From the NCBI RefSeq assembly GCF_011044155.1, contig NZ_CP049056.1:3104001-3168000 (forward strand): DNA of 64,000 bases. The letters are read 5' to 3'. Both the position numbers and the translations under genes were made by a program. The notes beneath the pieces were generated by a model. It saw nothing but the letters and a program-made list of their open reading frames with translations. It did no database searches and was not told where the DNA came from. Each line of letters opens with the position of its first letter. Within the stretch, counting starts at the first letter, position 1. This DNA is from Pikeienuella piscinae (GTDB lineage Bacteria > Pseudomonadota > Alphaproteobacteria > Rhodobacterales > Rhodobacteraceae). This document shows, in pieces, positions 1 through 64,000 of this stretch.

Positions 1-45
1 TCCGAAGCCGCATACACTTCAACTCGGCGCAGCTATGCATTTCGG

Positions 46-963
46 ATGGTAAGCCAAGCTCAAGCTGTCCCGGTGGCAAATAGCATGGCAGACTGGTTTG
101 GCTCTGGGAAACATGGCGCTCCATCGGGACATTCGAACGGCGCAATCCGCGCCTCGATCTATAATCAATCCCTTTACGCACAGCAGATAAATGGATTCCT
201 TAATGTATCTCGGTTGGCTTGCTACGAGCATGCCAAAGGAGCGATATCATCAATTGACGAGGGTTCAGCCATTGTTTCTTTTTCGTTGCTTCGGGGGTTG
301 ATTGAGAGGGCATCGCTCGCGGAGACCGTTAGGTCCAAACTTTCTGGCCCCTGGCGAGACAAAGCGAAATAAAAGGGATTTCATGAAGTTTTCTACGAGA
401 CTAGCATTGCAGAACTCATAGGAAAAAGCCTGTACGGAACACGAATGGATTGGAAAAAGCTGGCAAGTTCCGACTTTACGACTGCCAAGGCCCGAGAGCT
501 TAGCTATGAGCCAAAAGAAAAATTCATGGACCTTTCCGCCAGTCAAATACTGAACCATGTTGATAAACTAGGAAAGCGAGTTCCGGGGAGCCGTGTTGCG
601 TATGATGTTCTATGTGAATTCTTACACCCAAACGTTGGTGACCTTTTTGCGACGACAACGCATGCAGCTTCCCGCGTGGACGCGTGGGGCACACGTCATT
701 TGACGCGAGAGATTTCACTTGGCAGGCATGATTTTTCTGGAGCGAAGGACTTGGTCGACTGCCTGTCAAAAGCTCTAGAAATTGTGCGATCCATAACCGA
801 CGAGCTGCCAGAAATCTTTTCAGATCTTGATGCGTTCGGTAAGGAAGTTAGCGCCCTAAACAATAAATACATGCATCGTGTTAGAAAGAGGCAGGCGCAT
901 TTGTTCAATAGAAATGACCTATGCCCTTGTTTGTCAGGGCTTACGGTGAACAATTGCAAGTAG
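46..963 (+). pseudogene. Hypothetical gene with SEC-C-like tail, interrupted by an in-frame stop
   Basis: Two reading frames, 46-372 (108 aa) and 445-963 (172 aa), lie in the same frame and are separated only by a TAA at 370-372. The codons from 373 to 444 are open, so together they form one protein of about 305 residues. The frame is also open from base 1 to 46, so the true start may lie outside the window. The C-terminus reads RNDLCPCLSGLTVNNCK, which resembles the zinc-binding SEC-C motif (CPC, then a later Cys), although it lacks the usual CC ending. The rest is not recognised. Codon use is less GC-rich than the catabolic genes. It is either a pseudogene by a single nonsense change or a base error. 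Confidence 0.55.
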
Positions 964-1069
964 TATTTGATAGTCGCCATCATCTCGAAATTCGTTATTT
1001 GGCGGACTAAGCTGAAATGCACTAGGTCGTGGGGCTGCTTGGTTCACTAAAGGCTTAAGTCAGAATCTG

Positions 1070-1396
1070 AGAGCCTGGCTCGAAACTCGGTCAAACATAA
1101 CAATACCTTGCGAGGCGTCTGGTGAGCAGTCGGATATGCGCGACGTTCGCCCACGCCTCGGACGAGGCGATGGATCGCTCCCAGTCCTTGGCGAGACGGC
1201 GGCATCTTCCAAGCCATGCGAAGGTGCGCTCGACAACCCATCGCCTTGGAATGATCTCGAACCCTTCGGCGCGATCAGATCGCTTGATGATCTCGATGCG
1301 CCAGTCGCCGAACCCGGTCAGGGCGCGGCGCAGTTTCTTCCCGGCATAGCCGCCGTCTGCGAAGACGTGGCGCAGCCACGGCCAGCGTCTGCGGAT
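1070..1396 (-). mobile_element. IS5-family (IS427-like) fragment, 3' end of transposase
   Basis: The minus strand encodes the last third of an IS5-type transposase (stop at 1091-1093): VFADGGYAGKKL with the second catalytic Asp, then the PRRWVVERTFAWLGRCRRL block with the catalytic Glu. It is nearly identical to the 3' part of the larger copy at 39302-40272. The terminal inverted repeat AGAGCCTGGCTCG begins at 1070. Similarity to the larger copy stops abruptly near 1396, so only the right third remains. Unlike the larger copy it has no 38-bp insertion before GGYAGKK, so it shows the ancestral sequence there. Confidence 0.85.
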
Positions 1397-1431
1397 GACC
1401 GATCAAACCCGCCATCGGCATCTCCCGCAGC

Positions 1432-2249
1432 GGCTCTGTCAGACAAAACCGGCTTGAGCACGGGAGGCCCGGCTCGTAGCCTCCTCGGATGAGCGCGCGC
1501 AGCCCCTTCCGATACTTCAAAACCAGCCCGGCCATCATCCGCTTGGCCGTGATGATGTACGTCCGGTTTCCGTTATCGTTGCGGAACGTCGAGGACCTCC
1601 TCCACGAGCGTGGGATCGACGTGAGCCACGAGACGATCCGATTCTGGTGGATCAGGTTCGGCCCGATGTTCGCCGCCGAGATCCGTCGCAAGCGCGCAGA
1701 CCGGATGCGCGCGTTTTCCAACTGGCGGTGGCATCTCGACGAGGTCTTCGTGAAGGTGAACGGTGAGCGCCGCTATCTCTGGCGCGCCGTCGATCACGAA
1801 GGTGAGGTGCTGGAGGCCGTAGTGACCAAGCGCCGAGACAAGCGCGCCGCATTGAAACTGCTCAGAAAACTGATGAAGCGCTACGGACGGCCGGCGGAAA
1901 TTGTCACCGACCGCCTTCCCTCCTATCGGGCCGCGCTCAGGACTCTCGGCGCAGAGGGCATGCAGTTGACGGGCCGCTGGCTGAACAACCGAATCGAGAA
2001 TTCCCACCAGCCCTTCCGACGACGAGAGCGGGCGATGCTCCGCTTCCGGCGAATGCGCACCTTGCAGACCTTCGCCGCCGTCCACTCCTCGATCCACAAT
2101 CATTTCAATCTGGAGCGCCACATCTACCGACGAGACGACTTCAAGGAGAACCGGGCCGTCGCGCTCGCCGAGTGGCGTTGGCTCGGCGCAGCCTGAAGCT
2201 TCGCGAGACCTCGCCAAACGGAGACTTGTGCGTTTTGTCTGACAGGACC
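1432..2249 (+). mobile_element. IS6-family insertion sequence, copy A (818 bp)
   Basis: The element is bounded by inverted repeats GGCTCTGTCAGACAAAAC at 1432-1449 and its near-perfect complement at 2232-2249 (14 inner bases identical). It contains one transposase gene. The 8 bp on either side (1424-1431 and 2250-2257) do not match, so there is no target duplication. This fits IS6-type cointegrate or deletion events rather than a simple insertion. The right end cuts into a LysR gene; the left side is 35 bp of unassigned sequence and then an IS5 fragment. Confidence 0.85.
1489..2196 (+). CDS. IS6-family transposase
   Basis: A 235-residue DDE transposase of typical IS6 length that catalyses replicative transposition of the surrounding element. 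The N-terminus (SPFRYFKTSPAIIRLAVMMY) is the characteristic IS6 opening, followed by an HTH region (LSLRNVEDLLHERGIDVSHETIRFW). The catalytic residues fall in HLDEVFVKVNG (first Asp), VTDRLPSYRAAL (second Asp) and NNRIENSHQPFRRRER (Glu). The ATG at 1489 lies 40 bp inside the left repeat. A second copy at 19158-19865 has the same length and about 90 percent identity by eye. It appears intact and possibly active. Confidence 0.93.
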   Translation: MSARSPFRYFKTSPAIIRLAVMMYVRFPLSLRNVEDLLHERGIDVSHETIRFWWIRFGPMFAAEIRRKRADRMRAFSNWRWHLDEVFVKVNGERRYLWRAVDHEGEVLEAVVTKRRDKRAALKLLRKLMKRYGRPAEIVTDRLPSYRAALRTLGAEGMQLTGRWLNNRIENSHQPFRRRERAMLRFRRMRTLQTFAAVHSSIHNHFNLERHIYRRDDFKENRAVALAEWRWLGAA

Positions 2250-2777
2250 GGGCTGGTCGCGGACCCCCTGTTCGCGTCGGATCTGATCGCCATCTGCCAT
2301 CCCGATCTGGCGACGGGCAGTCGTCCGATCACCTCACCGCAGGATCTGCGGCATCACGTTCTGCTGGAGGACACCCACGGCCACTGGCCGCTGTTCCTGG
2401 AAAAGGCCCTGCCAGACGAGCAAATCCCCGATATCCGAACGATGAATTTCAGCCAGACGTCGCTCGCCATCGACGCCGCGATCGCGCGTCAGGGCGTTGC
2501 ACTGACCAACCGGGAATTCGTTGCCGCGGATCTTGAAGCGAGCCGTCTTTGCCAACCCTTTTCCTTTTCGATCCAGGTCACGGAAGGATATTATGTCGTC
2601 GCCCCCCGCGAACCAAGAAACCCAACCGTCGTCGCGGTCGTGAAAGACTGGCTCATGGGGCAACCCGCGACGATCAAGATCAGTTCAAATCAACCCTTGC
2701 ACAAACGGAGCCGTCCACACATGAGAGCACCCCTAGACATGTCGGACTTTCTAGCCAGGGAGATACAAGATGAATGA
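2250..2777 (+). pseudogene. LysR-family regulator, C-terminal effector domain only
   Basis: After the IS6 right end the frame reads GLVADPLFASDLIAICHPDLA and continues through the second half of a LysR substrate-binding domain of GcvA type (DLRHHVLLEDTHGHWPLFLE; SLAIDAAIARQGVALTN; YYVVAPREPRNPTVVAVVKDWL). The DNA-binding HTH and the first part of the effector domain are missing, replaced by the IS. An open frame enters from inside the IS6 at 2172 but the fusion has no HTH. The stop overlaps the start of the downstream ureidoglycolate lyase by 8 bp (ATGAATGA), so the fragment may still influence translation of that gene. It was probably the lyase's regulator, or a co-transcribed one. Confidence 0.8.
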
Positions 2778-3321
2778 GCGTACGGTGGTGGCGGAACGAA
2801 TCGACGCGGAATCCTTTGCCCCGTTTGGCGAGATCCTGGATCTTCAGGATGCGGAACCGGTCTTCCAGAATCCAGGCCTGCGCTCCTGGCGTACGGGATA
2901 CGAGGCTGAAAGCGCCACGGAACTCATGGTCATCGAGTTCGACGAAATTCCCATGACCTTCGACCGGATCGAGCGCCATCACCAGGTCAGCCAGTGTTTC
3001 CTCCCGCTGAGAGGCCGCCCGATGGTCATGGTTGTCGCGCCCAAGACGGGAGAGGACGCACCCGCAGCCGCGTCCGTCCGAGCCTTCCTGGTGGGGCAGC
3101 ATCAGGGCATCCTCCTGCACCGATCTGTTTGGCACGCACTCAACCGGTTCCCCATCGGTGGCAGCGCCGTGCATGCCTTGGTGACGACAGCCGCCACCCA
3201 GGCCGAGCTGGAAGCTGAACGTCGTGGAGGCCCGAAACCGCGCCTGACTGACGTGCACGACTTCTCAACGGAGAAAACGACGTTTCGCATCGAGATCGGA
3301 CCCGAGTTGGGGGCGGTTTAG
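2770..3321 (+). CDS. allA: Ureidoglycolate lyase (AllA family)
   Basis: A 183-residue member of the ureidoglycolate lyase family, which splits ureidoglycolate into glyoxylate and urea at the end of allantoin breakdown in the cytoplasm. Family features are the opening VVAERIDAESFAPFGEIL, the motif IERHHQVSQCFLPL (cupin-like strand with histidines), VMVVAPKTG, and HRSVWHALNRFPIGG. The start is supported by GGGAG 8 bp upstream and by the 8-bp overlap with the truncated LysR frame. A second, shorter paralogue lies at 41340-41828 beside an allantoinase. This copy has no other purine gene next to it, so its substrate could be a related ureido acid. Confidence 0.82.
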   Translation: MNERTVVAERIDAESFAPFGEILDLQDAEPVFQNPGLRSWRTGYEAESATELMVIEFDEIPMTFDRIERHHQVSQCFLPLRGRPMVMVVAPKTGEDAPAAASVRAFLVGQHQGILLHRSVWHALNRFPIGGSAVHALVTTAATQAELEAERRGGPKPRLTDVHDFSTEKTTFRIEIGPELGAV

Positions 3322-3364
3322 CCTCCATACTGCGCTGTGCAACTGCCCGCATCCACGGGATTAG

Positions 3365-3451
3365 TTATCATCCTCGGCGTCTATTCGGCAAGAAACGTGT
3401 TCCAGCTGCACGGGGCGGGGGCGGACGGATCGGTCGTTTGGTGTTGTCATT
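3365..3451 (+). pseudogene. IS110-family transposase, N-terminal remnant
   Basis: The frame VIILGVYSARNVFQLHGAG then ADGSVVW matches the opening of IS110 transposases (IIGVDLAKNVFQLHGAGADGSVV), with the catalytic Asp of VDLAK changed (GVYSA). The similarity ends about 30 codons in, before a TGA. It appears to be a decayed 5' end only. The same type of opening occurs at the right edge of the window (63981). Between 3452 and 3645 nothing further was recognised. Confidence 0.5.
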
Positions 3452-3645
3452 TGTGGACGGCTCCTGTTTTGCAAGAGTTTTCTTGAGTGACGTGGATCGA
3501 AGCAGGTTGCGGTCATTTGTCCGACCTGTGCGCGCGGTGCATATGACCGCTGACGAACACGCCGGTGAACGGCCTGCTTGGCCGCCAGGTTCTGGTGACG
3601 CCGACGGCTGGGAGCGATACCTCCGAGCCGCGCCGGACGCTGAAC

Positions 3646-4169
3646 TGTAGAAGTTTAGACTTTATCGGACATTTGGCGTCCGGATGTCGGTCGGGTTCCA
3701 CCTGTCGACCTGTGATCAGGCGGCGATCATTTTCTCCTTCGCTATTGGCGCTGCGTCAAGAAAGGTCTGCATCGGCGTTTTGCCGAAGCACCATCGTCCC
3801 TGATGCTCGCGCTCTTCGTTGTAGGTCCTGATCCAGGCGTCGAGATCGACCTGCAGTTCGTCGACCTCGCGGTAGATCTTTTTTCGGAACGCCACCCGGT
3901 AGAACTCGTCCAGGACTGTCTTGTGGAACCGCTCGACGATGCCGTTGGTTTGCGGGCTCCTGGTTTTCGTCCGCGAGTGGTCGATGTCCTCCACCGCCAG
4001 GTAGAGCTCGTATTCGTGCCGCTCCGGGTTGCCGCAATATTCCGTCCCCCGGTCGGTCAGCATCCGGCAGAGCTTCACCTCCTGGTCGTCGAAGAACGGC
4101 ACGACGCGGTCGTTCAGCAGGTCCGCCGCGGTGATTGGCGTCTTGCGCTCGTAGAGCTTGGCGAAGCCA
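3646..4169 (-). mobile_element. IS481-family element, truncated copy (right half)
   Basis: The right terminal sequence TGTAGAAGTTTAGAC starts at 3646 and the minus strand carries the C-terminal half of the transposase (stop at 3716). Coding similarity to the copy at 38456-39241 is near-identical and ends sharply at about 4169, inside [14 protein letters not shown]. The N-terminal half and left end are gone. This copy retains the 83 residues missing from the other copy, including QTNGIVERFHKTVL with the catalytic Glu. Confidence 0.85.
3716..4169 (-). pseudogene. IS481-type transposase, C-terminal half
   Basis: The frame reads [20 protein letters not shown], then [25 protein letters not shown] with the second catalytic Asp of an integrase-core (rve) domain, then SPQTNGIVERFHKTVLDEFYR with the catalytic Glu, ending [19 protein letters not shown]. 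About half the expected length of the protein is absent because the DNA is broken at 4169. It cannot be functional. Its value is as the reference for the in-frame deletion in the second copy. Confidence 0.85.
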
Positions 4170-4171
4170 TT

Positions 4172-4420
4172 ATGAACAACGACGGATGCTCAAGGCGGCG
4201 GCGCGTCGCCCTCGGTCTCGTGACGATCTGGCTGAGCGGCTGCCCGACGGTATATTCAGACGGCGGTGGGATAGGGGCATGTCCGCCTGTGGTCGAGTAC
4301 AGTAGGGAGTTTCAGGCACGGACGGCCGAGGAAATGGCTCTGCCGCCGGAAGGGTCGGCGATCGCGGAGATGCTCAGAGACTACGCCGTGATACGGGACC
4401 GGGTGCGGCGGTGCTCATGA
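4172..4420 (+). CDS. Small lipoprotein, o-spanin (Rz1)-like
   Basis: An 82-residue protein with a basic N-terminus, a hydrophobic stretch and a lipobox-like LSGC (about residues 21-24), followed by a short soluble tail ending CPPVVEYSREFQARTAEEMA through AIAEMLRDYAVIRDRVRRC. This arrangement resembles the small outer-membrane lipoproteins encoded with phage Rz genes (o-spanins), which disrupt the outer membrane at lysis; in phages of this group the gene usually overlaps an inner-membrane partner, absent here. The ATG lies only 3 bp after the broken end of the IS481 remnant, so the original upstream sequence was lost. Identification is by general resemblance only. It is probably a prophage relic. 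Confidence 0.5.
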   Translation: MNNDGCSRRRRVALGLVTIWLSGCPTVYSDGGGIGACPPVVEYSREFQARTAEEMALPPEGSAIAEMLRDYAVIRDRVRRCS

Positions 4421-4888
4421 GCCGACACTTTCGCAACCCCTGCCGGTTGTCTGTTGCTGCCTAGCAACTTCCTCGTAGCGCCCAGTGTTCAGAGGCAGAG
4501 CCGGACAAGCCCATTGCCCCCGTTCAATCCGCCACGATAACGTGGCAAGAGGCGGCGAGCACTGGCTCAAGCGTCAGGTGGCGCGGAAGCGGTCTCGCCT
4601 CGCCGATATTCCCCGCCTGTCGCCTGCGCCATTTCGGTGCAGAGCCTGGAAATCGTTGATTTAAAGCATTTTTTGGATTCTGTGCTAGAGACTTCGGAGT
4701 CGGTCATTGCCGGCTTCTAACGCGACTGTCATCAAACCGCATCTCTCGGCCTTCGCTTCGATTGGCCCTGCGCTTGTTTGGAGAGAGCCTGCGGCACGCG
4801 GCAGAGCCGCATGGCATAGATTCCACGGTAGCTACACGACCGTCGTGGAGGCGGATTTCCCTTCGCGATTGTCGCGGGATTGGCATGT
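4421..4888. other. Intergenic region without recognised gene
   Basis: This 468-bp stretch separates the phage-type lipoprotein from znuB. The short frames here have no family features. An AT-rich segment lies near 4655-4690. No tRNA, inverted repeat or terminator with a T-run was recognised. Confidence 0.4.
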
Positions 4889-5683
4889 TTAGGCGCCTGA
4901 CCGAAACGCCCGAAGCAGGCTCGTGCAGGCGAAACTCACCGCCGCAACGCAGACGACGGACGGCCCGGCCGGCGTGTCGAACAAATAGGCGGCACACAGG
5001 CCGATCACCGCAGAGGCCGCTCCGATGCCCGCCGCGATAACCGCCATGCTCTCAGGCGTGCGCGACAGTGGGCGCGCGGCGGCCGCGGGGATGATCAGCA
5101 TGGCTGCGATCAGCAGAACACCCACGACCTTGATTGCAACCGCCACCGTGATCGCGAGCGAGAGTGTCAGGACCAGCCGTTCGCGCCTCGGGTCGATACC
5201 GCACGCATACGCCAACTCTTCATTCAGCGTCGCGGTGAGAAGGGCGGACCAGCGCCAGCCGATCAGCGCTATCACTAGCGCCGCGCCGCTCCAGATCACG
5301 GCGAGATCGCCGCGCGACACGGCGAGGATGTCGCCGAAAAGATACGCCATGAGATCGATCCTGACGCCGGACAAGAATGACACCGCGACGAGGCCGAAGG
5401 CCAGCGCCGAATGCGCCAGCACGCCGAGGAGCGTGTCCATCGCATAGCCTCGACCGCTGAGCGCGGAGACGGTGAGCGCCATGGCGAGCGCCATGGCGAC
5501 GGCGCCGGCGAAGACCGACACGTGCAACGCCAGAGCAAGGGCGACGCCCAAGATCGCCGCATGCGCTGTCGCGTCGCCAAAATAGGCCATCCGCCGCCAG
5601 ACGACGAAACTGCCGAGGGGCGCCGCGGCGAAGGCCACGCCGACGCCGGCCAGTGCGGCGCGGGTCATGAAATCATCCAGCAT
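4889..5683 (-). CDS. znuB: Zinc ABC transporter permease ZnuB
   Basis: A 264-residue inner-membrane permease of the ABC-3 metal family, forming the channel for zinc delivered by ZnuA and powered by ZnuC. It has about eight hydrophobic segments and the family signature DATAHAAILGVALA (near residue 38), plus KVVGVLLIAAMLIIPAAAAR, the conserved segment that contacts the ATPase. The start is either the ATG at 5683 (TGATG overlap with znuC's stop) or the GTG one codon earlier at 5686; both give tight coupling. The gene ends the zur-znuC-znuB transcript. Confidence 0.93.
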   Translation of the reverse strand: MLDDFMTRAALAGVGVAFAAAPLGSFVVWRRMAYFGDATAHAAILGVALALALHVSVFAGAVAMALAMALTVSALSGRGYAMDTLLGVLAHSALAFGLVAVSFLSGVRIDLMAYLFGDILAVSRGDLAVIWSGAALVIALIGWRWSALLTATLNEELAYACGIDPRRERLVLTLSLAITVAVAIKVVGVLLIAAMLIIPAAAARPLSRTPESMAVIAAGIGAASAVIGLCAAYLFDTPAGPSVVCVAAVSFACTSLLRAFRSGA

Positions 5684-6417
5684 CACTCTGCCGCCTCCGA
5701 CGCCGTAGTGTTGTGAGAGTGGTCGTGCTCGTGCCGGTAGAGCGCGAGCGCACCCCCGGTGCCGGTGCCGAAGAGCGCGCGATATTCCGGCGCCGAGGAC
5801 ACATGCTCCGGCGTGCCATGGCAGCAGACATGGCGGTTGAGGCAGATCACGCGGTCCGAAGTCGCCATGACGACGTGCAATTCGTGGCTGATCATCAGGA
5901 TCGCGCAGCCTGTCTCGCGGCGAATCTCCTCAGTCAGGGCATAAAACGCGGCGGAGCCGGGCTGGTCGAGACCCGCCGTCGGCTCGTCAAGAAGCAGGAG
6001 GGCCGGCTTCACCACGAGGGCGCGGGCGAGGAGAACCCGCTGCAGTTGTCCGCCGGAGAGTTGCGACATCTGCCGGTTCGCAAGGTCAGGCACGCCTGCG
6101 CGCTCCAGGGCGGCGGCCATGTCGGCCTGCGCGGCGCCGCCCGGCAAACGCAGAAAACGCCCAACGGTGATCGGTAGGGTCGGGTCCACATGAAGCCGTT
6201 GCGGAACATAGCCGATGACGAGGCCCGGCGACGAAACGATCCGGCCCGTCGCCGCCGGGATGGCGCCGACGATCGCACGCAGCAACGTGGTTTTTCCGGA
6301 CCCGTTCGGGCCAACGATTGTGACAATCTCGCCCGGCTCGATGGTCATGCTCACATCGCTTAAAACTTCGGTCGCGCCGTAGCGGACGCTCAGGTGTTTG
6401 ACGTCAACAAGGCTCAT
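5683..6417 (-). CDS. znuC: Zinc ABC transporter ATP-binding protein ZnuC
   Basis: A 244-residue ABC ATPase. Walker A is GPNGSGKT (residues 36-43), the signature LSGGQ is at 120-124 and Walker B LLLLDEP is at about 140-146, followed by the switch His in MISHELH. The C-terminus is histidine-rich (RHEHDHSHNTT), as in other ZnuC proteins, and may sense or bind zinc. The ATG at 6417 overlaps the stop of zur (ATGA), which fixes this start within a longer open frame that runs antisense to zur sequence. It couples ATP hydrolysis to zinc import by ZnuB. Confidence 0.94.
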   Translation of the reverse strand: MSLVDVKHLSVRYGATEVLSDVSMTIEPGEIVTIVGPNGSGKTTLLRAIVGAIPAATGRIVSSPGLVIGYVPQRLHVDPTLPITVGRFLRLPGGAAQADMAAALERAGVPDLANRQMSQLSGGQLQRVLLARALVVKPALLLLDEPTAGLDQPGSAAFYALTEEIRRETGCAILMISHELHVVMATSDRVICLNRHVCCHGTPEHVSSAPEYRALFGTGTGGALALYRHEHDHSHNTTASEAAE

Positions 6418-6944
6418 GCGCCGGCCTTCTTGGCGCAGGAGGGGCAGACGCCGAGCGCCTCGACCACGGTGCGTTCGATCCGGAAGCCTGCGGCTCGGGC
6501 TGCCTCGCCCAAGGCGCCGCGGGCCGGGGCGGAATGCGCCTCGGCGACGGCCTCGCACAGGCGGCATATCATGAAGGCCGGGGAATGGCTCGCGCCGGGA
6601 TGGGCGCAGGCGATGAAGGCGTTGAGCCGTTCGATCTTGTGTACAAAGCCGTTCGACACGAGAAAATCCAGCGCGCGATACGCCACTGGCGGCTGCGCGC
6701 CGAAGCCTGCGTCGCTCAACCTGCCCAGTAGCTCGTAGGCGCCCATGGCGCGGTGCTCTCGCAGCAGGACTTCGAGCGCCGCCCGACGCACCGGAGTGAA
6801 GCGCAAGTCTTCGGTGGCGCAATGCGCCTCTGCCGCAGCGATGGCGGTCGTGACGCAATTGCCATGATCATGCGTGCCGAAACCTACCGGCTCGGACGCC
6901 GCTGGACCTGTCGGCGCCATGTCCGGCGATGCGCGACTTGTCAT
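6414..6944 (-). CDS. zur: Zinc uptake regulator Zur (Fur family)
   Basis: A 176-residue Fur-family repressor. The winged helix is RFTPVRRAALEVLLREHRAMGAYELL with QPPVAYRALDFLVSNGFV; the metal-binding half has HPGASHSPAFMICRLC and a C-terminal CPSC pair for structural zinc. The N-terminus contains a Zur-typical HDHGNC. With zinc bound it would repress itself, znuCB and the divergent znuA. The ATG at 6944 sits inside a possible Zur box (6940-6957), which fits autoregulation. The gene is first in a transcript with znuC and znuB. Its place beside znuABC separates it from other Fur paralogues. Confidence 0.93.
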   Translation of the reverse strand: MTSRASPDMAPTGPAASEPVGFGTHDHGNCVTTAIAAAEAHCATEDLRFTPVRRAALEVLLREHRAMGAYELLGRLSDAGFGAQPPVAYRALDFLVSNGFVHKIERLNAFIACAHPGASHSPAFMICRLCEAVAEAHSAPARGALGEAARAAGFRIERTVVEALGVCPSCAKKAGA

Positions 6945-6988
6945 GTTATCTCATGTCCTGTATCTGACCTGTAATGTTATACAATCAC
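6940..6988. promoter_or_regulatory. Zur-box candidates between zur and znuA
   Basis: Two imperfect palindromes lie in the short divergent promoter. The stronger, GTAATGTTATACAATCAC at 6971-6988, resembles the alphaproteobacterial Zur box (TAATGTTATAACATTA type). The second, GTCATGTTATCTCATGTC at 6940-6957, overlaps the zur start codon. Both share the core ATGTTAT. Their position would allow one repressor to shut off both directions when zinc is plentiful. Confidence 0.7.
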
Positions 6989-7000
6989 GAAGAGGCGCCC

Positions 7001-7993
7001 ATGTCCAGAAATCTCATTCCACTCTCGCTAGCCGCGACGCTTCTCGCGGGGACGGCCATGGCGGAGGTCCCGCGCGCTGCAGTCGATATCGCGCCGTTGC
7101 ATTCGCTGGTGGCTCGCGTCATGGATGGCCTCGGCGCTCCCTCGCTGATTGTCCAGTCCGGCTCTTCGCCCCATGAATACAGCCTGCGTCCTTCTGAGGC
7201 GGAAGCCCTGCAGAGCGCAGACATTGTGTTCTGGCTTGGCGAGGATCTGACGCCGTGGATGGCTGGCGCGGTCGAGACACTGGCGGCCGACGCCGAGGTC
7301 GTGGAGATCCTGGAGTCGGACGGCACGTTCCTGCTCGAGTTCCGCGAGGGCGCCTTGTTCGAGGCGCATGACCACGGCGATACGGATCACGACGAACATG
7401 ACGAAGGCGAGGGCCACGACCACGACCACGAGGAACACGCCGAGGCCGAGGGGGATCACCACGACCATGCTCATGCCCATGGTGCGCACGACCCGCACGC
7501 CTGGCTGTCGCTCCGGAACGCCGCGACCTGGCTCAACTTGATCGCGGCGCGGCTCTCCGCCGCCGATCCCGAGAATGCCGGCGTCTATTTCGCCAACGCC
7601 GCCGCGGCCCGCGACGAACTCACTACAGTAACGGCCGAAGTGAACGCTATCCTCGACCCCGTGCGGGGCGGCAAGTTCATCGTCTTCCATGACGCCTACC
7701 AGTATTTCGAGATGGACTTCGAATTCCCGGCGTCTGGCGCGATTTCGCTTTCCGACGCCAGCGACCCGAGTCCGGCTCGTATCGCCGAGATCCGAGGCCG
7801 CGTCGCTTCGGAAGGTGTGGATTGCGTGTTGGCCGAGCCGCAGTTCAATCCGGGATTGGTGGCGGCTGTCATCGAAGGCACAGAGGCTAAGACCGCCGTG
7901 CTCGACCCGCTGGGTTCGGACCTCGACCCCGGTCCGGAGCTCTACCCGCAGCTTCTGCGCAACCTTGCGACATCGCTCGCGGGGTGCCTCTGA
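7001..7993 (+). CDS. znuA: Periplasmic zinc-binding protein ZnuA
   Basis: A 330-residue cluster A-I solute-binding protein. A Sec signal peptide (residues 1 to about 21, ending AMA) is followed by the two-lobe fold. Probable zinc ligands are His34 (APLHSL), His58 (SPHEYSLRPS), His166 (DPHAWLS) and His230 (FHDAYQYF). Between residues 123 and 163 is a loop very rich in His, Asp and Glu, the usual zinc-capturing loop of ZnuA. The start at 7001 is preferred over the open frame's 6974 because AAGAGG lies just upstream and the signal peptide begins here. It is divergent from zur under the shared Zur boxes. Confidence 0.95.
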   Translation: MSRNLIPLSLAATLLAGTAMAEVPRAAVDIAPLHSLVARVMDGLGAPSLIVQSGSSPHEYSLRPSEAEALQSADIVFWLGEDLTPWMAGAVETLAADAEVVEILESDGTFLLEFREGALFEAHDHGDTDHDEHDEGEGHDHDHEEHAEAEGDHHDHAHAHGAHDPHAWLSLRNAATWLNLIAARLSAADPENAGVYFANAAAARDELTTVTAEVNAILDPVRGGKFIVFHDAYQYFEMDFEFPASGAISLSDASDPSPARIAEIRGRVASEGVDCVLAEPQFNPGLVAAVIEGTEAKTAVLDPLGSDLDPGPELYPQLLRNLATSLAGCL

Positions 7994-8359
7994 TGCCAAA
8001 ATTCTGTGAAGCTTTCGATCGCCATGTCGGACGCCATGCGCGATACGGCGCGGCGCCGGCGCGGCTTTACGATCCCGCTGCTTCCCTCGCCATGAGCGAG
8101 AGCGCCGAGCCATGAACCTTCTCTCCGGTTCCGCCCATGCACGGTATCTGGCGCAGAGCCGAGACCCTTTCCACGGGCCCCACGATCACTTGGCTGTCTT
8201 CGCGCACGGCGCGCAGACGTGTCGTCACGAAGAATGGAACGCACCCGGCGATGCGCCGCCGGCGAACGAGAACGCCCTGTTCGCGCCGGCGAACAAATCG
8301 GGATCGGACCGCTCCGGGGACTTGCTGGGCGAGGTCTCGGCAAATCTTGTGGGGGATGC
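7994..8359 (+). other. Gap between znuA and the CobW genes; possible decayed gene
   Basis: A 40-codon frame starts within the znuA stop (TGATG, 7993-8115; MPKFCEAFDRHVGRHARYG...) and its stop overlaps the ATG of another open frame at 8112-8363. This chain of overlaps looks operon-like, but neither product matches a family I recognise and the composition resembles shifted coding sequence. It may be the remains of a third zinc-regulon gene. No clear hairpin or promoter was seen. Confidence 0.3.
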
Positions 8360-9104
8360 ATGAGTGATTCGCGTCTTCCCATCACGATGGTCACCGGCTT
8401 TCTGGGCGCCGGCAAGACGACATTGCTCAATGCGATCCTTTCGGACGCGTCGTCTGGTCGAATCGTCGTAATCGTCAACGAATTCGGTGACGCGGGATTA
8501 GACCACGACCTGATCGAGGCGATCAGCGAAGAGGTTGTGCTGATGCAGTCGGGCTGTCTGTGCTGCTCGGTGCGCGGGGATATTGCGCGCACCGTGGCCA
8601 GCCTGCTCACGCGGCGGGACGCGGGCGAGCTTTCCTTCGAGCGTGTGGTGATCGAAACCACCGGGCTGGCCGACCCGGGGCCGATCCTTCAGACGCTGGT
8701 GGCGGATCCCTTCCTCGCCCGCGCGACGCGCATGGACGGCGTTGTCACCGTGGCCGACGCCGCGAACGGACCTGCTACGCTCAATGCGCAGCTCGAGGCG
8801 GTGTCGCAGGCGGCGATGGCCGATCTGATCGTGCTGAGCAAGACCGACCTCGTGACGCCCGAGCAAGTGGTGATGTTCGAAGAGCGTCTCAGGGCGATCA
8901 ACCCCGGCGTTCGCATCGTGCACGCCGTTCGGGGACCCGCCGGCGCCGCTCCGCGACTGGCCGGGCGACGAGCGCCGCTCACGCATCGTGGTCATCGCCC
9001 GCGACATCTCCCGTCCCGCGCTTCAGCGCAGCCTCGACATGCTGCGCGGGCGCTTGCCGCGCGAGGCGGCCGACGAGATTCACAATGAGGTATTCGCGCC
9101 ATGA
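8360..9104 (+). pseudogene. CobW/COG0523 GTPase, frameshifted and internally deleted
   Basis: The start ATG at 8360 ([23 protein letters not shown]) gives a P-loop GTPase with Walker [10 protein letters not shown] and the COG0523 metal motif GCLCC, followed by ETTGLADPGP and SKTDL. These proteins act as zinc metallochaperones in low-zinc regulons. The frame fails after VRIVHAVRG near 8935. A different frame then gives DWPGDERRSRIVVIARDISR through EIHNEVFAP, the expected C-terminal tail, ending at 9102-9104 and overlapping the next start (ATGA). The middle of the C-terminal domain is missing, so a deletion and a frame change have both occurred. The GTPase domain alone might still be made. Confidence 0.8.
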
Positions 9105-9820
9105 CCGACACCCGCCTTCCCGTCACTGTCCTGTCCGGCTTCCTGGGCGCAGGCAAGACGACGCTACTCAATCGTGTGCTGAACAACCGCGAAGGGCGGC
9201 GCGTGGCCGTGATTGTCAACGACATGTCCGAGGTGAACATCGACGCGGACCTCGTCCGCGCCGACACCGAGCTTTCCCGGACCGACGAGACGCTGGTGGA
9301 GATGTCGAACGGCTGCATCTGCTGCACCCTGCGCGACGACCTTCCGCAAGAGGTGCGCAAGCTGGCCGAAGACAAGTGCTTCGACTATCTGCTGATCGAG
9401 TCGACCGGCATCTCCGAGCCGCTGCCGGTCGCCGCGACCTTCGATTTCCGCGATGAGGCGGGCGAGAGCCTGTCGGACGTTTCCCGCCTCGATACGATGG
9501 TGACGGTGGTCGACGCGGTGAACCTGCTGAACGATTATTCCAGCCATGATTTCCTGCGGGACCGGGGCGAGACTCTGGGCGAAGAGGACGAGCGCACGCT
9601 CGTGAACCTGCTGGTCGAGCAGATCGAGTTTGCCGACGTGGTGATCCTGAACAAGGTCGCCGATGCAGGCCCCGAGCGCACCGACGCCGCGCGCAAGATC
9701 ATCCGCAGCCTGAACGCCGACGGCCGGATCATCGAGGCCAATCATTCCGATGTCGCGGTCGGCGGGATCCTCGACACCGGCCTTTTCGATTTCGATAAGG
9801 CGCATGAGCATCCGAGATAT
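9101..9820 (+). pseudogene. CobW/COG0523 GTPase (ZigA/YciC type), 3' end lost to IS3
   Basis: This second GTPase begins [23 protein letters not shown] and has Walker [13 protein letters not shown] (typical of the ZigA/YciC branch), the metal motif GCICC, and ESTGISEP. It is cut after [10 protein letters not shown] (about residue 238) where IS3-type transposase sequence begins; full-length members run to about 400 residues, so the C-terminal domain is absent. The open frame continues to 10387, but that part is transposase sequence read in the wrong frame and other unrelated DNA. Its place behind znuA and the first CobW gene indicates a zinc-starvation role before damage. Confidence 0.85.
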
Positions 9821-10190
9821 CCAACCCTGATAAGAGCAGTCAGTTCACGTCCACCGACTTCATCAAGGTACTGGCGGCGCGAGAGATCAAGATCAGCATG
9901 GATGGCAAAGGCGCCTGGCGCGACAAAGTCTTCGTCGAGCGCCTCTGGCGGACCATCAAATACGAGGAGGTCTATTTGCGCACCTACGCCACCGTCTCAG
10001 AAGCTCGCGCCTCCATCGGCCGCTATCTGGGCTTCCACAACAGCCGTCGCCCGCATTCATCGCTTGACGGGAAAACCTCCGATCAGGCTTATTTCAACCT
10101 GCCGAAGCTGGAAGCGGCTGCAGCGTAATCAAGGCGGAAATCCACTTAGAAAACGCCCGGCAACTGTACAGACAAACAGAGCCACCTCTT
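9820..10190 (+). mobile_element. IS3-family fragment, 3' end of OrfB
   Basis: In the frame of 9823-10128 the sequence reads [20 protein letters not shown], then [22 protein letters not shown], then [18 protein letters not shown], the C-terminal third of an IS3 OrfB with the last Asp region and the catalytic Glu. The following bases to about 10190 (TGTACAGACAAACAGAGCCAC) look like the IS right end. The left two thirds are missing. The junction with the CobW gene is near 9820. Between 10191 and 10277 nothing was recognised. Confidence 0.8.
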
Positions 10191-10277
10191 TCGTGGACAG
10201 TACGGTTGGCCTGAGCGATTGTGACGCGACCTACAGGTTGAATTCCCACCTGTTCCGGCAAGCCGCCGAAGCCGGCG

Positions 10278-11555
10278 TCAGCGTCTGGCCGCTTGTCGTT
10301 CAGCATCCTGTGCCGCATCGCGAAAGACGCCTTTCGCCATCTGGCCGCGTTCTTCCTCAACTCGCGCCCGGTAGAGTCGCGCTCTGACCGACTGCACCGC
10401 CCTATCGTCTGGCGCCGCCATGGCCGCAAACTCGGCGAAGTGGCAGGCAAGGCGCATGCGCCCCTCTTTGGCGAGGCTCTCGGCGCGGTCGGCCAGTTTG
10501 GCCGCGCCGCCAGCGGCATGCGCGATTTCTTCAGCGAGTTCGGCATCGGGCGCCGGTTTCAGCCGCGCCGGGTCGCCATCCCACCAACCGCCATAGAGAC
10601 GACAAATAGCGCGCACGACGAATTCCGGATCGTCGTAATTGTTCTGGATCCATGGCAGGTCGGCGAAACGCGCGGGCGGCGCCACGTGGTGTGGGATTTC
10701 GCCAAGCCGCATCCCGCTGTTCATCAACTCAAGCGATTGCGTGTGCAGCGATTCCAGCCATTCGGCGACATCGGTGAGGATTGTCCGGATCGCGTCACGA
10801 CCGAAGATCACCGGGCCATGACCGGGAACGAGGACCTCCGGGCTTCGCTCCACTATGGCGCGGAGCGTTTCCGCCCACTCGATGATGTAGCGCTGGGCCT
10901 TTTGCGGGTTGCCGGCGTTGGGCGCAGCCCAGGTGTAGAAATCGCCCGCGACGACCAGTGAACGGCTCGGCGCCCAGAGCCACATGTGATCGTCCGTTTC
11001 GCCCTTGCCGTGATAGAGTTCGAACGTCTCGGCGACGCCGTCGATCCGGCCCTCCCCGCGCACCAGAACGTCCGGCGCGCGGAATTCGGTCGGCCAGCGA
11101 AAGCCGGGGCGGGAATACTGGCGGATGTTGATCTTCTCGTTGAAGGGGCCGGTTCGCCGATAGCGCTCGAACCGTCGGGGAACGTTCTCATGCGCGATCA
11201 GCACCGGCCGCGGCGCACCCCGCGTCTCCGCATCCCGGTCGTAGAGCGGCATGCCGGCGACATGGTCGAAATGGCCGTGGGTGTAGACGACAGCCTTGAC
11301 CGGCGCATTCGGCTCCCATTCCCGTATCGCGGCGAGCACTTTTCCGCAGGTGTCGATGGCGCCGGTGTCGCAGACCACCAATCCCTCGGCCGTCCTGATC
11401 GCGGTTACGTTGCCGGAAAGTCCGCGGCAGACGATCGTCACGGCGTCCGACGCCACGTCGAGGCGGATGCAGTCCGGAACGCCGCGGAACCAGTCGTTGA
11501 TGCGGATGCGGCCTTCCATCACGTCGCGGGCGCCGTTCAGCACGTCCAGTGTCAT
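10278..11555 (-). CDS. Metallo-beta-lactamase-fold hydrolase, alkylsulfatase-like
   Basis: A 425-residue cytoplasmic-looking protein with the metal motif [10 protein letters not shown] (His93, His95, Asp97, His98) and later [18 protein letters not shown] and VPGHGPVI, which supply the remaining ligands. The C-terminal half ([26 protein letters not shown]) resembles the dimerisation region of SdsA-type alkylsulfatases and related hydrolases, including the YGGWWDG motif. The exact substrate cannot be told. It is the last gene of the minus-strand cassette with the acyl-CoA synthetase 46 bp upstream, so it probably acts on the compound imported by the TRAP system. Confidence 0.8.
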
Positions 11556-11601
11556 ACCAATGCCTTTCTGCTCACAGTCGCGCGCTTCGCGCCGATCTTC
11601 A

Positions 11602-13719
11602 TCATTCTCTGGCCCGCGCCGTCACTACTGCATCCAGCGCCACCGCCCCCTCGGGGCGAACCAGGAACGGGTTGACGTCGACGCTCTCAATCCGGTCCGC
11701 GTTGGCCGCCGCGAAGCGCGAGAGCGTGGATAGCGCGCGCGCCAGCGCAGCCCGATCCACTGCTGGCGCGCCCCTGACGCCGCCCAGCACCGCGGAGGCG
11801 CGGATCTCTCCGATCATTCGAGCCGCTTCCTCTTCACCGAATGGCGCGACCCGAAAGGTCACATCCTTCAGAGTCTCGGCGAAGACGCCGCCGAGCCCGA
11901 ACATCACCACCGGGCCGAAGATCGGGTCGCGCGCGACACCGAGGATCGTCTCGACGCCGCCCCACATCATCGGCGCGAGCAAGCAGCCTTCCGTTCGCGC
12001 GTCGGGTGCGTTTTCGGCGACCAGTGACGTGATCCTTGCGAAAGCTTCGGCCGCCGCGTCCTCGGTCTCGAGGCCGAGCGCGACGCCGCCAACGTCGGAT
12101 TTGTGCATCAGATCGGAGGAAAGAATCTTCAGGACGACGGGACCCGGCCTGTCCTTCGCGAGCGCGCGGAAGGCGCGCCGCGCCTCCTCTTCAAAGCGAA
12201 CGCGAAGCGGCGCGACCGCCGGGACGCCCGCCTCGCGCAAAAGGCTGAGCGAGTCGAACTCGTTCAAGGCGCCTTCTGCCCCGGCCAGCGCGGGCGCCGG
12301 TTTCTCCAACTGCGGCGCGGCTTCAGCCTGACGGGAGAATGAGTCAGCGAAGCCGCGAAGCGCAGATACTGCGCGAATGGCGTGGGTCGGCTCCTCAAAG
12401 AAGAGATGGCCCTCGGCGACGAGCTGCGCGCGGATCTCGGGCCGAAAGAGCGTGGAGAAAACGACCGTGCTGTCAGGGCGGCGCGCGCGGATCGCGTTCA
12501 GAAGCGGCAGGATGCGGGGACTGTATTCCTCGGAAAGCCCGAGATAGCCCATGAAGCACGCCACGGTCCCGTATTCCCCCTGCTGCAGGATCACGTCGAG
12601 GCATTTCTCCAGCAGGTCGAGATCGTTGATGACCTGCGCCGTCACGTCCACCGGGTTCGTCGCTCCGGCGAAGGGAATTATTCCACGGATCGTATCCTGC
12701 GCGGCGGCCGGCATGGGCGCGACGTCAAGCCCGCAGGAGGCGGCGGCGTCGGCGAGCAGCACCCCAACCCCGCCGGAGATCGAGGCGATCGCCACCTTGT
12801 CGTTGACGGGCGCCGCGCCGTTGGCGGCGGCATAGCCGATGTCGAATAGCTCCTCGACCGTCCGGGCGCGATAGACGCCGTGCTGGCGCATCACGGCGTC
12901 GAAGACGTGGTCCGCTCCTGCAAGCGAGGCGGTGTGCGAGCCGACCGCGGCGGCGCCAGCGCCGGTCGCGCCGACCTTCACTCCGATCACCGGCTTTTTC
13001 TTGGATCGGGCGAAGGCGAGCGCGTCGGCGAATTTCCGTCCGTCGGCGCAACCCTCCATATAAAACAGGATCGCCTTGGTCTGCGGATCGTCGGCGAGGA
13101 AGGCCACACCATCCGCCACATCCACGTCGATCGCGTTGCCGGTCGTGATCCACTGGCTAAAGGCGACGCCCCTGTCGCGCCCGACGCGGTAGCCGAAATT
13201 TGCGAAGGCGCCGCTCTGGCTGACCATACCGACATTGCCGGGCCGCGCCTGCCCCTCGCCGAGAAGCGGCGCAAACGTGACCCAGGCGCCATTGGAGAAA
13301 TTCGCGAAGCCGGAGCAGTTCGGGCCGAGCATACGAATGCCCGCGCCGCGCCCGATTGCGGCGAGCTCGGCCTGCTCCACCGCGCCACTCGCGCCAAGTT
13401 CAGCGAAACCTGCGGAAAAGATAATCGCGCCCTTCACGCCCTTTTCCGCGGCTTTGAGAAGCACGCCGCGCACGTCCCGCGCGGGGACCGCGATGACGAC
13501 GAGATCGACATCGCCCGGAATGTCGGCGAGGCGCGGCCAGGCCGTCAGCCCCTGGACCGTCTCGCGCGCCGGATTGACTGGATGGATCGCACCGGAAAAG
13601 CCCGCCGCCTTCAGGTAGCGGATCGGCAACCCACCGATCTTTGCGGGGTTGTCGGAAGCGCCGACGATGGCGATTGAGGCCGGACGAAAAAGCGGCGCAA
13701 GGGATTTGAGATCAATCAC
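11602..13719 (-). CDS. Acyl-CoA synthetase, NDP-forming (acetate-CoA ligase family)
   Basis: A 705-residue single-chain acid-CoA ligase of the ADP-forming type, which converts a carboxylate, CoA and ATP to acyl-CoA. The order is a CoA-binding Rossmann domain (residues 1-130, FRPASIAIVGASDNPAKIGG), succinyl-CoA-ligase-like domains with the phospho-histidine His262 in VGSHTASLAGAD, and a C-terminal ATP-grasp domain (about 470-700). GPNCSGFANF near residue 132 is also typical. It lies downstream of the TAXI-TRAP genes, separated by a strong hairpin, so it probably activates the imported acid. The acid itself cannot be named. Confidence 0.88.
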   Translation of the reverse strand: MIDLKSLAPLFRPASIAIVGASDNPAKIGGLPIRYLKAAGFSGAIHPVNPARETVQGLTAWPRLADIPGDVDLVVIAVPARDVRGVLLKAAEKGVKGAIIFSAGFAELGASGAVEQAELAAIGRGAGIRMLGPNCSGFANFSNGAWVTFAPLLGEGQARPGNVGMVSQSGAFANFGYRVGRDRGVAFSQWITTGNAIDVDVADGVAFLADDPQTKAILFYMEGCADGRKFADALAFARSKKKPVIGVKVGATGAGAAAVGSHTASLAGADHVFDAVMRQHGVYRARTVEELFDIGYAAANGAAPVNDKVAIASISGGVGVLLADAAASCGLDVAPMPAAAQDTIRGIIPFAGATNPVDVTAQVINDLDLLEKCLDVILQQGEYGTVACFMGYLGLSEEYSPRILPLLNAIRARRPDSTVVFSTLFRPEIRAQLVAEGHLFFEEPTHAIRAVSALRGFADSFSRQAEAAPQLEKPAPALAGAEGALNEFDSLSLLREAGVPAVAPLRVRFEEEARRAFRALAKDRPGPVVLKILSSDLMHKSDVGGVALGLETEDAAAEAFARITSLVAENAPDARTEGCLLAPMMWGGVETILGVARDPIFGPVVMFGLGGVFAETLKDVTFRVAPFGEEEAARMIGEIRASAVLGGVRGAPAVDRAALARALSTLSRFAAANADRIESVDVNPFLVRPEGAVALDAVVTARARE

Positions 13720-13751
13720 GCGCGAGCCCTTCTGCGGGAGTTTCCGTTTGC

Positions 13752-13780
13752 CGCCCCGGCCGCGACAGGCGGCCGGGGCG
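13752..13780 (-). terminator. Strong GC hairpin between TAXI gene and acyl-CoA synthetase gene
   Basis: A perfect 12-bp stem, CGCCCCGGCCGC at 13752-13763 and its complement at 13769-13780, encloses the 5-base loop GACAG. No T-run follows on either strand, so it is not a canonical intrinsic terminator. Its place inside the cassette suggests partial termination or protection of the upstream mRNA, giving more binding protein than enzyme. Confidence 0.5.
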
Positions 13781-13788
13781 TGACTAAG

Positions 13789-14829
13789 CTACTGCGCTTC
13801 GGGCGGGATCAGCTCTTCGGGAACTTCAAGGCCGATCTCGTGGAAATACCGGTAGGCGCCGGCGTGAAGCGGGAAGTTCATCGAAGTGAAGACCGTCTCT
13901 GGCGTGATCTGGGAGAGCCAGGCGGCGTTGGCGTGGAACTCATCGAGGTTCTCGAAAATCGCCTTCGTCAACTGGTACACGACTTCCTCGTCGACACCGA
14001 TATGCGTCGCGAGCCCCGCCTGGGAGCCGACGGTCGCGACGGGCGCGGTGTTGACCAGACGGTCGCCATAGATTTCCGGCGGGATCGACTCGATGGTGCG
14101 GCCCGGCGGGTTGAGCGCCTTCATCACGTCATCGCTCTCCAGCGCTGCGGCTGGAATGCCGAGGAGGCGCAGCTTTCGCGATGTCGCGAACTGCTCGATC
14201 TGCGGACTGGGGATCGAAGTCAGACCCATGTAAACGTCGAGCTGCCCATCTTGGAACGCCTGCTGCGCTGAGTTCCAGTCGAGCTTCGCCTCTTCGAAAT
14301 CGACGCCCGGCTCATAGCCGGCGACGCCTTTGACGATCTGGCCCGTCACCACGCGAGCGGCGCCCTTGGGCGGGCCGAGGAATACGCGCTTGCCTTTGAT
14401 ATCCTTCAGCGTCTCGATGCCCGAGTCGGCGTAGGTCACCATGTAATAGGCGCCGATAGGATAGTTGATGATCCCGCGGAGTTTGGCGAAAAGCTCCGGC
14501 GCCTCCGGCGAGTTCTTGAACATCGCCTCGCCGTTTTCCATGAACTGGTTGACGGCCATGGAGGCGAGGTAGAGATCGACCTGTCCTTTCGCGGCGTCAA
14601 TCGCCATTCGGACCGCCGACTTCCCGGAGGAGACCTGAATCTCGTAGGGAAGATGCTTCTGGACGACATTCGTGACCGCGACGGCGAACACATATGCCGA
14701 GGAGCCCGGCGCGAGCGTGTCCATCTTGAGATGGGTCTTCTCCTGCGCGCCGGCGCCCGCAGCGCCGAAGACGGCCACAGCCGCGAGCGCGGCGGCGAGC
14801 GTTCCTTTCAGACTTCGGAATTTCGTCAT
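13789..14829 (-). CDS. TAXI-family TRAP transporter solute-binding protein
   Basis: A 346-residue periplasmic binding protein of the TAXI (TRAP-associated extracytoplasmic immunogenic) family. The signal peptide covers about residues 1-28 (ending GAGAQE), followed by MDTLAPGSSAYVFAVAVTNV and ISSGK-like VSSGKSAVRMAIDAAKGQVDL, and LKDIKGKRVFLGPPKGAARV. The start at 14829 is chosen over the longer frame (14847) because GGAGG lies 6 bp before it. TAXI proteins hand small carboxylates to a fused TRAP permease, and the permease gene sits 14 bp upstream. Confidence 0.9.
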   Translation of the reverse strand: MTKFRSLKGTLAAALAAVAVFGAAGAGAQEKTHLKMDTLAPGSSAYVFAVAVTNVVQKHLPYEIQVSSGKSAVRMAIDAAKGQVDLYLASMAVNQFMENGEAMFKNSPEAPELFAKLRGIINYPIGAYYMVTYADSGIETLKDIKGKRVFLGPPKGAARVVTGQIVKGVAGYEPGVDFEEAKLDWNSAQQAFQDGQLDVYMGLTSIPSPQIEQFATSRKLRLLGIPAAALESDDVMKALNPPGRTIESIPPEIYGDRLVNTAPVATVGSQAGLATHIGVDEEVVYQLTKAIFENLDEFHANAAWLSQITPETVFTSMNFPLHAGAYRYFHEIGLEVPEELIPPEAQ

Positions 14830-14843
14830 GTCTTTCCTCCATT

Positions 14844-16814
14844 TCATGATGTTCGGTCAGCGCTTGCGGCTGCCTTTCGGGTGTTTTCGACAGGCGCTCC
14901 GAGCCCCGGACACTCAAGCCAATCTCGCGCGATCAGCACGGCGGCGAGCGCGAGGCCGATGACGCTGAAAAGCAGGTCGCCCTGCAGGATGAACCCCACG
15001 ACGATCAACCGGGCCAGACGTGACCAGAGCGCAAGCGGACCCCGCTCGAACCCCGCGAGCGCGGTCGTCATGAGCCAGAGCGCGGCGGCGGCTCGGATCA
15101 ACGTCCAGACGAAACCCGTCGGCTCGAACTCGAGGATCAGCAGCAGTTCCGGGTTGAAGACGAAGAGAAAGGGAATGACGAAGCCGGCGATGGAGAGCCG
15201 CAGCGCGGTCACTGCCGTCACGATCGGGTTCGCGCCGGCGATCGGGGCCGCAGCGAACGCGGCGAGCGCGACGGGCGGCGTCACCGCCGAGAGCACGCCG
15301 AAATAGAGCACGAACATGTGGACCGCGATCGTCGGAGCGCCGAGCCGAGTGATCGCACCGCCCATCACGAGAACGATGATCAGGTAGGCCGGCAACGTAG
15401 GCATCCCCATACCGAGGATAAGGCAGGCGAACATGGTCAGAAGAAGACTGACGAGCATGTCGCCCTCCCCCGCCGCGGAGATCATGCCCGCGAATTTGAG
15501 CCCGAAGCCGGTCAGGTTAAGCACACCGAGCACGACGCCGATGCAGGCCACGGCGACGACGATGCCGGCGCCCGCGATTCCGCCGTCGGCCAGCGCCACG
15601 AGGAGCGTCCGGGGTTTCCGCCTCATCTCGGGATTGAGAAGAAAGGCGAGCCCGACGGCGACGACGGTGGCCCAGAACCCGGCCATGGCGGGCGACCGTC
15701 CCTCTGCGAGAACGACCACGATCGCCGCAATTGGCCCCAGCACCATCAGCGACATCACCGAGTCGCGCCGGGTGAGCGCGACGCGTTCCGCAGGGGGCGT
15801 CGGCGCGATGCCGCGCTTGCGCGCCTCCAACGCCACCGCGCCCGCGAGGCTGAGATAATAGAGAATGGCGGGGATCAGCGCGGCGAGGCAGATCTGAAGA
15901 TACGGGATGCCTGTGATGTCGGCCATGACGAAGGCCGCCGCGCCCATCACCGGCGGCACGAACTGCCCGCCGGTGGAGGCGGCGGCCTCCACCCCGCCAG
16001 CGACATGCGGCGCGAAGCCGCGGCGCTTGATAATGGGAATCGTGAAGGAGCCGGTGCCGACGACGTTGGCGGCGACACTGCCGGACATGGTGCCGAAAAG
16101 CGCGCTCGCGACGATCGCCGCCTGCGCCGGGCCGCCGCGCGAGCGCGCGGTGAAATGGAAGGCGAGCCGGATCAACGCCTCCCCGGCGCCAGTCCGCTCC
16201 AGCACCACGCCGAACACGATGAAGACGAAGATTATCTGAACGACGACGCCGAGCGGAGAGCCGAACACGCCCTGCAACCCGAACCAGAGAGTCTCCATGG
16301 TCTGGCTCAAGGTGAATCCGGAGTGGTGAAAAACCCAGGGCAGGCTGTTCCCGAAGATGCAGTAGAGAAAGACCGCGAGGCAAAATAGCAGCAATGGCAG
16401 ACCGAAAAGCCGGCGCGATAGCTCCAACAGGCAGCCGACCGCCAAGACTGAGATCGCAATCTGATAGGGCGAATAGGAGAGCATGATGTCATCGACATGC
16501 TCGTAAGCGGCGAAGAGCTGCTCGACTGCGAGCGTGAAGATCACGATCATGAGCGCATCGACGAGCCAGCAGAGCGCCGGTGTGAGCCGCGATTGCGTCC
16601 GCACCCGCGCCGCCAGCGGGACGCTCAACGTCACCGCGGCGACTGAGAACAAGGTGACCAGGCTGCGGTGGAACCATGGCTCCCAGACGCCGAAATAGGC
16701 GGTGTAGAGCGACTGGACCGCGAGCGCGAAACCGATTGTCAGAGAGGCCGCGCGGGCGGCGCGCAATGCATACATACCGCGCGGCGCCGCCGCTGCTCTC
16801 TCGGTGTCACGCAT
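14844..16814 (-). CDS. TRAP transporter fused permease (4TM/12TM)
   Basis: A 656-residue inner-membrane protein in which the small (DctQ-like) and large (DctM-like) TRAP subunits are fused, as usual for TAXI systems. Many hydrophobic segments are present, with conserved stretches SALFGTMSGSVAANVVGTGSFTI split across the region near residue 230-250, FVPPVMGAAAFVMADITG, and GMGMPTLPAYLIIVLV. The ATG at 16814 overlaps the tetR stop by 8 bp (ATGCGTGA), favouring it over the longer open frame, whose extra residues are antisense to the TetR coding logic. It uses an ion gradient to import the solute bound by the TAXI protein. Confidence 0.9.
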   Translation of the reverse strand: MRDTERAAAAPRGMYALRAARAASLTIGFALAVQSLYTAYFGVWEPWFHRSLVTLFSVAAVTLSVPLAARVRTQSRLTPALCWLVDALMIVIFTLAVEQLFAAYEHVDDIMLSYSPYQIAISVLAVGCLLELSRRLFGLPLLLFCLAVFLYCIFGNSLPWVFHHSGFTLSQTMETLWFGLQGVFGSPLGVVVQIIFVFIVFGVVLERTGAGEALIRLAFHFTARSRGGPAQAAIVASALFGTMSGSVAANVVGTGSFTIPIIKRRGFAPHVAGGVEAAASTGGQFVPPVMGAAAFVMADITGIPYLQICLAALIPAILYYLSLAGAVALEARKRGIAPTPPAERVALTRRDSVMSLMVLGPIAAIVVVLAEGRSPAMAGFWATVVAVGLAFLLNPEMRRKPRTLLVALADGGIAGAGIVVAVACIGVVLGVLNLTGFGLKFAGMISAAGEGDMLVSLLLTMFACLILGMGMPTLPAYLIIVLVMGGAITRLGAPTIAVHMFVLYFGVLSAVTPPVALAAFAAAPIAGANPIVTAVTALRLSIAGFVIPFLFVFNPELLLILEFEPTGFVWTLIRAAAALWLMTTALAGFERGPLALWSRLARLIVVGFILQGDLLFSVIGLALAAVLIARDWLECPGLGAPVENTRKAAASADRTS

Positions 16815-17484
16815 GGGTGCGGCCGAGCTCTCTGAACGCTTCCGCTGTGTCGGCGGAGCTTGGCGCGGATATCGCCCCGAGGAAAAAATCGACCAGGTTC
16901 GAGACGAAGGCGGCGACTTCATGCTGCGGACGCACGCGCCGCCCGTCGCGCCGCCGCTTGTCGAAATCCGAGAGGATGTGCACCAACGCGCCGGTGACGA
17001 TCAGCAGCCGCTGACGCAAGATGGCCGAGGGAACGTCCTTTCTGAGCGCGATGATGTGGTCGAAACAGCGCTTATAGCCTTCGTCGTATCTGCCGGGGCC
17101 GAGATGGGTCTTGCGGATCACCGGGTCGCTATAGGCCTGCGCGAGAAACTGAATGTAGCGGTTGTCGCCTGTCTCGTCGTCGAGCAGCTCCGCAAGCGGA
17201 AAGACGATGGCGCAAACGATCTTGTGGAGGTCGATCTCTTCGCCAGAGTCCTCGATCCGGCGGAGCATCTCCAGCCTGCGGGTGTTCACGCGGCTCATCC
17301 GGTAGCCGACGATCGCCTCGATAAGCGCTTCCTTCGAGCCGAAATGATAGTGGAGCGCCGACGTGTTCTTCTGCCCCGCATCCTGGTTGATCCGTCGCAT
17401 CGAAACGGTCGCGATCCCTTCGGCGGCGAACAGCCTTTCCGCAGTTTCAACGAGCCGTTTGTAAGTCTCCGAGTTCGCCGCCAT
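16807..17484 (-). CDS. TetR-family transcriptional regulator
   Basis: A 225-residue regulator. The N-terminal HTH (residues 8-55) reads RLVETAERLFAAEGIATVSM and NTSALHYHFGSKEALIEAIV, the standard TetR helix-turn-helix with the YHFGSKE signature. The C-terminal ligand domain is typical in length but not informative. It is the first gene of the cassette and overlaps the TRAP permease start, so it is autoregulated if it represses the operon. The likely inducer is the imported acid or its CoA ester. Confidence 0.92.
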   Translation of the reverse strand: MAANSETYKRLVETAERLFAAEGIATVSMRRINQDAGQKNTSALHYHFGSKEALIEAIVGYRMSRVNTRRLEMLRRIEDSGEEIDLHKIVCAIVFPLAELLDDETGDNRYIQFLAQAYSDPVIRKTHLGPGRYDEGYKRCFDHIIALRKDVPSAILRQRLLIVTGALVHILSDFDKRRRDGRRVRPQHEVAAFVSNLVDFFLGAISAPSSADTAEAFRELGRTHA

Positions 17485-18225
17485 GCGTTGTAGATTCCTG
17501 CGCTGCGCCGCATATAAAGCACATGATTTATTAAAGCATACTCTTTATCACTTTCGATTCGTCAAGCCTTACTTCCGGAACTGCGAATCCTCAGACTCTT
17601 TCGGCGTCGCAATGTCGTGCCCGATTCGATCGCGGCGGCGGCGACGGCGCGCCGGCGGCGTCAACATCGACACCGTCGCCGCTCGTCGTTCAGTTGCTCA
17701 AGATATGACGCCTGCATGCGCCTCCCCGATCCGCCATTGAAACCGCCCCGCCATGAGGTAACGGCGAATGAACGAAAAGGAACATGCAGCATAACTTGAA
17801 GAGGGTTGCGGCGGCTCATTTGGTCGGCGGAACGGCTGTCGCTCGACCTGACCACCATCGCTTCGCGTTGGCAGAAGACGGCGCATCTCCGCCTGTCCGC
17901 GATCCAACGCTGTGGAACGATCAGGTTATCGATCAGCCAGCCTACCTCCGTCCCGCAGCTTCGTGTTGCACCCGTGCGGCGGCCGGACCGAGCTCCAATT
18001 CGCATGGTCGCCACACACCGCGTCTCCGAGTCAGCGCCCGTCGCGACGTCCGAATCGATGCTGCGTGGCGGTGATCAAGACAATCACTCTTGCCCAATTT
18101 ATGCTCATATCGAACTTTTTTCGTCTACAATTTAAGCGAAAAGTCTCATTGTCGCTCAGTATTTATGCATTTTCGGCTTTTCTGACGGCGAAACCGGGCT
18201 AAATTGCAGACGTTCCCGCCTGCCT
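17485..18225. other. Intergenic region; AT-rich promoter zone and no recognised gene
   Basis: 741 bp between tetR and the UreD-UreG chimera. Bases 17500-17575 are AT-rich and probably hold the tetR-TRAP promoter and operator. Bases 18085-18200 are also AT-rich and may contain the old urease promoter (for example a TACAATTTAA stretch near 18127). The open frames between (such as 17806-18135) have no family features and atypical composition. No IS end was recognised. Confidence 0.4.
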
Positions 18226-18987
18226 GTGGTGAAACTGCCCGCGAAGAGCCCATCGCACGGAGCGGACGCGATTACTCACCTGGCCAATATTTCGACGATG
18301 CGGGCGGCCCCGATGCAGCACAGGGCGCACGGGTCCGCTCGCCTGTCGGTCATCGGCACGGAGCGCGGATCGGTCCTCGACGGTCTCCGCCAGGCGGGCG
18401 CGCTGAAGGTGCTGTTCCCGCGCGTTTCGGAAGCCCAGTGCCAGGCGGTGCTGATCAACACGGCAGGCGGCGTCACCGGCGGCGAGGCGCTCATGCGGCT
18501 CCAAGCCCTGCCGGGCGACAGGATCATCGGCGCCGAGACCGGCGGCTGTCCGCACACGGCGATCCGTCAGGACGCGTCGATCAACCTGGCCGCCGTCGCG
18601 GAAATGGTCCGCCGCCACCCTGACATCGAACTCGTTCTGATCGAGAGCGGCGGCGACAACCTCTCCGCGACCTTCAGCCCCGAACTCGCCGACATCACCC
18701 TCTACGTGATCGACGTGGCCGCAGGCGAGGAGATCCCGCGCAAGGGCGGCCCGGCTATCACGCGGTCGGATCTGCTAATCATCAACAAGACCGACCTCGC
18801 CCCGCATGTGGGCGCCGATCTCTCGGTCATGGACCGCGACGCCCGCCGGATGCGCGGCGAGCGACCTTTCGTCTTCAGCGAACTGCGCTCCCAGCGCGGT
18901 GCTGAGAACATCGTCCGGGTGATTGCCGATCTGGGCGGGTTGAGCCTCGCGATGCCTGACAGCGCGGAACGCGTTCTGGCGACCTGA
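18226..18987 (+). pseudogene. UreD-UreG in-frame chimera, scar of a deleted urease operon
   Basis: One 253-residue frame joins two urease accessory proteins. Residues about 34-86 ([40 protein letters not shown]) are the N-terminal part of UreD. From about residue 88 the sequence is the C-terminal two thirds of Ure[64 protein letters not shown] and [13 protein letters not shown], ending at the usual UreG C-terminus. The UreG P-loop is missing, so GTP binding should fail even though the NKTD guanine motif is kept. The junction is near base 18484. Normally ureD, ureABC, ureE, ureF and ureG lie in that order, so a deletion of the whole operon core would yield this fusion. The start used is uncertain; residues before 30 are not UreD-like. 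Confidence 0.85.
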
Positions 18988-19104
18988 CGCGCGTTCCCCT
19001 CAGCCTACCGTCTTGAGGATTTCGCGGCGACCGCGCGGCGGGTTCAAGCTTGAGTTGCACGATCGCGGAAACCAGACGCACATCACCGTGGCCAGACGGA
19101 TGAT

Positions 19105-19922
19105 GGTGCTGTCAAACAAAACGCACATGTCTCCGTTTGGCTAGGGAAAGCTCGGCCTCAGGCCGCGCCGAGGCGCCGCCGCTCGTCGAGCGCGGCGGTG
19201 CGGTTCAGTTTGAAGTCGTCTCGTCGGTAGAGGCGGCGCTCCAGGTTGAAATGATTGTGAACCGAGGAGTGAACGGCGGCGAATAGCTGCAAGCTTCGCA
19301 TTCGCCGGAAGCGCAGCATGGCCCGCTCTCGTCGTCGAAACGGCTGGTGGGAGTTCTCGATCCGGTTGTTCAGCCAGCGGCCAGTCAACTGCTTGTCTTT
19401 TGCGCCAAGAGCCCTGAGCGCGGCACGATACGAAGGTAGTCGATCGGTCACGATTTCCGCCGGCCGTCCGTAGCGCTTCATGAGTTTCTTGAACAGTTTC
19501 GATGCGGCGCGCTTGTTCCGTCGCTTGGTGACGACGGCCTCCAGCACCTCGCCCTCGTGATCGACGGCGCGCCAGCGATAGCGGCGCTCGCCGTTCACCC
19601 TCACGAAGACCTCATCGAGATGCCAGCGCCAGTTGGAAACCGCCCGCATCCGGTCGACGCGCTTGCGCCTGATCTTGGCGGCGAACATCGGGCCGAAGCG
19701 GATCCACCAGAAGCGGACGGTCTCGTGGCTCACGTCGATCCCACGCTCGTGGAGGAGATCTTCCACGTTCCGCAACGAAAGCGAGAACTGGACGTACATC
19801 ATAACCGCCAGGCGGATAACCGCGTGGCTCGTCTTGAAGTAGCGGAAGGGGCTGCGTTTGGTCATCCGTGGAGGCCAACTGCGCGCAGGTCGCCCCTCAA
19901 GTCTCGTTCCTCTGACAAAGCC
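19105..19922 (-). mobile_element. IS6-family insertion sequence, copy B (818 bp)
   Basis: The tnp-distal end begins GGTGCTGTCAAACAAAAC at 19105 and the opposite end, read inward, is GGCTTTGTCAGAGGAAC at 19906-19922. The total of 818 bp is exactly that of copy A at 1432-2249. The transposase-distal 40 bp are closely similar between copies, while the promoter-side ends have diverged. The 8-bp flanks (19097-19104 and 19923-19930) do not match. It sits between the urease scar and the amidase cassette. Confidence 0.8.
19158..19865 (-). CDS. IS6-family transposase
   Basis: A 235-residue IS6 transposase, the same length as copy A, with all three catalytic regions: HLDEVFVRVNG, VTDRLPSYRAAL and NNRIENSHQPFRRRER. 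The start is set at the ATG giving MTKRSPFRYFKTS; the open frame extends upstream to 20201, but those residues come from outside the element. It differs from copy A at scattered positions (for example LFKKLMKRY for LLRKLMKRY), so the two are related lineages rather than a recent duplicate. It appears intact. Confidence 0.93.
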   Translation of the reverse strand: MTKRSPFRYFKTSHAVIRLAVMMYVQFSLSLRNVEDLLHERGIDVSHETVRFWWIRFGPMFAAKIRRKRVDRMRAVSNWRWHLDEVFVRVNGERRYRWRAVDHEGEVLEAVVTKRRNKRAASKLFKKLMKRYGRPAEIVTDRLPSYRAALRALGAKDKQLTGRWLNNRIENSHQPFRRRERAMLRFRRMRSLQLFAAVHSSVHNHFNLERRLYRRDDFKLNRTAALDERRRLGAA

Positions 19923-20110
19923 TCGTGGGGCATGTATAGAGCCTGCATGCAATGCCACCTTAGATTGCATTACCAGAGATCCTGCCGGGCTGGAGGCGCT
20001 CTGCGCCGGGCGCGCATGACCGGCGCGGGCGGCCGGGGCCAGCCCACCGAGACATCTTGACGCCGGCCGGACGACCGCCAGTGGGACCGACCGGCTTGGT
20101 TTCAGCCTAG

Positions 20111-20131
20111 ATTGTATACTATATGGGACTG
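20111..20131. promoter_or_regulatory. GntR operator / promoter candidate ahead of the amidase cassette
   Basis: ATTGTATACTAT at 20111-20122 matches the TNGTATACNA style of FadR/FCD-type GntR operators and overlaps a TATACT that could be a -10 box. It runs directly into ACTATATGGGACTG (20118-20131), which recurs with one mismatch at 49915-49928. A related half-site, ATTGTATGCAAA, lies at 20954-20965 just before the amidase gene. Confidence 0.5.
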
Positions 20132-20164
20132 GCGTTTGCTTCGGGTTCGGGCCAACATGCGCCG

Positions 20165-20941
20165 ATGGCGGTTCATCGAGACGCGCGCATCTCCGGTTCA
20201 TCCCCTCCGCGACCGACGCGAAGCGGCGCCGCGCGGACGGCCTACAATACGCTTCGCAAGCTGCTCATCGAGGGGACGTATCCGCCCGGGGCGCATCTGC
20301 GGGAGGAAAGCGTCGCGAACCGGCTCGGGGTCAGCCGAACGCCGGTACGGGAGGCCGTCCGCAAGCTGGCGGCCGAGGGGTGGCTGGAGATCATTCAGAA
20401 TCAGGGAGCCTTCGTGCGGAAGTGGTCCGCGGAAGATATCGAGGAGGTGCTGAGCCTTCGCGCGATGTTAGAGGGACATGCGGCCGGGCGCGCTGCGCAG
20501 AACGCGACGGAGGCTCAAATCCGGGCGCTGCGCGAGATATGTGGGCGAGCGCTGGCGCTGCTACCCTGCGCCGACGGTCCGGCCGTCGCCGAAGTCGCCG
20601 CGCTCAACAGCCGCTTTCACGGTCTCGTCATCGGGGCTTCGGGCCAGATCAGGACGGCGGAAATTCTCGCCACGCTCATCGAGTTGCCGATTACGTTGCG
20701 GTATTTTCAGCACCTTGAACCAGACGACATGATGCGCAGCGTCCAGGAGCATCACACGCTTGTCGAGGCGATCGCCCAGCGCGATCCTTACTGGGCCAGC
20801 GCGCTGATGAAAGCCCATGTTCACGGCGGGAAGTCGTTGTTTCTGGGCCGCATCGCCGCCCGTGATTCACCGGCCGACGCCGTGGCCGGTGAGGCGGAGA
20901 GCACGGCTCGGGTGTCAGGCGCCGGGGATTTGACACGATAG
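20165..20941 (+). CDS. GntR-family regulator (FCD subfamily)
   Basis: A 258-residue regulator from this start; the frame is open to an ATG at 20123, but that codon lies against the operator/-10 candidate, so 20165 is preferred (no clear Shine-Dalgarno at either). The winged HTH is TAYNTLRKLLIEGTYPPGAH, then VANRLGVSRTPVREAVRKLAAEGWLE, the GntR signature. The FCD ligand domain follows (LSLRAMLEGHAAGRAA; NSRFHGLVIGASG; VQEHHTLVEAIAQRDPYWAS, with histidines that normally bind a metal). It precedes the amidase by 47 bp in the same direction, so it probably controls the cassette in response to the imported substrate. Confidence 0.9.
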   Translation: MAVHRDARISGSSPPRPTRSGAARTAYNTLRKLLIEGTYPPGAHLREESVANRLGVSRTPVREAVRKLAAEGWLEIIQNQGAFVRKWSAEDIEEVLSLRAMLEGHAAGRAAQNATEAQIRALREICGRALALLPCADGPAVAEVAALNSRFHGLVIGASGQIRTAEILATLIELPITLRYFQHLEPDDMMRSVQEHHTLVEAIAQRDPYWASALMKAHVHGGKSLFLGRIAARDSPADAVAGEAESTARVSGAGDLTR

Positions 20942-20988
20942 GGTCGAAGCATCATTGTATGCAAAGAGGCCTCAACGGATGATCCTGG

Positions 20989-22698
20989 ATGCGACCCGAC
21001 GCGACCCGATTGCGTGACGAAGATGCGGCTTCGACGGAGGCCGGCGACACCGAGGCGGCATGGTCGCTGGGAGTCGCGGAGGCTGGCCGACGAATCTCCG
21101 CCGGCGTCCTCACCCCCTCCGATCTGCTCGAGTCGGTGCTGGCCCGGATCGACGCCGTCGATGGGGCGATCCGGAGCTATGTCCGCGTGATTGCGAACGA
21201 GGCGCGGGCCGAAGCCGCCCGGGCGACGGCCGAGATCGCCGCGGGCCATTGGTGCGGGCCGCTTCACGGCGTTCCTTTCGCCGTAAAGGACAATTACGAT
21301 GTCGCCGGCGTTCCCGCCGCCGCGGGCGGGCGGGTGCGTCTCGGCCGGATTCCGGATCGCGACGCGACGCTGGTCGCCGCGCTCCGCGGCGCCGGCGCGG
21401 TTCTCGTTGGCAAGCTCGCGACCTGGGAGTACGGAACAGGCGATGGCGGCGAGTATTTCGATCTGCCGTTTCCGCCGGCGCGCAATCCTTGGGACCTCTC
21501 GCGCTTTACTGGCGGCTCTTCGACCGGAGCGGGGGCGGCGGTCGCCGCGGGAACGGCGCCGTTCGCACTTGGGAGCGACACGACCGGCTCTGTCCGGCTG
21601 CCGGCCGGAGCTTGCGGCGTCACGGGCGCGATTGCGACCGGCGGGCGGCTGAGTCTGGAAGGCGTGCTGCCGAATTGCCACTCGCTCGATACGCCAGGGC
21701 CGATCTGTCGCAGCGCCGAGGACGCCGCGACCATACTCGGCACGCTGCTGGGCGAGCGCGATCTCGCGCGCGGGATCGGGGCGCCTGTGTCGGGCATGCG
21801 CGTCGCCGTGGTTCGCGACATCGGGCGGGGGTTCGACGCTGCGGACGAACCGATGCGCCGCGCTTTCGAGAGGGCCGTCGAGACGCTCGAAAGCCTCGGC
21901 GTGGTTCTGGAGGAGGCGCGGCTTCCAACTCCGGCCGCGGAATGCCTCGCCGTCACGCAGATGATCGGTCCGGCCGAATCGGCCGCGATCCACGAGGCGG
22001 AGCTGCGCGAAAGAGCGGGCGATCTCGGTCGGGCGTTGCGCGGCAAGCTCTTGGCCGGCGCCGGTGTCAGGGCAGTGGACTACATCCAGGCGCTGCGCCG
22101 CCGGACGGAGATCGCGATCGCGCTCGACGTCCTGATGGCGCGGTTCGACGCCTTGGTCACCTATGGCGCGTTGCGCTTGCCGCCGCGCCTCGGGGTGGAG
22201 CCGGAGATGACGCGCTTCACGCTGGAGACCATGCTGACGCCGTTCAACCTCGCCGGAACGCCGGCGTTGGTCCAGCGCACTGGGTTTTCGGACGAGGGCT
22301 TGCCGACGCACTGGCAGATCGCCGCCGGCCGGGGCCGAGAGGGCGCGATGCTAAGGTTGGCCGCAGCCTATGAGCGGACGCGCCCGCACGACGGCTGGCC
22401 GGACATCCCGGCCGCCGCGCCGCCGCCGCCGGCCGTCGCGCCGCAAACGGGCGCGCCCTCGGCGGATTTCCGGGCGCGGGCGGGGCGCATGGCGCTGGAC
22501 GGGCTGAGCGACGCTGATCTCGGCCGGATGCAGGAGCTGGAGGCCGCGACGGTCAGCCGCGGCGCCGCCCTGCCCCGCCCCAGCGCGAAGGAAGTGCGCC
22601 CGGATTTCGGGTCGCGGACGATCTCGCCGCGGACGTCCGGCCACGGGCGAAGCGCGACAGGAAACCAACTGGAGCCAACAGGGGAAGATCATGGCTGA
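20989..22698 (+). CDS. Amidase signature-family hydrolase
   Basis: A 569-residue Ser-Ser-Lys amidase. The catalytic Lys is Lys100 in PFAVKDNYD, the cis-Ser is in TGGSSTGAG (177/178), and the nucleophile is Ser201 in GSDTTGSVRLPAG. It is longer than most members (about 470), with an extra C-terminal 90 residues (Pro/Ala-rich linker, then GLSDADLGRMQELEAATVSRG) of unknown role. It would hydrolyse an amide or carbamoyl bond in the cytoplasm. Its stop overlaps the next gene by 8 bp (ATGGCTGA), tying it to the importer. The start has no good Shine-Dalgarno, so translation may begin slightly elsewhere. Confidence 0.88.
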   Translation: MRPDATRLRDEDAASTEAGDTEAAWSLGVAEAGRRISAGVLTPSDLLESVLARIDAVDGAIRSYVRVIANEARAEAARATAEIAAGHWCGPLHGVPFAVKDNYDVAGVPAAAGGRVRLGRIPDRDATLVAALRGAGAVLVGKLATWEYGTGDGGEYFDLPFPPARNPWDLSRFTGGSSTGAGAAVAAGTAPFALGSDTTGSVRLPAGACGVTGAIATGGRLSLEGVLPNCHSLDTPGPICRSAEDAATILGTLLGERDLARGIGAPVSGMRVAVVRDIGRGFDAADEPMRRAFERAVETLESLGVVLEEARLPTPAAECLAVTQMIGPAESAAIHEAELRERAGDLGRALRGKLLAGAGVRAVDYIQALRRRTEIAIALDVLMARFDALVTYGALRLPPRLGVEPEMTRFTLETMLTPFNLAGTPALVQRTGFSDEGLPTHWQIAAGRGREGAMLRLAAAYERTRPHDGWPDIPAAAPPPPAVAPQTGAPSADFRARAGRMALDGLSDADLGRMQELEAATVSRGAALPRPSAKEVRPDFGSRTISPRTSGHGRSATGNQLEPTGEDHG

Positions 22699-24262
22699 AC
22701 ACGAGAAATCCGCCGGACCATCGACCGGCCGTCGCCGCTTTCTGAAACTTTCGGGCGCGGCCGCGCTGGGCGTTTCGGCGCCCTTCAGCCTTTTCGGGGC
22801 GAGGATGGCCCGGGCGGCGGGCGGCCAGTTGCGGGTGCGGATCGGCTCCGACATCTCTGTCCTCGATCCCGCGCTGATCTTCCAGATCGAGAACCAGACG
22901 GTCGCTAGCCATGTCTATAACGGGCTGGTGAAATACGATCAGGCCACCAACGCGATCACGCCCGACCTCGCCGCGGAGTGGGAGGTCTCGGAGGACGGCC
23001 GGACCTATACGTTCCATCTCAAAGACGGCGTCGCTTTCCACAAGGGTTACGGAGCGCTGAAGGCGTCGGACGTGAAGTTCTCCTTCGACCGGGTGCGCGA
23101 CGAGGCGACCGGCAGCCGCTACCGGGGACAGTTCGCCTCTATCGACAGCGTGGAGGCCCCGGATGACAGGACCGTCGTCATCCGTCTCAAGAACGCCAAT
23201 TCGGGCTTCCTGCACAAGGTCTGCGCCTTCAATCAGGGCTGGATCGTGAGCGAGAAGGCGGTGACGGAGAAGGGCGAAGCCTACAAGCTGGACCCGATCG
23301 GGACCGGTCCGTTCATCTTCGACAGCTGGACCGCCGGGACAAGCGTCCGGATGGTCGCCAACCCCGAATATTTCGAGGGCGCGCCGCAGATCGGCGAGGT
23401 TGTCCTGCGTCTCATCAAGGACGAGACGGCGTCGGCGATCGCGCTGGAGAACGGCGAGATCGACATCGCGTTCGCGCTCCAGCAGCCGCAGGTGATCGAC
23501 CGGCTGAAAGCGGCGGACGGAGTCACCATGCTCAGCCGGGAAGCGAACAACACGGTCAATCTCGTCCTGAACACAACGATCGCGCCGCTCGACGACGTTC
23601 GGGTGCGCCGGGCGATCATCCATGCACTGAACCGCAAGGGTCTGATCGACGGATTCTTCATGGGCACGAAGGCGGAGGCCCACAGCGTGCTGACGCCGAC
23701 CTTCCAGGAATATTCCCAAGACGTGCCGACCTATGATTACGACCCCGACAAGGCGCGCGCACTGCTCAAGGAAGCCGGCGCGGAAGGTTTCGAGTTCGAG
23801 ATCGTCACCGTCGCGCTCAACCCCTATGACAAGTTCCCGGTGCCGATGGCCGACGATCTGAACCGCGTGGGGATCAACACCAAGATCACCGTTTTGGAGC
23901 GCGGGGCCTATGTCGAGGCTAGGGCGAGTGGCCGGGTCAAGAGCTGCATCACCGCCGTGGTCGGGCCGCCGGACCCAGATTCGCCTTTGGTCACGCTCTA
24001 TTCAACCGTTTCTTTCCCACCGGGCCTCAACACCTCGCAATACGCCGGCGTCGATGATCTTCTTGCGGCCGCGTCGGCGGAACAGGACCTCGAGAAACGC
24101 AAGGCGCTCTATGAGGATGTATTGCAGAAGACGATGGAGGACGTCCCTGTCGCTCCGATCTACGCGGACCGCCTGTTCATGGCGCATAGCGACAAGGTCG
24201 GAGGTCTTGTGCAGAACTCGCTCTTCACGGTCGACACCTATTCGGTGTCGCTGACGGAGTGA
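22691..24262 (+). CDS. ABC transporter substrate-binding protein (DppA/OppA family)
   Basis: A 523-residue SBP_bac_5 protein. A twin-arginine-type leader (RRRFLKLSGAAALGVSAP, residues 15-32) ends near ARMARAAGG, so export may be by Tat. Family features follow: SDISVLDPALIFQIENQTVA, NGLVKYDQATN, WEVSEDGRTYTFHLKDGVAFH, TGPFIF and VRRAIIHALNRKGLIDGFFMG. This family binds peptides, nickel, opines and other small cations or amides. It is the periplasmic receptor for the importer genes that follow. Confidence 0.92.
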   Translation: MAEHEKSAGPSTGRRRFLKLSGAAALGVSAPFSLFGARMARAAGGQLRVRIGSDISVLDPALIFQIENQTVASHVYNGLVKYDQATNAITPDLAAEWEVSEDGRTYTFHLKDGVAFHKGYGALKASDVKFSFDRVRDEATGSRYRGQFASIDSVEAPDDRTVVIRLKNANSGFLHKVCAFNQGWIVSEKAVTEKGEAYKLDPIGTGPFIFDSWTAGTSVRMVANPEYFEGAPQIGEVVLRLIKDETASAIALENGEIDIAFALQQPQVIDRLKAADGVTMLSREANNTVNLVLNTTIAPLDDVRVRRAIIHALNRKGLIDGFFMGTKAEAHSVLTPTFQEYSQDVPTYDYDPDKARALLKEAGAEGFEFEIVTVALNPYDKFPVPMADDLNRVGINTKITVLERGAYVEARASGRVKSCITAVVGPPDPDSPLVTLYSTVSFPPGLNTSQYAGVDDLLAAASAEQDLEKRKALYEDVLQKTMEDVPVAPIYADRLFMAHSDKVGGLVQNSLFTVDTYSVSLTE

Positions 24263-24266
24263 CGCG

Positions 24267-25211
24267 TTGATGAGGTATCATCTGGGCCGGACGCTGCGTC
24301 AGCTCGCCGTGACGATCTTCGGGATCGTCACGGTCGCCTTCTTCCTGATGCGAGCGATTCCGGGGGACCCCGCGCTCTACATGCTGGGGGATTTCGCGAC
24401 GGACGCGTCGCTCGAGGCACTCAGGGCCCGGCTCGGTCTCGACCTGCCAGTCTGGCAGCAATATCTGCTGTTTGTCGAGCGGGCGGTCACCGGCGATCTC
24501 GGCAGGTCGGTGGTGACCGGCCGGCCCGCGCTCGACGAGATGCTGGCGGCGCTGCCCTGGTCGCTGTCGCTTGCGGTCACCGGCCTTATCGTGGCGGTGC
24601 TTCTCGGCGTGCCGCTCGGGATTATCTCGGCGATAAAGCGGGGAACCTGGGTCGATGTCGTAATCATGTTTGTCGCGCTTCTTGGTATCTCGTTCCCGGT
24701 GTTCTGGATGGGGCTGGCGGCGATCCTGCTCTTTTCGCACAAGCTCGGCATTTTTCCGGCGCTCGGGGCCAGCACGGAGCCCGGATTCTGGGTTCAGGCG
24801 CATCATTTGGTTCTGCCCGCGATCGTTCTGGGCCTCTCGGTCGCGGCCTATATCGCCCGGTTGACGCGCAGCGCGATGCTGGAGGTGCTGGGGCAGGACT
24901 ACATCCGTGTCGCCCGGACCATGGGGGTGCCGGAGAAGCGCATCTATTTCCGCCTCGGGCTGCGCAACGCGCTGGTGCCGATTCTAGCGGTTATCGGCGT
25001 GACCTTCGCCTGGTCGCTCGGCAACGCGATTCTCGTGGAGGTCGTGTTCAGCCGTCCGGGTCTTGGCTCCACCATCCTGAAGGCGGTTCTCGCACGCGAC
25101 TACCAACTCGTGCAGGCGGGTGTGTTGATCCTCGCGGCGGGGGTCGTTCTCATCAATGTCGCGCTCGACCATCTCTACGGTGTCGTCGATCCGCGCCTGA
25201 GGCAGGGCTGA
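24267..25211 (+). CDS. ABC transporter permease (DppB type)
   Basis: A 314-residue inner-membrane permease. The N-terminal segment LGRTLRQLAVTIFGIVTVAFFL is followed by RAIPGDPA, then about six membrane spans and the EAA-type cytoplasmic loop DYIRVARTMGVPEKRIYFRL, which contacts the ATPases. It ends TGATG into the next gene. It forms the channel with the DppC-type permease downstream. The initiating ATG lies 4 bp after the binding-protein stop. Confidence 0.93.
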   Translation: MMRYHLGRTLRQLAVTIFGIVTVAFFLMRAIPGDPALYMLGDFATDASLEALRARLGLDLPVWQQYLLFVERAVTGDLGRSVVTGRPALDEMLAALPWSLSLAVTGLIVAVLLGVPLGIISAIKRGTWVDVVIMFVALLGISFPVFWMGLAAILLFSHKLGIFPALGASTEPGFWVQAHHLVLPAIVLGLSVAAYIARLTRSAMLEVLGQDYIRVARTMGVPEKRIYFRLGLRNALVPILAVIGVTFAWSLGNAILVEVVFSRPGLGSTILKAVLARDYQLVQAGVLILAAGVVLINVALDHLYGVVDPRLRQG

Positions 25212-26137
25212 TGGCCGATATTGCGCGCCCCGGAGCCGAGTTAGACGCCGACCCTCTGCGCAACCGAGAGGCCGCGCGCCGCAGGCGACGCCGGACGGTG
25301 CGGCGCTATCTCACGCATCCGGCCTTCATGATCGGGGTGGTGCTGCTGTGTCTTCTGGGCTTCGTCGCGCTTCTGGCGCCCTGGATCGCGCCGCATTCGC
25401 CGCTGGAGACGAACATGGGCCTGATCCTTACCGGGCCGTCAGCGGAATACCCGCTGGGCACGGATCAATACGGGCGCTGCGTGCTCTCGCGCCTGATCTT
25501 CGGCGCGCGCGTCTCGCTTCTGGTCGCATTCTGGGTGGTGGCGATCTCTCTGACTTTCGGCACCCTGATCGGGGCGGCGGCCGGCTACCTTAGCGGCTGG
25601 GTCGAGCGCGCCTTCGTGGTTCTGATCGACATCATGCTCGCCTTTCCCGGGTTTTTGCTGGCGCTTGCGCTAGTGGCGGCGCAGGGCTCGTCGCTGCGGT
25701 CCGTTATCGTCGCGGTGGCGATCGCCTACACGCCGCGTGTCGCAACTGTCATGCGGTCCGTTGTCCTGACGATCAAGCCGCGACCCTATATCGAGGCTTC
25801 GCAGGCCATCGGCCTCGGCCATCTGAGCATCCTTTTGCGCCATGTCATCCCAAATGCAATGGCGCCGGTGATCGTGGTGGCGACGGTCAGCGCGGCGACC
25901 GCGATCCTTGCGGAAGCCGGTCTGAGCTTTCTCGGCCTCGGCGTACAGCCGCCGCAGCCGACTTGGGGCAGCGTGATCGCCGATGGGCAGTCGGTCATCA
26001 CCACGAACCCCACCATCTCGATCTTCGCCGGCCTCTGCATCGCGGTGACGGTGATCGCGCTCAACCTGCTGGGCGACGGACTACGCGACACGCTCGACCC
26101 ACAGATGCGACGCGAGACCGGCGGGAAACTGTTGTGA
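25211..26137 (+). CDS. ABC transporter permease (DppC type)
   Basis: A 308-residue permease with a basic N-terminal tail (RREAARRRRRRTVRRYLTH region), a first span near residues 35-57, the typical periplasmic segment PHSPLETNMG through YPLGTDQYGRCVLSRLIFGARVSL, and the EAA loop EASQAIGLGHLSILLRHVIPN. SFLGLGVQPPQPTWGSVIADGQ near the C-terminus is the standard DppC ending. The start ATG overlaps the previous stop (TGATG). Confidence 0.93.
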   Translation: MADIARPGAELDADPLRNREAARRRRRRTVRRYLTHPAFMIGVVLLCLLGFVALLAPWIAPHSPLETNMGLILTGPSAEYPLGTDQYGRCVLSRLIFGARVSLLVAFWVVAISLTFGTLIGAAAGYLSGWVERAFVVLIDIMLAFPGFLLALALVAAQGSSLRSVIVAVAIAYTPRVATVMRSVVLTIKPRPYIEASQAIGLGHLSILLRHVIPNAMAPVIVVATVSAATAILAEAGLSFLGLGVQPPQPTWGSVIADGQSVITTNPTISIFAGLCIAVTVIALNLLGDGLRDTLDPQMRRETGGKLL

Positions 26138-26151
26138 GGGGAAGGGCGAAG

Positions 26152-27237
26152 ATGGCTTCAGGCGTCGTTATTTCCGGACCATTTCCGTCCGCGTCGGCGC
26201 GAAGCGAAGCCGCGCGCGTCGAACCGCTCGCGGATATCGACTACGCACTGGACCTGCGTCAACTGACCACGCGCTTTCCCAGCGAGGACGGGCCGATCAT
26301 GATCGTAGACAACGTGAGCCTGTCGGTCCGACCGGGCGAGACGCTAGCCGTGGTGGGGGAGAGCGGCTCCGGCAAGACCATGACTTTTCTGTCGGCCATA
26401 GGGTTGGTTCCGGCGCCGGGCAAGGTCGTGTCGGGTCAGGTGATGTTTGACGGAACCGACCTGCTCACGTTGTCGATGGAGGGGCTGCGCAGGCGCCGCG
26501 GCGCGGGTGTCGCGATGGTTTTTCAGGATCCGCTTTCCGGCCTCAACCCGGTGTTTCCGATCGGCGAACAGATCATCGAGGTCTTGAGGGCGCATCGGCC
26601 GATCGGGCGCGCCGAGGGACGCCGACGCGCCATCGAGCTTCTCGATCGGGTGCAGATTCCGGACCCGAGGCGGCGCGTCGACGATTATCCGCACCAGCTT
26701 TCCGGCGGCATGCGCCAGCGAGTGCTGATCGCCATGGCGATCGCGCTGGAGCCGCGGGTCTTGATCGCCGACGAGCCGACGACCGCGCTCGACGTAACAG
26801 TGCAGGCGCAGGTGCTGGAGTTGCTCGCCGGGCTGCGCGACGAGACCGGCATGGCGATGGTGCTGATCACTCACGATCTCGGGCTGGTGGCGCGCCACGC
26901 CGACCGGGTGGCGGTGATGTATGCCGGGCGCGTGGTCGAGGAGGGGACGATCGACGCGGTGTTCAAAGCCACGGCGCATCCCTACACGGTCTCGCTTTTC
27001 CGCAGCGTGCCGCATCTCGACGCCGATTCCGCTGTCGATCTGAAGGCGATCGAGGGCCAGCCCCCGAACCCGGCGTTCCTGCCGGCCGGCTGCGCGTTCG
27101 AGGAACGCTGTTTCCTCGGCGCCGGGCGCGAGGATTGCCTCCGGCGCGCCCCCGCGCTGGCGGATACGGGAGCGGGCGATCACCGAACCGCCTGCCATCA
27201 CGCCGCTGAACTTCGTCAGCGCGAGGGTCGGCCATGA
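26152..27237 (+). CDS. ABC transporter ATP-binding protein (DppD type)
   Basis: A 361-residue ATPase: Walker [10 protein letters not shown]-loop [15 protein letters not shown], signature LSGGMRQRV, Walker [13 protein letters not shown] and switch His in [13 protein letters not shown]. The C-terminal oligopeptide-transporter region contains the Cys-rich [19 protein letters not shown] and TACHH pattern found in DppD/OppD proteins, which can hold an iron-sulfur cluster. ATG at 26152 follows GGGGAAGGGCGAAG; an in-frame GTG at 26134 overlapping the permease stop is an alternative. Its stop overlaps the next start (ATGA). Confidence 0.92.
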
Positions 27238-28358
27238 CCGCGCTCCAACCTCGTGCGGAGGCCAGCGCCGGCGAGACGCTGCTCGACGTCCGCGACCTGA
27301 CGAAGCATTTCGGCGGCGGCTCGCTGCTGCCCGGGCGCACCCGATCCGTCGTACGGGCGGTCGACGGCGTCAGTTTCGAAATAAGGCGTGGAGAGACCTT
27401 CGGCGTCGTCGGCGAAACAGGTTCGGGCAAGAGCACGCTGGGCCGTCTTGTCCTGCGCCTTCTCGACCCGACGGAAGGGCGAATCGTGTTCGACGGACAG
27501 GACATCACCGCCATGCCCGGCGGCCGCGTGCGCGCCCTTCGCCGCGACATGCAGATGGTGTTCCAGGACCCCTACGGATCGCTCGACCCCCGCATGAAGG
27601 TCGGACGGATCATCGTCGAGCCGATGCGCGTACACGGGCTGGCCCGTGAGAATCGCGCCGCGCGGACGGCGGACATCATGCGGCAAGTCGGCCTCGCGCC
27701 GCACGCAGCGGATCGCTACCCGCACGAGTTCTCCGGCGGGCAGCGCCAGCGCATTGGCATCGCGCGCGCCATGGCGCTGGATCCCAAGCTCCTGGTGCTG
27801 GACGAGCCGGTTTCCGCGCTGGATGTTTCCATCCAGGCGCAGATCCTGAACTTGTTGCGCGACATCCAGCGCAGGACCGGTGTCGCCTTTCTCTTCATTG
27901 CGCATGATCTCGCGGTGGTGCGCCACATTTCCGACCGGATCGCGGTGATGTATCTCGGACGCATCGTCGAACTGGCGACGCGCGAGAATCTCTACGCGAG
28001 ACCCCGGCATCCCTACTCGGCGGCGCTGCTGAGCGCCGCGCCGATCCCGAATCTGGAGAAGGAGAGGTCGCGCCGGCGAATCTCGCTTTATGGCGAGATC
28101 GGGTCCGCGACAGACATGCCGACCGGCTGCCGCTTTCATCCGCGTTGTTTCAAGGCGCGCATCGTCGCGCGCCGCGGCGGGCTGGAGACGGCCGCCGCGC
28201 GTGACGGGACGGTTCTGCCGGCGCCTTGCGTGCGCGCCGATCCAGCGTTGAAGCAGGATGGCGAGGGCCAGATGGTCGCGTGTCACTTCCCACTCGACAA
28301 GACCGAAGCGGAGGCCGCGCCGGCGGTCGCGGGTGACGAAACTGGAGGGCGATCATGA
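27234..28358 (+). CDS. ABC transporter ATP-binding protein (DppF type)
   Basis: A 374-residue ATPase and partner of the DppD-type subunit. Walker A is GETGSGKST, the Q-loop MVFQDPYGSLDPRMKVG, the signature FSGGQRQRIGIARA, Walker B LLVLDEPVSALDVSIQ and the switch His in IAHDLAVVRHI. The Cys pattern TGCRFHPRCFKA ... CVRA ... MVACHFP is present. The C-terminus is about 40 residues longer than typical, including an insertion (RIVARRGGLETAAARDG). Its stop overlaps the isochorismatase gene (ATGA). Confidence 0.92.
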   Translation: MTALQPRAEASAGETLLDVRDLTKHFGGGSLLPGRTRSVVRAVDGVSFEIRRGETFGVVGETGSGKSTLGRLVLRLLDPTEGRIVFDGQDITAMPGGRVRALRRDMQMVFQDPYGSLDPRMKVGRIIVEPMRVHGLARENRAARTADIMRQVGLAPHAADRYPHEFSGGQRQRIGIARAMALDPKLLVLDEPVSALDVSIQAQILNLLRDIQRRTGVAFLFIAHDLAVVRHISDRIAVMYLGRIVELATRENLYARPRHPYSAALLSAAPIPNLEKERSRRRISLYGEIGSATDMPTGCRFHPRCFKARIVARRGGLETAAARDGTVLPAPCVRADPALKQDGEGQMVACHFPLDKTEAEAAPAVAGDETGGRS

Positions 28359-28999
28359 ACCAGTCGCGCGAGAGCAACTACACCGGCGTCTTCGACACCC
28401 TGCTAGGCTGGGGCGCGAAACCCGCTCTTCTCGTCATCGACTTCACCTGCGCATACACGACGCCCGGCTCGCCGCTCTACGCCGAAGGCGTGGTGGCGGC
28501 GGCGGAGGCGAGCGTCGATCTGCTCGCGATTGCGCGCGCCGGCGGAACGCCGGTCGTCTACACCAAGGTTATGTACCACCCGTCCGGTGTCGATGGCGGT
28601 CTCTTTACCCGCAAGGTCCCGGCCCTTCGCCGGCTGGTCGCGGGCGAGCGGCTTGTGGAGATCGACAACCGCGTTGCGCCGCAGCCCGAGGACCTGGTGA
28701 TCGTCAAGAACTACCCCAGCGCCTTTTTCGGAACGTCGCTCGCGTCAACTCTGACCGCCGAGGGCATCGACACGCTGATCCTGATCGGTTGCTCGACGAG
28801 CGGCTGCGTGCGCGCGACCGCGATCGACGCCATTCAGCACGGGTTTCGCGCGATCGTTCCCCGGGAATGCGTCGGCGACCGTCATAATGGACCGCACGAC
28901 GCCAATCTGTTCGACATGAACGCGAAATATGCCGATGTCCTGCCCAAGGCGGAGGTCGTCGCGCATCTGAAGGGGCTGGCCCGTACCGACGCGGCCTGA
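28355..28999 (+). CDS. Isochorismatase-family amidohydrolase (N-carbamoylsarcosine amidase-like)
   Basis: A 214-residue cysteine hydrolase. The catalytic triad is visible as Asp29 (LLVIDFTCAY), Lys118 (VIVKNYPSAFFGTSL) and Cys151 (IGCSTSGCVRATAID). The PSAFFGTSL and TSGCVRAT blocks are shared by N-carbamoylsarcosine amidohydrolase and maleamate amidohydrolase (NicF-like) proteins. It would release ammonia, or ammonia and CO2, from an amide or N-carbamoyl compound. Following the ABC importer by an ATGA overlap, it probably acts after the large amidase. The exact substrate is unknown. Confidence 0.88.
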   Translation: MNQSRESNYTGVFDTLLGWGAKPALLVIDFTCAYTTPGSPLYAEGVVAAAEASVDLLAIARAGGTPVVYTKVMYHPSGVDGGLFTRKVPALRRLVAGERLVEIDNRVAPQPEDLVIVKNYPSAFFGTSLASTLTAEGIDTLILIGCSTSGCVRATAIDAIQHGFRAIVPRECVGDRHNGPHDANLFDMNAKYADVLPKAEVVAHLKGLARTDAA

Positions 29000-29025
29000 A
29001 CCCCCGATATCCTGGAGGACCGACC

Positions 29026-29829
29026 ATGAACGACACCAGCCAAGCCGACGCCACCGAAGACAAGATTTCCGTCTACTGGCAAACTGGCTGCACGAGTTGC
29101 CTACGCACCAAGGAGTTCCTGACAGAGCACGGAATCGAATTCAGGTCGCGCAACGTTCTCGAGGACGACGCCGCGCTGGATGAACTCGCGCGATTCGGCT
29201 TGCGTCAGGTGCCGATCGTCGTCCGCGGAGACGAATGGGCGAACGGCCAGATCCTGCGCGATGTTGCGAAGCTGTGCGGCATACCCTGGGGCCAGGACAA
29301 GATACTGCCGCCGGATGAGCTGCGCCGGCGCATCGACACGATCATCGATGTCACCCGCGCGAACACGCTGAAGCTGCCACAGTCTGAAATGCGTACGAAT
29401 CTGCCCAATCGCCCCCGGAGCCACGCCGATCTCGTCTACCACATCTTCAATATCGTCGATGCTTTCGTGGAGCAGGAGGAGGGCGCGCCGCTGGTCTATG
29501 AGAGCTATTACAGGCTGCCGCCCGCGGCAATGCAGACGCCCGAAGGGCTTTGCGAATACGGCGACCGGGTCGCGGAGCGGTTTGACGACTGGTTCGCACG
29601 TGACGGCGCGACCGCCGACTGGAGCGCGCGCGTCGAAGTCTATTACGGCAAGCAGTCGCGCCACGATTTCCTGGAACGGACGACCTGGCACAGCGGCCAA
29701 CACGCGCGTCAGCTGATCTGGGTGCTTGAGCGGCTCGAGATCGAGCCCGCCGAGCGATTCGCGCCAGACGCATTCGCCGGCCTGCCAATCCCGACGAATG
29801 TCTGGGACACCGAACTAAGCGTCGCCTGA
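29026..29829 (+). CDS. Glutaredoxin-DinB domain fusion protein
   Basis: A 267-residue two-domain protein. Residues 14-90 form a glutaredoxin-type thioredoxin fold: ISVYWQTGCTSCLRTKEFL with the redox pair Cys22/Cys25, then the cis-Pro turn RQVPIVV (Pro63) and a glutathione-site-like ANGQ segment. Residues about 120-240 are a DinB-like four-helix bundle with the likely metal His triad His139 (LVYHIFNIVD), His222 and His226 (TTWHSGQHARQL). DinB proteins include mycothiol- and bacillithiol-dependent isomerases and transferases. A fused glutaredoxin suggests a glutathione-linked reaction. The gene closes the amidase-importer cassette, 26 bp after the isochorismatase gene, with GGAGG upstream of its ATG. 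Its reaction is not known to me. Confidence 0.78.
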   Translation: MNDTSQADATEDKISVYWQTGCTSCLRTKEFLTEHGIEFRSRNVLEDDAALDELARFGLRQVPIVVRGDEWANGQILRDVAKLCGIPWGQDKILPPDELRRRIDTIIDVTRANTLKLPQSEMRTNLPNRPRSHADLVYHIFNIVDAFVEQEEGAPLVYESYYRLPPAAMQTPEGLCEYGDRVAERFDDWFARDGATADWSARVEVYYGKQSRHDFLERTTWHSGQHARQLIWVLERLEIEPAERFAPDAFAGLPIPTNVWDTELSVA

Positions 29830-29955
29830 GCGGGCTATCGCGCCTTCTCCTGGCGCCTCGTCCTCGGGAGGCGGAGGCAATGAATTGATGCGCTTCGGCT
29901 TGCGCGTTTCCCATGCCGGTTCAACTCGCTCGAACGACGTCAGCGGGCGACAGGG

Positions 29956-30290
29956 GTGATTGGGCGCTGGGTGCAGGCGGCACAGACCCTCGCCAGCAGG
30001 TTCCTGACGTTCGACACGCCCCAGGTCCCGCCGCGCCTCGTCAGCACGACGCGGACGTTCAGCGCCGCGGTGACCCGGCTCAAGACCGCGGTGCTGCGTC
30101 TCCAGCGTCTCGAATCCCGCGCCGGCGCGCGAAGGCTCCCGGCCGCGGAGGTCTCGGCCGCGACGCTCGTCCAGCTTGGCGCCGCGCTGGTCCGCGAGGC
30201 GCAGGACGACCCCGGTCTCGACCCGGTCGCGCGCGCCGTCCGCGCCCGCGACGGCGCGGCGATCCTGCTCCTCGCCTATTGCCCGCTCCG
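29956..30290 (+). pseudogene. Tyrosine recombinase/integrase stub
   Basis: The frame ending DPGLDPVARAVRARDGAAILLLAYCPLR has the layout of the region where the core-binding domain meets the catalytic domain in tyrosine recombinases of the type found on alphaproteobacterial islands (a RDGLLIALLA.RPLR-like motif). It is cut just there by an IS481 end at 30291, so the catalytic Arg-His-Arg-Tyr residues are all missing. The upstream part (VQAAQTLASRFLTF...) has no firm match and the start is uncertain. It may mark a former integration module. Confidence 0.45.
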
Positions 30291-30413
30291 GATGTCGACG
30301 TTCTCCAAAACGCCGAGGCCGGGCGTTCCACCACCCCAACCGTTCCACGCCCGGCCTCGGCTCTCACCTCAGCTTCACGACGCCGTCTGTCAGATCAAGT
30401 GCTGACTTCTACA
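30291..30413 (-). mobile_element. IS481-family left-end remnant with leader hairpin
   Basis: On the minus strand the sequence begins TGTAGAAGTCAGCACTTGATC (from 30413) and continues identical or nearly so to 38336-38458, including the 15-bp inverted repeat, and stops at GTCGACAT where the transposase start codon would be. No transposase follows. It is thus a 123-bp end of the same IS481 element seen at 3646 and 38336, truncating the integrase stub. Confidence 0.85.
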
Positions 30414-30551
30414 GTTCAGAGAGCTATGATGCTCGAGCCCCGGGCCTGGGTAATCCCGCCTTGAGCTTTGAAGTCCGTGTCGCCTATTCCGTCGTCGATC
30501 GCTCACCCCGGCCTTCCGGCCATGCCGTGCTCCCGTTCGGTCCGATCGGGG

Positions 30552-31565
30552 TCACGTCATTCGATAATCCTCCTGCTTGACGCTGATGGCCCAGATCATT
30601 CGGGCCATTTTGTTTGCGAGCGCGACGGCGGCCACCATCTTCGGCTTGCGCGCCACCAGATTGGCCAGCCAGCGGTTCGCGCTGCCGCCCTTCCTCACGA
30701 CCCATCGAATCACGCTCATCGCACCGACGATCAAAAGCCTTCGGATGTCAGTCTGGCCTATCTTGCTGACGGCGCCCAATCGAGCCTTTCCACCGGTAGA
30801 TCGCTGTCGCGGAACGAGGCCCAACCACGCGGCGAAGTTGCGCCCACTGTCGAACGCTTCGAGGTCCGGCGCGAAGGCTGCGATAGCGCCTGCCGTGACC
30901 GGACCGATCCCCGGCACCGTACAGAGGCGGCGCAATTCCTCGTCGGTCTTCGATGCATCCTCGAACTCGGCGCCCAGCCGCCCGATGACTTCGGTCAGCC
31001 GGGAGATCTGCTCGAGGTAGAGCGCGCCCATTTCGCGGACCGAGCCCGGCAGGTCGATATCGGGCTCGGCCAACGCATGTTCCAGCACCTTCAGGCTGGC
31101 TGGACCCTTCGGCGCCACGAGGCCGAACTCGGCCAGATGCCCCCGGAGCGCGTTGATCAGCTGGGTTCTCTGCCGGACGAAGCACTGGTGGGTCCGGAAT
31201 GCCACTGCGCGGCCCTGCTTCTCAGCGCTCTTCACCGCTACGGAGCGCATGGTCGGACGCGACGCTGCTTCCGCGATCGCCTCGGCGTCGGCACGGTCGT
31301 TCTTCTGTCGCTTCACGAACGGCTTCACGTATGCCGCCGGGATCAGGCGCGCCTCGTGTCCATGAGACTGAGCGACCCGGCCCGAGTGATGGGACGTGGC
31401 GCAGGCCTCCATCGCCACCACGCAAGACGGTTGGTCCGCCAGCAATTGATAAAGTCGCGGCCGCGATACTGACTTGTTGAACGCGACGTCCCCGTCCGCT
31501 CCGACGCCACAAACTTGAAAACTGCCCTTGGCAAGATCGATCGCCAGCATGCTAATCTTCGTCAC
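30552..31565 (-). CDS. IS110-family transposase
   Basis: A 337-residue DEDD transposase. The N-terminal RuvC-like domain has MLAIDLAKGSFQVCGV with the first acidic residue, VAMEACATSHH with the second, and VKRQKNDRADAEAIAEAA with the final DxxD. The C-terminal transposase_20 domain has LCTVPGIGPVTAGAIAAFAPD and AAWLGLVPRQRSTGGKARLG. The GTG at 31565 is preferred because GGGAGG lies 5 bp before it; the longer frame to 31607 has no ribosome site. IS110 elements lack ordinary inverted repeats, so the ends could not be placed. It appears intact. Confidence 0.93.
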   Translation of the reverse strand: MTKISMLAIDLAKGSFQVCGVGADGDVAFNKSVSRPRLYQLLADQPSCVVAMEACATSHHSGRVAQSHGHEARLIPAAYVKPFVKRQKNDRADAEAIAEAASRPTMRSVAVKSAEKQGRAVAFRTHQCFVRQRTQLINALRGHLAEFGLVAPKGPASLKVLEHALAEPDIDLPGSVREMGALYLEQISRLTEVIGRLGAEFEDASKTDEELRRLCTVPGIGPVTAGAIAAFAPDLEAFDSGRNFAAWLGLVPRQRSTGGKARLGAVSKIGQTDIRRLLIVGAMSVIRWVVRKGGSANRWLANLVARKPKMVAAVALANKMARMIWAISVKQEDYRMT

Positions 31566-31718
31566 GGAAACCTCCCTCGCTTGGTTCCTATAGAACCGTT
31601 CTGGCATACTCGATGCCGTCGGGTGGGGGCATCCACCGCATCAGTTCAGTTGGTCATGGCGCCGGCCACAGTAAGACGATCTCTGCAGGCCATGCAGGAT
31701 ATCAGACCCGTCCCCTTC

Positions 31719-32390
31719 CTAAATGCAATTCCGTACCCTCTGCCAAGTGTTCTCGAGGTGACGCTCCATTATTTTAGAAAGGCGCATGCCATCCCGTGAT
31801 TCAAGGGCGGCGACCATTTCCTCGTGTTCCGACACCGCCTCAGCCCAGTGTTCGGATCTACCGTTCCCTATAAACCGTATCCGTTTGAGACGTGCCTGAA
31901 TGTTGGCCTGAATCTCGACGAGCATGGAATTGCCGCTCAATGCGGCCAGCCGGCTGTGGAATTCCTGATTAAGTTTGTAATAGGGAAGCCGGTCTCGGGT
32001 TCGATAATATTCGATCATCCGGTGATGGAGATCTATCATGCTGTCAATCTCGGTATCCGATGCCCGCTCACAGGCCAGTCGCCCGATCAGGGCTTCCAGG
32101 TTCGCGAGCACCTCCAGCATGGATTGAACTTCCTGGGGGCTCAGCTTTCGCACCCGGCTGCCATGCGAGGGGCGAATTTCGATCAGGCCTTCCGCCGCAA
32201 GCGTGCGCAACGATTCGCGAAATGGCGTGCGCGATACGCCTAGCTGGCGCAAAAGTGTGCTTTCGTCGATCCGGCTTCCCGGCTCCAAGATCCCCTCGAT
32301 AATTAGATCCCGCACTCGGCTGGCCACCTGATCGTGCAGCGTCTCTTTGCGAACGGCCAGCGGATGGTCGGATTCCGTCGCGTCATGCAT
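31719..32390 (-). CDS. GntR-family regulator (FCD subfamily)
   Basis: A 223-residue regulator, starting at 32390 because AAAGGAG lies 8 bp upstream and the longer open frame has no features. The winged HTH is LHDQVASRVRDLIIEGILEP and LLRQLGVSRTPFRESLRTLAAEGLIE. The FCD domain follows with EFHSRLAALSGNSMLVE and AVSEHEEMVAALESRDG. It is divergent from the pdxA-family gene across a 119-bp gap with a TGTATACA palindrome, and probably controls the TRAP-dehydrogenase-amidase cassette to its right. Confidence 0.92.
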   Translation of the reverse strand: MHDATESDHPLAVRKETLHDQVASRVRDLIIEGILEPGSRIDESTLLRQLGVSRTPFRESLRTLAAEGLIEIRPSHGSRVRKLSPQEVQSMLEVLANLEALIGRLACERASDTEIDSMIDLHHRMIEYYRTRDRLPYYKLNQEFHSRLAALSGNSMLVEIQANIQARLKRIRFIGNGRSEHWAEAVSEHEEMVAALESRDGMRLSKIMERHLENTWQRVRNCI

Positions 32391-32458
32391 CGAATTGCTC
32401 CTTTCGTAGATATTAGCAGCGGTTCGCGTCAGGGACAGCTTGAATTTAAGATAGAAAA

Positions 32459-32472
32459 TATTGTATACATCA
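32459..32472. promoter_or_regulatory. GntR operator candidate
   Basis: TGTATACA at 32462-32469 is a perfect 8-bp palindrome in the context ATTGTATACATC, the typical core of FadR/FCD-type GntR sites. It lies between the divergent gntR (31719-32390) and the pdxA-like gene, where it could control both. Confidence 0.6.
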
Positions 32473-32509
32473 CAAAGTGACGATTGCTTGCTCAAATTGG
32501 TGAGGGGTC

Positions 32510-33562
32510 ATGAGAATTGCGTTCGCTCTGGGCGATGCGGCTGGCGTCTCGCCGGAACTCGCCGCCAAGATCCTCGCCGATCGCGCGATAGAGGCGGGAG
32601 AGATGGTCGTGATCGGCGACGCGCGGGTGCTGGAGCGTGGATGCGCGCATGCCGGGGTCGAGCTGAAGCTGCCCCGTGTGACGGTGGACGAATTGCGCGA
32701 TCGACCGGACCGGACGGTTCTGCTGGATATGGCGAACTGCGACCCCGACGACGTGCCGCTGGGCGTGGCGAGTGAACCCAGTGGACGCGGCTCGGTCCAG
32801 AACTTCCGCATGGCGCTGGAGATCGCCAATGCGGGCATCGCCGATATGGTCTTTTTCACGCCCTTCAACAAGCATGCGATGCGTTTGGCGCAGCCTGACT
32901 ATGTCGATGAAATCGGCTTTATCGACAGGACAATCGGCGCAGCCGCGTCAGGGCGCGAATTCAATGTCCTCGATGAAGTCTGGAATGCGCGTGTGACCTC
33001 GCACATCCCCTTGAGAGACGTTGCAGAAACGCTGAGCGTGGATCGGATATATGACAGCATAAAGCTGACGTTTCAGGTCATGAAGAATGCCGGATTCGAT
33101 CGCCCGCGCATCGGCGTCGCGGCCTTGAACCCTCATGCCGGAGACGGGGGCAATTTCGGCGCCGAGGACGACGAGATAATCGCGCCCGCCGTTGCGCGCG
33201 CCCAGGGCGAGCAGATGCCTGTGACCGGTCCAGTCCCCTCCGATACGGTGTTCTTGCGGGCCGTCAAGGGCGAATTCGACGCCGTGCTGACCATGTTTCA
33301 CGATCAGGGGCAGATCGCGATGAAGCTTCTCGGGTTCGACCGGGGGGTTACGCTGATCGCCGGCTACCCGTTTCCGATCGTCACGCCGGCCCATGGGACC
33401 GCCTACGACATCGCAGGGCTGGGGAAGGCGAACGCCGGCGCCGCAATCAAGGCGGTGGAGCTGGGTCGGGAACTGGTGGCCAAAAAGGGCCTGGCAAATA
33501 GCGGCCCCAGAGTAGTTCATCCCTCCGGGCGGGGTGTTTCAAGTCACCTTACGCGCCCATGA
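32510..33562 (+). CDS. PdxA-family NAD-dependent dehydrogenase (PdxA2-like)
   Basis: A 350-residue member of the 4-hydroxythreonine-4-phosphate dehydrogenase family. Motifs are GDAAGVSPELAAKIL (N-terminal), FFTPFNKHAMRLAQ, TSHIPLRDV with the metal His, ALNPHAGDGGNFGAEDDEII and VLTMFHDQGQIAMKLLGF with the second metal His, then HGTAYDIAG. The context is catabolic rather than vitamin B6 synthesis, so it is likely PdxA2-like (4-phospho-threonate/erythronate dehydrogenase) or a diol dehydrogenase. The DUF1537 sugar-acid kinase that normally accompanies PdxA2 is absent here. The start is supported by GAGGGG close upstream. Confidence 0.87.
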   Translation: MRIAFALGDAAGVSPELAAKILADRAIEAGEMVVIGDARVLERGCAHAGVELKLPRVTVDELRDRPDRTVLLDMANCDPDDVPLGVASEPSGRGSVQNFRMALEIANAGIADMVFFTPFNKHAMRLAQPDYVDEIGFIDRTIGAAASGREFNVLDEVWNARVTSHIPLRDVAETLSVDRIYDSIKLTFQVMKNAGFDRPRIGVAALNPHAGDGGNFGAEDDEIIAPAVARAQGEQMPVTGPVPSDTVFLRAVKGEFDAVLTMFHDQGQIAMKLLGFDRGVTLIAGYPFPIVTPAHGTAYDIAGLGKANAGAAIKAVELGRELVAKKGLANSGPRVVHPSGRGVSSHLTRP

Positions 33563-33736
33563 CAAACGATCTCAATATCAGAATGAGAGGGTGAGCCTGA
33601 AATCTGAAAATGGGCTGAAATGTTGTGGTCTAATACTGTGCGACATTCATGCCCTGTCAGAAAGACTGACGGTCCCGGTTGAAGTTCGTCAGAGAGGGAT
33701 GGGCCGGGAACGTCAAAACACATGGAGGAGAACAAA

Positions 33737-34762
33737 ATGAACCTTACACAAAACCTGATGCGTTCCACGGGAGCTATTGCGGGGGCGTTAGCGCTGCTTT
33801 CTTCCGTATCCCTATCGGGTGCGGCTGAAGCGCAAGAGTACAGCTTCCGTATGGCCATCGGCGACCCGATCATTTCAACTGTCGCGATCGGGGCGGAAAA
33901 ATTTGCCGAGATCGTCACGGAAAAGACGGATGGGGATGTCGAAATCGAGATCTTTCCGGATGGCATCTTGTTTGGCGGCGATCAGAACGCCGCGGTCAAC
34001 CAGCTCGGCGACGGCGCTCTCGACATGGTCATCTTGAGCAGCAACGTATTTGCGTCATTCGAACCTCGAATGAACGCGATGAGCCTCCCGTATCTGTTTT
34101 CAGACTATGGCGAGCTGGAAAAATACATGAAAGGCGAGCCGGGCCAAACCTTGCTTTCGTCTCTCGACCGGTTGGGCATCAAAGGTTTGGCGATGATGCT
34201 TCGGACCTTTCGTCACGTGACGACTTCGGATCGCGTCATAACCAAGGTCGACGATCTGAAGGGGCTGAAGCTGCGCGTTCCAAACAACCAGCTGTTTGTG
34301 AAATTCTTCAAGGAAGTCGGAGCCAACCCGACGCCGATGGCCTTCACCGAAGTCTACACGGCCCTTCAGCTGGGGGCGATAGACGGACAGGAAAATCCCG
34401 TGGAGATCCCGCTGTCCAACCGGTTCTACGAAGTGCAGAAGCACCTGAATCTCACCGGTCACATCGGCGACGCGTATATTCTCGCCGTCAACAAGGACCT
34501 GTGGGATGGCCTGCCGCCGGAGCTCCAGGAGATCATGCAGGAATCGGCGCTCGAGGCGGCCGAGTACAAGGGCAATTACGATCGTCAGGAAGAAGCTCGC
34601 ATGATCGAAGAGCTCAAGGAGAAGGGGATGGAGGTTCACGAGCTTGATCCCGAAGAAAAAGAGAAGCTCAAGAAAATCTCCCTGGCCCTCTATCCTGAAT
34701 TCGAGGCTCTGGTGGGTGCGGAGTTCATGCAGGAAAGCCTGAAATTTCTAGGCCGGAATTAG
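33737..34762 (+). CDS. dctP: TRAP transporter solute-binding protein (DctP)
   Basis: A 341-residue periplasmic receptor. The signal peptide (about residues 1-32, ending GAAEAQ) is followed by the DctP fold: FRMAIGDPIISTVAIGAEKF, VEIEIFPDGILFGGDQNAAV, LRVPNNQLFVKFFKEVGANP and EVYTALQLGAIDGQENP, the standard ligand and dimer motifs including the conserved Arg of KLRVP. The start is 33737 because GGAGGAG lies upstream; the longer frame adds only five residues. It delivers a carboxylate to the DctQM permease that follows. Confidence 0.94.
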   Translation: MNLTQNLMRSTGAIAGALALLSSVSLSGAAEAQEYSFRMAIGDPIISTVAIGAEKFAEIVTEKTDGDVEIEIFPDGILFGGDQNAAVNQLGDGALDMVILSSNVFASFEPRMNAMSLPYLFSDYGELEKYMKGEPGQTLLSSLDRLGIKGLAMMLRTFRHVTTSDRVITKVDDLKGLKLRVPNNQLFVKFFKEVGANPTPMAFTEVYTALQLGAIDGQENPVEIPLSNRFYEVQKHLNLTGHIGDAYILAVNKDLWDGLPPELQEIMQESALEAAEYKGNYDRQEEARMIEELKEKGMEVHELDPEEKEKLKKISLALYPEFEALVGAEFMQESLKFLGRN

Positions 34763-34774
34763 GGACTGCTATCC

Positions 34775-35314
34775 ATGGTGTCGGAAAAGACAGGTGGGGT
34801 GCGGATGCGGGTCACCATCGCGATCGACCGCTGGCTCTGGCGTCCGGTCGATGGGGTGCTCCTGATCTGCGTCTCGAGCATGCTGATTGCGGTCTCCACT
34901 CAGGTTTTCGCACGCACCTATAATTTTTCGACACCATGGACCGAAGAGCTGTCCAGATTCCTGTTCATCTGGACCGCTTTTCTTGGCCTGAGCGTTGGAT
35001 TCAGAAAATTACATCATCCGCGGATCATGCTTCTTGTAAACATCTTGCCTCCCATATTTCGGCGCGTGTCGGTTCATATCTATGCATTGACGGGCATGAT
35101 ATTCTTTTCTGTAGTTGGATGGTATTCCGTGAAGCTTGTATATCGACAAATCAGGATTGGCGAAGTTTCGCCGGTGCTGGGGATCGGCATGTATATCATC
35201 ACGATACCCGCGGTTATTTCTGCGGTGCTATCGGTCATCGCTCTGATTCAGACTGTCTATCTGGACAAGGCGTCACGCTCTCAGCTTGAAGATACAGATA
35301 GGGTCATCACGTGA
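34775..35314 (+). CDS. dctQ: TRAP transporter small permease (DctQ)
   Basis: A 179-residue membrane protein with four hydrophobic segments and the DctQ signature PWTEELSRFLFIWTAFLGLSVGFRK. It bridges the periplasmic receptor and DctM. The start may be this ATG or the internal ATG eleven codons on (MRVTIAIDRW), since both precede the first span. Its stop overlaps the GTG start of dctM (GTGA). Confidence 0.92.
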   Translation: MVSEKTGGVRMRVTIAIDRWLWRPVDGVLLICVSSMLIAVSTQVFARTYNFSTPWTEELSRFLFIWTAFLGLSVGFRKLHHPRIMLLVNILPPIFRRVSVHIYALTGMIFFSVVGWYSVKLVYRQIRIGEVSPVLGIGMYIITIPAVISAVLSVIALIQTVYLDKASRSQLEDTDRVIT

Positions 35315-36588
35315 GTTGGCTACTTCTTGGGACTTTTGCGGCCCTGAGCATTCTTGGTGTGCCGCTTGCGGTGGCTCTTGGTCTGGCCGCCATGTTTGTG
35401 CTTCAGGTCGAGGGTATCCCGCTCTCAGTCGTGTCGCAGGCGATGTACACATCGGTGAACAGCTTTCTTTTGATCGCTATTCCTCTCTTCATACTTGCTG
35501 GACATGTAATGGAGAGAGGCGGCCTGTCCGAGCGCATATTCGAGGCCGCGAACGTTGTCGTGGGGCGCTGGCGCGGTGGACTTGGCCATGTCAATATCGC
35601 CGCCAGCTTCATATTCGGTGGAATTTCCGGCTCGGCCATCGCCGATGTGGCGAGTCTTGGCCCTCTTGAGATCCGCGCAATGACGGAGCGAGGCTATCCG
35701 CGCGACTATGCGGCTGGCCTTACGATGACGACAGCGACATTGGCGTCGATCGTTCCGCCAAGCATTCTCATGATTATCGCCGCATCCGCCGCCGGGCAGT
35801 CGGTCGGCGGCGCGCTCGCGGGCGGCGTGGGGCCGGCGATCATTCTCGCCATGGGGTTTGTGCTGATCAACTATGTGATCGCACGCCGAAACGGGTATGG
35901 CGTAATGGAGCCTCCAAGAGGCTTTTCCCAATCAGCCCGCACCATCGGTGTGGCTTTGCCCGCCCTCGGCGCGCCAATCATCATTCTTGGGGGAATGTTT
36001 TCCGGAATAGTCACCCCGACTGAGGCGGCTGGCCTGGCGGCGTTCTACACATTCCTGGTGGGGTTCGTGTTCTATGGCGGGTTCAAGCTTCGTGAAGTTC
36101 CAGGCATCTTGATCAGCGCCGGACGCACGACGGGCACGGTCCTGCTCATCATGATGAGCGCCAGCGTCGCGACCTATGTTTTTACGATTGATCGCCTGCC
36201 GCAAAAGGTCAGTGAAGCCATTCTGTCCGTCTCCGCCGATCCAACGATCATTTTGCTTTTGATGGGGGTGATCTTCCTCATAGTGGGAATGTTCATGGAA
36301 ATTATCGCCGCCGGACTGATTCTCATTCCGGTTCTGTTCCCTGTCGCGGTGAGCGTAGGCATCGACCCGCTGCATTTCATCGTGTTTCTTGTGACCGGCT
36401 TGTCTCTCGGGCTCGCCACGCCGCCTGTCGGCGTCTGTCTTTTCGCCACGGCCCAGATCAGCGGCCTTCCTATCGAAAAACTGGTTCGGGTTTCACTGCC
36501 GTTTTATGCGTGCAGCATGGTTATATACCTGTCGATCGCAGTCTTTCCGGAGATTGTTCTTCTGCCTATCCGTATCCTCATGCATTGA
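35311..36588 (+). CDS. dctM: TRAP transporter large permease (DctM)
   Basis: A 425-residue permease of typical DctM length with about twelve hydrophobic segments. Conserved stretches are ERGGLSERIFEAANVVVGRWRG (split motif near residue 70), FGGISGSAIADVASLG and MTTATLASIVPPSILMI, and PVGVCLFATAQISG. It starts with GTG overlapping the dctQ stop. It moves the solute with a sodium gradient. A weak GAGGGC/GCCCTC hairpin follows at about 36610-36626, before the amidase gene. Confidence 0.94.
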   Translation: MSWLLLGTFAALSILGVPLAVALGLAAMFVLQVEGIPLSVVSQAMYTSVNSFLLIAIPLFILAGHVMERGGLSERIFEAANVVVGRWRGGLGHVNIAASFIFGGISGSAIADVASLGPLEIRAMTERGYPRDYAAGLTMTTATLASIVPPSILMIIAASAAGQSVGGALAGGVGPAIILAMGFVLINYVIARRNGYGVMEPPRGFSQSARTIGVALPALGAPIIILGGMFSGIVTPTEAAGLAAFYTFLVGFVFYGGFKLREVPGILISAGRTTGTVLLIMMSASVATYVFTIDRLPQKVSEAILSVSADPTIILLLMGVIFLIVGMFMEIIAAGLILIPVLFPVAVSVGIDPLHFIVFLVTGLSLGLATPPVGVCLFATAQISGLPIEKLVRVSLPFYACSMVIYLSIAVFPEIVLLPIRILMH

Positions 36589-36817
36589 GTTTGCGGGGGG
36601 CGATAGAGGAGGGCGGAAGGCCCTCTTGTGCGGATTGGTTTTGATCGGCGCTGGCGAGTTTGGCTCGACGTGTTTGGCTGATGTATGATCGAGTCGATGG
36701 GGCCGCGGATCCGCAGAGGACGCACATGACGCGATCAGCCAACCCGCGATCCCGGGCTGTCTTCGGCGGAAGACGGGGCGCGAGCAAAGCAATCTCCTAT
36801 CTCAAGGAACACTGAGC

Positions 36818-38305
36818 GTGAGTAAACTAACTGATTTGGACGCCACCGAAATTGCACGGCGCGTCGGCAAGGGCGAGATTTCGATCAGCGAAGTCTGCTC
36901 CGCCTTTCAAGATCGGGCGGCTGACCTCAATGAGGGTATAAATGCTGTCGTTACGTTCAATGACGATGCTCTGACGCAGGCGAAGGCCGCAGACGATCGG
37001 TTGGCTGCAGGTGCGCCGGCGCGGCCGCTGGAAGGCGTGCCTTTCGTCGTCAAGGACAATATTCCGACGGCCGGATTGCGGACGACCTTCGGCTCACTTG
37101 TTCATGAAACCAATGTACCGAAAGAGAGCGCTATCGTCGTCGAGCGTTTGCAGGCCGCCGGCGGGATCCTCATGGGAAAAACCAATACGTCCGAATTCGC
37201 CACGGACGTAAATACGACCAACAGGATCTTCGGCCTCACCCGAAATCCGCTCGATCCATTTGTCAGCGCAGGCGGATCCAGCGGAGGAACTGCGGCTGCG
37301 ATCGTATCCGATATGGCCCCGATCGGGCTGGGAACCGATCACGGCGGCTCCATCAGAATTCCGGCGGCGTGGGGCGGCATTTCGGGTCTGCGCCCAAGCC
37401 CCGGCCGCGTTCCAGTTTATCCGGCCGAATTCGCCTGGGATACGCTCGTCGCGCATGTTCAGGGGCCGCTGGCCCGCACGGTCAGAGATCTGGGATTGAT
37501 GCTGTCGATCCTTGCGGGCCAGGATAATCGCGATCCGAGCAGTCTGCCGGATCCCGATGCGGACTATATTGTGGCGGCCCGGGACGGCTCGCCATTGCGC
37601 GGACGCAAAATTGCTCTCTGTATGGATCTTGGCGGCGTCATGCCTGTCGATCCGGAGGTCGCCGAGGCGGTGCGGGCGGCGGCCGCCACCTTCACCCAGC
37701 AGGGCGCGATCGTCGAAGAGGCATGTTTCGACGCAAGCGACATTCGGGACATCATCGCGGGAACGCGGAGCTTCGGAGTGATTGGTCGGTTTTCGGAGCT
37801 TCTGGAGGAACATGCTCCAAAATTGACGAAGCAATTGGTGAACCAGATAGAGGGCGCCGCCAGCCAATCGCTCGCAAGCGTCGCGCGGGCGGAGCGCCTT
37901 CGCTCGGCATACTGGCGCCGGGTGCGCAATTTCCTCGAGAGATACGAATTCATCTTGACGCCGACTATTGGCGCGCTTCCATTCCGTATCGATCAACCTC
38001 TTCCAAATCACATAGGTGGGGTGGAAGTTGAAAACTACTACGATGTGTTTCTTGGGGTGTACGCTTTCAGCCTGGTCGGCTTGCCGGCGATTTCTGTGCC
38101 ATGCGGCGTCTCCAAATCGGGGCTTCCGATCGGTTTGCAGATCGTTGGCCACCGCCTTCGGGACGACAAGGTTCTGGCCGCGGCGGCGAGTTACGCCCGC
38201 ATCCGCCCGCAACATTTTAAGAGGCGACCCATACGACGACCGGAGGGTAGGCTCGGCTATGAGGTCGATACACCTGGCACGCGTACAGCGGCCTTGTCAG
38301 ACTAA
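36818..38305 (+). CDS. Amidase signature-family hydrolase, C-terminus altered by an IS end
   Basis: A 495-residue amidase with Lys79 (PFVVKDNIP), the GGSSGGTAA block (Ser154/155) and nucleophile Ser178 in GTDHGGSIRIPA. The N-terminal region LTDLDATEIARRVGKGEIS is typical. It starts with GTG, with AAGGAAC upstream. From 38290 the DNA is an IS6 terminal sequence, so the last five codons (about TAALSD) are not original; the native C-terminus was probably only slightly longer, as ASYARIRPQHFKRRP is near the usual end. Its place after the TRAP genes suggests it hydrolyses the imported amide. Confidence 0.87.
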   Translation: MSKLTDLDATEIARRVGKGEISISEVCSAFQDRAADLNEGINAVVTFNDDALTQAKAADDRLAAGAPARPLEGVPFVVKDNIPTAGLRTTFGSLVHETNVPKESAIVVERLQAAGGILMGKTNTSEFATDVNTTNRIFGLTRNPLDPFVSAGGSSGGTAAAIVSDMAPIGLGTDHGGSIRIPAAWGGISGLRPSPGRVPVYPAEFAWDTLVAHVQGPLARTVRDLGLMLSILAGQDNRDPSSLPDPDADYIVAARDGSPLRGRKIALCMDLGGVMPVDPEVAEAVRAAAATFTQQGAIVEEACFDASDIRDIIAGTRSFGVIGRFSELLEEHAPKLTKQLVNQIEGAASQSLASVARAERLRSAYWRRVRNFLERYEFILTPTIGALPFRIDQPLPNHIGGVEVENYYDVFLGVYAFSLVGLPAISVPCGVSKSGLPIGLQIVGHRLRDDKVLAAAASYARIRPQHFKRRPIRRPEGRLGYEVDTPGTRTAALSD

Positions 38306-38330
38306 ACGAGCTTGAGCGTGGGAGGTCCGA
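38290..38330. mobile_element. IS6-family terminal remnant
   Basis: GGCCTTGTCAGACTAAAC at 38290-38307 matches 15 of 18 bases of the left repeat of IS6 copy A, and the match continues (GAGCTTGAGCGTGGGAGGTCCG against GGCTTGAGCACGGGAGGCCCG) to about 38328. No transposase follows; an IS481 end begins at 38336. It is therefore a stub of a third IS6 element that cut the amidase tail and was itself cut by IS481. Confidence 0.75.
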
Positions 38331-38387
38331 TTTGTTGTAGAAGTCATCACTTGATCTGACAGACGGCGTCGTGAAGCTGAGGTGAGA

Positions 38388-38437
38388 GCCGAGGCCGGGC
38401 GTGGAACGGTTGGGGTGGTGGAACGCCCGGCCTCGGC
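38388..38437 (+). promoter_or_regulatory. 15-bp inverted repeat in IS481 leader
   Basis: GCCGAGGCCGGGCGT (38388-38402) and its exact complement (38423-38437) can form a 15-bp stem with a 20-base loop, ending 18 bp before the transposase ATG. The same structure is conserved at 30312-30361. It would lower translation or stop read-through transcription from outside the element. Confidence 0.65.
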
Positions 38438-38455
38438 GTTTTGGAGAACGTCGAC

Positions 38456-39241
38456 ATGACCAAGGACCAGAAGATCATCCGCGCGAAGGTGGGGCTGCTC
38501 GAGCTCGCCAAGCAACTTGGGAACGTGAGCCAGGCCTGCAAGATGATGGGCTACTCCCGCGACAGCTTCTATCGCTTCAAGGAGCTCTATGAGACCGGCG
38601 GCGAGATGGCGTTGCAGGAGCTGTCGCGGCGCAAGCCGCTCCTGGCGAACCGGACGCCGCCGGAGGTGGAGGCGCTGATCGTCGAGCTGTCGCTGGAGCT
38701 GCCGGCCTACGGCCAGGTGCGCATCGCCAACGAGCTGCGCAAACGCGGCCATTCGCTTTCGCCGGCCGGCGTGCGCGGGGTCAGGCGGCGTCACGAACTG
38801 GAGACGATGAAGAAGCGTCTGAAGGCGCTGGAGGCGAAGGTGGCGCAGGACGGCATCGTCCTGACCGAGAGCCAACTCGCCGCGCTCGAGAAGGCCAAGG
38901 CCGAGAAGGAGGCGCACGGCGAGTTCGAGAGCGAATGTCCGGGCTATTGCGGCGCCGAGGACACCTTCTATGTCGGCAACATGAAGGGCGTGGGCCGGAT
39001 CTATCAGCAGACCTTCATCGACACCTATTCGAAGGTGGCCTTCGCCAAGCTCTACGAGCGCAAGACGCCAATCACCGCGGCGGACCTGCTGAACGACCGC
39101 GTCGTGCCGTTCTTCGACGACCAGGAGGTGAAGCTCTGCCGGATGCTGACCGACCGGGGGACGGAATATTGCGGCAAAACGCCGATGCAGACCTTTCTTG
39201 ACGCCGCGCCAATAGCGAAGGAGAAAATGATCGCCGCCTGA
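38456..39241 (+). pseudogene. IS481-type transposase with in-frame deletion of the catalytic Glu region
   Basis: A 261-residue frame starting at ATG 38456 (GGAG 8 bp upstream). The N-terminal HTH ([37 protein letters not shown]) and the first part of the rve domain ([28 protein letters not shown]) are present. After EYCG it jumps directly to [21 protein letters not shown]. The copy at 3716-4169 has 83 more residues here (249 bp), including NGIVERFHKT with the catalytic Glu. In the full sequence the lost segment is flanked by CGGCAA repeats, one of which remains. The frame is open but cannot be catalytically active. Confidence 0.88.
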
Positions 39242-39379
39242 TCACAGATCGACAGGTGGAACCCGACCGACATCCGGACGCCAAATGTCCGATAAAGTCT
39301 AAGAGCCTGCCCCGAAATGAGTTGAGCGATATCAGAGGGTTGTGATTCACGTCGGTTTGCAACGACTGACGGAGACCCG

Positions 39380-40251
39380 ATGCCCTGGGATGATATCGCC
39401 CGCGCGGAATATGCGCGACGGTCAGCGCGCTATGCAAGCGACCTGACGGATCGGGAATGGGAGGTGATCGCCGCCTACATGCCTGATCGACGCGGTCTGG
39501 GCCGCCCGCGCACAACCGATCTGCGGGAGGTGATGAACGCGATCCTTTACATCGCCTCGACCGGCTGCCCTTGGCGCTATCTTCCGACGGAGTTTCCGCC
39601 TGTTTCGGCCGTGCAGCGTTACTTCTACCGCTGGCGGGACGAAGGCTTCTGGCCCGCACTCAACAATGCGCTGGTGATGGTGTCACGGGAGCTGGAGGGG
39701 CGCGAGGCGTCTCCGACCGCAGGCGTGATCGACAGTCAGAGCGTGAAAACCACAGAGGCGGGAGGGGTTTGCGGCTACGACGCTGGGAAAAAGATCAGGG
39801 GCCGCAAGCGCCACATGGTGGTCGATACGATTGGGCTGATGGTTGGCCTGGTCGTTCACGGCGCCGGCGTGCAGGACCGCGACGGCGCCCCGCTCGTGCT
39901 GGCGTCCATCCGCAGACGCTGGCCGTGGCTGCGCCACGTCTTCGCACCCTCTCGGTGAATGTTCCATTCACCTGCCGGGCGATGGACGGCGGCTATGCCG
40001 GGAAGAAACTGCGCCGCGCCCTGACCGGGTTCGGCGACTGGCGCATCGAGATCATCAAGCGATCTGATCGCGCCGAAGGGTTCGAGATCATTCCAAGGCG
40101 ATGGGTTGTCGAGCGCACCTTCGCATGGCTTGGAAGATGCCGCCGTCTCGCCAAGGACTGGGAGCGATCCATCGCCTCGTCCGAGGCGTGGGCGAACGTC
40201 GCGCATATCCGACTGCTCACCAGACGCCTCGCAAGGTATTGTTATGTTTGA
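39380..40251 (+). pseudogene. IS5-family transposase, frameshifted by a 38-bp insertion
   Basis: The first part (39380-39958) encodes SDLTDREWEVIAAYMPDRRG, GCPWRYLPTEFPPVSAVQRYFYRW, and GVIDSQSVKTTE with the first catalytic Asp, ending VFAPSR. The second part continues in another frame: GGYAGKKLRRALTGFGDW through PRRWVVERTFAWLGRCRRLAKDWERS with the Glu, stopping at 40249-40251. In the fragment at 1070-1396 the same site reads VFADGGYAGKK without interruption. IS427 elements can use ribosomal frameshifting, but here the break is caused by inserted DNA. Confidence 0.88.
39947..39984 (+). repeat. 38-bp insertion carrying a perfect hairpin
   Basis: Compared with the IS5 copy at 1070-1396, 38 extra bases interrupt the codons for VFA|DGGYAG. 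Inside is GGTGAATG (39954-39961), a 3-base spacer, and its exact complement CATTCACC (39965-39972). The length is not a multiple of three, so the transposase is shifted. It might be a small REP-like palindromic element. Confidence 0.7.
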
Positions 40252-40355
40252 CCGAGTTTCGAGCCAGGCTCTTAGCCGTCTCAATCGAAACCTCTTTGAC
40301 GATCGAAAAATTAAATTTGCGTTTATCAGCGCGATATTCGTCACCCCCAGCGCGC

Positions 40356-40412
40356 CTATCCGAAGCCTTCATTAAAACCGTTAAGCGCGACTACGTCCGC
40401 GCTATGCCGCTT
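40356..40412 (+). pseudogene. IS3-family OrfB remnant
   Basis: The frame LSEAFIKTVKRDYVRAMPL matches the conserved SEAFVKTLKRDYV block near the catalytic Glu of IS3 OrfB proteins. Only some 20 codons are recognisable, between the IS5 element and the 3' end of a gntR gene. It has no start or ends. Confidence 0.6.
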
Positions 40413-40425
40413 CGCCGCGCCTTTA

Positions 40426-41100
40426 CTATGCGTTTACAGCGCCTGTTAGCCAATTCACAAGGCGAAGCCGGACTGCGTGCAGGTGGGTATGCATTTCGCG
40501 ACGGGATCGCTCGGGGTCGTCGCCTGCCAGCGCTTTTAAGATTCGAATGTGTTCCTTGGCCTGATTAACGAAATTCGATGGCATTCTAGGGGCGTGGCAC
40601 ATCCGCGCTTTTCGCCTGAGATCCATGATCATATCTTGCAGAAGCGGCTCTCCGTTGGCCTCGGCGATGCTGTCGTGAAATGCGTCGTCATGTTGCCAGA
40701 ACTTCTCAAGAGCGACATCTTGCGCATTGGCGAACCGGGCTGCGTCCGCGGCCAATGTGGCGGCGAGGCGCGTGTTCATCCGACCCGTTGCAAGCGCTGC
40801 TGCCTCTCCTTCCAGAGCTCGGCGAACCGTGAGGATTTGCAACAGATCTTCGATGTAGAACCGCCGAATCATCACAGCGCCATTGGGAAGGCGTTCGACT
40901 AAACCCTCGCCCTCGAGCCGCACCAAGGCCGCTCTCAGCGGCGTTCGAGACACACCGATGACGCCAGCGATGCGCCGTTCAGTCAGGACGGACCCTTGGG
41001 GGAGGGTGCCATCAATGATTTGCGCGCGCAGCCCTTGATAGCTGCTTTCCGTCAAGTTCAACTGATTGCTGCTGTTAGCGGATTCGCGTGATTGAGCCAT
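40426..41100 (-). CDS. GntR-family regulator (FCD subfamily) of the allantoin cassette
   Basis: A 224-residue regulator. The HTH is SYQGLRAQIIDGTLPQGSVL and IAGVIGVSRTPLRAALVRLEGEGLVE. The FCD domain follows (ILTVRRALEGEAAALATGR; HDDAFHDSIAEANGEPLLQD; AKEHIRILKALAGDDPERS). It is divergent from the ureidoglycolate lyase and allantoinase genes, with a GGTAT-ATACC palindrome between, and so probably represses them until a purine catabolite such as allantoin or ureidoglycolate is present. Confidence 0.92.
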   Translation of the reverse strand: MAQSRESANSSNQLNLTESSYQGLRAQIIDGTLPQGSVLTERRIAGVIGVSRTPLRAALVRLEGEGLVERLPNGAVMIRRFYIEDLLQILTVRRALEGEAAALATGRMNTRLAATLAADAARFANAQDVALEKFWQHDDAFHDSIAEANGEPLLQDMIMDLRRKARMCHAPRMPSNFVNQAKEHIRILKALAGDDPERSRREMHTHLHAVRLRLVNWLTGAVNA

Positions 41101-41302
41101 CTTTATGTTTCCGGTTCGGTGAGCGAGTTAAGCGGCGCCCAAAAGCTAAAGTCGCCTGCATCGCCGCGGCGTTGGTGGCGCTTCACACGGCATTCGGGCC
41201 GTGGAGCCGCTGCTTTGGCCAGTGCTGTTTATGGATTAGCTCATAAGACTTCACGAATTTTTCTCCCAGATTTTTTGTTGCAACAGCCTTCATGCTTGCT
41301 AC

Positions 41303-41321
41303 GGTATACCAAGTGGATACC
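41303..41321. promoter_or_regulatory. Operator candidate ahead of the ureidoglycolate lyase gene
   Basis: GGTATACCAAGTGGATACC is an imperfect 19-bp palindrome (GGTAT...ATACC with CC and GG inside) located 18 bp before the ATG at 41340. Such GTATAC-centred sites are typical for FCD-type GntR proteins, one of which is encoded divergently. Confidence 0.6.
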
Positions 41322-41339
41322 TAAAAGGGAAAGCCTTAG

Positions 41340-41828
41340 ATGAGCCGCGTTATCCGAACTGAACCGCTTACTTCAGAGCGCTTTGAGCGCTATGGAGACG
41401 TTCTCGTCCCGCCATCGTCGGCTGGTCGCAACTTCTTCGAGGCGAGTTTGCGCAATGATCGTCTAGATGTCGGGGCAAGTCTTTCCTTGTCGCGGGTCGA
41501 GGCCGCTGAATCCTTTCCGCTGAAAGCGCTGCGGATGGAGCGCCACGAAAAAAGCTCACAGTCCTTTGTGCCATTGGGGCCTGTTCGGTTCCTCGTGCTC
41601 GTCGCCCCCCATGCCGCTGAAGGGGGGCCGAACATGGGCGAGGCGCGCGCTTTTCTCGCTCAAGGCGGAGTCGGCGTCACCTACGGCGCTGATGTCTGGC
41701 ATCACCCGCTATCCGTCTTTCAAGCTCCTGCTGGCTTCGCGGTCTTCATGTGGCGCGACGGTGGACCCGAAGACGAAGAATTTGTCGACATTGAGCCTTT
41801 AACGGTGCTCCCCATGGAGGACATCTGA
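41340..41828 (+). CDS. allA: Ureidoglycolate lyase
   Basis: A 162-residue AllA-family protein, the standard length, releasing glyoxylate and urea from ureidoglycolate. Typical segments are RTEPLTSERFERYGDVLVPP, MERHEKSSQSFVPLGPVRFLVLVAP, GEARAFLAQGGVGVTYGADVWHHPL and FAVFMWRDG. The stop overlaps the next start (TGATG), coupling it to the allantoinase. It differs clearly from the 183-residue paralogue at 2770-3321 and is the better candidate for true purine breakdown because of its neighbours. Confidence 0.9.
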   Translation: MSRVIRTEPLTSERFERYGDVLVPPSSAGRNFFEASLRNDRLDVGASLSLSRVEAAESFPLKALRMERHEKSSQSFVPLGPVRFLVLVAPHAAEGGPNMGEARAFLAQGGVGVTYGADVWHHPLSVFQAPAGFAVFMWRDGGPEDEEFVDIEPLTVLPMEDI

Positions 41829-42742
41829 TGCCCAGCTATGATCGCGACCTGATCGGCTACGCCAATAATCCCCCAAACCCGCGTTGGCCCAGCGGAGCGC
41901 GGGTCGCTCTAAATTTCGTCATGAACTATGAGGAGGGCTCAGAGCCCTCGGTTCAGGATGGCGAGGGTTATACCGAAACCGGGCTGACCGAGGCTCCGCT
42001 CGATCCGGGCGTAAAGGGGCGCGACCTCGCGGGCGAGGGCATGTTCGCCTACGGCTCGAGAGTCGGCTTTTGGCGCTTGATGCGCCTGTTCCAGGAGCGA
42101 GGTCTGCCGCTGACCGTTTTTGGATGCGCATTGGCGATCGAGCGCAACCCGAAGGCGGCTGCGGCCATCGCCTCCTCAGGGTTTGACGTCTGTTGCCACG
42201 GATGGCGCTGGGTGCCCCATTATCATCTGAGCGAGGAGGAGGAGCGCGAACACATTCGAAAAGCAATCGCATCCTTGCAGCAGACGATCGGCGAGCGGCC
42301 GTTGGGCTGGTATTGTCGGTATGGCCCCAGTGTAAACACCAGAAAGCTTTTGATGGAAGAAGGCGGATTTCTCTATGATAGCGACGCCTATGACGACGAA
42401 TTGCCTTACTGGACTAAAGTTAATGGGGATCCCCATCTCGTCGTTCCGTACAGCCTTACTCACAATGATGGGAAGTTCATTAATGGCGGCATAGCAACCG
42501 GTGGTCAATTCTTCGAGTTTTTGAAGGATGGTTTTGACATGCTGTGGCGCGAAGGAAAAGGCACCCCAAAAATGATGTCGGTGGGCCTTCACATGCGGCT
42601 CATCGGTCATCCAGCGCGCGCAGCAGGGCTGGAGCGCTTTCTCGACTATGTCTCAGCGCACAAGAATGTGTGGATCACTCGGCGGCTCGATATAGCCGAG
42701 CATTGGCGCACCCACCATCCGTTCCCCGAAGCAAGAACATAA
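41828..42742 (+). CDS. puuE: Allantoinase PuuE (polysaccharide-deacetylase fold)
   Basis: A 304-residue member of the PuuE family, the metal-independent-looking allantoinase that opens allantoin to allantoate and is unrelated to AllB. Characteristic stretches are YDRDLIGYANNPPNPRWP, ALNFVMNYEEGSE, SRVGFWRLMRLFQERGLPLTVFGCALA, FDVCCHGWRWVPH and GWYCRYGPSVNTRKLL. It is coupled to the lyase by a TGATG overlap. Together they cover allantoin opening and the last carbon step; allantoate hydrolysis and urease are not encoded intact here, and the window's only urease gene is a scar. Confidence 0.92.
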   Translation: MPSYDRDLIGYANNPPNPRWPSGARVALNFVMNYEEGSEPSVQDGEGYTETGLTEAPLDPGVKGRDLAGEGMFAYGSRVGFWRLMRLFQERGLPLTVFGCALAIERNPKAAAAIASSGFDVCCHGWRWVPHYHLSEEEEREHIRKAIASLQQTIGERPLGWYCRYGPSVNTRKLLMEEGGFLYDSDAYDDELPYWTKVNGDPHLVVPYSLTHNDGKFINGGIATGGQFFEFLKDGFDMLWREGKGTPKMMSVGLHMRLIGHPARAAGLERFLDYVSAHKNVWITRRLDIAEHWRTHHPFPEART

Positions 42743-42758
42743 AGCGGAGGATGCCCAC

Positions 42759-43161
42759 ATGCAGCGACGTCAACCTAGCCGCCGGACCGCCTTGAAACTG
42801 GCGGACGCCGGCGCATTCAGCTTGGCCACCGGCATCGGCACGAGATCCAGCTTCGCCAATCCCCGGGGCGACGGGTTCATCACCGCTTCGATCCTCGGCG
42901 CGCTGCCGCACCTGCATCCCTGGGAGTACCGAACCATGATTTCGGAGCTTTGCCGATCCTGACCTGCAGCAACCTAGTGTACACCGCGCCCGATGGCACG
43001 CTGCATCGCGAAGTCGCCGCCGCCATGCCGGAGATCTCGGAAGACAGACTTCATTATTCATTCGACCTGCGCGACGACGTCATTTTCGCTGACGGGAAGA
43101 AGCTTGACGCTGAAGACGGCGTCTATCCGCTCGAGTTCGAAACCGCCGAGGACGTTGCGGT
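42759..43161 (+). pseudogene. ABC substrate-binding protein, frameshifted N-terminal fragment
   Basis: The first frame (42759-42962) starts with a twin-arginine-like leader, SRRTALKLADAGAFSLATGI, then ILGALPHLHPWEYR. The continuation lies in a second frame: LVYTAPDGTLHREVAAAMPE and YSFDLRDDVIFADGKKLDAED, the first 120 residues of an SBP_bac_5 protein. A shift, probably with a small deletion, occurred near 42950, and the gene is cut at about 43161 by IS3 sequence. It may once have been the receptor of an allantoin-linked importer, since it follows puuE by 16 bp. Confidence 0.8.
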
Positions 43162-43284
43162 TTCGAACTCCCGGCATTCATCGAGAAGTACAACGCCAGG
43201 CGCCTTCATTCATCGCTTGGCTATCTCAATCCCGACCAGTACGAAAAGAAGCACGCCCGGCCGCCGGTCAAAGACGCTGCCTGA
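43162..43284 (+). mobile_element. IS3-family fragment, C-terminus of OrfB
   Basis: The frame FELPAFIEKYNARRLHSSLG then YLNPDQYEKKHARPPVKDAA ends at a TGA at 43282-43284. It is the C-terminal tail of an IS3-group OrfB (RLHSSLGYLSP..YE motif). A short hairpin AAAAGT-CGGCC-ACTTTT lies downstream at 43324-43340. No other part of this element was recognised. Confidence 0.8.
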
Positions 43285-43410
43285 TCGTGCCCGGCCCAAG
43301 GGGCCCACTCCAGCGGCCGGCGTAAAAGTCGGCCACTTTTGCCCTTTCTGGCGACAGGGAGGGTGGACGACATGTTCTTGCCTCCTGAGGCCTTCGACTG
43401 AGCTCTGAAC

Positions 43411-43794
43411 GTGGCCATGGCGCATAGCGGCGGGCGGACCGTCATCATTGACGCCGGGCTCGTGCTGGACCCGAATCTTAACCTGCCGCGAGCCGGACAA
43501 TTGATCGGGAGATTGGAGGCTGCTGGCGTCGATCTCGCCTCCGTGACGGACGTCGTGCTGACGCACATGCATATGGATCATGTCGGCGGGTTGCTCGTCG
43601 ACGGGGTAAAGGGACGGCTGCGTCCGGATCTGCGGATCCACGTGGCGGCCGCCAAAGTGAAGTTCTGGGAGGCGCCCGACTTCAGGTCAATTCGCGCAGA
43701 CCGGCTGTCGGGAAAGAGCAAAACCAACCACCTTGTCGCCCGACGGCAATGTGACCACGCTTGCAGCACTGACGGCGAAGCGGGCGGGGTGTGA
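43411..43794 (+). pseudogene. Metallo-beta-lactamase-fold hydrolase, truncated at both ends
   Basis: A frame with VIIDAGLVLDPNLNLPRAGQ, then VVLTHMHMDHVGGLLVDG, the HxHxDH metal motif, as in lactonase-like MBL proteins. The sequence loses the family pattern after KFWEAPDF (about residue 87), where a different frame (SPDGNVTTLAALTAKRAG) may continue it. The N-terminus also begins too late. It is a decayed gene unrelated in sequence to the MBL protein at 10278-11555. Between 43795 and 43979 only short unassigned frames occur. Confidence 0.65.
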
Positions 43795-43979
43795 CTGGCT
43801 CCATCCGGAACGGCCTGCTGGATCTGGGTGCGAAGATCGAGGGAAAGGCTTTCGACATGTCCACCGGCCTCTGTCTCAGGTGGACATCTTGAATCAGACC
43901 AAACCTCCGAACGGAAACCCCCACGGTTCAAACAGATAGGATTCCGTTGCAAGACACGCCTGCGCCGGAGTGGGCGACG

Positions 43980-44930
43980 TCAGGCGACAACCCGCACCGG
44001 GTTCCCTTCGGCGAACGCGCGGATATCCTCGACCATCTGGCCGTAGAACAGCCGGAGGTTCGCTTCGGTCACATAGCCGAGATGCGGCGAGATCTGGATC
44101 TTCGGCTCGGCGCGATAGGGATGTTCGAGCGGCAGCGGCTCTTCGTCATAGACATCGAGACAGGCGCCGGCGATGCGGCCCGCCCGGACGGCGTCTAAGA
44201 GCGCTCCCTCCTCTACGATCGGGCCGCGAGAGGTGTTTACGAGAATTGCGCCCGGCCGCATCAGTGCGAGCGCCTCCGCGCCCACGAGGCCGCGCGTACG
44301 CTGAGAGAGTTGGAGATGGATCGAGAGGAAGTCGGAAGCCCGGAACAGGTCTGTCTTCGATACATGGCCGACGCCCAGTTCCGCGCAGCGCTCCGCGGTG
44401 AGGTTCTCGCTCCAGGCGATCACGTTCATCTCGAATGCTGCGGCGATGCGAGCAACCCGCTCGCCGAGACGGCCGAGCCCGAGAACGCCCAGTGTCTTGC
44501 CGCTGAGATCTAGCCCGATCGTCTCCTGCCAGACGGCGCCGGCCTTCAGCCGCGCGTTCTCATGGCCAACCTTTCGGGCAAATTCGAGCATATGGGCGAA
44601 GACCAGCTCAGCCGTGGGGTGCACGGCCGAGTCGGTGCCGCACACGCTCACCCCCCGGGCATTCGCCGCAGCAACGTCGATCGCCGCATTGCGCGCTCCG
44701 GAGGTCGCTATCAGCCTGAGCTTCGGCAGCGCCCCGATAATCTCGGCGGTGAAGGGCGTGCGCTCGCGCATCAGGCAGATGATCTCGAAATCCGCCAGGG
44801 CGGCGGCGATTTCCGCGGCGCCACCGATCGGAGCGTTGAACACCGTGATCTCCACCTGCCTCGTCAGCGACCCCCAGTCCGCCATCGAGAGGGCGGCGTT
44901 CTGATAATCGTCGAGAATCGCGCAGCGCAT
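43980..44930 (-). CDS. D-2-hydroxyacid dehydrogenase family protein
   Basis: A 316-residue NAD(P)-dependent dehydrogenase reducing a 2-keto acid or oxidising a D-2-hydroxy acid. The Rossmann motif is VLGLGRLGERVA; the catalytic residues fall in ILVNTSRGPIVEEGAL (Arg), LDVYDEEPL (Glu) and ISPHLGYVTE (His). The N-terminal MRCAILDDYQNAALSMADWG is typical of the subgroup annotated as D-2-hydroxyacid dehydrogenases near catabolic genes. It stands alone between a pseudogene zone and an IS3 remnant; a 9-bp hairpin (44986-45015) lies upstream. Glyoxylate reduction would fit the ureidoglycolate context but is inference. Confidence 0.88.
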   Translation of the reverse strand: MRCAILDDYQNAALSMADWGSLTRQVEITVFNAPIGGAAEIAAALADFEIICLMRERTPFTAEIIGALPKLRLIATSGARNAAIDVAAANARGVSVCGTDSAVHPTAELVFAHMLEFARKVGHENARLKAGAVWQETIGLDLSGKTLGVLGLGRLGERVARIAAAFEMNVIAWSENLTAERCAELGVGHVSKTDLFRASDFLSIHLQLSQRTRGLVGAEALALMRPGAILVNTSRGPIVEEGALLDAVRAGRIAGACLDVYDEEPLPLEHPYRAEPKIQISPHLGYVTEANLRLFYGQMVEDIRAFAEGNPVRVVA

Positions 44931-45127
44931 CCGATCCGTCTCCTTCGTGTTGCCGCACTACACTCATACTCTCGTAACCTGGAGTCCCGGCCGAAGTTGA
45001 ATTTCCTCGGCCGGGTTGCCGGTTAGGCGCGGTAGGTCAGAAAATCGCACCTGCATGCCCGCGAAAAGGATGCCGTTAGAGTGGAGCCCTACCTGCTAGC
45101 GATGAACGGCCATTTCTGTCGCCTCGC

Positions 45128-45580
45128 TCAGGCGTCGAGAACGACCGCCACATAGACGAAGCCGGCGCCTATGGCGACGTAGGTCAAGTCCGCCACCCAG
45201 AGTTGGTCGGGGCCATGGACCTCGAAGTCGCGTGCGACGAACGGGAAGATCGGCCCGTCGTGGTCGCTGTCTGCGGTGCGGGTGAAGCGCCGTCTTCTCC
45301 GCGGGGTGAGGTCATGCTCGCGCATCAGCCGACGAGCCTTCTTGGCGTTGATGATTTGGCCTCGATGGCGGAGCTCGACGCCGACATGGCGGTAGCCATA
45401 GCACTCGAACTCGTCGGTGATCGTGCGGATTTCCGCTACGATCACGTCGTCGGACAGCCTTGTCTCTGGCGCAGCGTAGAAGGTGGAGCATGGCACGTCC
45501 ACCAGCGCACACCCCCGTTCGATGGAGAGGCCGCGGGGCCGCTCGTCGCGGATATAGGCGCGCTTCTCGGGGAGCGTGCG
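45128..45580 (-). pseudogene. IS3-family OrfB, N-terminal half
   Basis: The frame starts after a TAA with RTLPEKRAYIRDERPRGLSI, CALVDVPCSTFYAAP, then the HTH_21 region ECYGYRHVGVELRHRGQIIN and KKARRLMREHDLTPRRRRRF, and enters the rve domain at PDQLWVADLTYVAI (first catalytic Asp). It ends at VVLDA followed by TGA, where the family continues with WSR. About half the protein is lost. Confidence 0.83.
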
Positions 45581-45852
45581 TTATTCTGAACCCCCTTTAG
45601 AAACTCGATCTCGAGTGCTTGACGTCCGACAAGCCGCTCGAGCGCGGCGATCCGCGCCTCGCACTCGGTCAGCAGCTCGGCCGACGCCATGTCCTGGTCG
45701 AGCGAACCGGCCTCCGCCTTCTCGACCCGGATCCGGATCAGGTTGCGAGGCAGGTCATGGCGTCGGCCGAGCGCGTGAAGCGTCTCCCCGGCGTGGTACT
45801 CGGCAACGATCTGACGCTTGAAGTCGATGCTGTGGCTGCGGTGTCTGGGCAT
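45442..45852 (-). CDS. IS3-family OrfA
   Basis: A 136-residue HTH protein (RSHSIDFKRQIVAEYHAGET; LHALGRRHDLPRNLIRIRVEK) with a leucine-zipper-like stretch ELLTECEARIAALERLVGRQ and LEIEFLKG, the OrfA layout. The tail after FLKG is the out-of-frame start of OrfB. A CTAAAGGGGGTTC stretch at that point is a possible -1 slippage site for making the OrfAB transposase. Confidence 0.82.
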   Translation of the reverse strand: MPRHRSHSIDFKRQIVAEYHAGETLHALGRRHDLPRNLIRIRVEKAEAGSLDQDMASAELLTECEARIAALERLVGRQALEIEFLKGVQNNARSPRSAPISATSGPAASPSNGGVRWWTCHAPPSTLRQRQGCPTT

Positions 45853-45960
45853 TGGCCTTATTCCTCAGAAAGCCCGACCCCGGTCAATCGCAAGCCGCTC
45901 AATCTGTCCAATCCGAGGGGCGCACTCCAGGAGAGGCCGCAGCCGCAATCAAGGGCGAAC

Positions 45961-46728
45961 TCACTCCGCGCGGCGCGGCGACGCCAGCAGAAACTCGGTG
46001 ACGACCTGGTTGAACAACGCGGGCCGCTCCAGATGCGCGATATGCGCACAGTCCGGCAGAATGGCCAGTTGCGCGTCCGGCAGGCCGCGGCGCAAGCCGA
46101 CGAACTGCTCCAGCGAAAAGGATCGATCACGCTCGCCGGCGATGACCAGAGTCGGCATCGCGATTTCGGCCAGGCGCGCGCGAATGTCCCAATCGCTGCA
46201 GGCGGCGAGCGTCGCGGCCGCCTTTTCCACGTCGACATTCGTCAATGCTTCGCGGCAGAGGTCAAAATACGGGGTGTCCGCTCCCTCGACGAACCAGGTT
46301 TCGGCGATGCGCGTCGCCGTCGCGGCCAGCCCGTCCCGGCGAAAGCGCGCCACTGACTCCCCGACGGTCTCGAAGCGCGCGGCGGTATCGATGAAGGCGG
46401 AGCTCCCGTAGATCACCAGACGCTCAACGCGGTCCGGTTGCGCCAGCGCCATCTCCTGCACGATGAAGCCGCCTATCGAGCTGCCGACAAGATGGAAACG
46501 CTCCACTCCAAGCGCGTCCAGCTGTTCGAAAACGGCTGCGCTGAAGTCGCGCGGCGCGCCTGGCGCTGGCGACGCGGCGCTGGCCCCGAAACCCGGCAGA
46601 TCGACGGCGATGGTGTCAAAGAAGCGGGCGAAATGCGCCATCGCCGGCCGCCAGAGGCAGCTGCCGCCGAGAAAGCCGTGCACCAGAACTAGCGTCGGCC
46701 CTTGCCCGCGTCGGACGTAGTTGATCAT
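45961..46728 (-). CDS. Alpha/beta-fold hydrolase
   Basis: A 255-residue alpha/beta hydrolase. The oxyanion motif is LVHGFLGGSCLWRP; the nucleophile elbow is LVGSSIGGFIVQ (GxSxG, Ser about 93), the acid lies in ERDRSFSLEQF, and the catalytic His in CAHIAHLERP. It resembles 3-oxoadipate enol-lactonase and meta-cleavage hydrolases in layout, though the substrate is unknown. It starts 4 bp after the TRAP large permease, so it probably processes the solute brought in by that system, for example by hydrolysing a lactone or ester. Confidence 0.88.
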   Translation of the reverse strand: MINYVRRGQGPTLVLVHGFLGGSCLWRPAMAHFARFFDTIAVDLPGFGASAASPAPGAPRDFSAAVFEQLDALGVERFHLVGSSIGGFIVQEMALAQPDRVERLVIYGSSAFIDTAARFETVGESVARFRRDGLAATATRIAETWFVEGADTPYFDLCREALTNVDVEKAAATLAACSDWDIRARLAEIAMPTLVIAGERDRSFSLEQFVGLRRGLPDAQLAILPDCAHIAHLERPALFNQVVTEFLLASPRRAE

Positions 46729-46732
46729 CGTT

Positions 46733-48034
46733 TCACCTCAGTACGTTTGGCAGCCAGAGCGCCAGGTTGGGGAACAGGAACAGCAATACGATCATCATCG
46801 CCAGCATCGCGACGAAGGGCAGGCTGCCAACGATGACATCGGTGATCGACACCTTGTCGGGGGCCAGCCCCTGGATGACGAACAGGTTGAGCCCGACCGG
46901 AGGCGTCAACACCGCGATCTCCATGGTGATGGTGAAGACGATGCCGAACCAAACCAGATCGAAGCCGAGCGCCTGCACGATGGGGAACACCGTCGGCAAG
47001 GTGATGAACAGCATCGAGGTTGGCTCAAGGAACATGCCGATCACCAGATAAAAGAGAATGATCAGGCAAATCAGCACGGTCGGCGGCAACGCCGTCGCGG
47101 TCAGCGCGGCGGCCAACTCCTGCGGCACGCCATAGAAATTCAGCACGTAGCCGAACAGCAGCGCCCCCGCCAGCATCAACCCCAGAAAGCCCATGGTGCG
47201 CATGGTCGCCAGCAACGCCTGGCCGAGGGCCGCGACGGTGAGGCCGCCGAAAGCGAAGGCGAGCAGCAAGGTGAACACCACCGCGACGGCGGCCGCTTCG
47301 GTGGGCGTGGCGACGCCGAAGTAGATCGAGGCGATGATGACGAAGCCGATGATGAGAACCGGAGACACGCCGACCACCAGATCGCGCCAATCGAAGCGCT
47401 GCCCGTCGGCGCGCGCGGGCACGCCAGACGGGTCGAACAGGCGCCAGCCCAACACCACCAGCGCGAAGAGCAGGGTCATCACCAGGCCCGGCGCGACGCC
47501 GGCGACGAAAAGCTGGCCGATCGAGGTGTCGGTGATGATGCCGAAGTAAAGCAGGATAAGGCTGGGCGGGAGCAGCACGCTGAGCGTGCCGCCGGCCGCG
47601 ACGACGCCGGCGGCCAGGCGCCGGTCATAGCCGAGCCGCAGCATCTCCGGCAGCGCGACCCCGCCGATGGTGAGCGCCCCGATCATGCTTGAGCCGCAGA
47701 CGGCGCCGAAACCGGCGCAGGCGCCGACGCTGCCGATGGCCGCCGATCCCGGCATGCGGACCCCGCGATGCATCGCGCGGTAGAGCGCCGTGCCGATATT
47801 CGAGCGGCCGACCAGCTCCCCCAGGAAGACGAACAGCGGCACCGCCAGCAGGATGTAGTTGAACCAGGTCTGCCAGATCATGAACTCCGCGCCCATCAGG
47901 GCCCGGCGCAGGTCCTGGACATGCCAGAAGAACGGGATCGCGGCGCCGGCCAGCGCGAAGGGCAGCGGAAGGCCGATGGCGACGAGCACAAGCAACAGCG
48001 CCAGAATGCCGGCGAGCGCCTCGTACCACTCCAT
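46733..48034 (-). CDS. dctM: TRAP transporter large permease (DctM)
   Basis: A 433-residue permease with about twelve spans. Conserved parts include FLGELVGRSNIGTALYRAMHRG, SMIGALTIGGVALPEM and GGTLSVLLPPSLILLYFGIITD. The start at 48034 (MEWYEALAGILALLLV) is favoured because the longer frame's first residues are out of place and it lies immediately against the dctQ stop (48036). It belongs to the dctP-dctQ-dctM-hydrolase transcript. Confidence 0.93.
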   Translation of the reverse strand: MEWYEALAGILALLLVLVAIGLPLPFALAGAAIPFFWHVQDLRRALMGAEFMIWQTWFNYILLAVPLFVFLGELVGRSNIGTALYRAMHRGVRMPGSAAIGSVGACAGFGAVCGSSMIGALTIGGVALPEMLRLGYDRRLAAGVVAAGGTLSVLLPPSLILLYFGIITDTSIGQLFVAGVAPGLVMTLLFALVVLGWRLFDPSGVPARADGQRFDWRDLVVGVSPVLIIGFVIIASIYFGVATPTEAAAVAVVFTLLLAFAFGGLTVAALGQALLATMRTMGFLGLMLAGALLFGYVLNFYGVPQELAAALTATALPPTVLICLIILFYLVIGMFLEPTSMLFITLPTVFPIVQALGFDLVWFGIVFTITMEIAVLTPPVGLNLFVIQGLAPDKVSITDVIVGSLPFVAMLAMMIVLLFLFPNLALWLPNVLR

Positions 48035-48035
48035 C

Positions 48036-48521
48036 TCAACGCTCCCCGCCGAGGAAATTCTCGGCAAGACGGATCATCGCAAGACCTATGAAGACGACGA
48101 ACGCCAGCGCGACCGGGATCCACAACCAGAATTCGGGCCACTCGATCACGTTGGAGACCGAACCGTTGCGCCATGTGCGCGAGACGGCTTTGACCGCGAC
48201 GGTGGCGAAGAAGACGCCGATCGCCGCCATCAGCATCAGGTTGAAGATATCCAGGGCCCGCTTCACCGGCCCCGGCAGCACGTCCAGCAGCAGCGTGACC
48301 CGCGGCAACGCGTCGCTCTTGAACGCATGGGCGAGCCCGAGAAACGCAATCGGCACCAGCAGCAGCGCCGTGGCCTCGGTGACCAGCGCGTCGGGCGCGC
48401 GGAACGCATAGCGCGCCACGACGCCGTAACTGATCCACAAGGTCACGACCGCCATCAAGGCGGCGCCGAACCAGGCGAGCCCGTCCGCCGCCCATGCGAA
48501 ACCACGACGCAACCGCCCCAC
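48036..48521 (-). CDS. dctQ: TRAP transporter small permease (DctQ)
   Basis: A membrane protein with four hydrophobic stretches: LAWFGAALMAVVTLWISYGVVARYAF, ALLLVPIAFLGLAHAF, LMLMAAIGVFFATVAVKAV and FWLWIPVALAFVVFIGLAMI (each written here in part). The start is uncertain; no ATG is in frame near the expected N-terminus, and GTG at 48521 gives 161 residues. The open frame runs to 48605, overlapping dctP, so an earlier TTG or CTG is possible. It links DctP and DctM. Confidence 0.85.
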   Translation of the reverse strand: MGRLRRGFAWAADGLAWFGAALMAVVTLWISYGVVARYAFRAPDALVTEATALLLVPIAFLGLAHAFKSDALPRVTLLLDVLPGPVKRALDIFNLMLMAAIGVFFATVAVKAVSRTWRNGSVSNVIEWPEFWLWIPVALAFVVFIGLAMIRLAENFLGGER

Positions 48522-48547
48522 GCCGCCGCTGTCGTCAGCAGGCAGCC

Positions 48548-49549
48548 TCAAAATGCGTAGGCCTCGAACAAGGCTTCGACCTCGGCGCCGAGCTCGGGCC
48601 CGCAATTCTCATCCTGCTTGACCTCGTCCCACCAGCCGTCCTGAAGCTGCGCCACCATGCGGGCGCGGTCGTCCTTGCTGACGGAACGGGCGTTCAGGCC
48701 GCCGTTCATTACCGCGTCGCCGACCTTGCGGTCGATCCAGTCGGTATAGCGCGGAGAGGTCCATTCCTCGGCCTCGCTGGCCGCCGCCAGAACCGCCTTC
48801 TGATCCTCCGGAGAAAGCTCGTCGAAGCGGTCCTTGTTCATGGTGTAGACGGTGTTGCCGTAGTAGAGGTCGGCGTTCACCATATACGGCAGCACTTCGA
48901 AGAGGCCGAGCGACTGAGATGTCGCCACGCCCATGTTGATGCTGTCGACGACGCCGCGTTCGGCGGCCTGATAGGTTTCGGCCGGCGGAATGAACACCGG
49001 CGAGCCGCCCCACAACTCGATGGTCTTGGTTACGATCGGGCTGACCGAGCGAACCAGGCGCTCTTCGAGTTGGTCGAGCTTCTCGATTGGTTCACGGAAG
49101 AACCATTCCTGATCATAGGAGAAGTTCGAGGACATCAGCACCACCGCGCCAGCCTCCTCGAACTGCTTGCCGATGAGCGCCATCAGCTTTCTGTCGAATT
49201 CGACGTGCTTGCTGTAGTCGATCGGGGTTGGCGCGAAAAACACCTTCCTGTAGCAGGACACCCGAGCGTCGACGAGGGGCGTCGCCGCGGCGTCGGCCAG
49301 GCCGGCGGTCACGGCATCCCAGGCCTTGGGCAGCGGCGCCAGCGTGCTGGACGGGAACAGCTTGAACGTGACCCGCCCGTCCGTTTTCTGCTTCACCAGG
49401 TCGGCGAATTTCTCCAGACCCTTGTAGCGGATATCGGCGGTGGTCACGTAAGTGCCGAGATGCAGCTCCGTCGCGTTCGCAGCCGTCGTCGTCGCTGCGG
49501 CGCCGAAGGCCATCAGCGCCGCGCTCAAGGTGGTGCGCATTGTCTTCAT
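48548..49549 (-). CDS. dctP: TRAP transporter solute-binding protein (DctP)
   Basis: A 333-residue periplasmic receptor. The signal peptide (1 to about 25) ends TTAANAT; then HLGTYVTTADIRYKGLEKFA, GRVTFKLFPSSTLAPLPKAW and AAERGVVDSINMGVATSQSLG. The start at 49549 is chosen because GGGAG lies 6 bp before it; the frame is open to 49600 without signal-like sequence. It has a CGPELGAEVEALFEAYAF tail that is not typical. It opens the minus-strand TRAP-hydrolase operon and is divergent from a GntR/UTRA regulator. Confidence 0.92.
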   Translation of the reverse strand: MKTMRTTLSAALMAFGAAATTTAANATELHLGTYVTTADIRYKGLEKFADLVKQKTDGRVTFKLFPSSTLAPLPKAWDAVTAGLADAAATPLVDARVSCYRKVFFAPTPIDYSKHVEFDRKLMALIGKQFEEAGAVVLMSSNFSYDQEWFFREPIEKLDQLEERLVRSVSPIVTKTIELWGGSPVFIPPAETYQAAERGVVDSINMGVATSQSLGLFEVLPYMVNADLYYGNTVYTMNKDRFDELSPEDQKAVLAAASEAEEWTSPRYTDWIDRKVGDAVMNGGLNARSVSKDDRARMVAQLQDGWWDEVKQDENCGPELGAEVEALFEAYAF

Positions 49550-49965
49550 TGCAGTCTCCCGGTTGCTTGTTGTTGCGGTATTCGTGTTCGGCCGAAACAT
49601 TCGCGCGCGACATGCAGTCAGCGCAGCCGAATCTCCATGAGGATCAAACCCGCCCTCTCGCGTTCGCGGGAGGCGGATACGCCCGCCCGCGCCGCGCCTG
49701 AGAATGGCGTGCAGTCCTTCAAGCGCATGCAGTCCATTATCGCTGGCGCGCGCCGGCGACGGAGCTGGCGCGGCGGCGGATGGCGCCTCGCCCGGCCCCC
49801 ATCACCATGGCCGCCGAGGCCCCGACTCTGGATGCGGGTAAGGCGCGCCAGAGTCCCCGCGGGGCGCACAGCGGCTTGGCCGTGACGTCCATGTTTCCCT
49901 CCGGCGCATTTTAAACTATATAGGACTGTAGCAATGAGGCGTTATCCCGTCTAGGGCTTTCGTCG
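49550..49965. promoter_or_regulatory. Divergent promoter region of the third TRAP cassette
   Basis: This 416-bp gap between dctP and gntR holds no convincing gene. The notable site is TTAAACTATATAGGACTG at 49911-49928, which contains ACTATATAGGACTG, one mismatch from a sequence at 20118-20131 ahead of another GntR gene. It lies 37 bp before the gntR start and is a plausible operator or promoter core. Confidence 0.45.
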
Positions 49966-50763
49966 GTGCTGGCAAGCGGAAGGCGGCTCGTGTCAGTCAA
50001 ATCCCTGGATGAAATCTCGCACTCCCTCGCCATGGCGAACGGCGTTCGCGGCGCCGGGCCGAAATACCGGCTGCTCTATGACCAGATCCTGCAGCTTATC
50101 GAGCTTGGACGCTGGAAGGCGGGCGACCGGCTGCCTCCGGAAGCCGAGTTCGCCCAGCGCATGCCGGTCAGTCTTGGCACCGTGCAGAAGGCGCTGCGGC
50201 TCTTGGCCGAGGATGGTCTGCTGGTGCGCCGGCATGGCGACGGCACCTATGTCGCCGCGCCTGCGGTCAACGCCGCTGAAATCCGCTATTTCCGCTTTGT
50301 CGATGACACCGGCCGCCAGTTGCCGGTGTATCCCAAGGTGCTGTCCGTCGAGCGCTGCGGCGAGGCGGGACCATGGTGCGACTTTTTCCGTGATGAAAAG
50401 GATTTCGTGCGCATTACGCGGCTGGTCAGCGTGAACCGGGAATTCTCCGCCTTTGGCGAGTTCTATCTGCCTGCGAGCCGCTTCGCGATGTTCCTGGACT
50501 ACACGCCGCAGGCGCTGGACGGCGTCGCTTTCACTCATCTGCTCGCCACGCGCTTCAATGCGCCGGCGCTCCGTATCTCGCAAAGGATCGACTTCGCCGC
50601 GATCCCGGCGCGCGTCTGCGCGCTGATCGGGGTCGAGCCCGGCGCCGCCGGCCTTCTGTGGTCGAACCGCGCCCATAGCTTCCGCGACGTGCCGCTCTAC
50701 TTCCAGCGTTTCCACCTGCCGCCCAACGGCCGCAGTCTGGAGCTGTGGGATCATGTCGCCTAG
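49966..50763 (+). CDS. GntR-family regulator (HutC/UTRA subfamily)
   Basis: A 265-residue regulator from a GTG; later GTG (49990) and ATG (50032) codons are alternatives because the HTH begins near residue 32. The winged HTH is PKYRLLYDQILQLIELGRWK, LPPEAEFAQRMPVSLGTVQK and ALRLLAEDGLLVRRHGDGTYV. The UTRA effector domain follows (FRDEKDFVRITRLVSVNREF; FTHLLATRFNAPALRISQRI; PLYFQRFHLPPNGRSLEL). It probably senses the solute of the divergent TRAP-hydrolase operon. Confidence 0.9.
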   Translation: MLASGRRLVSVKSLDEISHSLAMANGVRGAGPKYRLLYDQILQLIELGRWKAGDRLPPEAEFAQRMPVSLGTVQKALRLLAEDGLLVRRHGDGTYVAAPAVNAAEIRYFRFVDDTGRQLPVYPKVLSVERCGEAGPWCDFFRDEKDFVRITRLVSVNREFSAFGEFYLPASRFAMFLDYTPQALDGVAFTHLLATRFNAPALRISQRIDFAAIPARVCALIGVEPGAAGLLWSNRAHSFRDVPLYFQRFHLPPNGRSLELWDHVA

Positions 50764-50995
50764 AGGCGGCTTCGGTAATCCGAACAGTCGGAACCGGAGG
50801 CTCCTCCACGCATCGGCGACATGAGCGCCACGAGCGGGGAGAGATCAATGGCGATACGACTGGCGTAAGCCGCGACAAACGAGATGGCCGCGATCCCGAA
50901 GTCAGTGATGCATTTTCATGTTTCCCTGATGCTCCCTTCCGTCAAACATACCGGCATACTCGCGCGACCGATCTGATGGCGGAGTCCGAACGCCG

Positions 50996-51703
50996 ATGCC
51001 TGACCGCCGCCCCGACCCAACATGGAACCTTGACGTCCCTCCGGCGGCCGATCCTGTTCCCTATGACGAATCCCTCGTCAACGACGACGCGTTCGACACC
51101 GAGGACCTGCCGACTCTGGAAGCGGTGTTTGGACCGGCATTTCTGCACGAATGGTCATCCCGACTGGAGGCGGAGCGGAGGCCGACGGTAAAGACGCCAG
51201 TGACGCCGGAACGCCTCGCGGAGCGGCTGGCGGGGCTTGCCTTCATCGCCGAGGCATTCGCAACGTTGAGCGCGCCGGAGCCCGACGGCGTCCATCAGAT
51301 GTCCGATGACCAGCGCCGCGCCGCGCGCCGCCATCTCGAAAATACCCGGAGGGCGTTCGACGGCTATCTCGCGTTCCGCCGCGCGTTGTCCGACGAGTTC
51401 GGAAGCTCGCTCCTTCCCTCCGGCGAGGATGTCGACAAGGCGCTCAGTTCGCTGAAGGCGAGCCTCGAACATGTCGAAGTTCGGCCTCGGGCGCGCGGCC
51501 ACTATGAGCTGCTCGTCAAGGACGTCCGCGTGATCCTGAAGCAGCTGACTGGAAACACCGGCCGGGTCGTCGATCGAGAGACAGGTGTTGAGAGCGGTTT
51601 GCTTTTCGATTTCTCGCTCGCGCTGATCGAGCGACTCGCGCCCGGGATCGACCCGACGGCGGCGGCGACGCGGATCAGGACGGCGATCCGCGCCCGGCGC
51701 TGA
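50996..51703 (+). CDS. Hypothetical protein next to excisionase-like genes
   Basis: A 235-residue, mostly helical, soluble-looking protein rich in Ala, Arg and Asp. The N-terminal 60 residues are acidic and Pro-rich (DPTWNLDVPPAADPVPYDES); the rest is amphipathic helices (RLAERLAGLAFIAEAFATLS; RRHLENTRRAFDGYLAFRRA; GHYELLVKDVRVILKQLTGN). No catalytic motif or known family was recognised. It lies about 110 bp before two small HTH genes of the kind found on integrative elements, so it is probably an island gene. The 230 bp upstream (50764-50995) hold nothing recognised. Confidence 0.65.
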   Translation: MPDRRPDPTWNLDVPPAADPVPYDESLVNDDAFDTEDLPTLEAVFGPAFLHEWSSRLEAERRPTVKTPVTPERLAERLAGLAFIAEAFATLSAPEPDGVHQMSDDQRRAARRHLENTRRAFDGYLAFRRALSDEFGSSLLPSGEDVDKALSSLKASLEHVEVRPRARGHYELLVKDVRVILKQLTGNTGRVVDRETGVESGLLFDFSLALIERLAPGIDPTAAATRIRTAIRARR

Positions 51704-51811
51704 GCCGCATGCGGGAAAACGCCTCCAAAAATTACACTGTTTTCCGCATGTGACGGGCGTGGCGACGCAGCCGAGGGTGCTTCGCAAGAGAAAGCAACCC
51801 GAGGCCGCGTC

Positions 51812-52021
51812 ATGAAGCCCGAGACGATCACCCGCCTGATGACCCGCGACGAGGTCGCCGAGACCTGCGGGATATCGAAGCGCCATCTCGAGCTGGCGCC
51901 GTCGCGACGGGAGGGACCGGCCTTCCTCCGGATCGGCCGCAGCGTGCGCTACCGCCCGACGGACGTCGCAGCCTGGCTCGAGGCCCAACTCGTGCGACCC
52001 GGGACGGAGCGTGATCGATGA
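51812..52021 (+). CDS. AlpA/excisionase-type HTH protein
   Basis: A 69-residue winged-helix protein: MTRDEVAETCGISKRHLELA then GPAFLRIGRSVRYRPTDVAAWLEAQ, the MerR-like/AlpA fold used by excisionases and prophage regulators, which bend DNA and direct excision. The stop overlaps the next gene (ATGA). No intact integrase lies nearby. Confidence 0.8.
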   Translation: MKPETITRLMTRDEVAETCGISKRHLELAPSRREGPAFLRIGRSVRYRPTDVAAWLEAQLVRPGTERDR

Positions 52022-52206
52022 CCCGAAAGATCGCGAGCCCGCGCCTCCTGACCATTCGCGACGCGGCGGAGGAGGCCGGCGTCTGCACGCGCACGGTGCG
52101 CCGCTGGATCAAGGCGGGCCTCCTTCCAATTCGCCGGCTCGGCGGATCAGAACGCCTCGTCCGGATCGAAGAGAACGTCTGGCGCGCCTTTCTGAGGGAG
52201 GCGTGA
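52018..52206 (+). CDS. Excisionase-family (MerR-like) HTH protein
   Basis: A 62-residue HTH protein: LTIRDAAEEAGVCTRTVRRW then IKAGLLPIRRLGG and VRIEENVWRAFLREA, the HTH_17 excisionase family. It overlaps the preceding AlpA-like gene by 4 bp. Two such proteins in tandem suggest the control module of an integrative element. Confidence 0.8.
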   Translation: MTRKIASPRLLTIRDAAEEAGVCTRTVRRWIKAGLLPIRRLGGSERLVRIEENVWRAFLREA

Positions 52207-52640
52207 CGATGTCCTCTCCCGTCCGTGAAAGTCTTCTTGTTTCAATGGCCTGTAAAGGTCTCGGGAGCACTCGGCCATCAGAACCATCGGATTCGTCTCC
52301 GGCGACTACATCTCCATGCCCTGACCTCTGCCAACCCGCCGTGGGCGGCCCACCAATCGGGCAAGCCAATCCTTCGGTCGCGAGTGTTGTGGTCCAGCCG
52401 CTTGTGGACCGGCGACAGGCCAGCCCGCTTCAAGATCAACACCTTGATTCGGTCGGCGGGCTTGGCGTGGAACGCAAAGCTGCGCCGGCTGGCGGGTCAC
52501 GCCCGGGCTATCCGATACGTCGTATGACAGCACTGATCCCATCTAACTGAGAAACGTCGGCATTCGGCTGATCAGCAATTTCGCGACTGCCGGCCGACGA
52601 ACGCTCCGGCGGAAATTGGACCGCCCCGGGGCGCCACCGA
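52207..52640. other. Gap with possible gene debris
   Basis: 434 bp between the excisionase-like gene and the oxidoreductase. A plus frame at 52225-52527 (100 codons) and an antisense frame at 52306-52542 are open but carry no family features. The composition resembles decayed coding DNA. No IS end or terminator was recognised. Confidence 0.35.
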
Positions 52641-53780
52641 TCAGCCAACCCAGCCGGCCGTACGGCGCCAGTCCACCGGAAGCTTCGCAAAACGGCGCAG
52701 TGATAGCGACTCGAGCTTGGCAAAGCTGCAAGCGCCGTCCAGCACGAGGTCGCGGATAGCCCGGCCGCTGGCCGGCGACAGGCCGAAGCCGACGCTGGAC
52801 ATGGTCGCAATGGTGACGTTTTCAGGGTCGAACAGGCGCTCGATCACCGGGCGGCCGTCGGGCGTGTTCTCGATCACCCCGGACCAGCTGCGGATCACCC
52901 GAACATGCGCCGCCTTCGGGAACAGGCTGGTCAAGCGGCCCGCTAGGCTGCGGATCATCGGTGTCACCGGTTTCTCCGGCTCGTTCATGTCGTCGAGGTC
53001 GATCCAGTCATGCGGACCGCCGCCATAAGCAAGATTGCCACGCAGCGTCTGGCGGCCATAAAGTCCGTGTCCATCCCCGCCACCGAATGGCAACGTTGGG
53101 ATTGGCTCGGTCACCAGCATCTCGGCCCGTGCAGAGGCCAGCGGCAGCGTCACCCCCAACAGTGCAAGCAGGGCAGCGGTATGCGGCCCGGCGGCGATCA
53201 CCAGTGCATCGCAGCCGAAACTGCCACGCGAGGTGAGGACGCGCGAAACCCGGCCGCCGGTAGTCTCGACGCCGGTCACGGTGGTGTGCTGGAGGATTCG
53301 TCCTTGCAGATCGCGCAGGGCGAATGCATAGGCCAGCATGGTACGTTGTGGATTGGCATGGCCGCCGAACCTTAGAAAAATGCCGCCATGCCCTTCATCA
53401 CCGACGATCGGCACCAAGTCGCGCACCTGATGCTGGTCCAGCACTTCCACCTCGAAGCCCTGGCGCATCGCCGCGCCAGCGCCGCGATTCCAGTAATGGT
53501 CAAGTTCCTCTGGCGTCAGAGTGATGCGCAGTCGGTGCGGCTGGAATTCGGTGGGATAGCCGAGCAAGCGGTCCAATTCAGGCCAGAGCCTCTGCTCTTC
53601 GCGGAATAGCGGGCTGTTCGGATGGGTGCAGCCACCGCCATTGCGTCCCGACGCCTCGGCACCGATCACGCCGCGCTCGATCACCAGAACGTCGTGGCCA
53701 GACCGCGCCAGCCACCAGGCGGCACTGAGCCCGGTTGCGCCGCCGCCGATGACGATGACCGAGGCGCCGCCGTCAGTCAT
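52641..53780 (-). CDS. FAD-dependent amine/amino-acid oxidoreductase (DAO family, HcnC/OoxB-like)
   Basis: A 379-residue DAO-fold flavoprotein. The FAD motif is VIVIGGGATGLSAAWWLARSG (Gly12, 14, 17), with ERGVIGAEASGRNGGGCTH (flavin contact), HANPQRTMLAYAFALRD and MSSVGFGLSPASGRAIRDLV. The start at 53780 overlaps the upstream gene's stop by 8 bp (ATGACTGA), ruling out the longer frame to 54029. The pairing with an HcnB-like flavoprotein carrying a BFD-type cluster is the layout of HcnBC, OoxAB/NoxAB opine oxidases and hydroxyproline dehydrogenases, so it probably oxidises a C-N bond of a secondary amine. Confidence 0.87.
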   Translation of the reverse strand: MTDGGASVIVIGGGATGLSAAWWLARSGHDVLVIERGVIGAEASGRNGGGCTHPNSPLFREEQRLWPELDRLLGYPTEFQPHRLRITLTPEELDHYWNRGAGAAMRQGFEVEVLDQHQVRDLVPIVGDEGHGGIFLRFGGHANPQRTMLAYAFALRDLQGRILQHTTVTGVETTGGRVSRVLTSRGSFGCDALVIAAGPHTAALLALLGVTLPLASARAEMLVTEPIPTLPFGGGDGHGLYGRQTLRGNLAYGGGPHDWIDLDDMNEPEKPVTPMIRSLAGRLTSLFPKAAHVRVIRSWSGVIENTPDGRPVIERLFDPENVTIATMSSVGFGLSPASGRAIRDLVLDGACSFAKLESLSLRRFAKLPVDWRRTAGWVG

Positions 53781-55377
53781 CGGGTTTATCTTCCGTGAGG
53801 TCCGCATCGGAAGGCAGCGATTGCGTTGCAATGCTGAACCAGGAGACCCAAGTTTCGCTGATAAGTGGCAGTTCCCGTTCGGGTGCCAACACCGACAGCG
53901 GCAGCGGCCGGACCGGCGGGCGATAGCTGGCGAGGGGGATGTCGGCGATACCGGTCCCGGTGCTGGCGGCCAGTAGCAGCGCGACCTGATCGCGGCAGCG
54001 GCGGCCTTGGCAGACCCCCATCCCAGCACGGGTTAAGCGCTTGATCTGGTCCTGATTGACCGGCGGCTCTGCCAGCAGCGCGCCGAAGCCCCTGTCGTAA
54101 AGCGCCGCGCCATAGGTCTCCTGCAGGTAGCCCGGAGGCCGGAGCCCGACCAGATCGCGTAGCGCCACGTTCTCGCAGAGGCAGATTTCCAGCCTGTCGC
54201 CTCCGGCCGCGCATGAGGCCTGCAGCCACCTGTCCCAACACGCGATCTGATCACGCCTGCCAGTCCGCTGGCTGGCGGACGCCGTGGCGCCGGTATCGTG
54301 ACCGAGGTCTCGTGCGACCGTCTGCGCGGCGACGCGCCCCTGGATGATTGCGGCGTCAGGCGAAGCGATTTCGGTATCGCCCAGTCCGGTGCAGTCGCCG
54401 ACCGCAAGGATGGCGCGGTTCGAGGTGCGCATCGCGGCATCGATCTTCGGGCAATGGCCGCCGAGATTTGGATCGAACACCGTGGCGCAGCCTGCCGCCG
54501 CGAGCAGTTCCACCGACGGGACCGCACCAACGGCCGAGCAGATAGTGTCGCAGGCGATCTCGTCTCCTTGCCGCGGATCGGCGGCGACCAAGGGGATCAA
54601 TCGGACCCCGGTGACACCGGCGCTTTGGCTGACGACCGCCTCGACCGTGAAGCCCTGGCGGACGGTGATACCCAGTTGTTCGAATCCGGCGCTGATGTCT
54701 GCCGGCAGGTCACCCGTGTCCACTTCGACCGCCGCCGGCACGTGGATGCCGGCCTTGATGGCCATGCGGCAGACGCGCAGCGCCAGCGGTCCGGTGCCAA
54801 GGACGACCATCCGGCGCCCCGAAAAGGCGCGATATGTGCCGATCAACTCCTCGGCGCCGCGTGCTCCGACCACTCCGAGGGCACCCCAGCCAGGGAAAGC
54901 CAGTCCCAGATCGCGGGCGCCAGTGGCGACGATGACGCGGTCGTAGCCGACCATCCAGGACCGCGTTCCGTCGGTCAGGCCCAGCATCGGCGCCGGCATC
55001 GCGGCGCTCACTTCGGAAGGGAACAGGCCCCAGGCCGAAACGCCGAGCTGGATGTCGATCCCCACCTCGAACGCGTGCTGAATGGCGGGCCGGGTATCCA
55101 CCAACCGTTCGATCACCGCACCTCGGGCGCCGGCGGATCCGTCCATGCGCCCACCGAAGCGCAGCGGAATGTCCATTCCCATCAAAGCCCGGTCGATTGG
55201 GTGCTCCTCGACCAGCATCACCTCGACACCCAGGGCCGCGGACTCGGTCGCCGCCGCCAGTCCGGCCGGACCCGCACCGACGACGATCAGCTGCACATGC
55301 CGCTCGGGTGGTAGGAGCTTGCCGTGGATGTTCGACGGATCGGGATCGCCGCCGTGAGTAGCATCAGGTGACTTCAT
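53773..55377 (-). CDS. Opine-oxidase/HcnB-like flavoprotein with BFD-type iron-sulfur domain
   Basis: A 534-residue pyridine-nucleotide-disulfide-type flavoprotein. The first dinucleotide site is VVGAGPAGLAAATESAALGV (Gly34, 36, 39), a second MVVLGTGPLALRVCRMAIKA, and AILAVGDCTGLGDTEIA is the FAD C-motif. The C-terminal quarter has LEICLCENVALRDL and GMGVCQGRRCRDQVALLLA, the CxC and CxxxxC cysteines of a BFD-like [2Fe-2S] domain. The start at 55377 gives a 14-bp overlap with the preceding phosphatase gene. It would form the electron-transfer subunit with the DAO protein. The small third HcnA-like ferredoxin subunit is absent. Confidence 0.87.
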   Translation of the reverse strand: MKSPDATHGGDPDPSNIHGKLLPPERHVQLIVVGAGPAGLAAATESAALGVEVMLVEEHPIDRALMGMDIPLRFGGRMDGSAGARGAVIERLVDTRPAIQHAFEVGIDIQLGVSAWGLFPSEVSAAMPAPMLGLTDGTRSWMVGYDRVIVATGARDLGLAFPGWGALGVVGARGAEELIGTYRAFSGRRMVVLGTGPLALRVCRMAIKAGIHVPAAVEVDTGDLPADISAGFEQLGITVRQGFTVEAVVSQSAGVTGVRLIPLVAADPRQGDEIACDTICSAVGAVPSVELLAAAGCATVFDPNLGGHCPKIDAAMRTSNRAILAVGDCTGLGDTEIASPDAAIIQGRVAAQTVARDLGHDTGATASASQRTGRRDQIACWDRWLQASCAAGGDRLEICLCENVALRDLVGLRPPGYLQETYGAALYDRGFGALLAEPPVNQDQIKRLTRAGMGVCQGRRCRDQVALLLAASTGTGIADIPLASYRPPVRPLPLSVLAPERELPLISETWVSWFSIATQSLPSDADLTEDKPDD

Positions 55378-55996
55378 CGCCGTTGTCCTTGGTGTTGCCG
55401 GCAGCAGCAATACAAGAAATCCGTTCCTCGGTATCCTGCGTCAGTTGGTAGAAGGCGTCCTGCGGCTGGTCCAAGCCGAGAGCTTCGTGGGGCGAAAGCC
55501 CCATGTACAATCCCCGCAGAAGCATTCCGGTCTGGCCATGGCAAACAACTACCAGCGGCCGGTCTAACTTCTGCGCAAGAAAGGCCCCGATGCGGTCGAC
55601 GACTCCCTCCAGTGTCTCGGCCCCCGGCGCGTCGAGGAACCAGTCGTCGTCACGGTCAGGCGGGAACTGCACACCGCGAGCCACGACCTCGGAGAAGGTT
55701 AAGCCTTCCCACTGGCCGACGCCGATCTCGCGTAGGCGCGGATCGGTTCGCCAAGTCACGGCGAGGCCATTCAACTGACCGATCACGATCTCGGCGGTTT
55801 GCAATGCCCGCCCCAGCGGGCTGACGGCCACGTCGACGCCGCCAGATGCAAGCCGTGCGGCAAGGGCGACCCCCATCCGCCGCGCCTGTTCGCGCCCATG
55901 CGGTGTGAGCGGCGAGTCGCGGTGGCCCTGCAGCCGGCCCTCAACGTTCCATTCTGTTTGTCCGTGCCTCAGCACGTAGATCGGTGTTTCGGTCAC
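55364..55996 (-). CDS. Histidine phosphatase (phosphoglycerate-mutase-like)
   Basis: A 210-residue member of the histidine phosphatase superfamily. The catalytic motif is YVLRHGQTEWN (His11), with LTPHGREQARRMGVAL, SPLGRALQTAEI and the second His in VVVCHGQTGMLL. It probably removes phosphate from a small metabolite rather than acting in glycolysis. Its gene overlaps both neighbours (DeoR regulator and flavoprotein), so it is part of this catabolic operon; it may act on the product of the phosphodiesterase at 62316. Confidence 0.9.
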   Translation of the reverse strand: MTETPIYVLRHGQTEWNVEGRLQGHRDSPLTPHGREQARRMGVALAARLASGGVDVAVSPLGRALQTAEIVIGQLNGLAVTWRTDPRLREIGVGQWEGLTFSEVVARGVQFPPDRDDDWFLDAPGAETLEGVVDRIGAFLAQKLDRPLVVVCHGQTGMLLRGLYMGLSPHEALGLDQPQDAFYQLTQDTEERISCIAAAGNTKDNGDEVT

Positions 55997-56778
55997 GGGC
56001 AGATGACTTCCACTTCGGCGTCATCGAGAGCGGCCAGATAGGCCCGCCCCGGCCGCGCATCGGTGATCAGAGTATCGATGGCGCCGAGCTCGTAGGTGAC
56101 GAAACGGGCGCTGGCGCCGAACTTGGAACCGTCGGCCAGTACGATCAGGCGCTTGGCGCGGTTGGTCAACGCCTTGTTCATCTCGGACAGCATCCGCTCG
56201 TGGTCCAAGCAGCCAACATCGAGTGTGATGCTGCTGGTTCCTACGAAAGCGATGTCGTAAATCTGGCTCTGCGCCATCGAAATCGCTGCATGGCCGGCAA
56301 GGATCCCGTGATCGGGATAAAGCCGCCCGCCGGTCAGGAATATCTCGTGATTATCGCCGTGGCCAAGCGCGGCGCCGATGTCGATCATATTGGTGGTGCA
56401 TCGAAACGGGACATGGCCGGACAGCAGCCGGGCGAGCGCCAGTGTGGTCGTGCCCTCGCCGATGAAGACGCTGTCGCCTTCTTTGACTAGATCGCGGGCC
56501 AGCGCCGCGATAGTCGCCTTTCCCGTCTGGTTGATACGCTCACGCTCGATCAGCGGACGAATGCCGGCTGAGGGCGTGGCGACGGCCCCGCCGTAGACCC
56601 GTTTCAGCCTGCCTCTTCGTTCCAGCACCTTCAAATCGCGCCGGATGGTTTCCCGCGAAACGTCGAACTCTTCCGACAGTGCCGCCACCCGGAGCGCCTG
56701 ATCACGCAGGAGCCGCTCCAGCAGTTGTTGCTGGCGCAGTGCGGAAATGCGCACGACAGGGCCATCATGTGAGGTCAT
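55993..56778 (-). CDS. DeoR-family transcriptional regulator
   Basis: A 261-residue DeoR regulator: HTH QQQLLERLLRDQALRVAALS, SEEFDVSRETIRRDLKVLER and RGRLKRVYGGAV, then the phosphosugar-type effector domain with GDSVFIGEGTTTLALARLL and LTGGRLYPDHGILAG, ending DTLITDARPG. DeoR effectors are usually phosphorylated sugars, which fits a locus with a phosphodiesterase and a phosphatase. The ATG at 56778 is used; two codons earlier is a TTG. It is the first gene of the minus arm and divergent from the importer. AccR, the repressor of agrocinopine catabolism, belongs to this family. Confidence 0.92.
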   Translation of the reverse strand: MTSHDGPVVRISALRQQQLLERLLRDQALRVAALSEEFDVSRETIRRDLKVLERRGRLKRVYGGAVATPSAGIRPLIERERINQTGKATIAALARDLVKEGDSVFIGEGTTTLALARLLSGHVPFRCTTNMIDIGAALGHGDNHEIFLTGGRLYPDHGILAGHAAISMAQSQIYDIAFVGTSSITLDVGCLDHERMLSEMNKALTNRAKRLIVLADGSKFGASARFVTYELGAIDTLITDARPGRAYLAALDDAEVEVICP

Positions 56779-57030
56779 CCCCAATCCCGGTTCTCCCTGT
56801 TAAGTGGCGACCACTACGTAAATCCTTCACAAAGCCACAAAATCACAACTTTCCAAGCCGTGCAATCTTCTTATTAAGATATTGATACATATATATAAAT
56901 TAATTGTGGGTAGCCCAGTAGCACGAAAAGTGGAAGACTCAATTGACGGATTGTGTGGTTTGGTTATGATCGTAATCAGACAACCTTCCGCAACGCGTTG
57001 GCCAAATGGCCAGGAAAGGATGAAGCGCTC
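56779..57030. promoter_or_regulatory. Divergent promoter with three CACAA repeats spaced 8 bp apart
   Basis: This region is much richer in A and T than its surroundings, notably 56865-56905. CACAA occurs at 56828, 56836 and 56844, an exact 8-bp period (CACAAAGC, CACAAAAT, CACAACTT). DeoR-type repressors often bind short tandem repeats, so this is a candidate operator controlling both arms. Confidence 0.5.
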
Positions 57031-58608
57031 ATGCAGTCAAATTGCTCTGCACTTGCTCAGCTGAATCGCCGGCAGTTTGGTCAGATCATCGCCGGCGGCG
57101 TCTCGGCCCAGTCGCTCTTTGCACTCCCCGCCTTCGCCCAGGGTGCAACTGATGTAGTCGTCGGCGTTTCGCGGAACCCCGCCTCGCTGGAGCCTTGCAT
57201 CGAGTACTCGACGCAATCCTGGCGGGTTCACTTCAGCATCTTCGACACCTTGCTGCGCTTTGATGAAGCAGACAATTTCCGCTTGGTGCCCTGGCTGGCG
57301 AAATCTTGGAAGCGGGTCGACGACCGAACAGTCGACTTCACTCTTCGCGAGGGCGTCACGTTCCACAATGGCGACACTTTTACGGCCGATGACGTGGCCT
57401 TCACCTTCGGTCCCGAACGTCTCTCGGCGGAAGGCTCGCCGGGCTATCCGATGACGAGGGCGACGCTGGGCACCATCACGCACGTCGAAGCCCTGTCACC
57501 CACCGTGGTTCGCTTCGTCACCACCGGCCCGGACCCTCTCCTGGAGATGCGGGTGGCGACCTTTCCTGCGCAGATCGTCTGCAAACGGGCCTACAACGAA
57601 GCCGCCAGCTTCGATGCCTGGCAGGCCGCGCCGGTGGGTACCGGCCCATACAAGGTGCGCGAGTTCCGGGCCGGCGACTACGTCCAGCTCGACGCGTTCA
57701 AAGACTACTTCGCTGGGGCGCCCAATGCGGCGACGCTGAAATTTCAGGTCGCGCCCGAGGTGTCTTCGCGCCTCGCCGGCCTCGTCTCCGGGCAATTCCA
57801 GATCATTACCGAGCTCACCCCGGATCAGTTCGACATGGCAAAATCAGCCGGTGGCTCAGTCGTCGGCGGCAAGGTCGCCAACAACCGCACCATCGTCTAC
57901 GACACCACCAATTCGGTACTGCAGGACGTGCGCATCCGGCGGGCGCTGACGCTCTCGATAGATCGCGACCTGATCACCGAGCAGCTCTGGGGCAGCAGCA
58001 TTGGTGTGCCGAACGGTAATCAGTGGCCGGGATTCGGGGATCTCTACTTCACCGACTGGCCGGCCTATTCGTTCGAGCCGGACGAGGCCGCCGCGCTGGT
58101 GAAGGAGGCTGGATACGACGGGACGGCCATAGAATACCGTATCACCGGCACCAACTATACATTCGAGACGCAGACCGCAGAAGTTCTGGTGGCGATGTGG
58201 AAAGCGGTGGGGCTGAACGTACAGCTGGTATTCAAGGAGAACAGCCAGCAAATTCTGGTGCCCGAAGGTCGCGGCATTCGCAACTGGTCGAACTCGATGG
58301 TCTATCCCGACCCACTGGGCGGCTGGTGGCGGCTCTATGGTCCCTACGGGCCGGTACAGCGCGCGAACAAGGAATGGGCCAATGCGGAGTTCAATGAGCA
58401 GTCGAATATCCTCGAAACCAATCTTGATCCCGCAGCGCGCAAGGCGGCGTGGCGCAGGATGATGGAGATTTACCACAATGACGATCCGCCGGGGACCGTG
58501 CTGCACGACTTCGGCATGTTCTATGGCCTTGCTAAGGGCATCGACTGGACGCCGCTTCCGGCAGAATATATGGATTTTCGCAAGGAAAACCTGACGATCG
58601 AAGGATGA
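57031..58608 (+). CDS. ABC transporter substrate-binding protein (Dpp/opine family)
   Basis: A 525-residue SBP_bac_5 protein. A twin-arginine leader (LNRRQFGQIIAGGVSAQSLF) ends near ALPAFAQG, so Tat export is possible. The mature part has VGVSRNPASLEPCIEYSTQS, FDTLLRFDEADNFRLVPWLA, FTLREGVTFHNGDTFTADDV, GTGPYKVREF and VRIRRALTLSIDRDLITEQL. The start at 57031 is chosen from the leader; the longer frame has no ribosome site. Its stop overlaps the first ATPase gene. It would be the receptor for the phosphodiester or opine-like substrate inferred for this locus. Confidence 0.9.
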   Translation: MQSNCSALAQLNRRQFGQIIAGGVSAQSLFALPAFAQGATDVVVGVSRNPASLEPCIEYSTQSWRVHFSIFDTLLRFDEADNFRLVPWLAKSWKRVDDRTVDFTLREGVTFHNGDTFTADDVAFTFGPERLSAEGSPGYPMTRATLGTITHVEALSPTVVRFVTTGPDPLLEMRVATFPAQIVCKRAYNEAASFDAWQAAPVGTGPYKVREFRAGDYVQLDAFKDYFAGAPNAATLKFQVAPEVSSRLAGLVSGQFQIITELTPDQFDMAKSAGGSVVGGKVANNRTIVYDTTNSVLQDVRIRRALTLSIDRDLITEQLWGSSIGVPNGNQWPGFGDLYFTDWPAYSFEPDEAAALVKEAGYDGTAIEYRITGTNYTFETQTAEVLVAMWKAVGLNVQLVFKENSQQILVPEGRGIRNWSNSMVYPDPLGGWWRLYGPYGPVQRANKEWANAEFNEQSNILETNLDPAARKAAWRRMMEIYHNDDPPGTVLHDFGMFYGLAKGIDWTPLPAEYMDFRKENLTIEG

Positions 58609-59612
58609 TGACAGAAACGGACAGTGGGCGGGGAGGACGAGTGCCTATCCTGTCCGTCTCCGGTCTGACCGTGAGCTTCGAAGGCGACGGCGGGCCGCTG
58701 CCTGTTGTGCTGGACCTAGGTTTCGACGCCGATGCTGGCGAGATCCTTGGGCTGGTGGGCGAAAGCGGCTCGGGCAAGAGCGTCTCCTGCATGGCGATCG
58801 CGGGCCTGCTCGGCGCCGCGGCAGAGGTTGCCGGCGACGTTCACTTCGACGGCATACAACTGATTGGATTGGCGCCCGAGGCGTTCCGGCCTCTGCGTGG
58901 CAAACGCATCGCAATGGTATTCCAGGACGCGATCGGCGCGCTCAACCCGATCCAGACCATCAGCAGGCAGCTGCGAGAGGTGATACGCCTTCATCGCCCC
59001 GAGGCAAGGGGGGGCAACCTGGCCCGGGAACTGCTAGGCCAGGTCGGTATCGAAGATGTCGAGCGTTGCCTGGCCAGTTATCCGCACATGCTGTCGGGAG
59101 GGATGAACCAGCGGGTGATGATCGCTTCGGCCCTCGTGGGTAATCCGGACCTGATTATCGCGGATGAACCGACCACCGCACTGGACGTGACGACCCAAGC
59201 ACAGATCCTTGACCTGCTGGTCGAGAAGCAGCGCGAATACGGCGTAACCATGTTGATTGTCACCCATGACTTGGGCGTCGTGGCGCGAGTCTGCGACGCG
59301 GCGGCGGTAATGTATGCCGGCCGCATCGTCGAGAAGGCGCCGGTTGAGATCTTTCTTGAACAGCCGGCTCATCCCTATTCTGCTGCGCTTATCGCGGCAA
59401 TGCCCGGCCTCTCTGGCGGCGATGGGAAGATGCAGTCGATCGACGGCACAGTTCCTCCGCCTTCGGCTTGGGGTGACGGCTGCACATTCGCGCCGCGCTG
59501 CCCGCGCGCCACCGACCTATGCCGGGCGCAGACGCCGGTAACGACCGTGATCGGCGCGCAATCCTACGCCTGTCACCATCCGCTGCCAGGTAATGGCCGT
59601 GTCTCTAGTTGA
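58605..59612 (+). CDS. ABC transporter ATP-binding protein (DppD type)
   Basis: A 335-residue ATPase with Walker [10 protein letters not shown]-loop [15 protein letters not shown], signature [14 protein letters not shown], Walker [17 protein letters not shown] and switch His [11 protein letters not shown]. The C-terminal Cys pattern [16 protein letters not shown] with YACHHP is typical of the family. ATGA overlap with the receptor gene; the downstream gene starts 20 bp before this one's stop. Confidence 0.93.
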
Positions 59613-60480
59613 GGTACGCAACCTCTCAATGACCTATCGGCTTGGCGCCGGCATGCTCGGCCGCACGCGGCTGTTCCGGGCGGTTGACGACGTGTCGTTT
59701 TCGATCGACGCCGGCAAGGTCTACGGCCTGGTCGGGGAAAGCGGCTCGGGCAAATCAACCGTCGCCCGGTTGGTGCTGGGTCTGTCTCGGCCTAGCGGCG
59801 GAGAGGTCCGCTTCCAAGGCGAGGACATCAGTAGTGTCACGCCGGCGCGCTGGAAGGAACTCCGCCGGGAAATGCAGATGGTGTTCCAGGATCCGATGAG
59901 CGCACTCGATCCGCGCATGCCGGTCCTGGATCAGGTCGTCGAGCCGCTGACGATCCATCGTATCGGCGCCGCCGCCGAACGCGTTGCCGGGGCCGAAGCG
60001 ATGCTGGCCTCGGTCGGCATCGGGCTGGAGCTGCATGGCCGCTTCCCGCATCAGCTATCGGGCGGCCAGCGGCAGCGGGTGGTCATCGCCCGCGCCCTAA
60101 TTCTGTCACCGCGGCTGCTGGTCTGCGACGAGCCGGTCTCGGCGCTCGACGTCTCGATTCAGGCGCAAGTCATCAACCTGCTGGCGGATCTGCGGACCCG
60201 GTTGGGAGTCGGCTATCTGTTCATCAGTCACGACCTGCGCGTCGTCCGCCACATCGCTGACGATATCGGTGTGATGCATAAGGGTTGTCTGGTCGAAACC
60301 GGGCCGGCGGAAAACATCTTTCGCCATCCGCAGCACGCTTATACGCGGGCGCTTCTCGCGGCCAGCCCGGATCTGGTGCCCAGGCGCTGTCAAAAAGGCC
60401 CGATTGCGCCCGGCGTTTCAGCAGGCCAGCCCGCCGGCCACCGCAGTGACTGCACCGCCATTTCATCGGCTCGGCTGTGA
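59593..60480 (+). CDS. ABC transporter ATP-binding protein (DppF type)
   Basis: A 295-residue ATPase: Walker [11 protein letters not shown]-loop MVFQDPMSALDPRMPVLD, signature LSGGQRQRVVIARA, Walker B LLVCDEPVSALDVSIQ and switch His ISHDLRVVRHI. It is shorter at the C-terminus than the DppF-type protein at 27234 and lacks the Cys pattern, ending in an unusual Ala/Gly-rich tail. It overlaps both neighbours, by 20 bp upstream and GTGA downstream. Confidence 0.92.
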   Translation: MAVSLVEVRNLSMTYRLGAGMLGRTRLFRAVDDVSFSIDAGKVYGLVGESGSGKSTVARLVLGLSRPSGGEVRFQGEDISSVTPARWKELRREMQMVFQDPMSALDPRMPVLDQVVEPLTIHRIGAAAERVAGAEAMLASVGIGLELHGRFPHQLSGGQRQRVVIARALILSPRLLVCDEPVSALDVSIQAQVINLLADLRTRLGVGYLFISHDLRVVRHIADDIGVMHKGCLVETGPAENIFRHPQHAYTRALLAASPDLVPRRCQKGPIAPGVSAGQPAGHRSDCTAISSARL

Positions 60481-61418
60481 CCCTGCTTCGCGCGCTCCTG
60501 AAAAAGATCGCCCGGTCGATCTTGACGCTGTGGCTGGTGGTCACGTTCGCCTTCGTGGTTCTGCGACTGTCAGGCGATCCGGCGCTGGCCGTCCTGTCGG
60601 ATCAGGCGATGCCGGAATCGGTGCTGGCTTTTCGCGAGGCGTGGGGTCTCGACCTTCCCATACATCAGCAATACCTCGCCTATCTCAAGGCGGTTTTAAC
60701 CGGCGATTTCGGCGTATCCTACGCCAGCCGGTCTCCAGTGACCGGCCTCATCGCCGAGCGGGCGCCGATGACGCTGTTGCTTATGGGGCTGAGCCTGCTC
60801 CTGATGCTGGCGATCGGCATTCCCGCCGGGGTGCTGGCGGCGGTGCGCCGAAATTCGTTCATTGACCGGCTGGTAATGGGACTGGTGGTGCTGGCGCACG
60901 GACTTCCCAGCTATGTCACTGGCATCCTGCTCATTCTGGTCTTCACCGTCCAGTTGAGGCTGCTGCCTGGCAGCGGCGCCGAAACCCCGCTCAGCCTGAT
61001 CATGCCGGTCATCACCATCGGCGCTTCGGGAGCGGCGGTCATCGCCAGATATTGCCGCTCCTCGATGCTGGAGGTGCTGAATAGACCGTTCATTACCGCC
61101 GCCGTCGCCAAGGGCGTCTCACCACGGCGAGTGCTATGGCGGCATGCCTTTCCCAATGCCGCAATCCCGCTGATCACCATCATCGGCTTCATCGTCGGCG
61201 GCCTGATCGGCGGCGCTGCGATCACCGAGACCATTTTCGGCTGGCCCGGCTTGGGCCGTCTGCTGGTCGCGTCGGTGCAGAGCCGTGACCTGGCCGTCGT
61301 GCAGGCGCTGCTGCTATTGATCGCCGCCTGCATGGTGGTCGCCAATCTGACCGTCGACCTGCTCTATGGCTGGCTCGACCCCAGGACGCGGCACGGATCG
61401 TCGCCGAGAAATCAATGA
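60477..61418 (+). CDS. ABC transporter permease (DppB type)
   Basis: A 313-residue permease starting with GTG (GTGA overlap). The N-terminal span is followed by LRLSGDPALAVLSDQAMPES, then the EAA loop ITAAVAKGVSPRRVLWRHAF and AITETIFGWPGLGRLLVASV. Here the permease genes follow the ATPase genes, the reverse of the order in the 22.7-28.4 kb importer. Confidence 0.92.
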   Translation: MTLLRALLKKIARSILTLWLVVTFAFVVLRLSGDPALAVLSDQAMPESVLAFREAWGLDLPIHQQYLAYLKAVLTGDFGVSYASRSPVTGLIAERAPMTLLLMGLSLLLMLAIGIPAGVLAAVRRNSFIDRLVMGLVVLAHGLPSYVTGILLILVFTVQLRLLPGSGAETPLSLIMPVITIGASGAAVIARYCRSSMLEVLNRPFITAAVAKGVSPRRVLWRHAFPNAAIPLITIIGFIVGGLIGGAAITETIFGWPGLGRLLVASVQSRDLAVVQALLLLIAACMVVANLTVDLLYGWLDPRTRHGSSPRNQ

Positions 61419-62287
61419 TTGGCGCGGCCGCCACTCCGAAGACGAAGATCCGCCGCCGCCGCCGGCGCCTGCCAGTAGTCATCGTCGTCGCCTTCGTCTG
61501 GCTGGCCGTCATCACGCTCGCCGCAATATTCGCGCACGCTCTTGCGCCGCACGACATGGCTGCGATCAACCTGCGCGCCCGGCTGCTCCCGCCCGATCCG
61601 TTCGGCGAATACCTGCTCGGCACCGACGACCTGGGGCGCGACGTGTTCAGCCGCACCCTGGCTTCTGTTCAGACCAGCCTGCTGATCGCTCTTCTGGGTA
61701 CCGGAATTGGCGCCCTTCTGGGCACCGTGCTGGGCTTGGTGGCGACGCATTTTCGCGGCCTTGTTGACGATCTGATCATGACTCTGGTCGACTTTCAGGC
61801 GTCGATGCCGTTCCTGATCATCGCGCTGACAATGCTGGCCTTTTTCGGCAACCACTTCATCCTGTTCGTTCTGGTTGTCGGGCTGCTAGGATGGGAGCGC
61901 TACGCCCGCGTGGTGCGCTCCGTCACGCTGGTGGTGCAAAATCAGACATATGTGCTGGCGGTGCGCCAATTAGGCGCCGGACCGCTGCGGCTCTACCTGC
62001 GGCACATCCTACCGAACGTCATGAACGTCATCATCGTCAACATGACGCTGGTTTTTCCCGAGATCATTCTGCTGGAAAGCGGCCTCAGTTTCTTGGGAGT
62101 GGGCATCCAGCCACCTCTAACCAGCCTCGGCAGCATGCTGGGCTTTGGCCGCGACTATCTGACCTCGGCGCCGTGGATCGCGCTGGCGCCCTCTGCGGTG
62201 CTGTTCTTCACTGCGCTGTCGATCAGCCTCGTTGGCGATTGGCTGCGGGACAAGCTGGACCCGAACCTGCGCAGCCGCGCCGAATGA
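61415..62287 (+). CDS. ABC transporter permease (DppC type)
   Basis: A 290-residue permease with a basic start (TPKTKIRRRRRRLPVVIVVA), the periplasmic GEYLLGTDDLGRDVFSRTLA motif, the EAA loop LAVRQLGAGPLRLYLRHILP, and SFLGVGIQPPLTSLGSMLGF near the end. It overlaps the preceding gene (ATGA) and is followed after 28 bp by the phosphodiesterase gene. Confidence 0.92.
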   Translation: MIGAAATPKTKIRRRRRRLPVVIVVAFVWLAVITLAAIFAHALAPHDMAAINLRARLLPPDPFGEYLLGTDDLGRDVFSRTLASVQTSLLIALLGTGIGALLGTVLGLVATHFRGLVDDLIMTLVDFQASMPFLIIALTMLAFFGNHFILFVLVVGLLGWERYARVVRSVTLVVQNQTYVLAVRQLGAGPLRLYLRHILPNVMNVIIVNMTLVFPEIILLESGLSFLGVGIQPPLTSLGSMLGFGRDYLTSAPWIALAPSAVLFFTALSISLVGDWLRDKLDPNLRSRAE

Positions 62288-62315
62288 CTATTATGCCTTG
62301 AGGAGCGCCACTCTC

Positions 62316-63779
62316 ATGAATCCCAAGTTCGTCGTCGTCGGCTTTGATGGCCTGAGGGCTGATCTCGTCACCGAGCGCAATACCCCTAACCTGATGCGGC
62401 TGGCCGAGCGTGGGGTGCGCTTTGCCAACCAGCGATCAGTCTTTCCCACCGAGACGCGTGTCAACATGACGGCGATCTCAACCGGCGCCAATGCCGGGCG
62501 GCATGGTGTCGTTGGCAACCGTTATCTCGATCCGAAGATCGACCCCGAGGTGCCGTTCAACACCTTTCTGCGCACGATGATCGACCGAGGCCAGATCGCC
62601 TATGACGGTCGACTGGTTGAGGCGACGAGCCTGGGCGAAATGCTGCATCGCGGCGGCAAGCGGATGGCGGTGGTCGCTTCGGGCTCCGAGGGAACCTCGA
62701 TGATGAAAATGCACGACGTCCGGCAGCTTTCCGGCAACCTCACCGTCTCGTGCCATTACCCCGGCATCACTACGCCGGACGCCGTGGCGACCGAGGTGGC
62801 GGCCCGGTTCGGGCCACCTCCCGATATCAGGCATCCCGATACCGCCATCGTAAAATACGCTACCGACGTTTTTCTGGATTATGTTTGGCCCGAGCATTCG
62901 CCGGACGTGACCATCCTGTGGTTCGACGAACCAGACACTAGCCTGCACTATCTGGGTCTCGGCACTAAGGAGACGCAGGCCACGATCCAATATTGCGACG
63001 CCCAATTCGGCAGGATCCTAGACTGGGCGGCAGCCCATCCGGAGGTACAGGTCATCGCGATGAGCGATCACGGCCATGTCGCTATGACTTGGGGTGCCTC
63101 AGTTCCCCAATTCCTACGCGAGGCTGGATTCAGTGTCGGCGACCATCTGCAAGGCGACGCCGATCTGGCGATCCTTCCGGGCCACACCGGCAAGCTGCAT
63201 GCCCGGCCCGAACACCGCCGCACGGTGCTGCGTGACGCTGTCCATGCCATGATGGAGCAGCCTTGGTGCGGAATGATGCTGGCCAAGGCGGGAATCGAGA
63301 TTGAGGGCACCCTGCCGCAGAGCCTAGCCTTCGTCGAACATCCGAGAAGCCCCGACATCTATTACACGATGCGGACGGACGGCGGCCTGGGCCGCGATGA
63401 TTTGCCTGGACGGACGTGGTACGACACCACCGGCAACGCCCTGGCGCCGGGTGCGGGGCAGCACGGCGGCCTGCAGAAGGAAGAGGTCAATGGCTTTCTA
63501 ATCGCCGCCGGCTCGCTGTTTCGCCAAGGTGTGGTGTCCGAGGTCTTTTCGGGCATCCCGGACCTTCATCCAACGATCCTGCACGGGCTGGGTCTAGCGC
63601 CCGCGGACAGTGCAACCGGACGGCCGCTGCTGGAGGCCTTAACGGATGGGCCGGAGCGTCCGGCCTCACCCGGCATCGAGGAGTTTACCTCGGCATGGGG
63701 GCGCTACCGCCAAAGCCTTCGTCGAGTCAAAGTTGCTGGTGCGACCTATCTCGACCACGGCTATGCTGAGACGCTTTGA
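62316..63779 (+). CDS. Alkaline-phosphatase-superfamily phosphodiesterase (NPP-like)
   Basis: A 487-residue enzyme resembling nucleotide pyrophosphatase/phosphodiesterases and phosphonoacetate hydrolases. Metal and catalytic motifs are VVVGFDGLRADLV (Asp11), SVFPTETRVNMTAISTGANA with the Thr nucleophile region, ILWFDEPDTSLHYLG, and VIAMSDHGHVAMTWG (Asp-His metal pair); a later GQHGG supplies a final His. There is no signal peptide, so it acts in the cytoplasm on an imported substrate. The start at 62316 follows GAGGAG; the longer frame overlaps the permease. It is the last gene of the importer arm and parallels in role, not in sequence, the AccF diesterase of agrocinopine loci. Confidence 0.85.
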   Translation: MNPKFVVVGFDGLRADLVTERNTPNLMRLAERGVRFANQRSVFPTETRVNMTAISTGANAGRHGVVGNRYLDPKIDPEVPFNTFLRTMIDRGQIAYDGRLVEATSLGEMLHRGGKRMAVVASGSEGTSMMKMHDVRQLSGNLTVSCHYPGITTPDAVATEVAARFGPPPDIRHPDTAIVKYATDVFLDYVWPEHSPDVTILWFDEPDTSLHYLGLGTKETQATIQYCDAQFGRILDWAAAHPEVQVIAMSDHGHVAMTWGASVPQFLREAGFSVGDHLQGDADLAILPGHTGKLHARPEHRRTVLRDAVHAMMEQPWCGMMLAKAGIEIEGTLPQSLAFVEHPRSPDIYYTMRTDGGLGRDDLPGRTWYDTTGNALAPGAGQHGGLQKEEVNGFLIAAGSLFRQGVVSEVFSGIPDLHPTILHGLGLAPADSATGRPLLEALTDGPERPASPGIEEFTSAWGRYRQSLRRVKVAGATYLDHGYAETL

Positions 63780-63980
63780 CATCTACACTGGCGGACGGAG
63801 GGTGGCGATGGCGTCCGCAGGAGGTGTCTGGAGTTATAGGATACGCCGGTCCCTCCCCAGCCCCAGGTTTGTTCTCACTGAGTTCGGGCAGAGATGGGGT
63901 GGATGCCGCTCTCTCCCCAACGGCGTCGCAATGCGCCAAGCTTGTGATGTTGAAGTCACAAGAGAAACAAGAGGGCATCC

Positions 63981-64000
63981 ATGAAGGAAGTTAGCATCAT
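63981..64000 (+). CDS. IS110-family transposase, first codons only
   Basis: ATG at 63981 begins MKEVSI and the window ends there. This opening, preceded by GAGGG at 63971, is typical of IS110 transposases (MKEVSIIGVDLAK...). The 200 bp before it (63780-63980) contain no gene and may be the non-coding IS left end. It matches the type of remnant seen at 3365. Confidence 0.45.

Follow-up and report, generated by a model that had tools for sequence, protein, structure and literature searches.

A single open frame of 253 aa (18226-18987, +) begins with sequence of the urease accessory protein UreD and continues as UreG, and we asked how such a hybrid came about and whether it is a neutral scar or a protein that has kept a role. 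All positions refer to the window, that is, the whole stretch of 64,000 nucleotides that was analysed.

Composition of the chimera and position of the junction

The UreG identity of residues 66-233 is given by TIGR00101 (248.1 bits; cut-off 204.2), and the protein also matches UreG of H. pylori and K. pneumoniae. Compared with UreG of the same genus, the UreG-derived part is 76% identical over 153 aa. A tblastn search of the window with same-genus UreD matched 18316-18492 (42% over 59 aa, E 4e-10), while the N-terminal part of the chimera had no match to PF01774 (UreD). The original prediction of an in-frame UreD-UreG chimera thus holds.

Alignment with UreD and UreG of relatives places the junction between G86 and E87 (18483/18484), reading UreD ...NTAGGVTGG / [11 protein letters not shown]... 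UreG. The joining of UreD to UreG is as had been proposed, but its exact place is five codons earlier; likewise, the UreD origin of the N-terminal part stands, and its length is corrected from fifty to about 57 residues. The fusion joins about ureD codon 59 to UreG, which is present from residue 51 onward. When the ureD and ureG codons of relatives are compared by eye, the two places have at most a few bases in common, and homologous recombination at the junction therefore appears unlikely.

Relative to UreG (TIGR00101; PDB 4hi0, 5xkt), the chimera has residues 51 to the end in common, with CPH, ESGGDNL and NKTD, whereas the first 50 residues of UreG are exchanged for UreD sequence. The P-loop GGPVGxGKT is absent, and so, by alignment, is the region NDIYTxED, which we take to be switch I. 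The translation accordingly bears out the earlier reading that the P-loop is gone and that NKTD and CPH remain. Relative to UreD/UreH (PF01774), the first ~57 residues are kept through NTAGGVTGG, but the greater part of the protein is lacking. The coordinates are collected in Table 1.

Table 1. Features of the chimera and of its flanks in the window
Feature	Position	Strand	Basis
Two-hairpin structured RNA element, divergent upstream of urtA in relatives	17948-18034	+	84.5 bits with model R1; covariation
Candidate ancestral ureD starts, ATG 18298 and ATG 18313	18298-18315	+	Alignment with UreD N-termini; spacing from RNA element
UreD-derived part, ending NTAGGVTGG	18298-18483	+	tblastn and alignment with UreD
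Deletion junction	18481-18486	+	ureD/ureG codons of relatives compared by eye
UreG-derived part, UreG residue 51 (EALMR) to stop	18484-18987	+	TIGR00101; same-genus UreG match
CPH metal-binding codons (C108-P109-H110), kept	18547-18555	+	Translation; motif role from PMC3792862
Switch II ESGGDNL (from E140), kept	18643-18663	+	Translation
NKTD (G4, from N187), kept	18784-18795	+	Translation
IS6-family element just behind the chimera	19105-19875	-	Transposase NF033587, 182.2 bits

The upstream start had been described as not UreD-like, which reflects the choice of start codon: GTG 18226 is simply where the frame has its earliest start codon, and alignment with UreD N-termini puts the onset of UreD homology near the two ATG codons of Table 1. 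These lie 264 and 279 nt behind the structured RNA element. The distance from that element to the start of ureD is estimated at 253-373 nt (median 273) in the 39 relatives' loci where a ureD could be located, so the ureD leader has kept its native spacing. Scans for promoters and terminators in 17500-19200 found none.

Probable collapse of a urease operon

Within the same genus, locus L007 of genome G003 carries an intact ureD-A-B-C-E-F-G operon at 3626-8504, its middle genes named by order and size. By this layout, about 4.2 kb is missing from the window. The genome under study is a single contig of 4,373,045 bases, 100% complete, and was searched for UreD, urease alpha, UreG, UrtA and urea carboxylase. 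Neither PF01774 (UreD) nor PF00449 (urease alpha) gave a match anywhere in it; as controls, the same searches matched 2 and 4 of 14 genomes, respectively. Used as a query against the complete genome, the chimera matches only itself, leaving no second UreG. An intact ure operon elsewhere in the genome, which the original prediction had advised looking for, is thus not supported by any UreD, urease-alpha or second UreG match. Within the window, the frames of at least 100 codons from the intact relative match only the chimera.

No UrtA above the cut-off is encoded in the genome (best 80.7 bits against 492.75), and a second urea transporter was rejected for this reason. Urea carboxylase was considered as a replacement and set aside, with only partial matches below the cut-off; these cover mostly biotin-carboxylase and biotinyl stretches, apart from one at 3315662 that falls on the central part of the model. 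No significant match to urtA coding sequence is present in the window (best E 0.34). The block 17952-18019 nevertheless matches the divergent urtA-ureD intergenic region of four relatives at 77-84%. As this intergenic block is present and a match to urtA is missing, the urtA side of the locus was lost too; its breakpoint would lie within ~70 nt of the conserved block.

The same fusion was looked for among relatives and plasmids. The chimera has matches in 244 of 295 family genomes, the window's own included. Of 118 loci, 5 were own slices or duplicates, 1 lacked ureG and 3 had only a partial frame; the P-loop is present in all 109 UreG frames extracted from the rest, a few of which may represent one species twice. 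It is also present in all 16 of the family matches listed that extend into the N-terminal region; 4 of these 16 belong to the 109 as well. Among plasmids, 158 records match the chimera, in 6 of them over 80% or more of its length. Of the 5 listed among these 6, the 2 inspected both have the P-loop in frame before CPH, and the other 3 are annotated ureG. A conserved copy of the fusion, the finding that would have spoken against a scar, was seen in none of these 109 frames, 16 matches and 2 plasmid records, a comparison in which the genus is sampled by 4 genomes. The closest named loci are those of Silicimonas, Yoonia and Rhodobacteraceae MAGs, and we use the label Rhodobacteraceae-like. Placement of the UreG remnant in the family tree was abandoned, its support being weak and its sisters differing between the amino-acid and nucleotide trees.

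Given the intact operon in the same genus, the genome without partners and the relatives without the fusion, the chimera was very probably left by the collapse of a urease operon through an internal deletion that happened to keep the frame, as the original prediction had it. The ancestral locus would have comprised urtA, for a urea transporter, divergent from ureDABCEFG. Urea use may then have been lost, with urtA and its neighbours deleted on the left side and a single internal deletion, of ~4.2 kb if the same-genus operon is a guide, joining ureD codon ~59 to ureG codon 51. Such a deletion could have arisen by illegitimate recombination at the few shared bases, and the frame would have been kept by a one-in-three chance. 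Pseudogene fusions in general include operon remnants left by internal deletion. The chimera resembles these in that two outer genes of one operon are fused with little homology, but differs in that its frame is kept and the remnant is without visible decay. As a genuine deletion scar, probably a recent one, it is ordinary; its value is that of a clean snapshot of a nitrogen-acquisition locus being lost.

Constraint and function of the hybrid

The suggested dN/dS comparison was made with a codon model on 14 of 40 sequences. It gave an omega of 0.059 for the chimera branch against 0.073 elsewhere, values that fit a young relic and a constrained protein alike. On the chimera branch, an omega of 0.12 is allowed and 0.15 is rejected at 95%. 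When each of the other 13 sequences was taken as foreground, 3 departed significantly, 2 downwards and 1 upwards. Seventy-seven of 153 core columns are invariant in 39 family UreGs, and the chimera alters two of them (V103A, E115Q); the same count for the 39 family UreGs taken in turn is none in 30, one in 7, two in 1 and seven in 1. The chimera has a mean identity of 0.787 to the family, against 0.801 for the others, with 5 of the 39 below the chimera; among 40 terminal branches, its own ranks 5th in length in the amino-acid tree and 12th in the nucleotide tree. Tree, identity and invariant columns thus show slight signs of relaxation, and no clear relaxation of constraint on the UreG remnant is visible.

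For this reason, a neutral relic would have to be young. If the chimera has been neutral since the deletion, an estimated ~6% of the branch at most, or ~0.07 synonymous changes per site, postdates that event. With only substitutions counted, 37% of neutral copies of this estimated age would have no stop yet, and the open frame is therefore no evidence of function. Either the collapse is recent or the remnant is still constrained, and the data fit both alike.

The motifs bear more directly on function. According to PMC3792862, the stable nickel dimer of H. pylori UreG needs GTP, nickel and CPH, and a P-loop substitution in that protein renders urease inactive. As the P-loop and switch I are gone and the partners were not found, the chimera is probably functionless, and its product is most likely a recent neutral relic. 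A TIGR00101 score above the cut-off, taken alone, is no proof of a working UreG: an in-frame relic can pass as UreG by database score (248 against 204 bits) in a genome without a urease-alpha match.

The main alternative is that the hybrid is a retained protein, its UreG half binding Ni or Zn through CPH or its UreD half docking a partner, for instance as a small metal buffer. The retention of CPH, ESGGDNL and NKTD, an omega that is not relaxed, and the intact ureD start region with its upstream spacing would all suit such a protein, as would a predicted structure that best matches UreG structures. The loss of P-loop and switch I speaks against it, since the nickel dimer described for H. pylori requires GTP as well as CPH, and so does a genome in which neither UreD nor urease alpha has a match. 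The predicted model has a mean pLDDT of 67.5, with residues 1-35 and 56-67 mostly below 50; confidence is low in the UreD-derived part, where the fit to UreG may follow from the alignment given, and the model was kept out of the evidence for the deletion scar. A retained protein is, on balance, improbable. Between the neutral scar and the retained role that the original prediction left side by side, the scar is favoured; we found no direct support for binding or interaction, and constraint is not clearly relaxed.

Mobile elements and damaged genes around the chimera

The IS6-family element behind the chimera has two repeats in its own genome, one of them inverted (1479-2249) and the other lying beyond the window, with identities of 86% and 81%. 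Neighbouring decay takes the form of a LysR gene without its front, an interrupted COG0523 gene and the IS6 copies. The LysR gene is abutted by the IS6 copy, and a ureidoglycolate lyase-like gene comes next; this region (1479-2249 and 2172-3321, +) may be a further damaged part of purine/urea nitrogen metabolism. At 9101-10387 (+), near znuABC-like genes, the C-terminal part of a COG0523/CobW GTPase is replaced by a transposase remnant in another frame, presumably IS3-like. A second COG0523/CobW GTPase at 8219-9088 (+) has a plausible C-terminal continuation near 8930 in another frame, seen by eye, which suggests a frameshift. Of 11 window genes, a peptide-binding SBP5 alone has matches in relatives' loci at a threshold of E 1e-10 (23-26% identity), many of the loci being short.

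Two further origins of the junction can be weighed against these surroundings. A misassembly could have joined two pieces of a genome that really carries the whole operon, and both the little homology at the junction, as in a misjoin, and the broken look of the two neighbouring COG0523 genes might be read in this way; the single complete contig holds no further piece of UreD, UreG or urease alpha, however, and the urtA side is missing as well, which makes a misjoin very improbable. A deletion made directly by the neighbouring IS6 element is hardly credible either: IS6 elements make adjacent deletions, and this copy starts ~120 bp behind the chimera stop with its inverted counterpart 17 kb away, but the junction lies ~620 bp from the element and not at an IS end. 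An effect of the IS on the loss of other neighbours is possible.

A structured RNA next to urtA

The element upstream of the ureD remnant adopts a two-hairpin fold in which variants appear as G-U pairs on the strand leading away from urtA and as A-C mismatches on the other. An RNA on the urtA-sense strand was rejected, its A-C mismatches being G-U pairs on the opposite strand. This polarity amounts to 203 G-U against 48 A-C cells, 34 of the latter in one doubtful outer pair. Model R1, built from 5 sequences with the window copy among them, has matches with an E of 0.1 or lower in 90 of the 295 family genomes. The alignment of 74 sequences (73 distinct) comprises 30 loci (one the window's own), 40 of 65 further rows, the window copy and 4 loci that are named or from the same genus; G028, G124, G148, G218 and the 21 weakest rows were left out. 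L016, picked by eye as a member, was rejected, as the model did not recover it.

Across these 74 sequences, 93.6% of cells are paired and 14 of 22 pairs are changed on both sides, in 127 such cells, counts that lean to structure because the alignment was fitted to it. Among the controls, 0 of 500 shuffles, which ignore relatedness, scored as high, and slid controls reached at most 51.7% paired. By this covariation, the urtA-linked structured RNA is real. Single-sequence folding on the + strand is uneven (z -5.0 for L040 and -1.75 for the window copy), and a U-run behind the second and last stem occurs in 22 of 74 rows and is absent from the window copy.

In 72 of the 73 loci besides the window, urtA is divergent from the RNA at an estimated 53-117 nt (median 62.5), the one exception being a locus that ends at a contig edge; ureD, where found (39 of 73), is always on the strand of the RNA. 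Although urtA is gone, the window copy is intact and keeps each of the 25 columns that reach at least 90% conservation among the other 73 sequences. A class-level search with a model of all 74, under strict filters, matched 3 of 385 genomes, all of the same family.

Rfam 15 (4227 models) gave no match up to E=1 in 17400-18500 of the window, nor any to the urtA-linked RNA in the loci of four relatives, and the RNA is apparently uncatalogued. Titles and abstracts on urea or urtA riboswitches and on small RNAs in Rhodobacteraceae contained no urtA-linked RNA, nor did the accessible part of PMC4809877. We tentatively propose, somewhat short of an even bet, an uncatalogued structured RNA family, transcribed away from urtA in Rhodobacteraceae-like bacteria, that has outlived urtA and urease here; if persistence means function, it would be a trans-acting small RNA and not merely a local urtA/ureD switch. 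A GGA ribosome-binding site is a possible pairing target of its conserved UCCA loop. The urtA-linked RNA would be a new component of urea regulation in this Rhodobacteraceae-like family, and one open to testing.

The only Rfam match in the four relatives' loci was RF02514, the 5' ureB sRNA, at another place. Both are RNAs of the relatives' ure locus, but RF02514 sits within the urease genes, on their opposite strand; the part of the window that was searched contains no match to it. RF02514 was found in the ure operon of all four relatives searched (L039 3749-4038, L040 4276-4561, L043 3881-4168 and L007 5203-5492, all on the - strand), and the L007 copy falls within the ureC frame.
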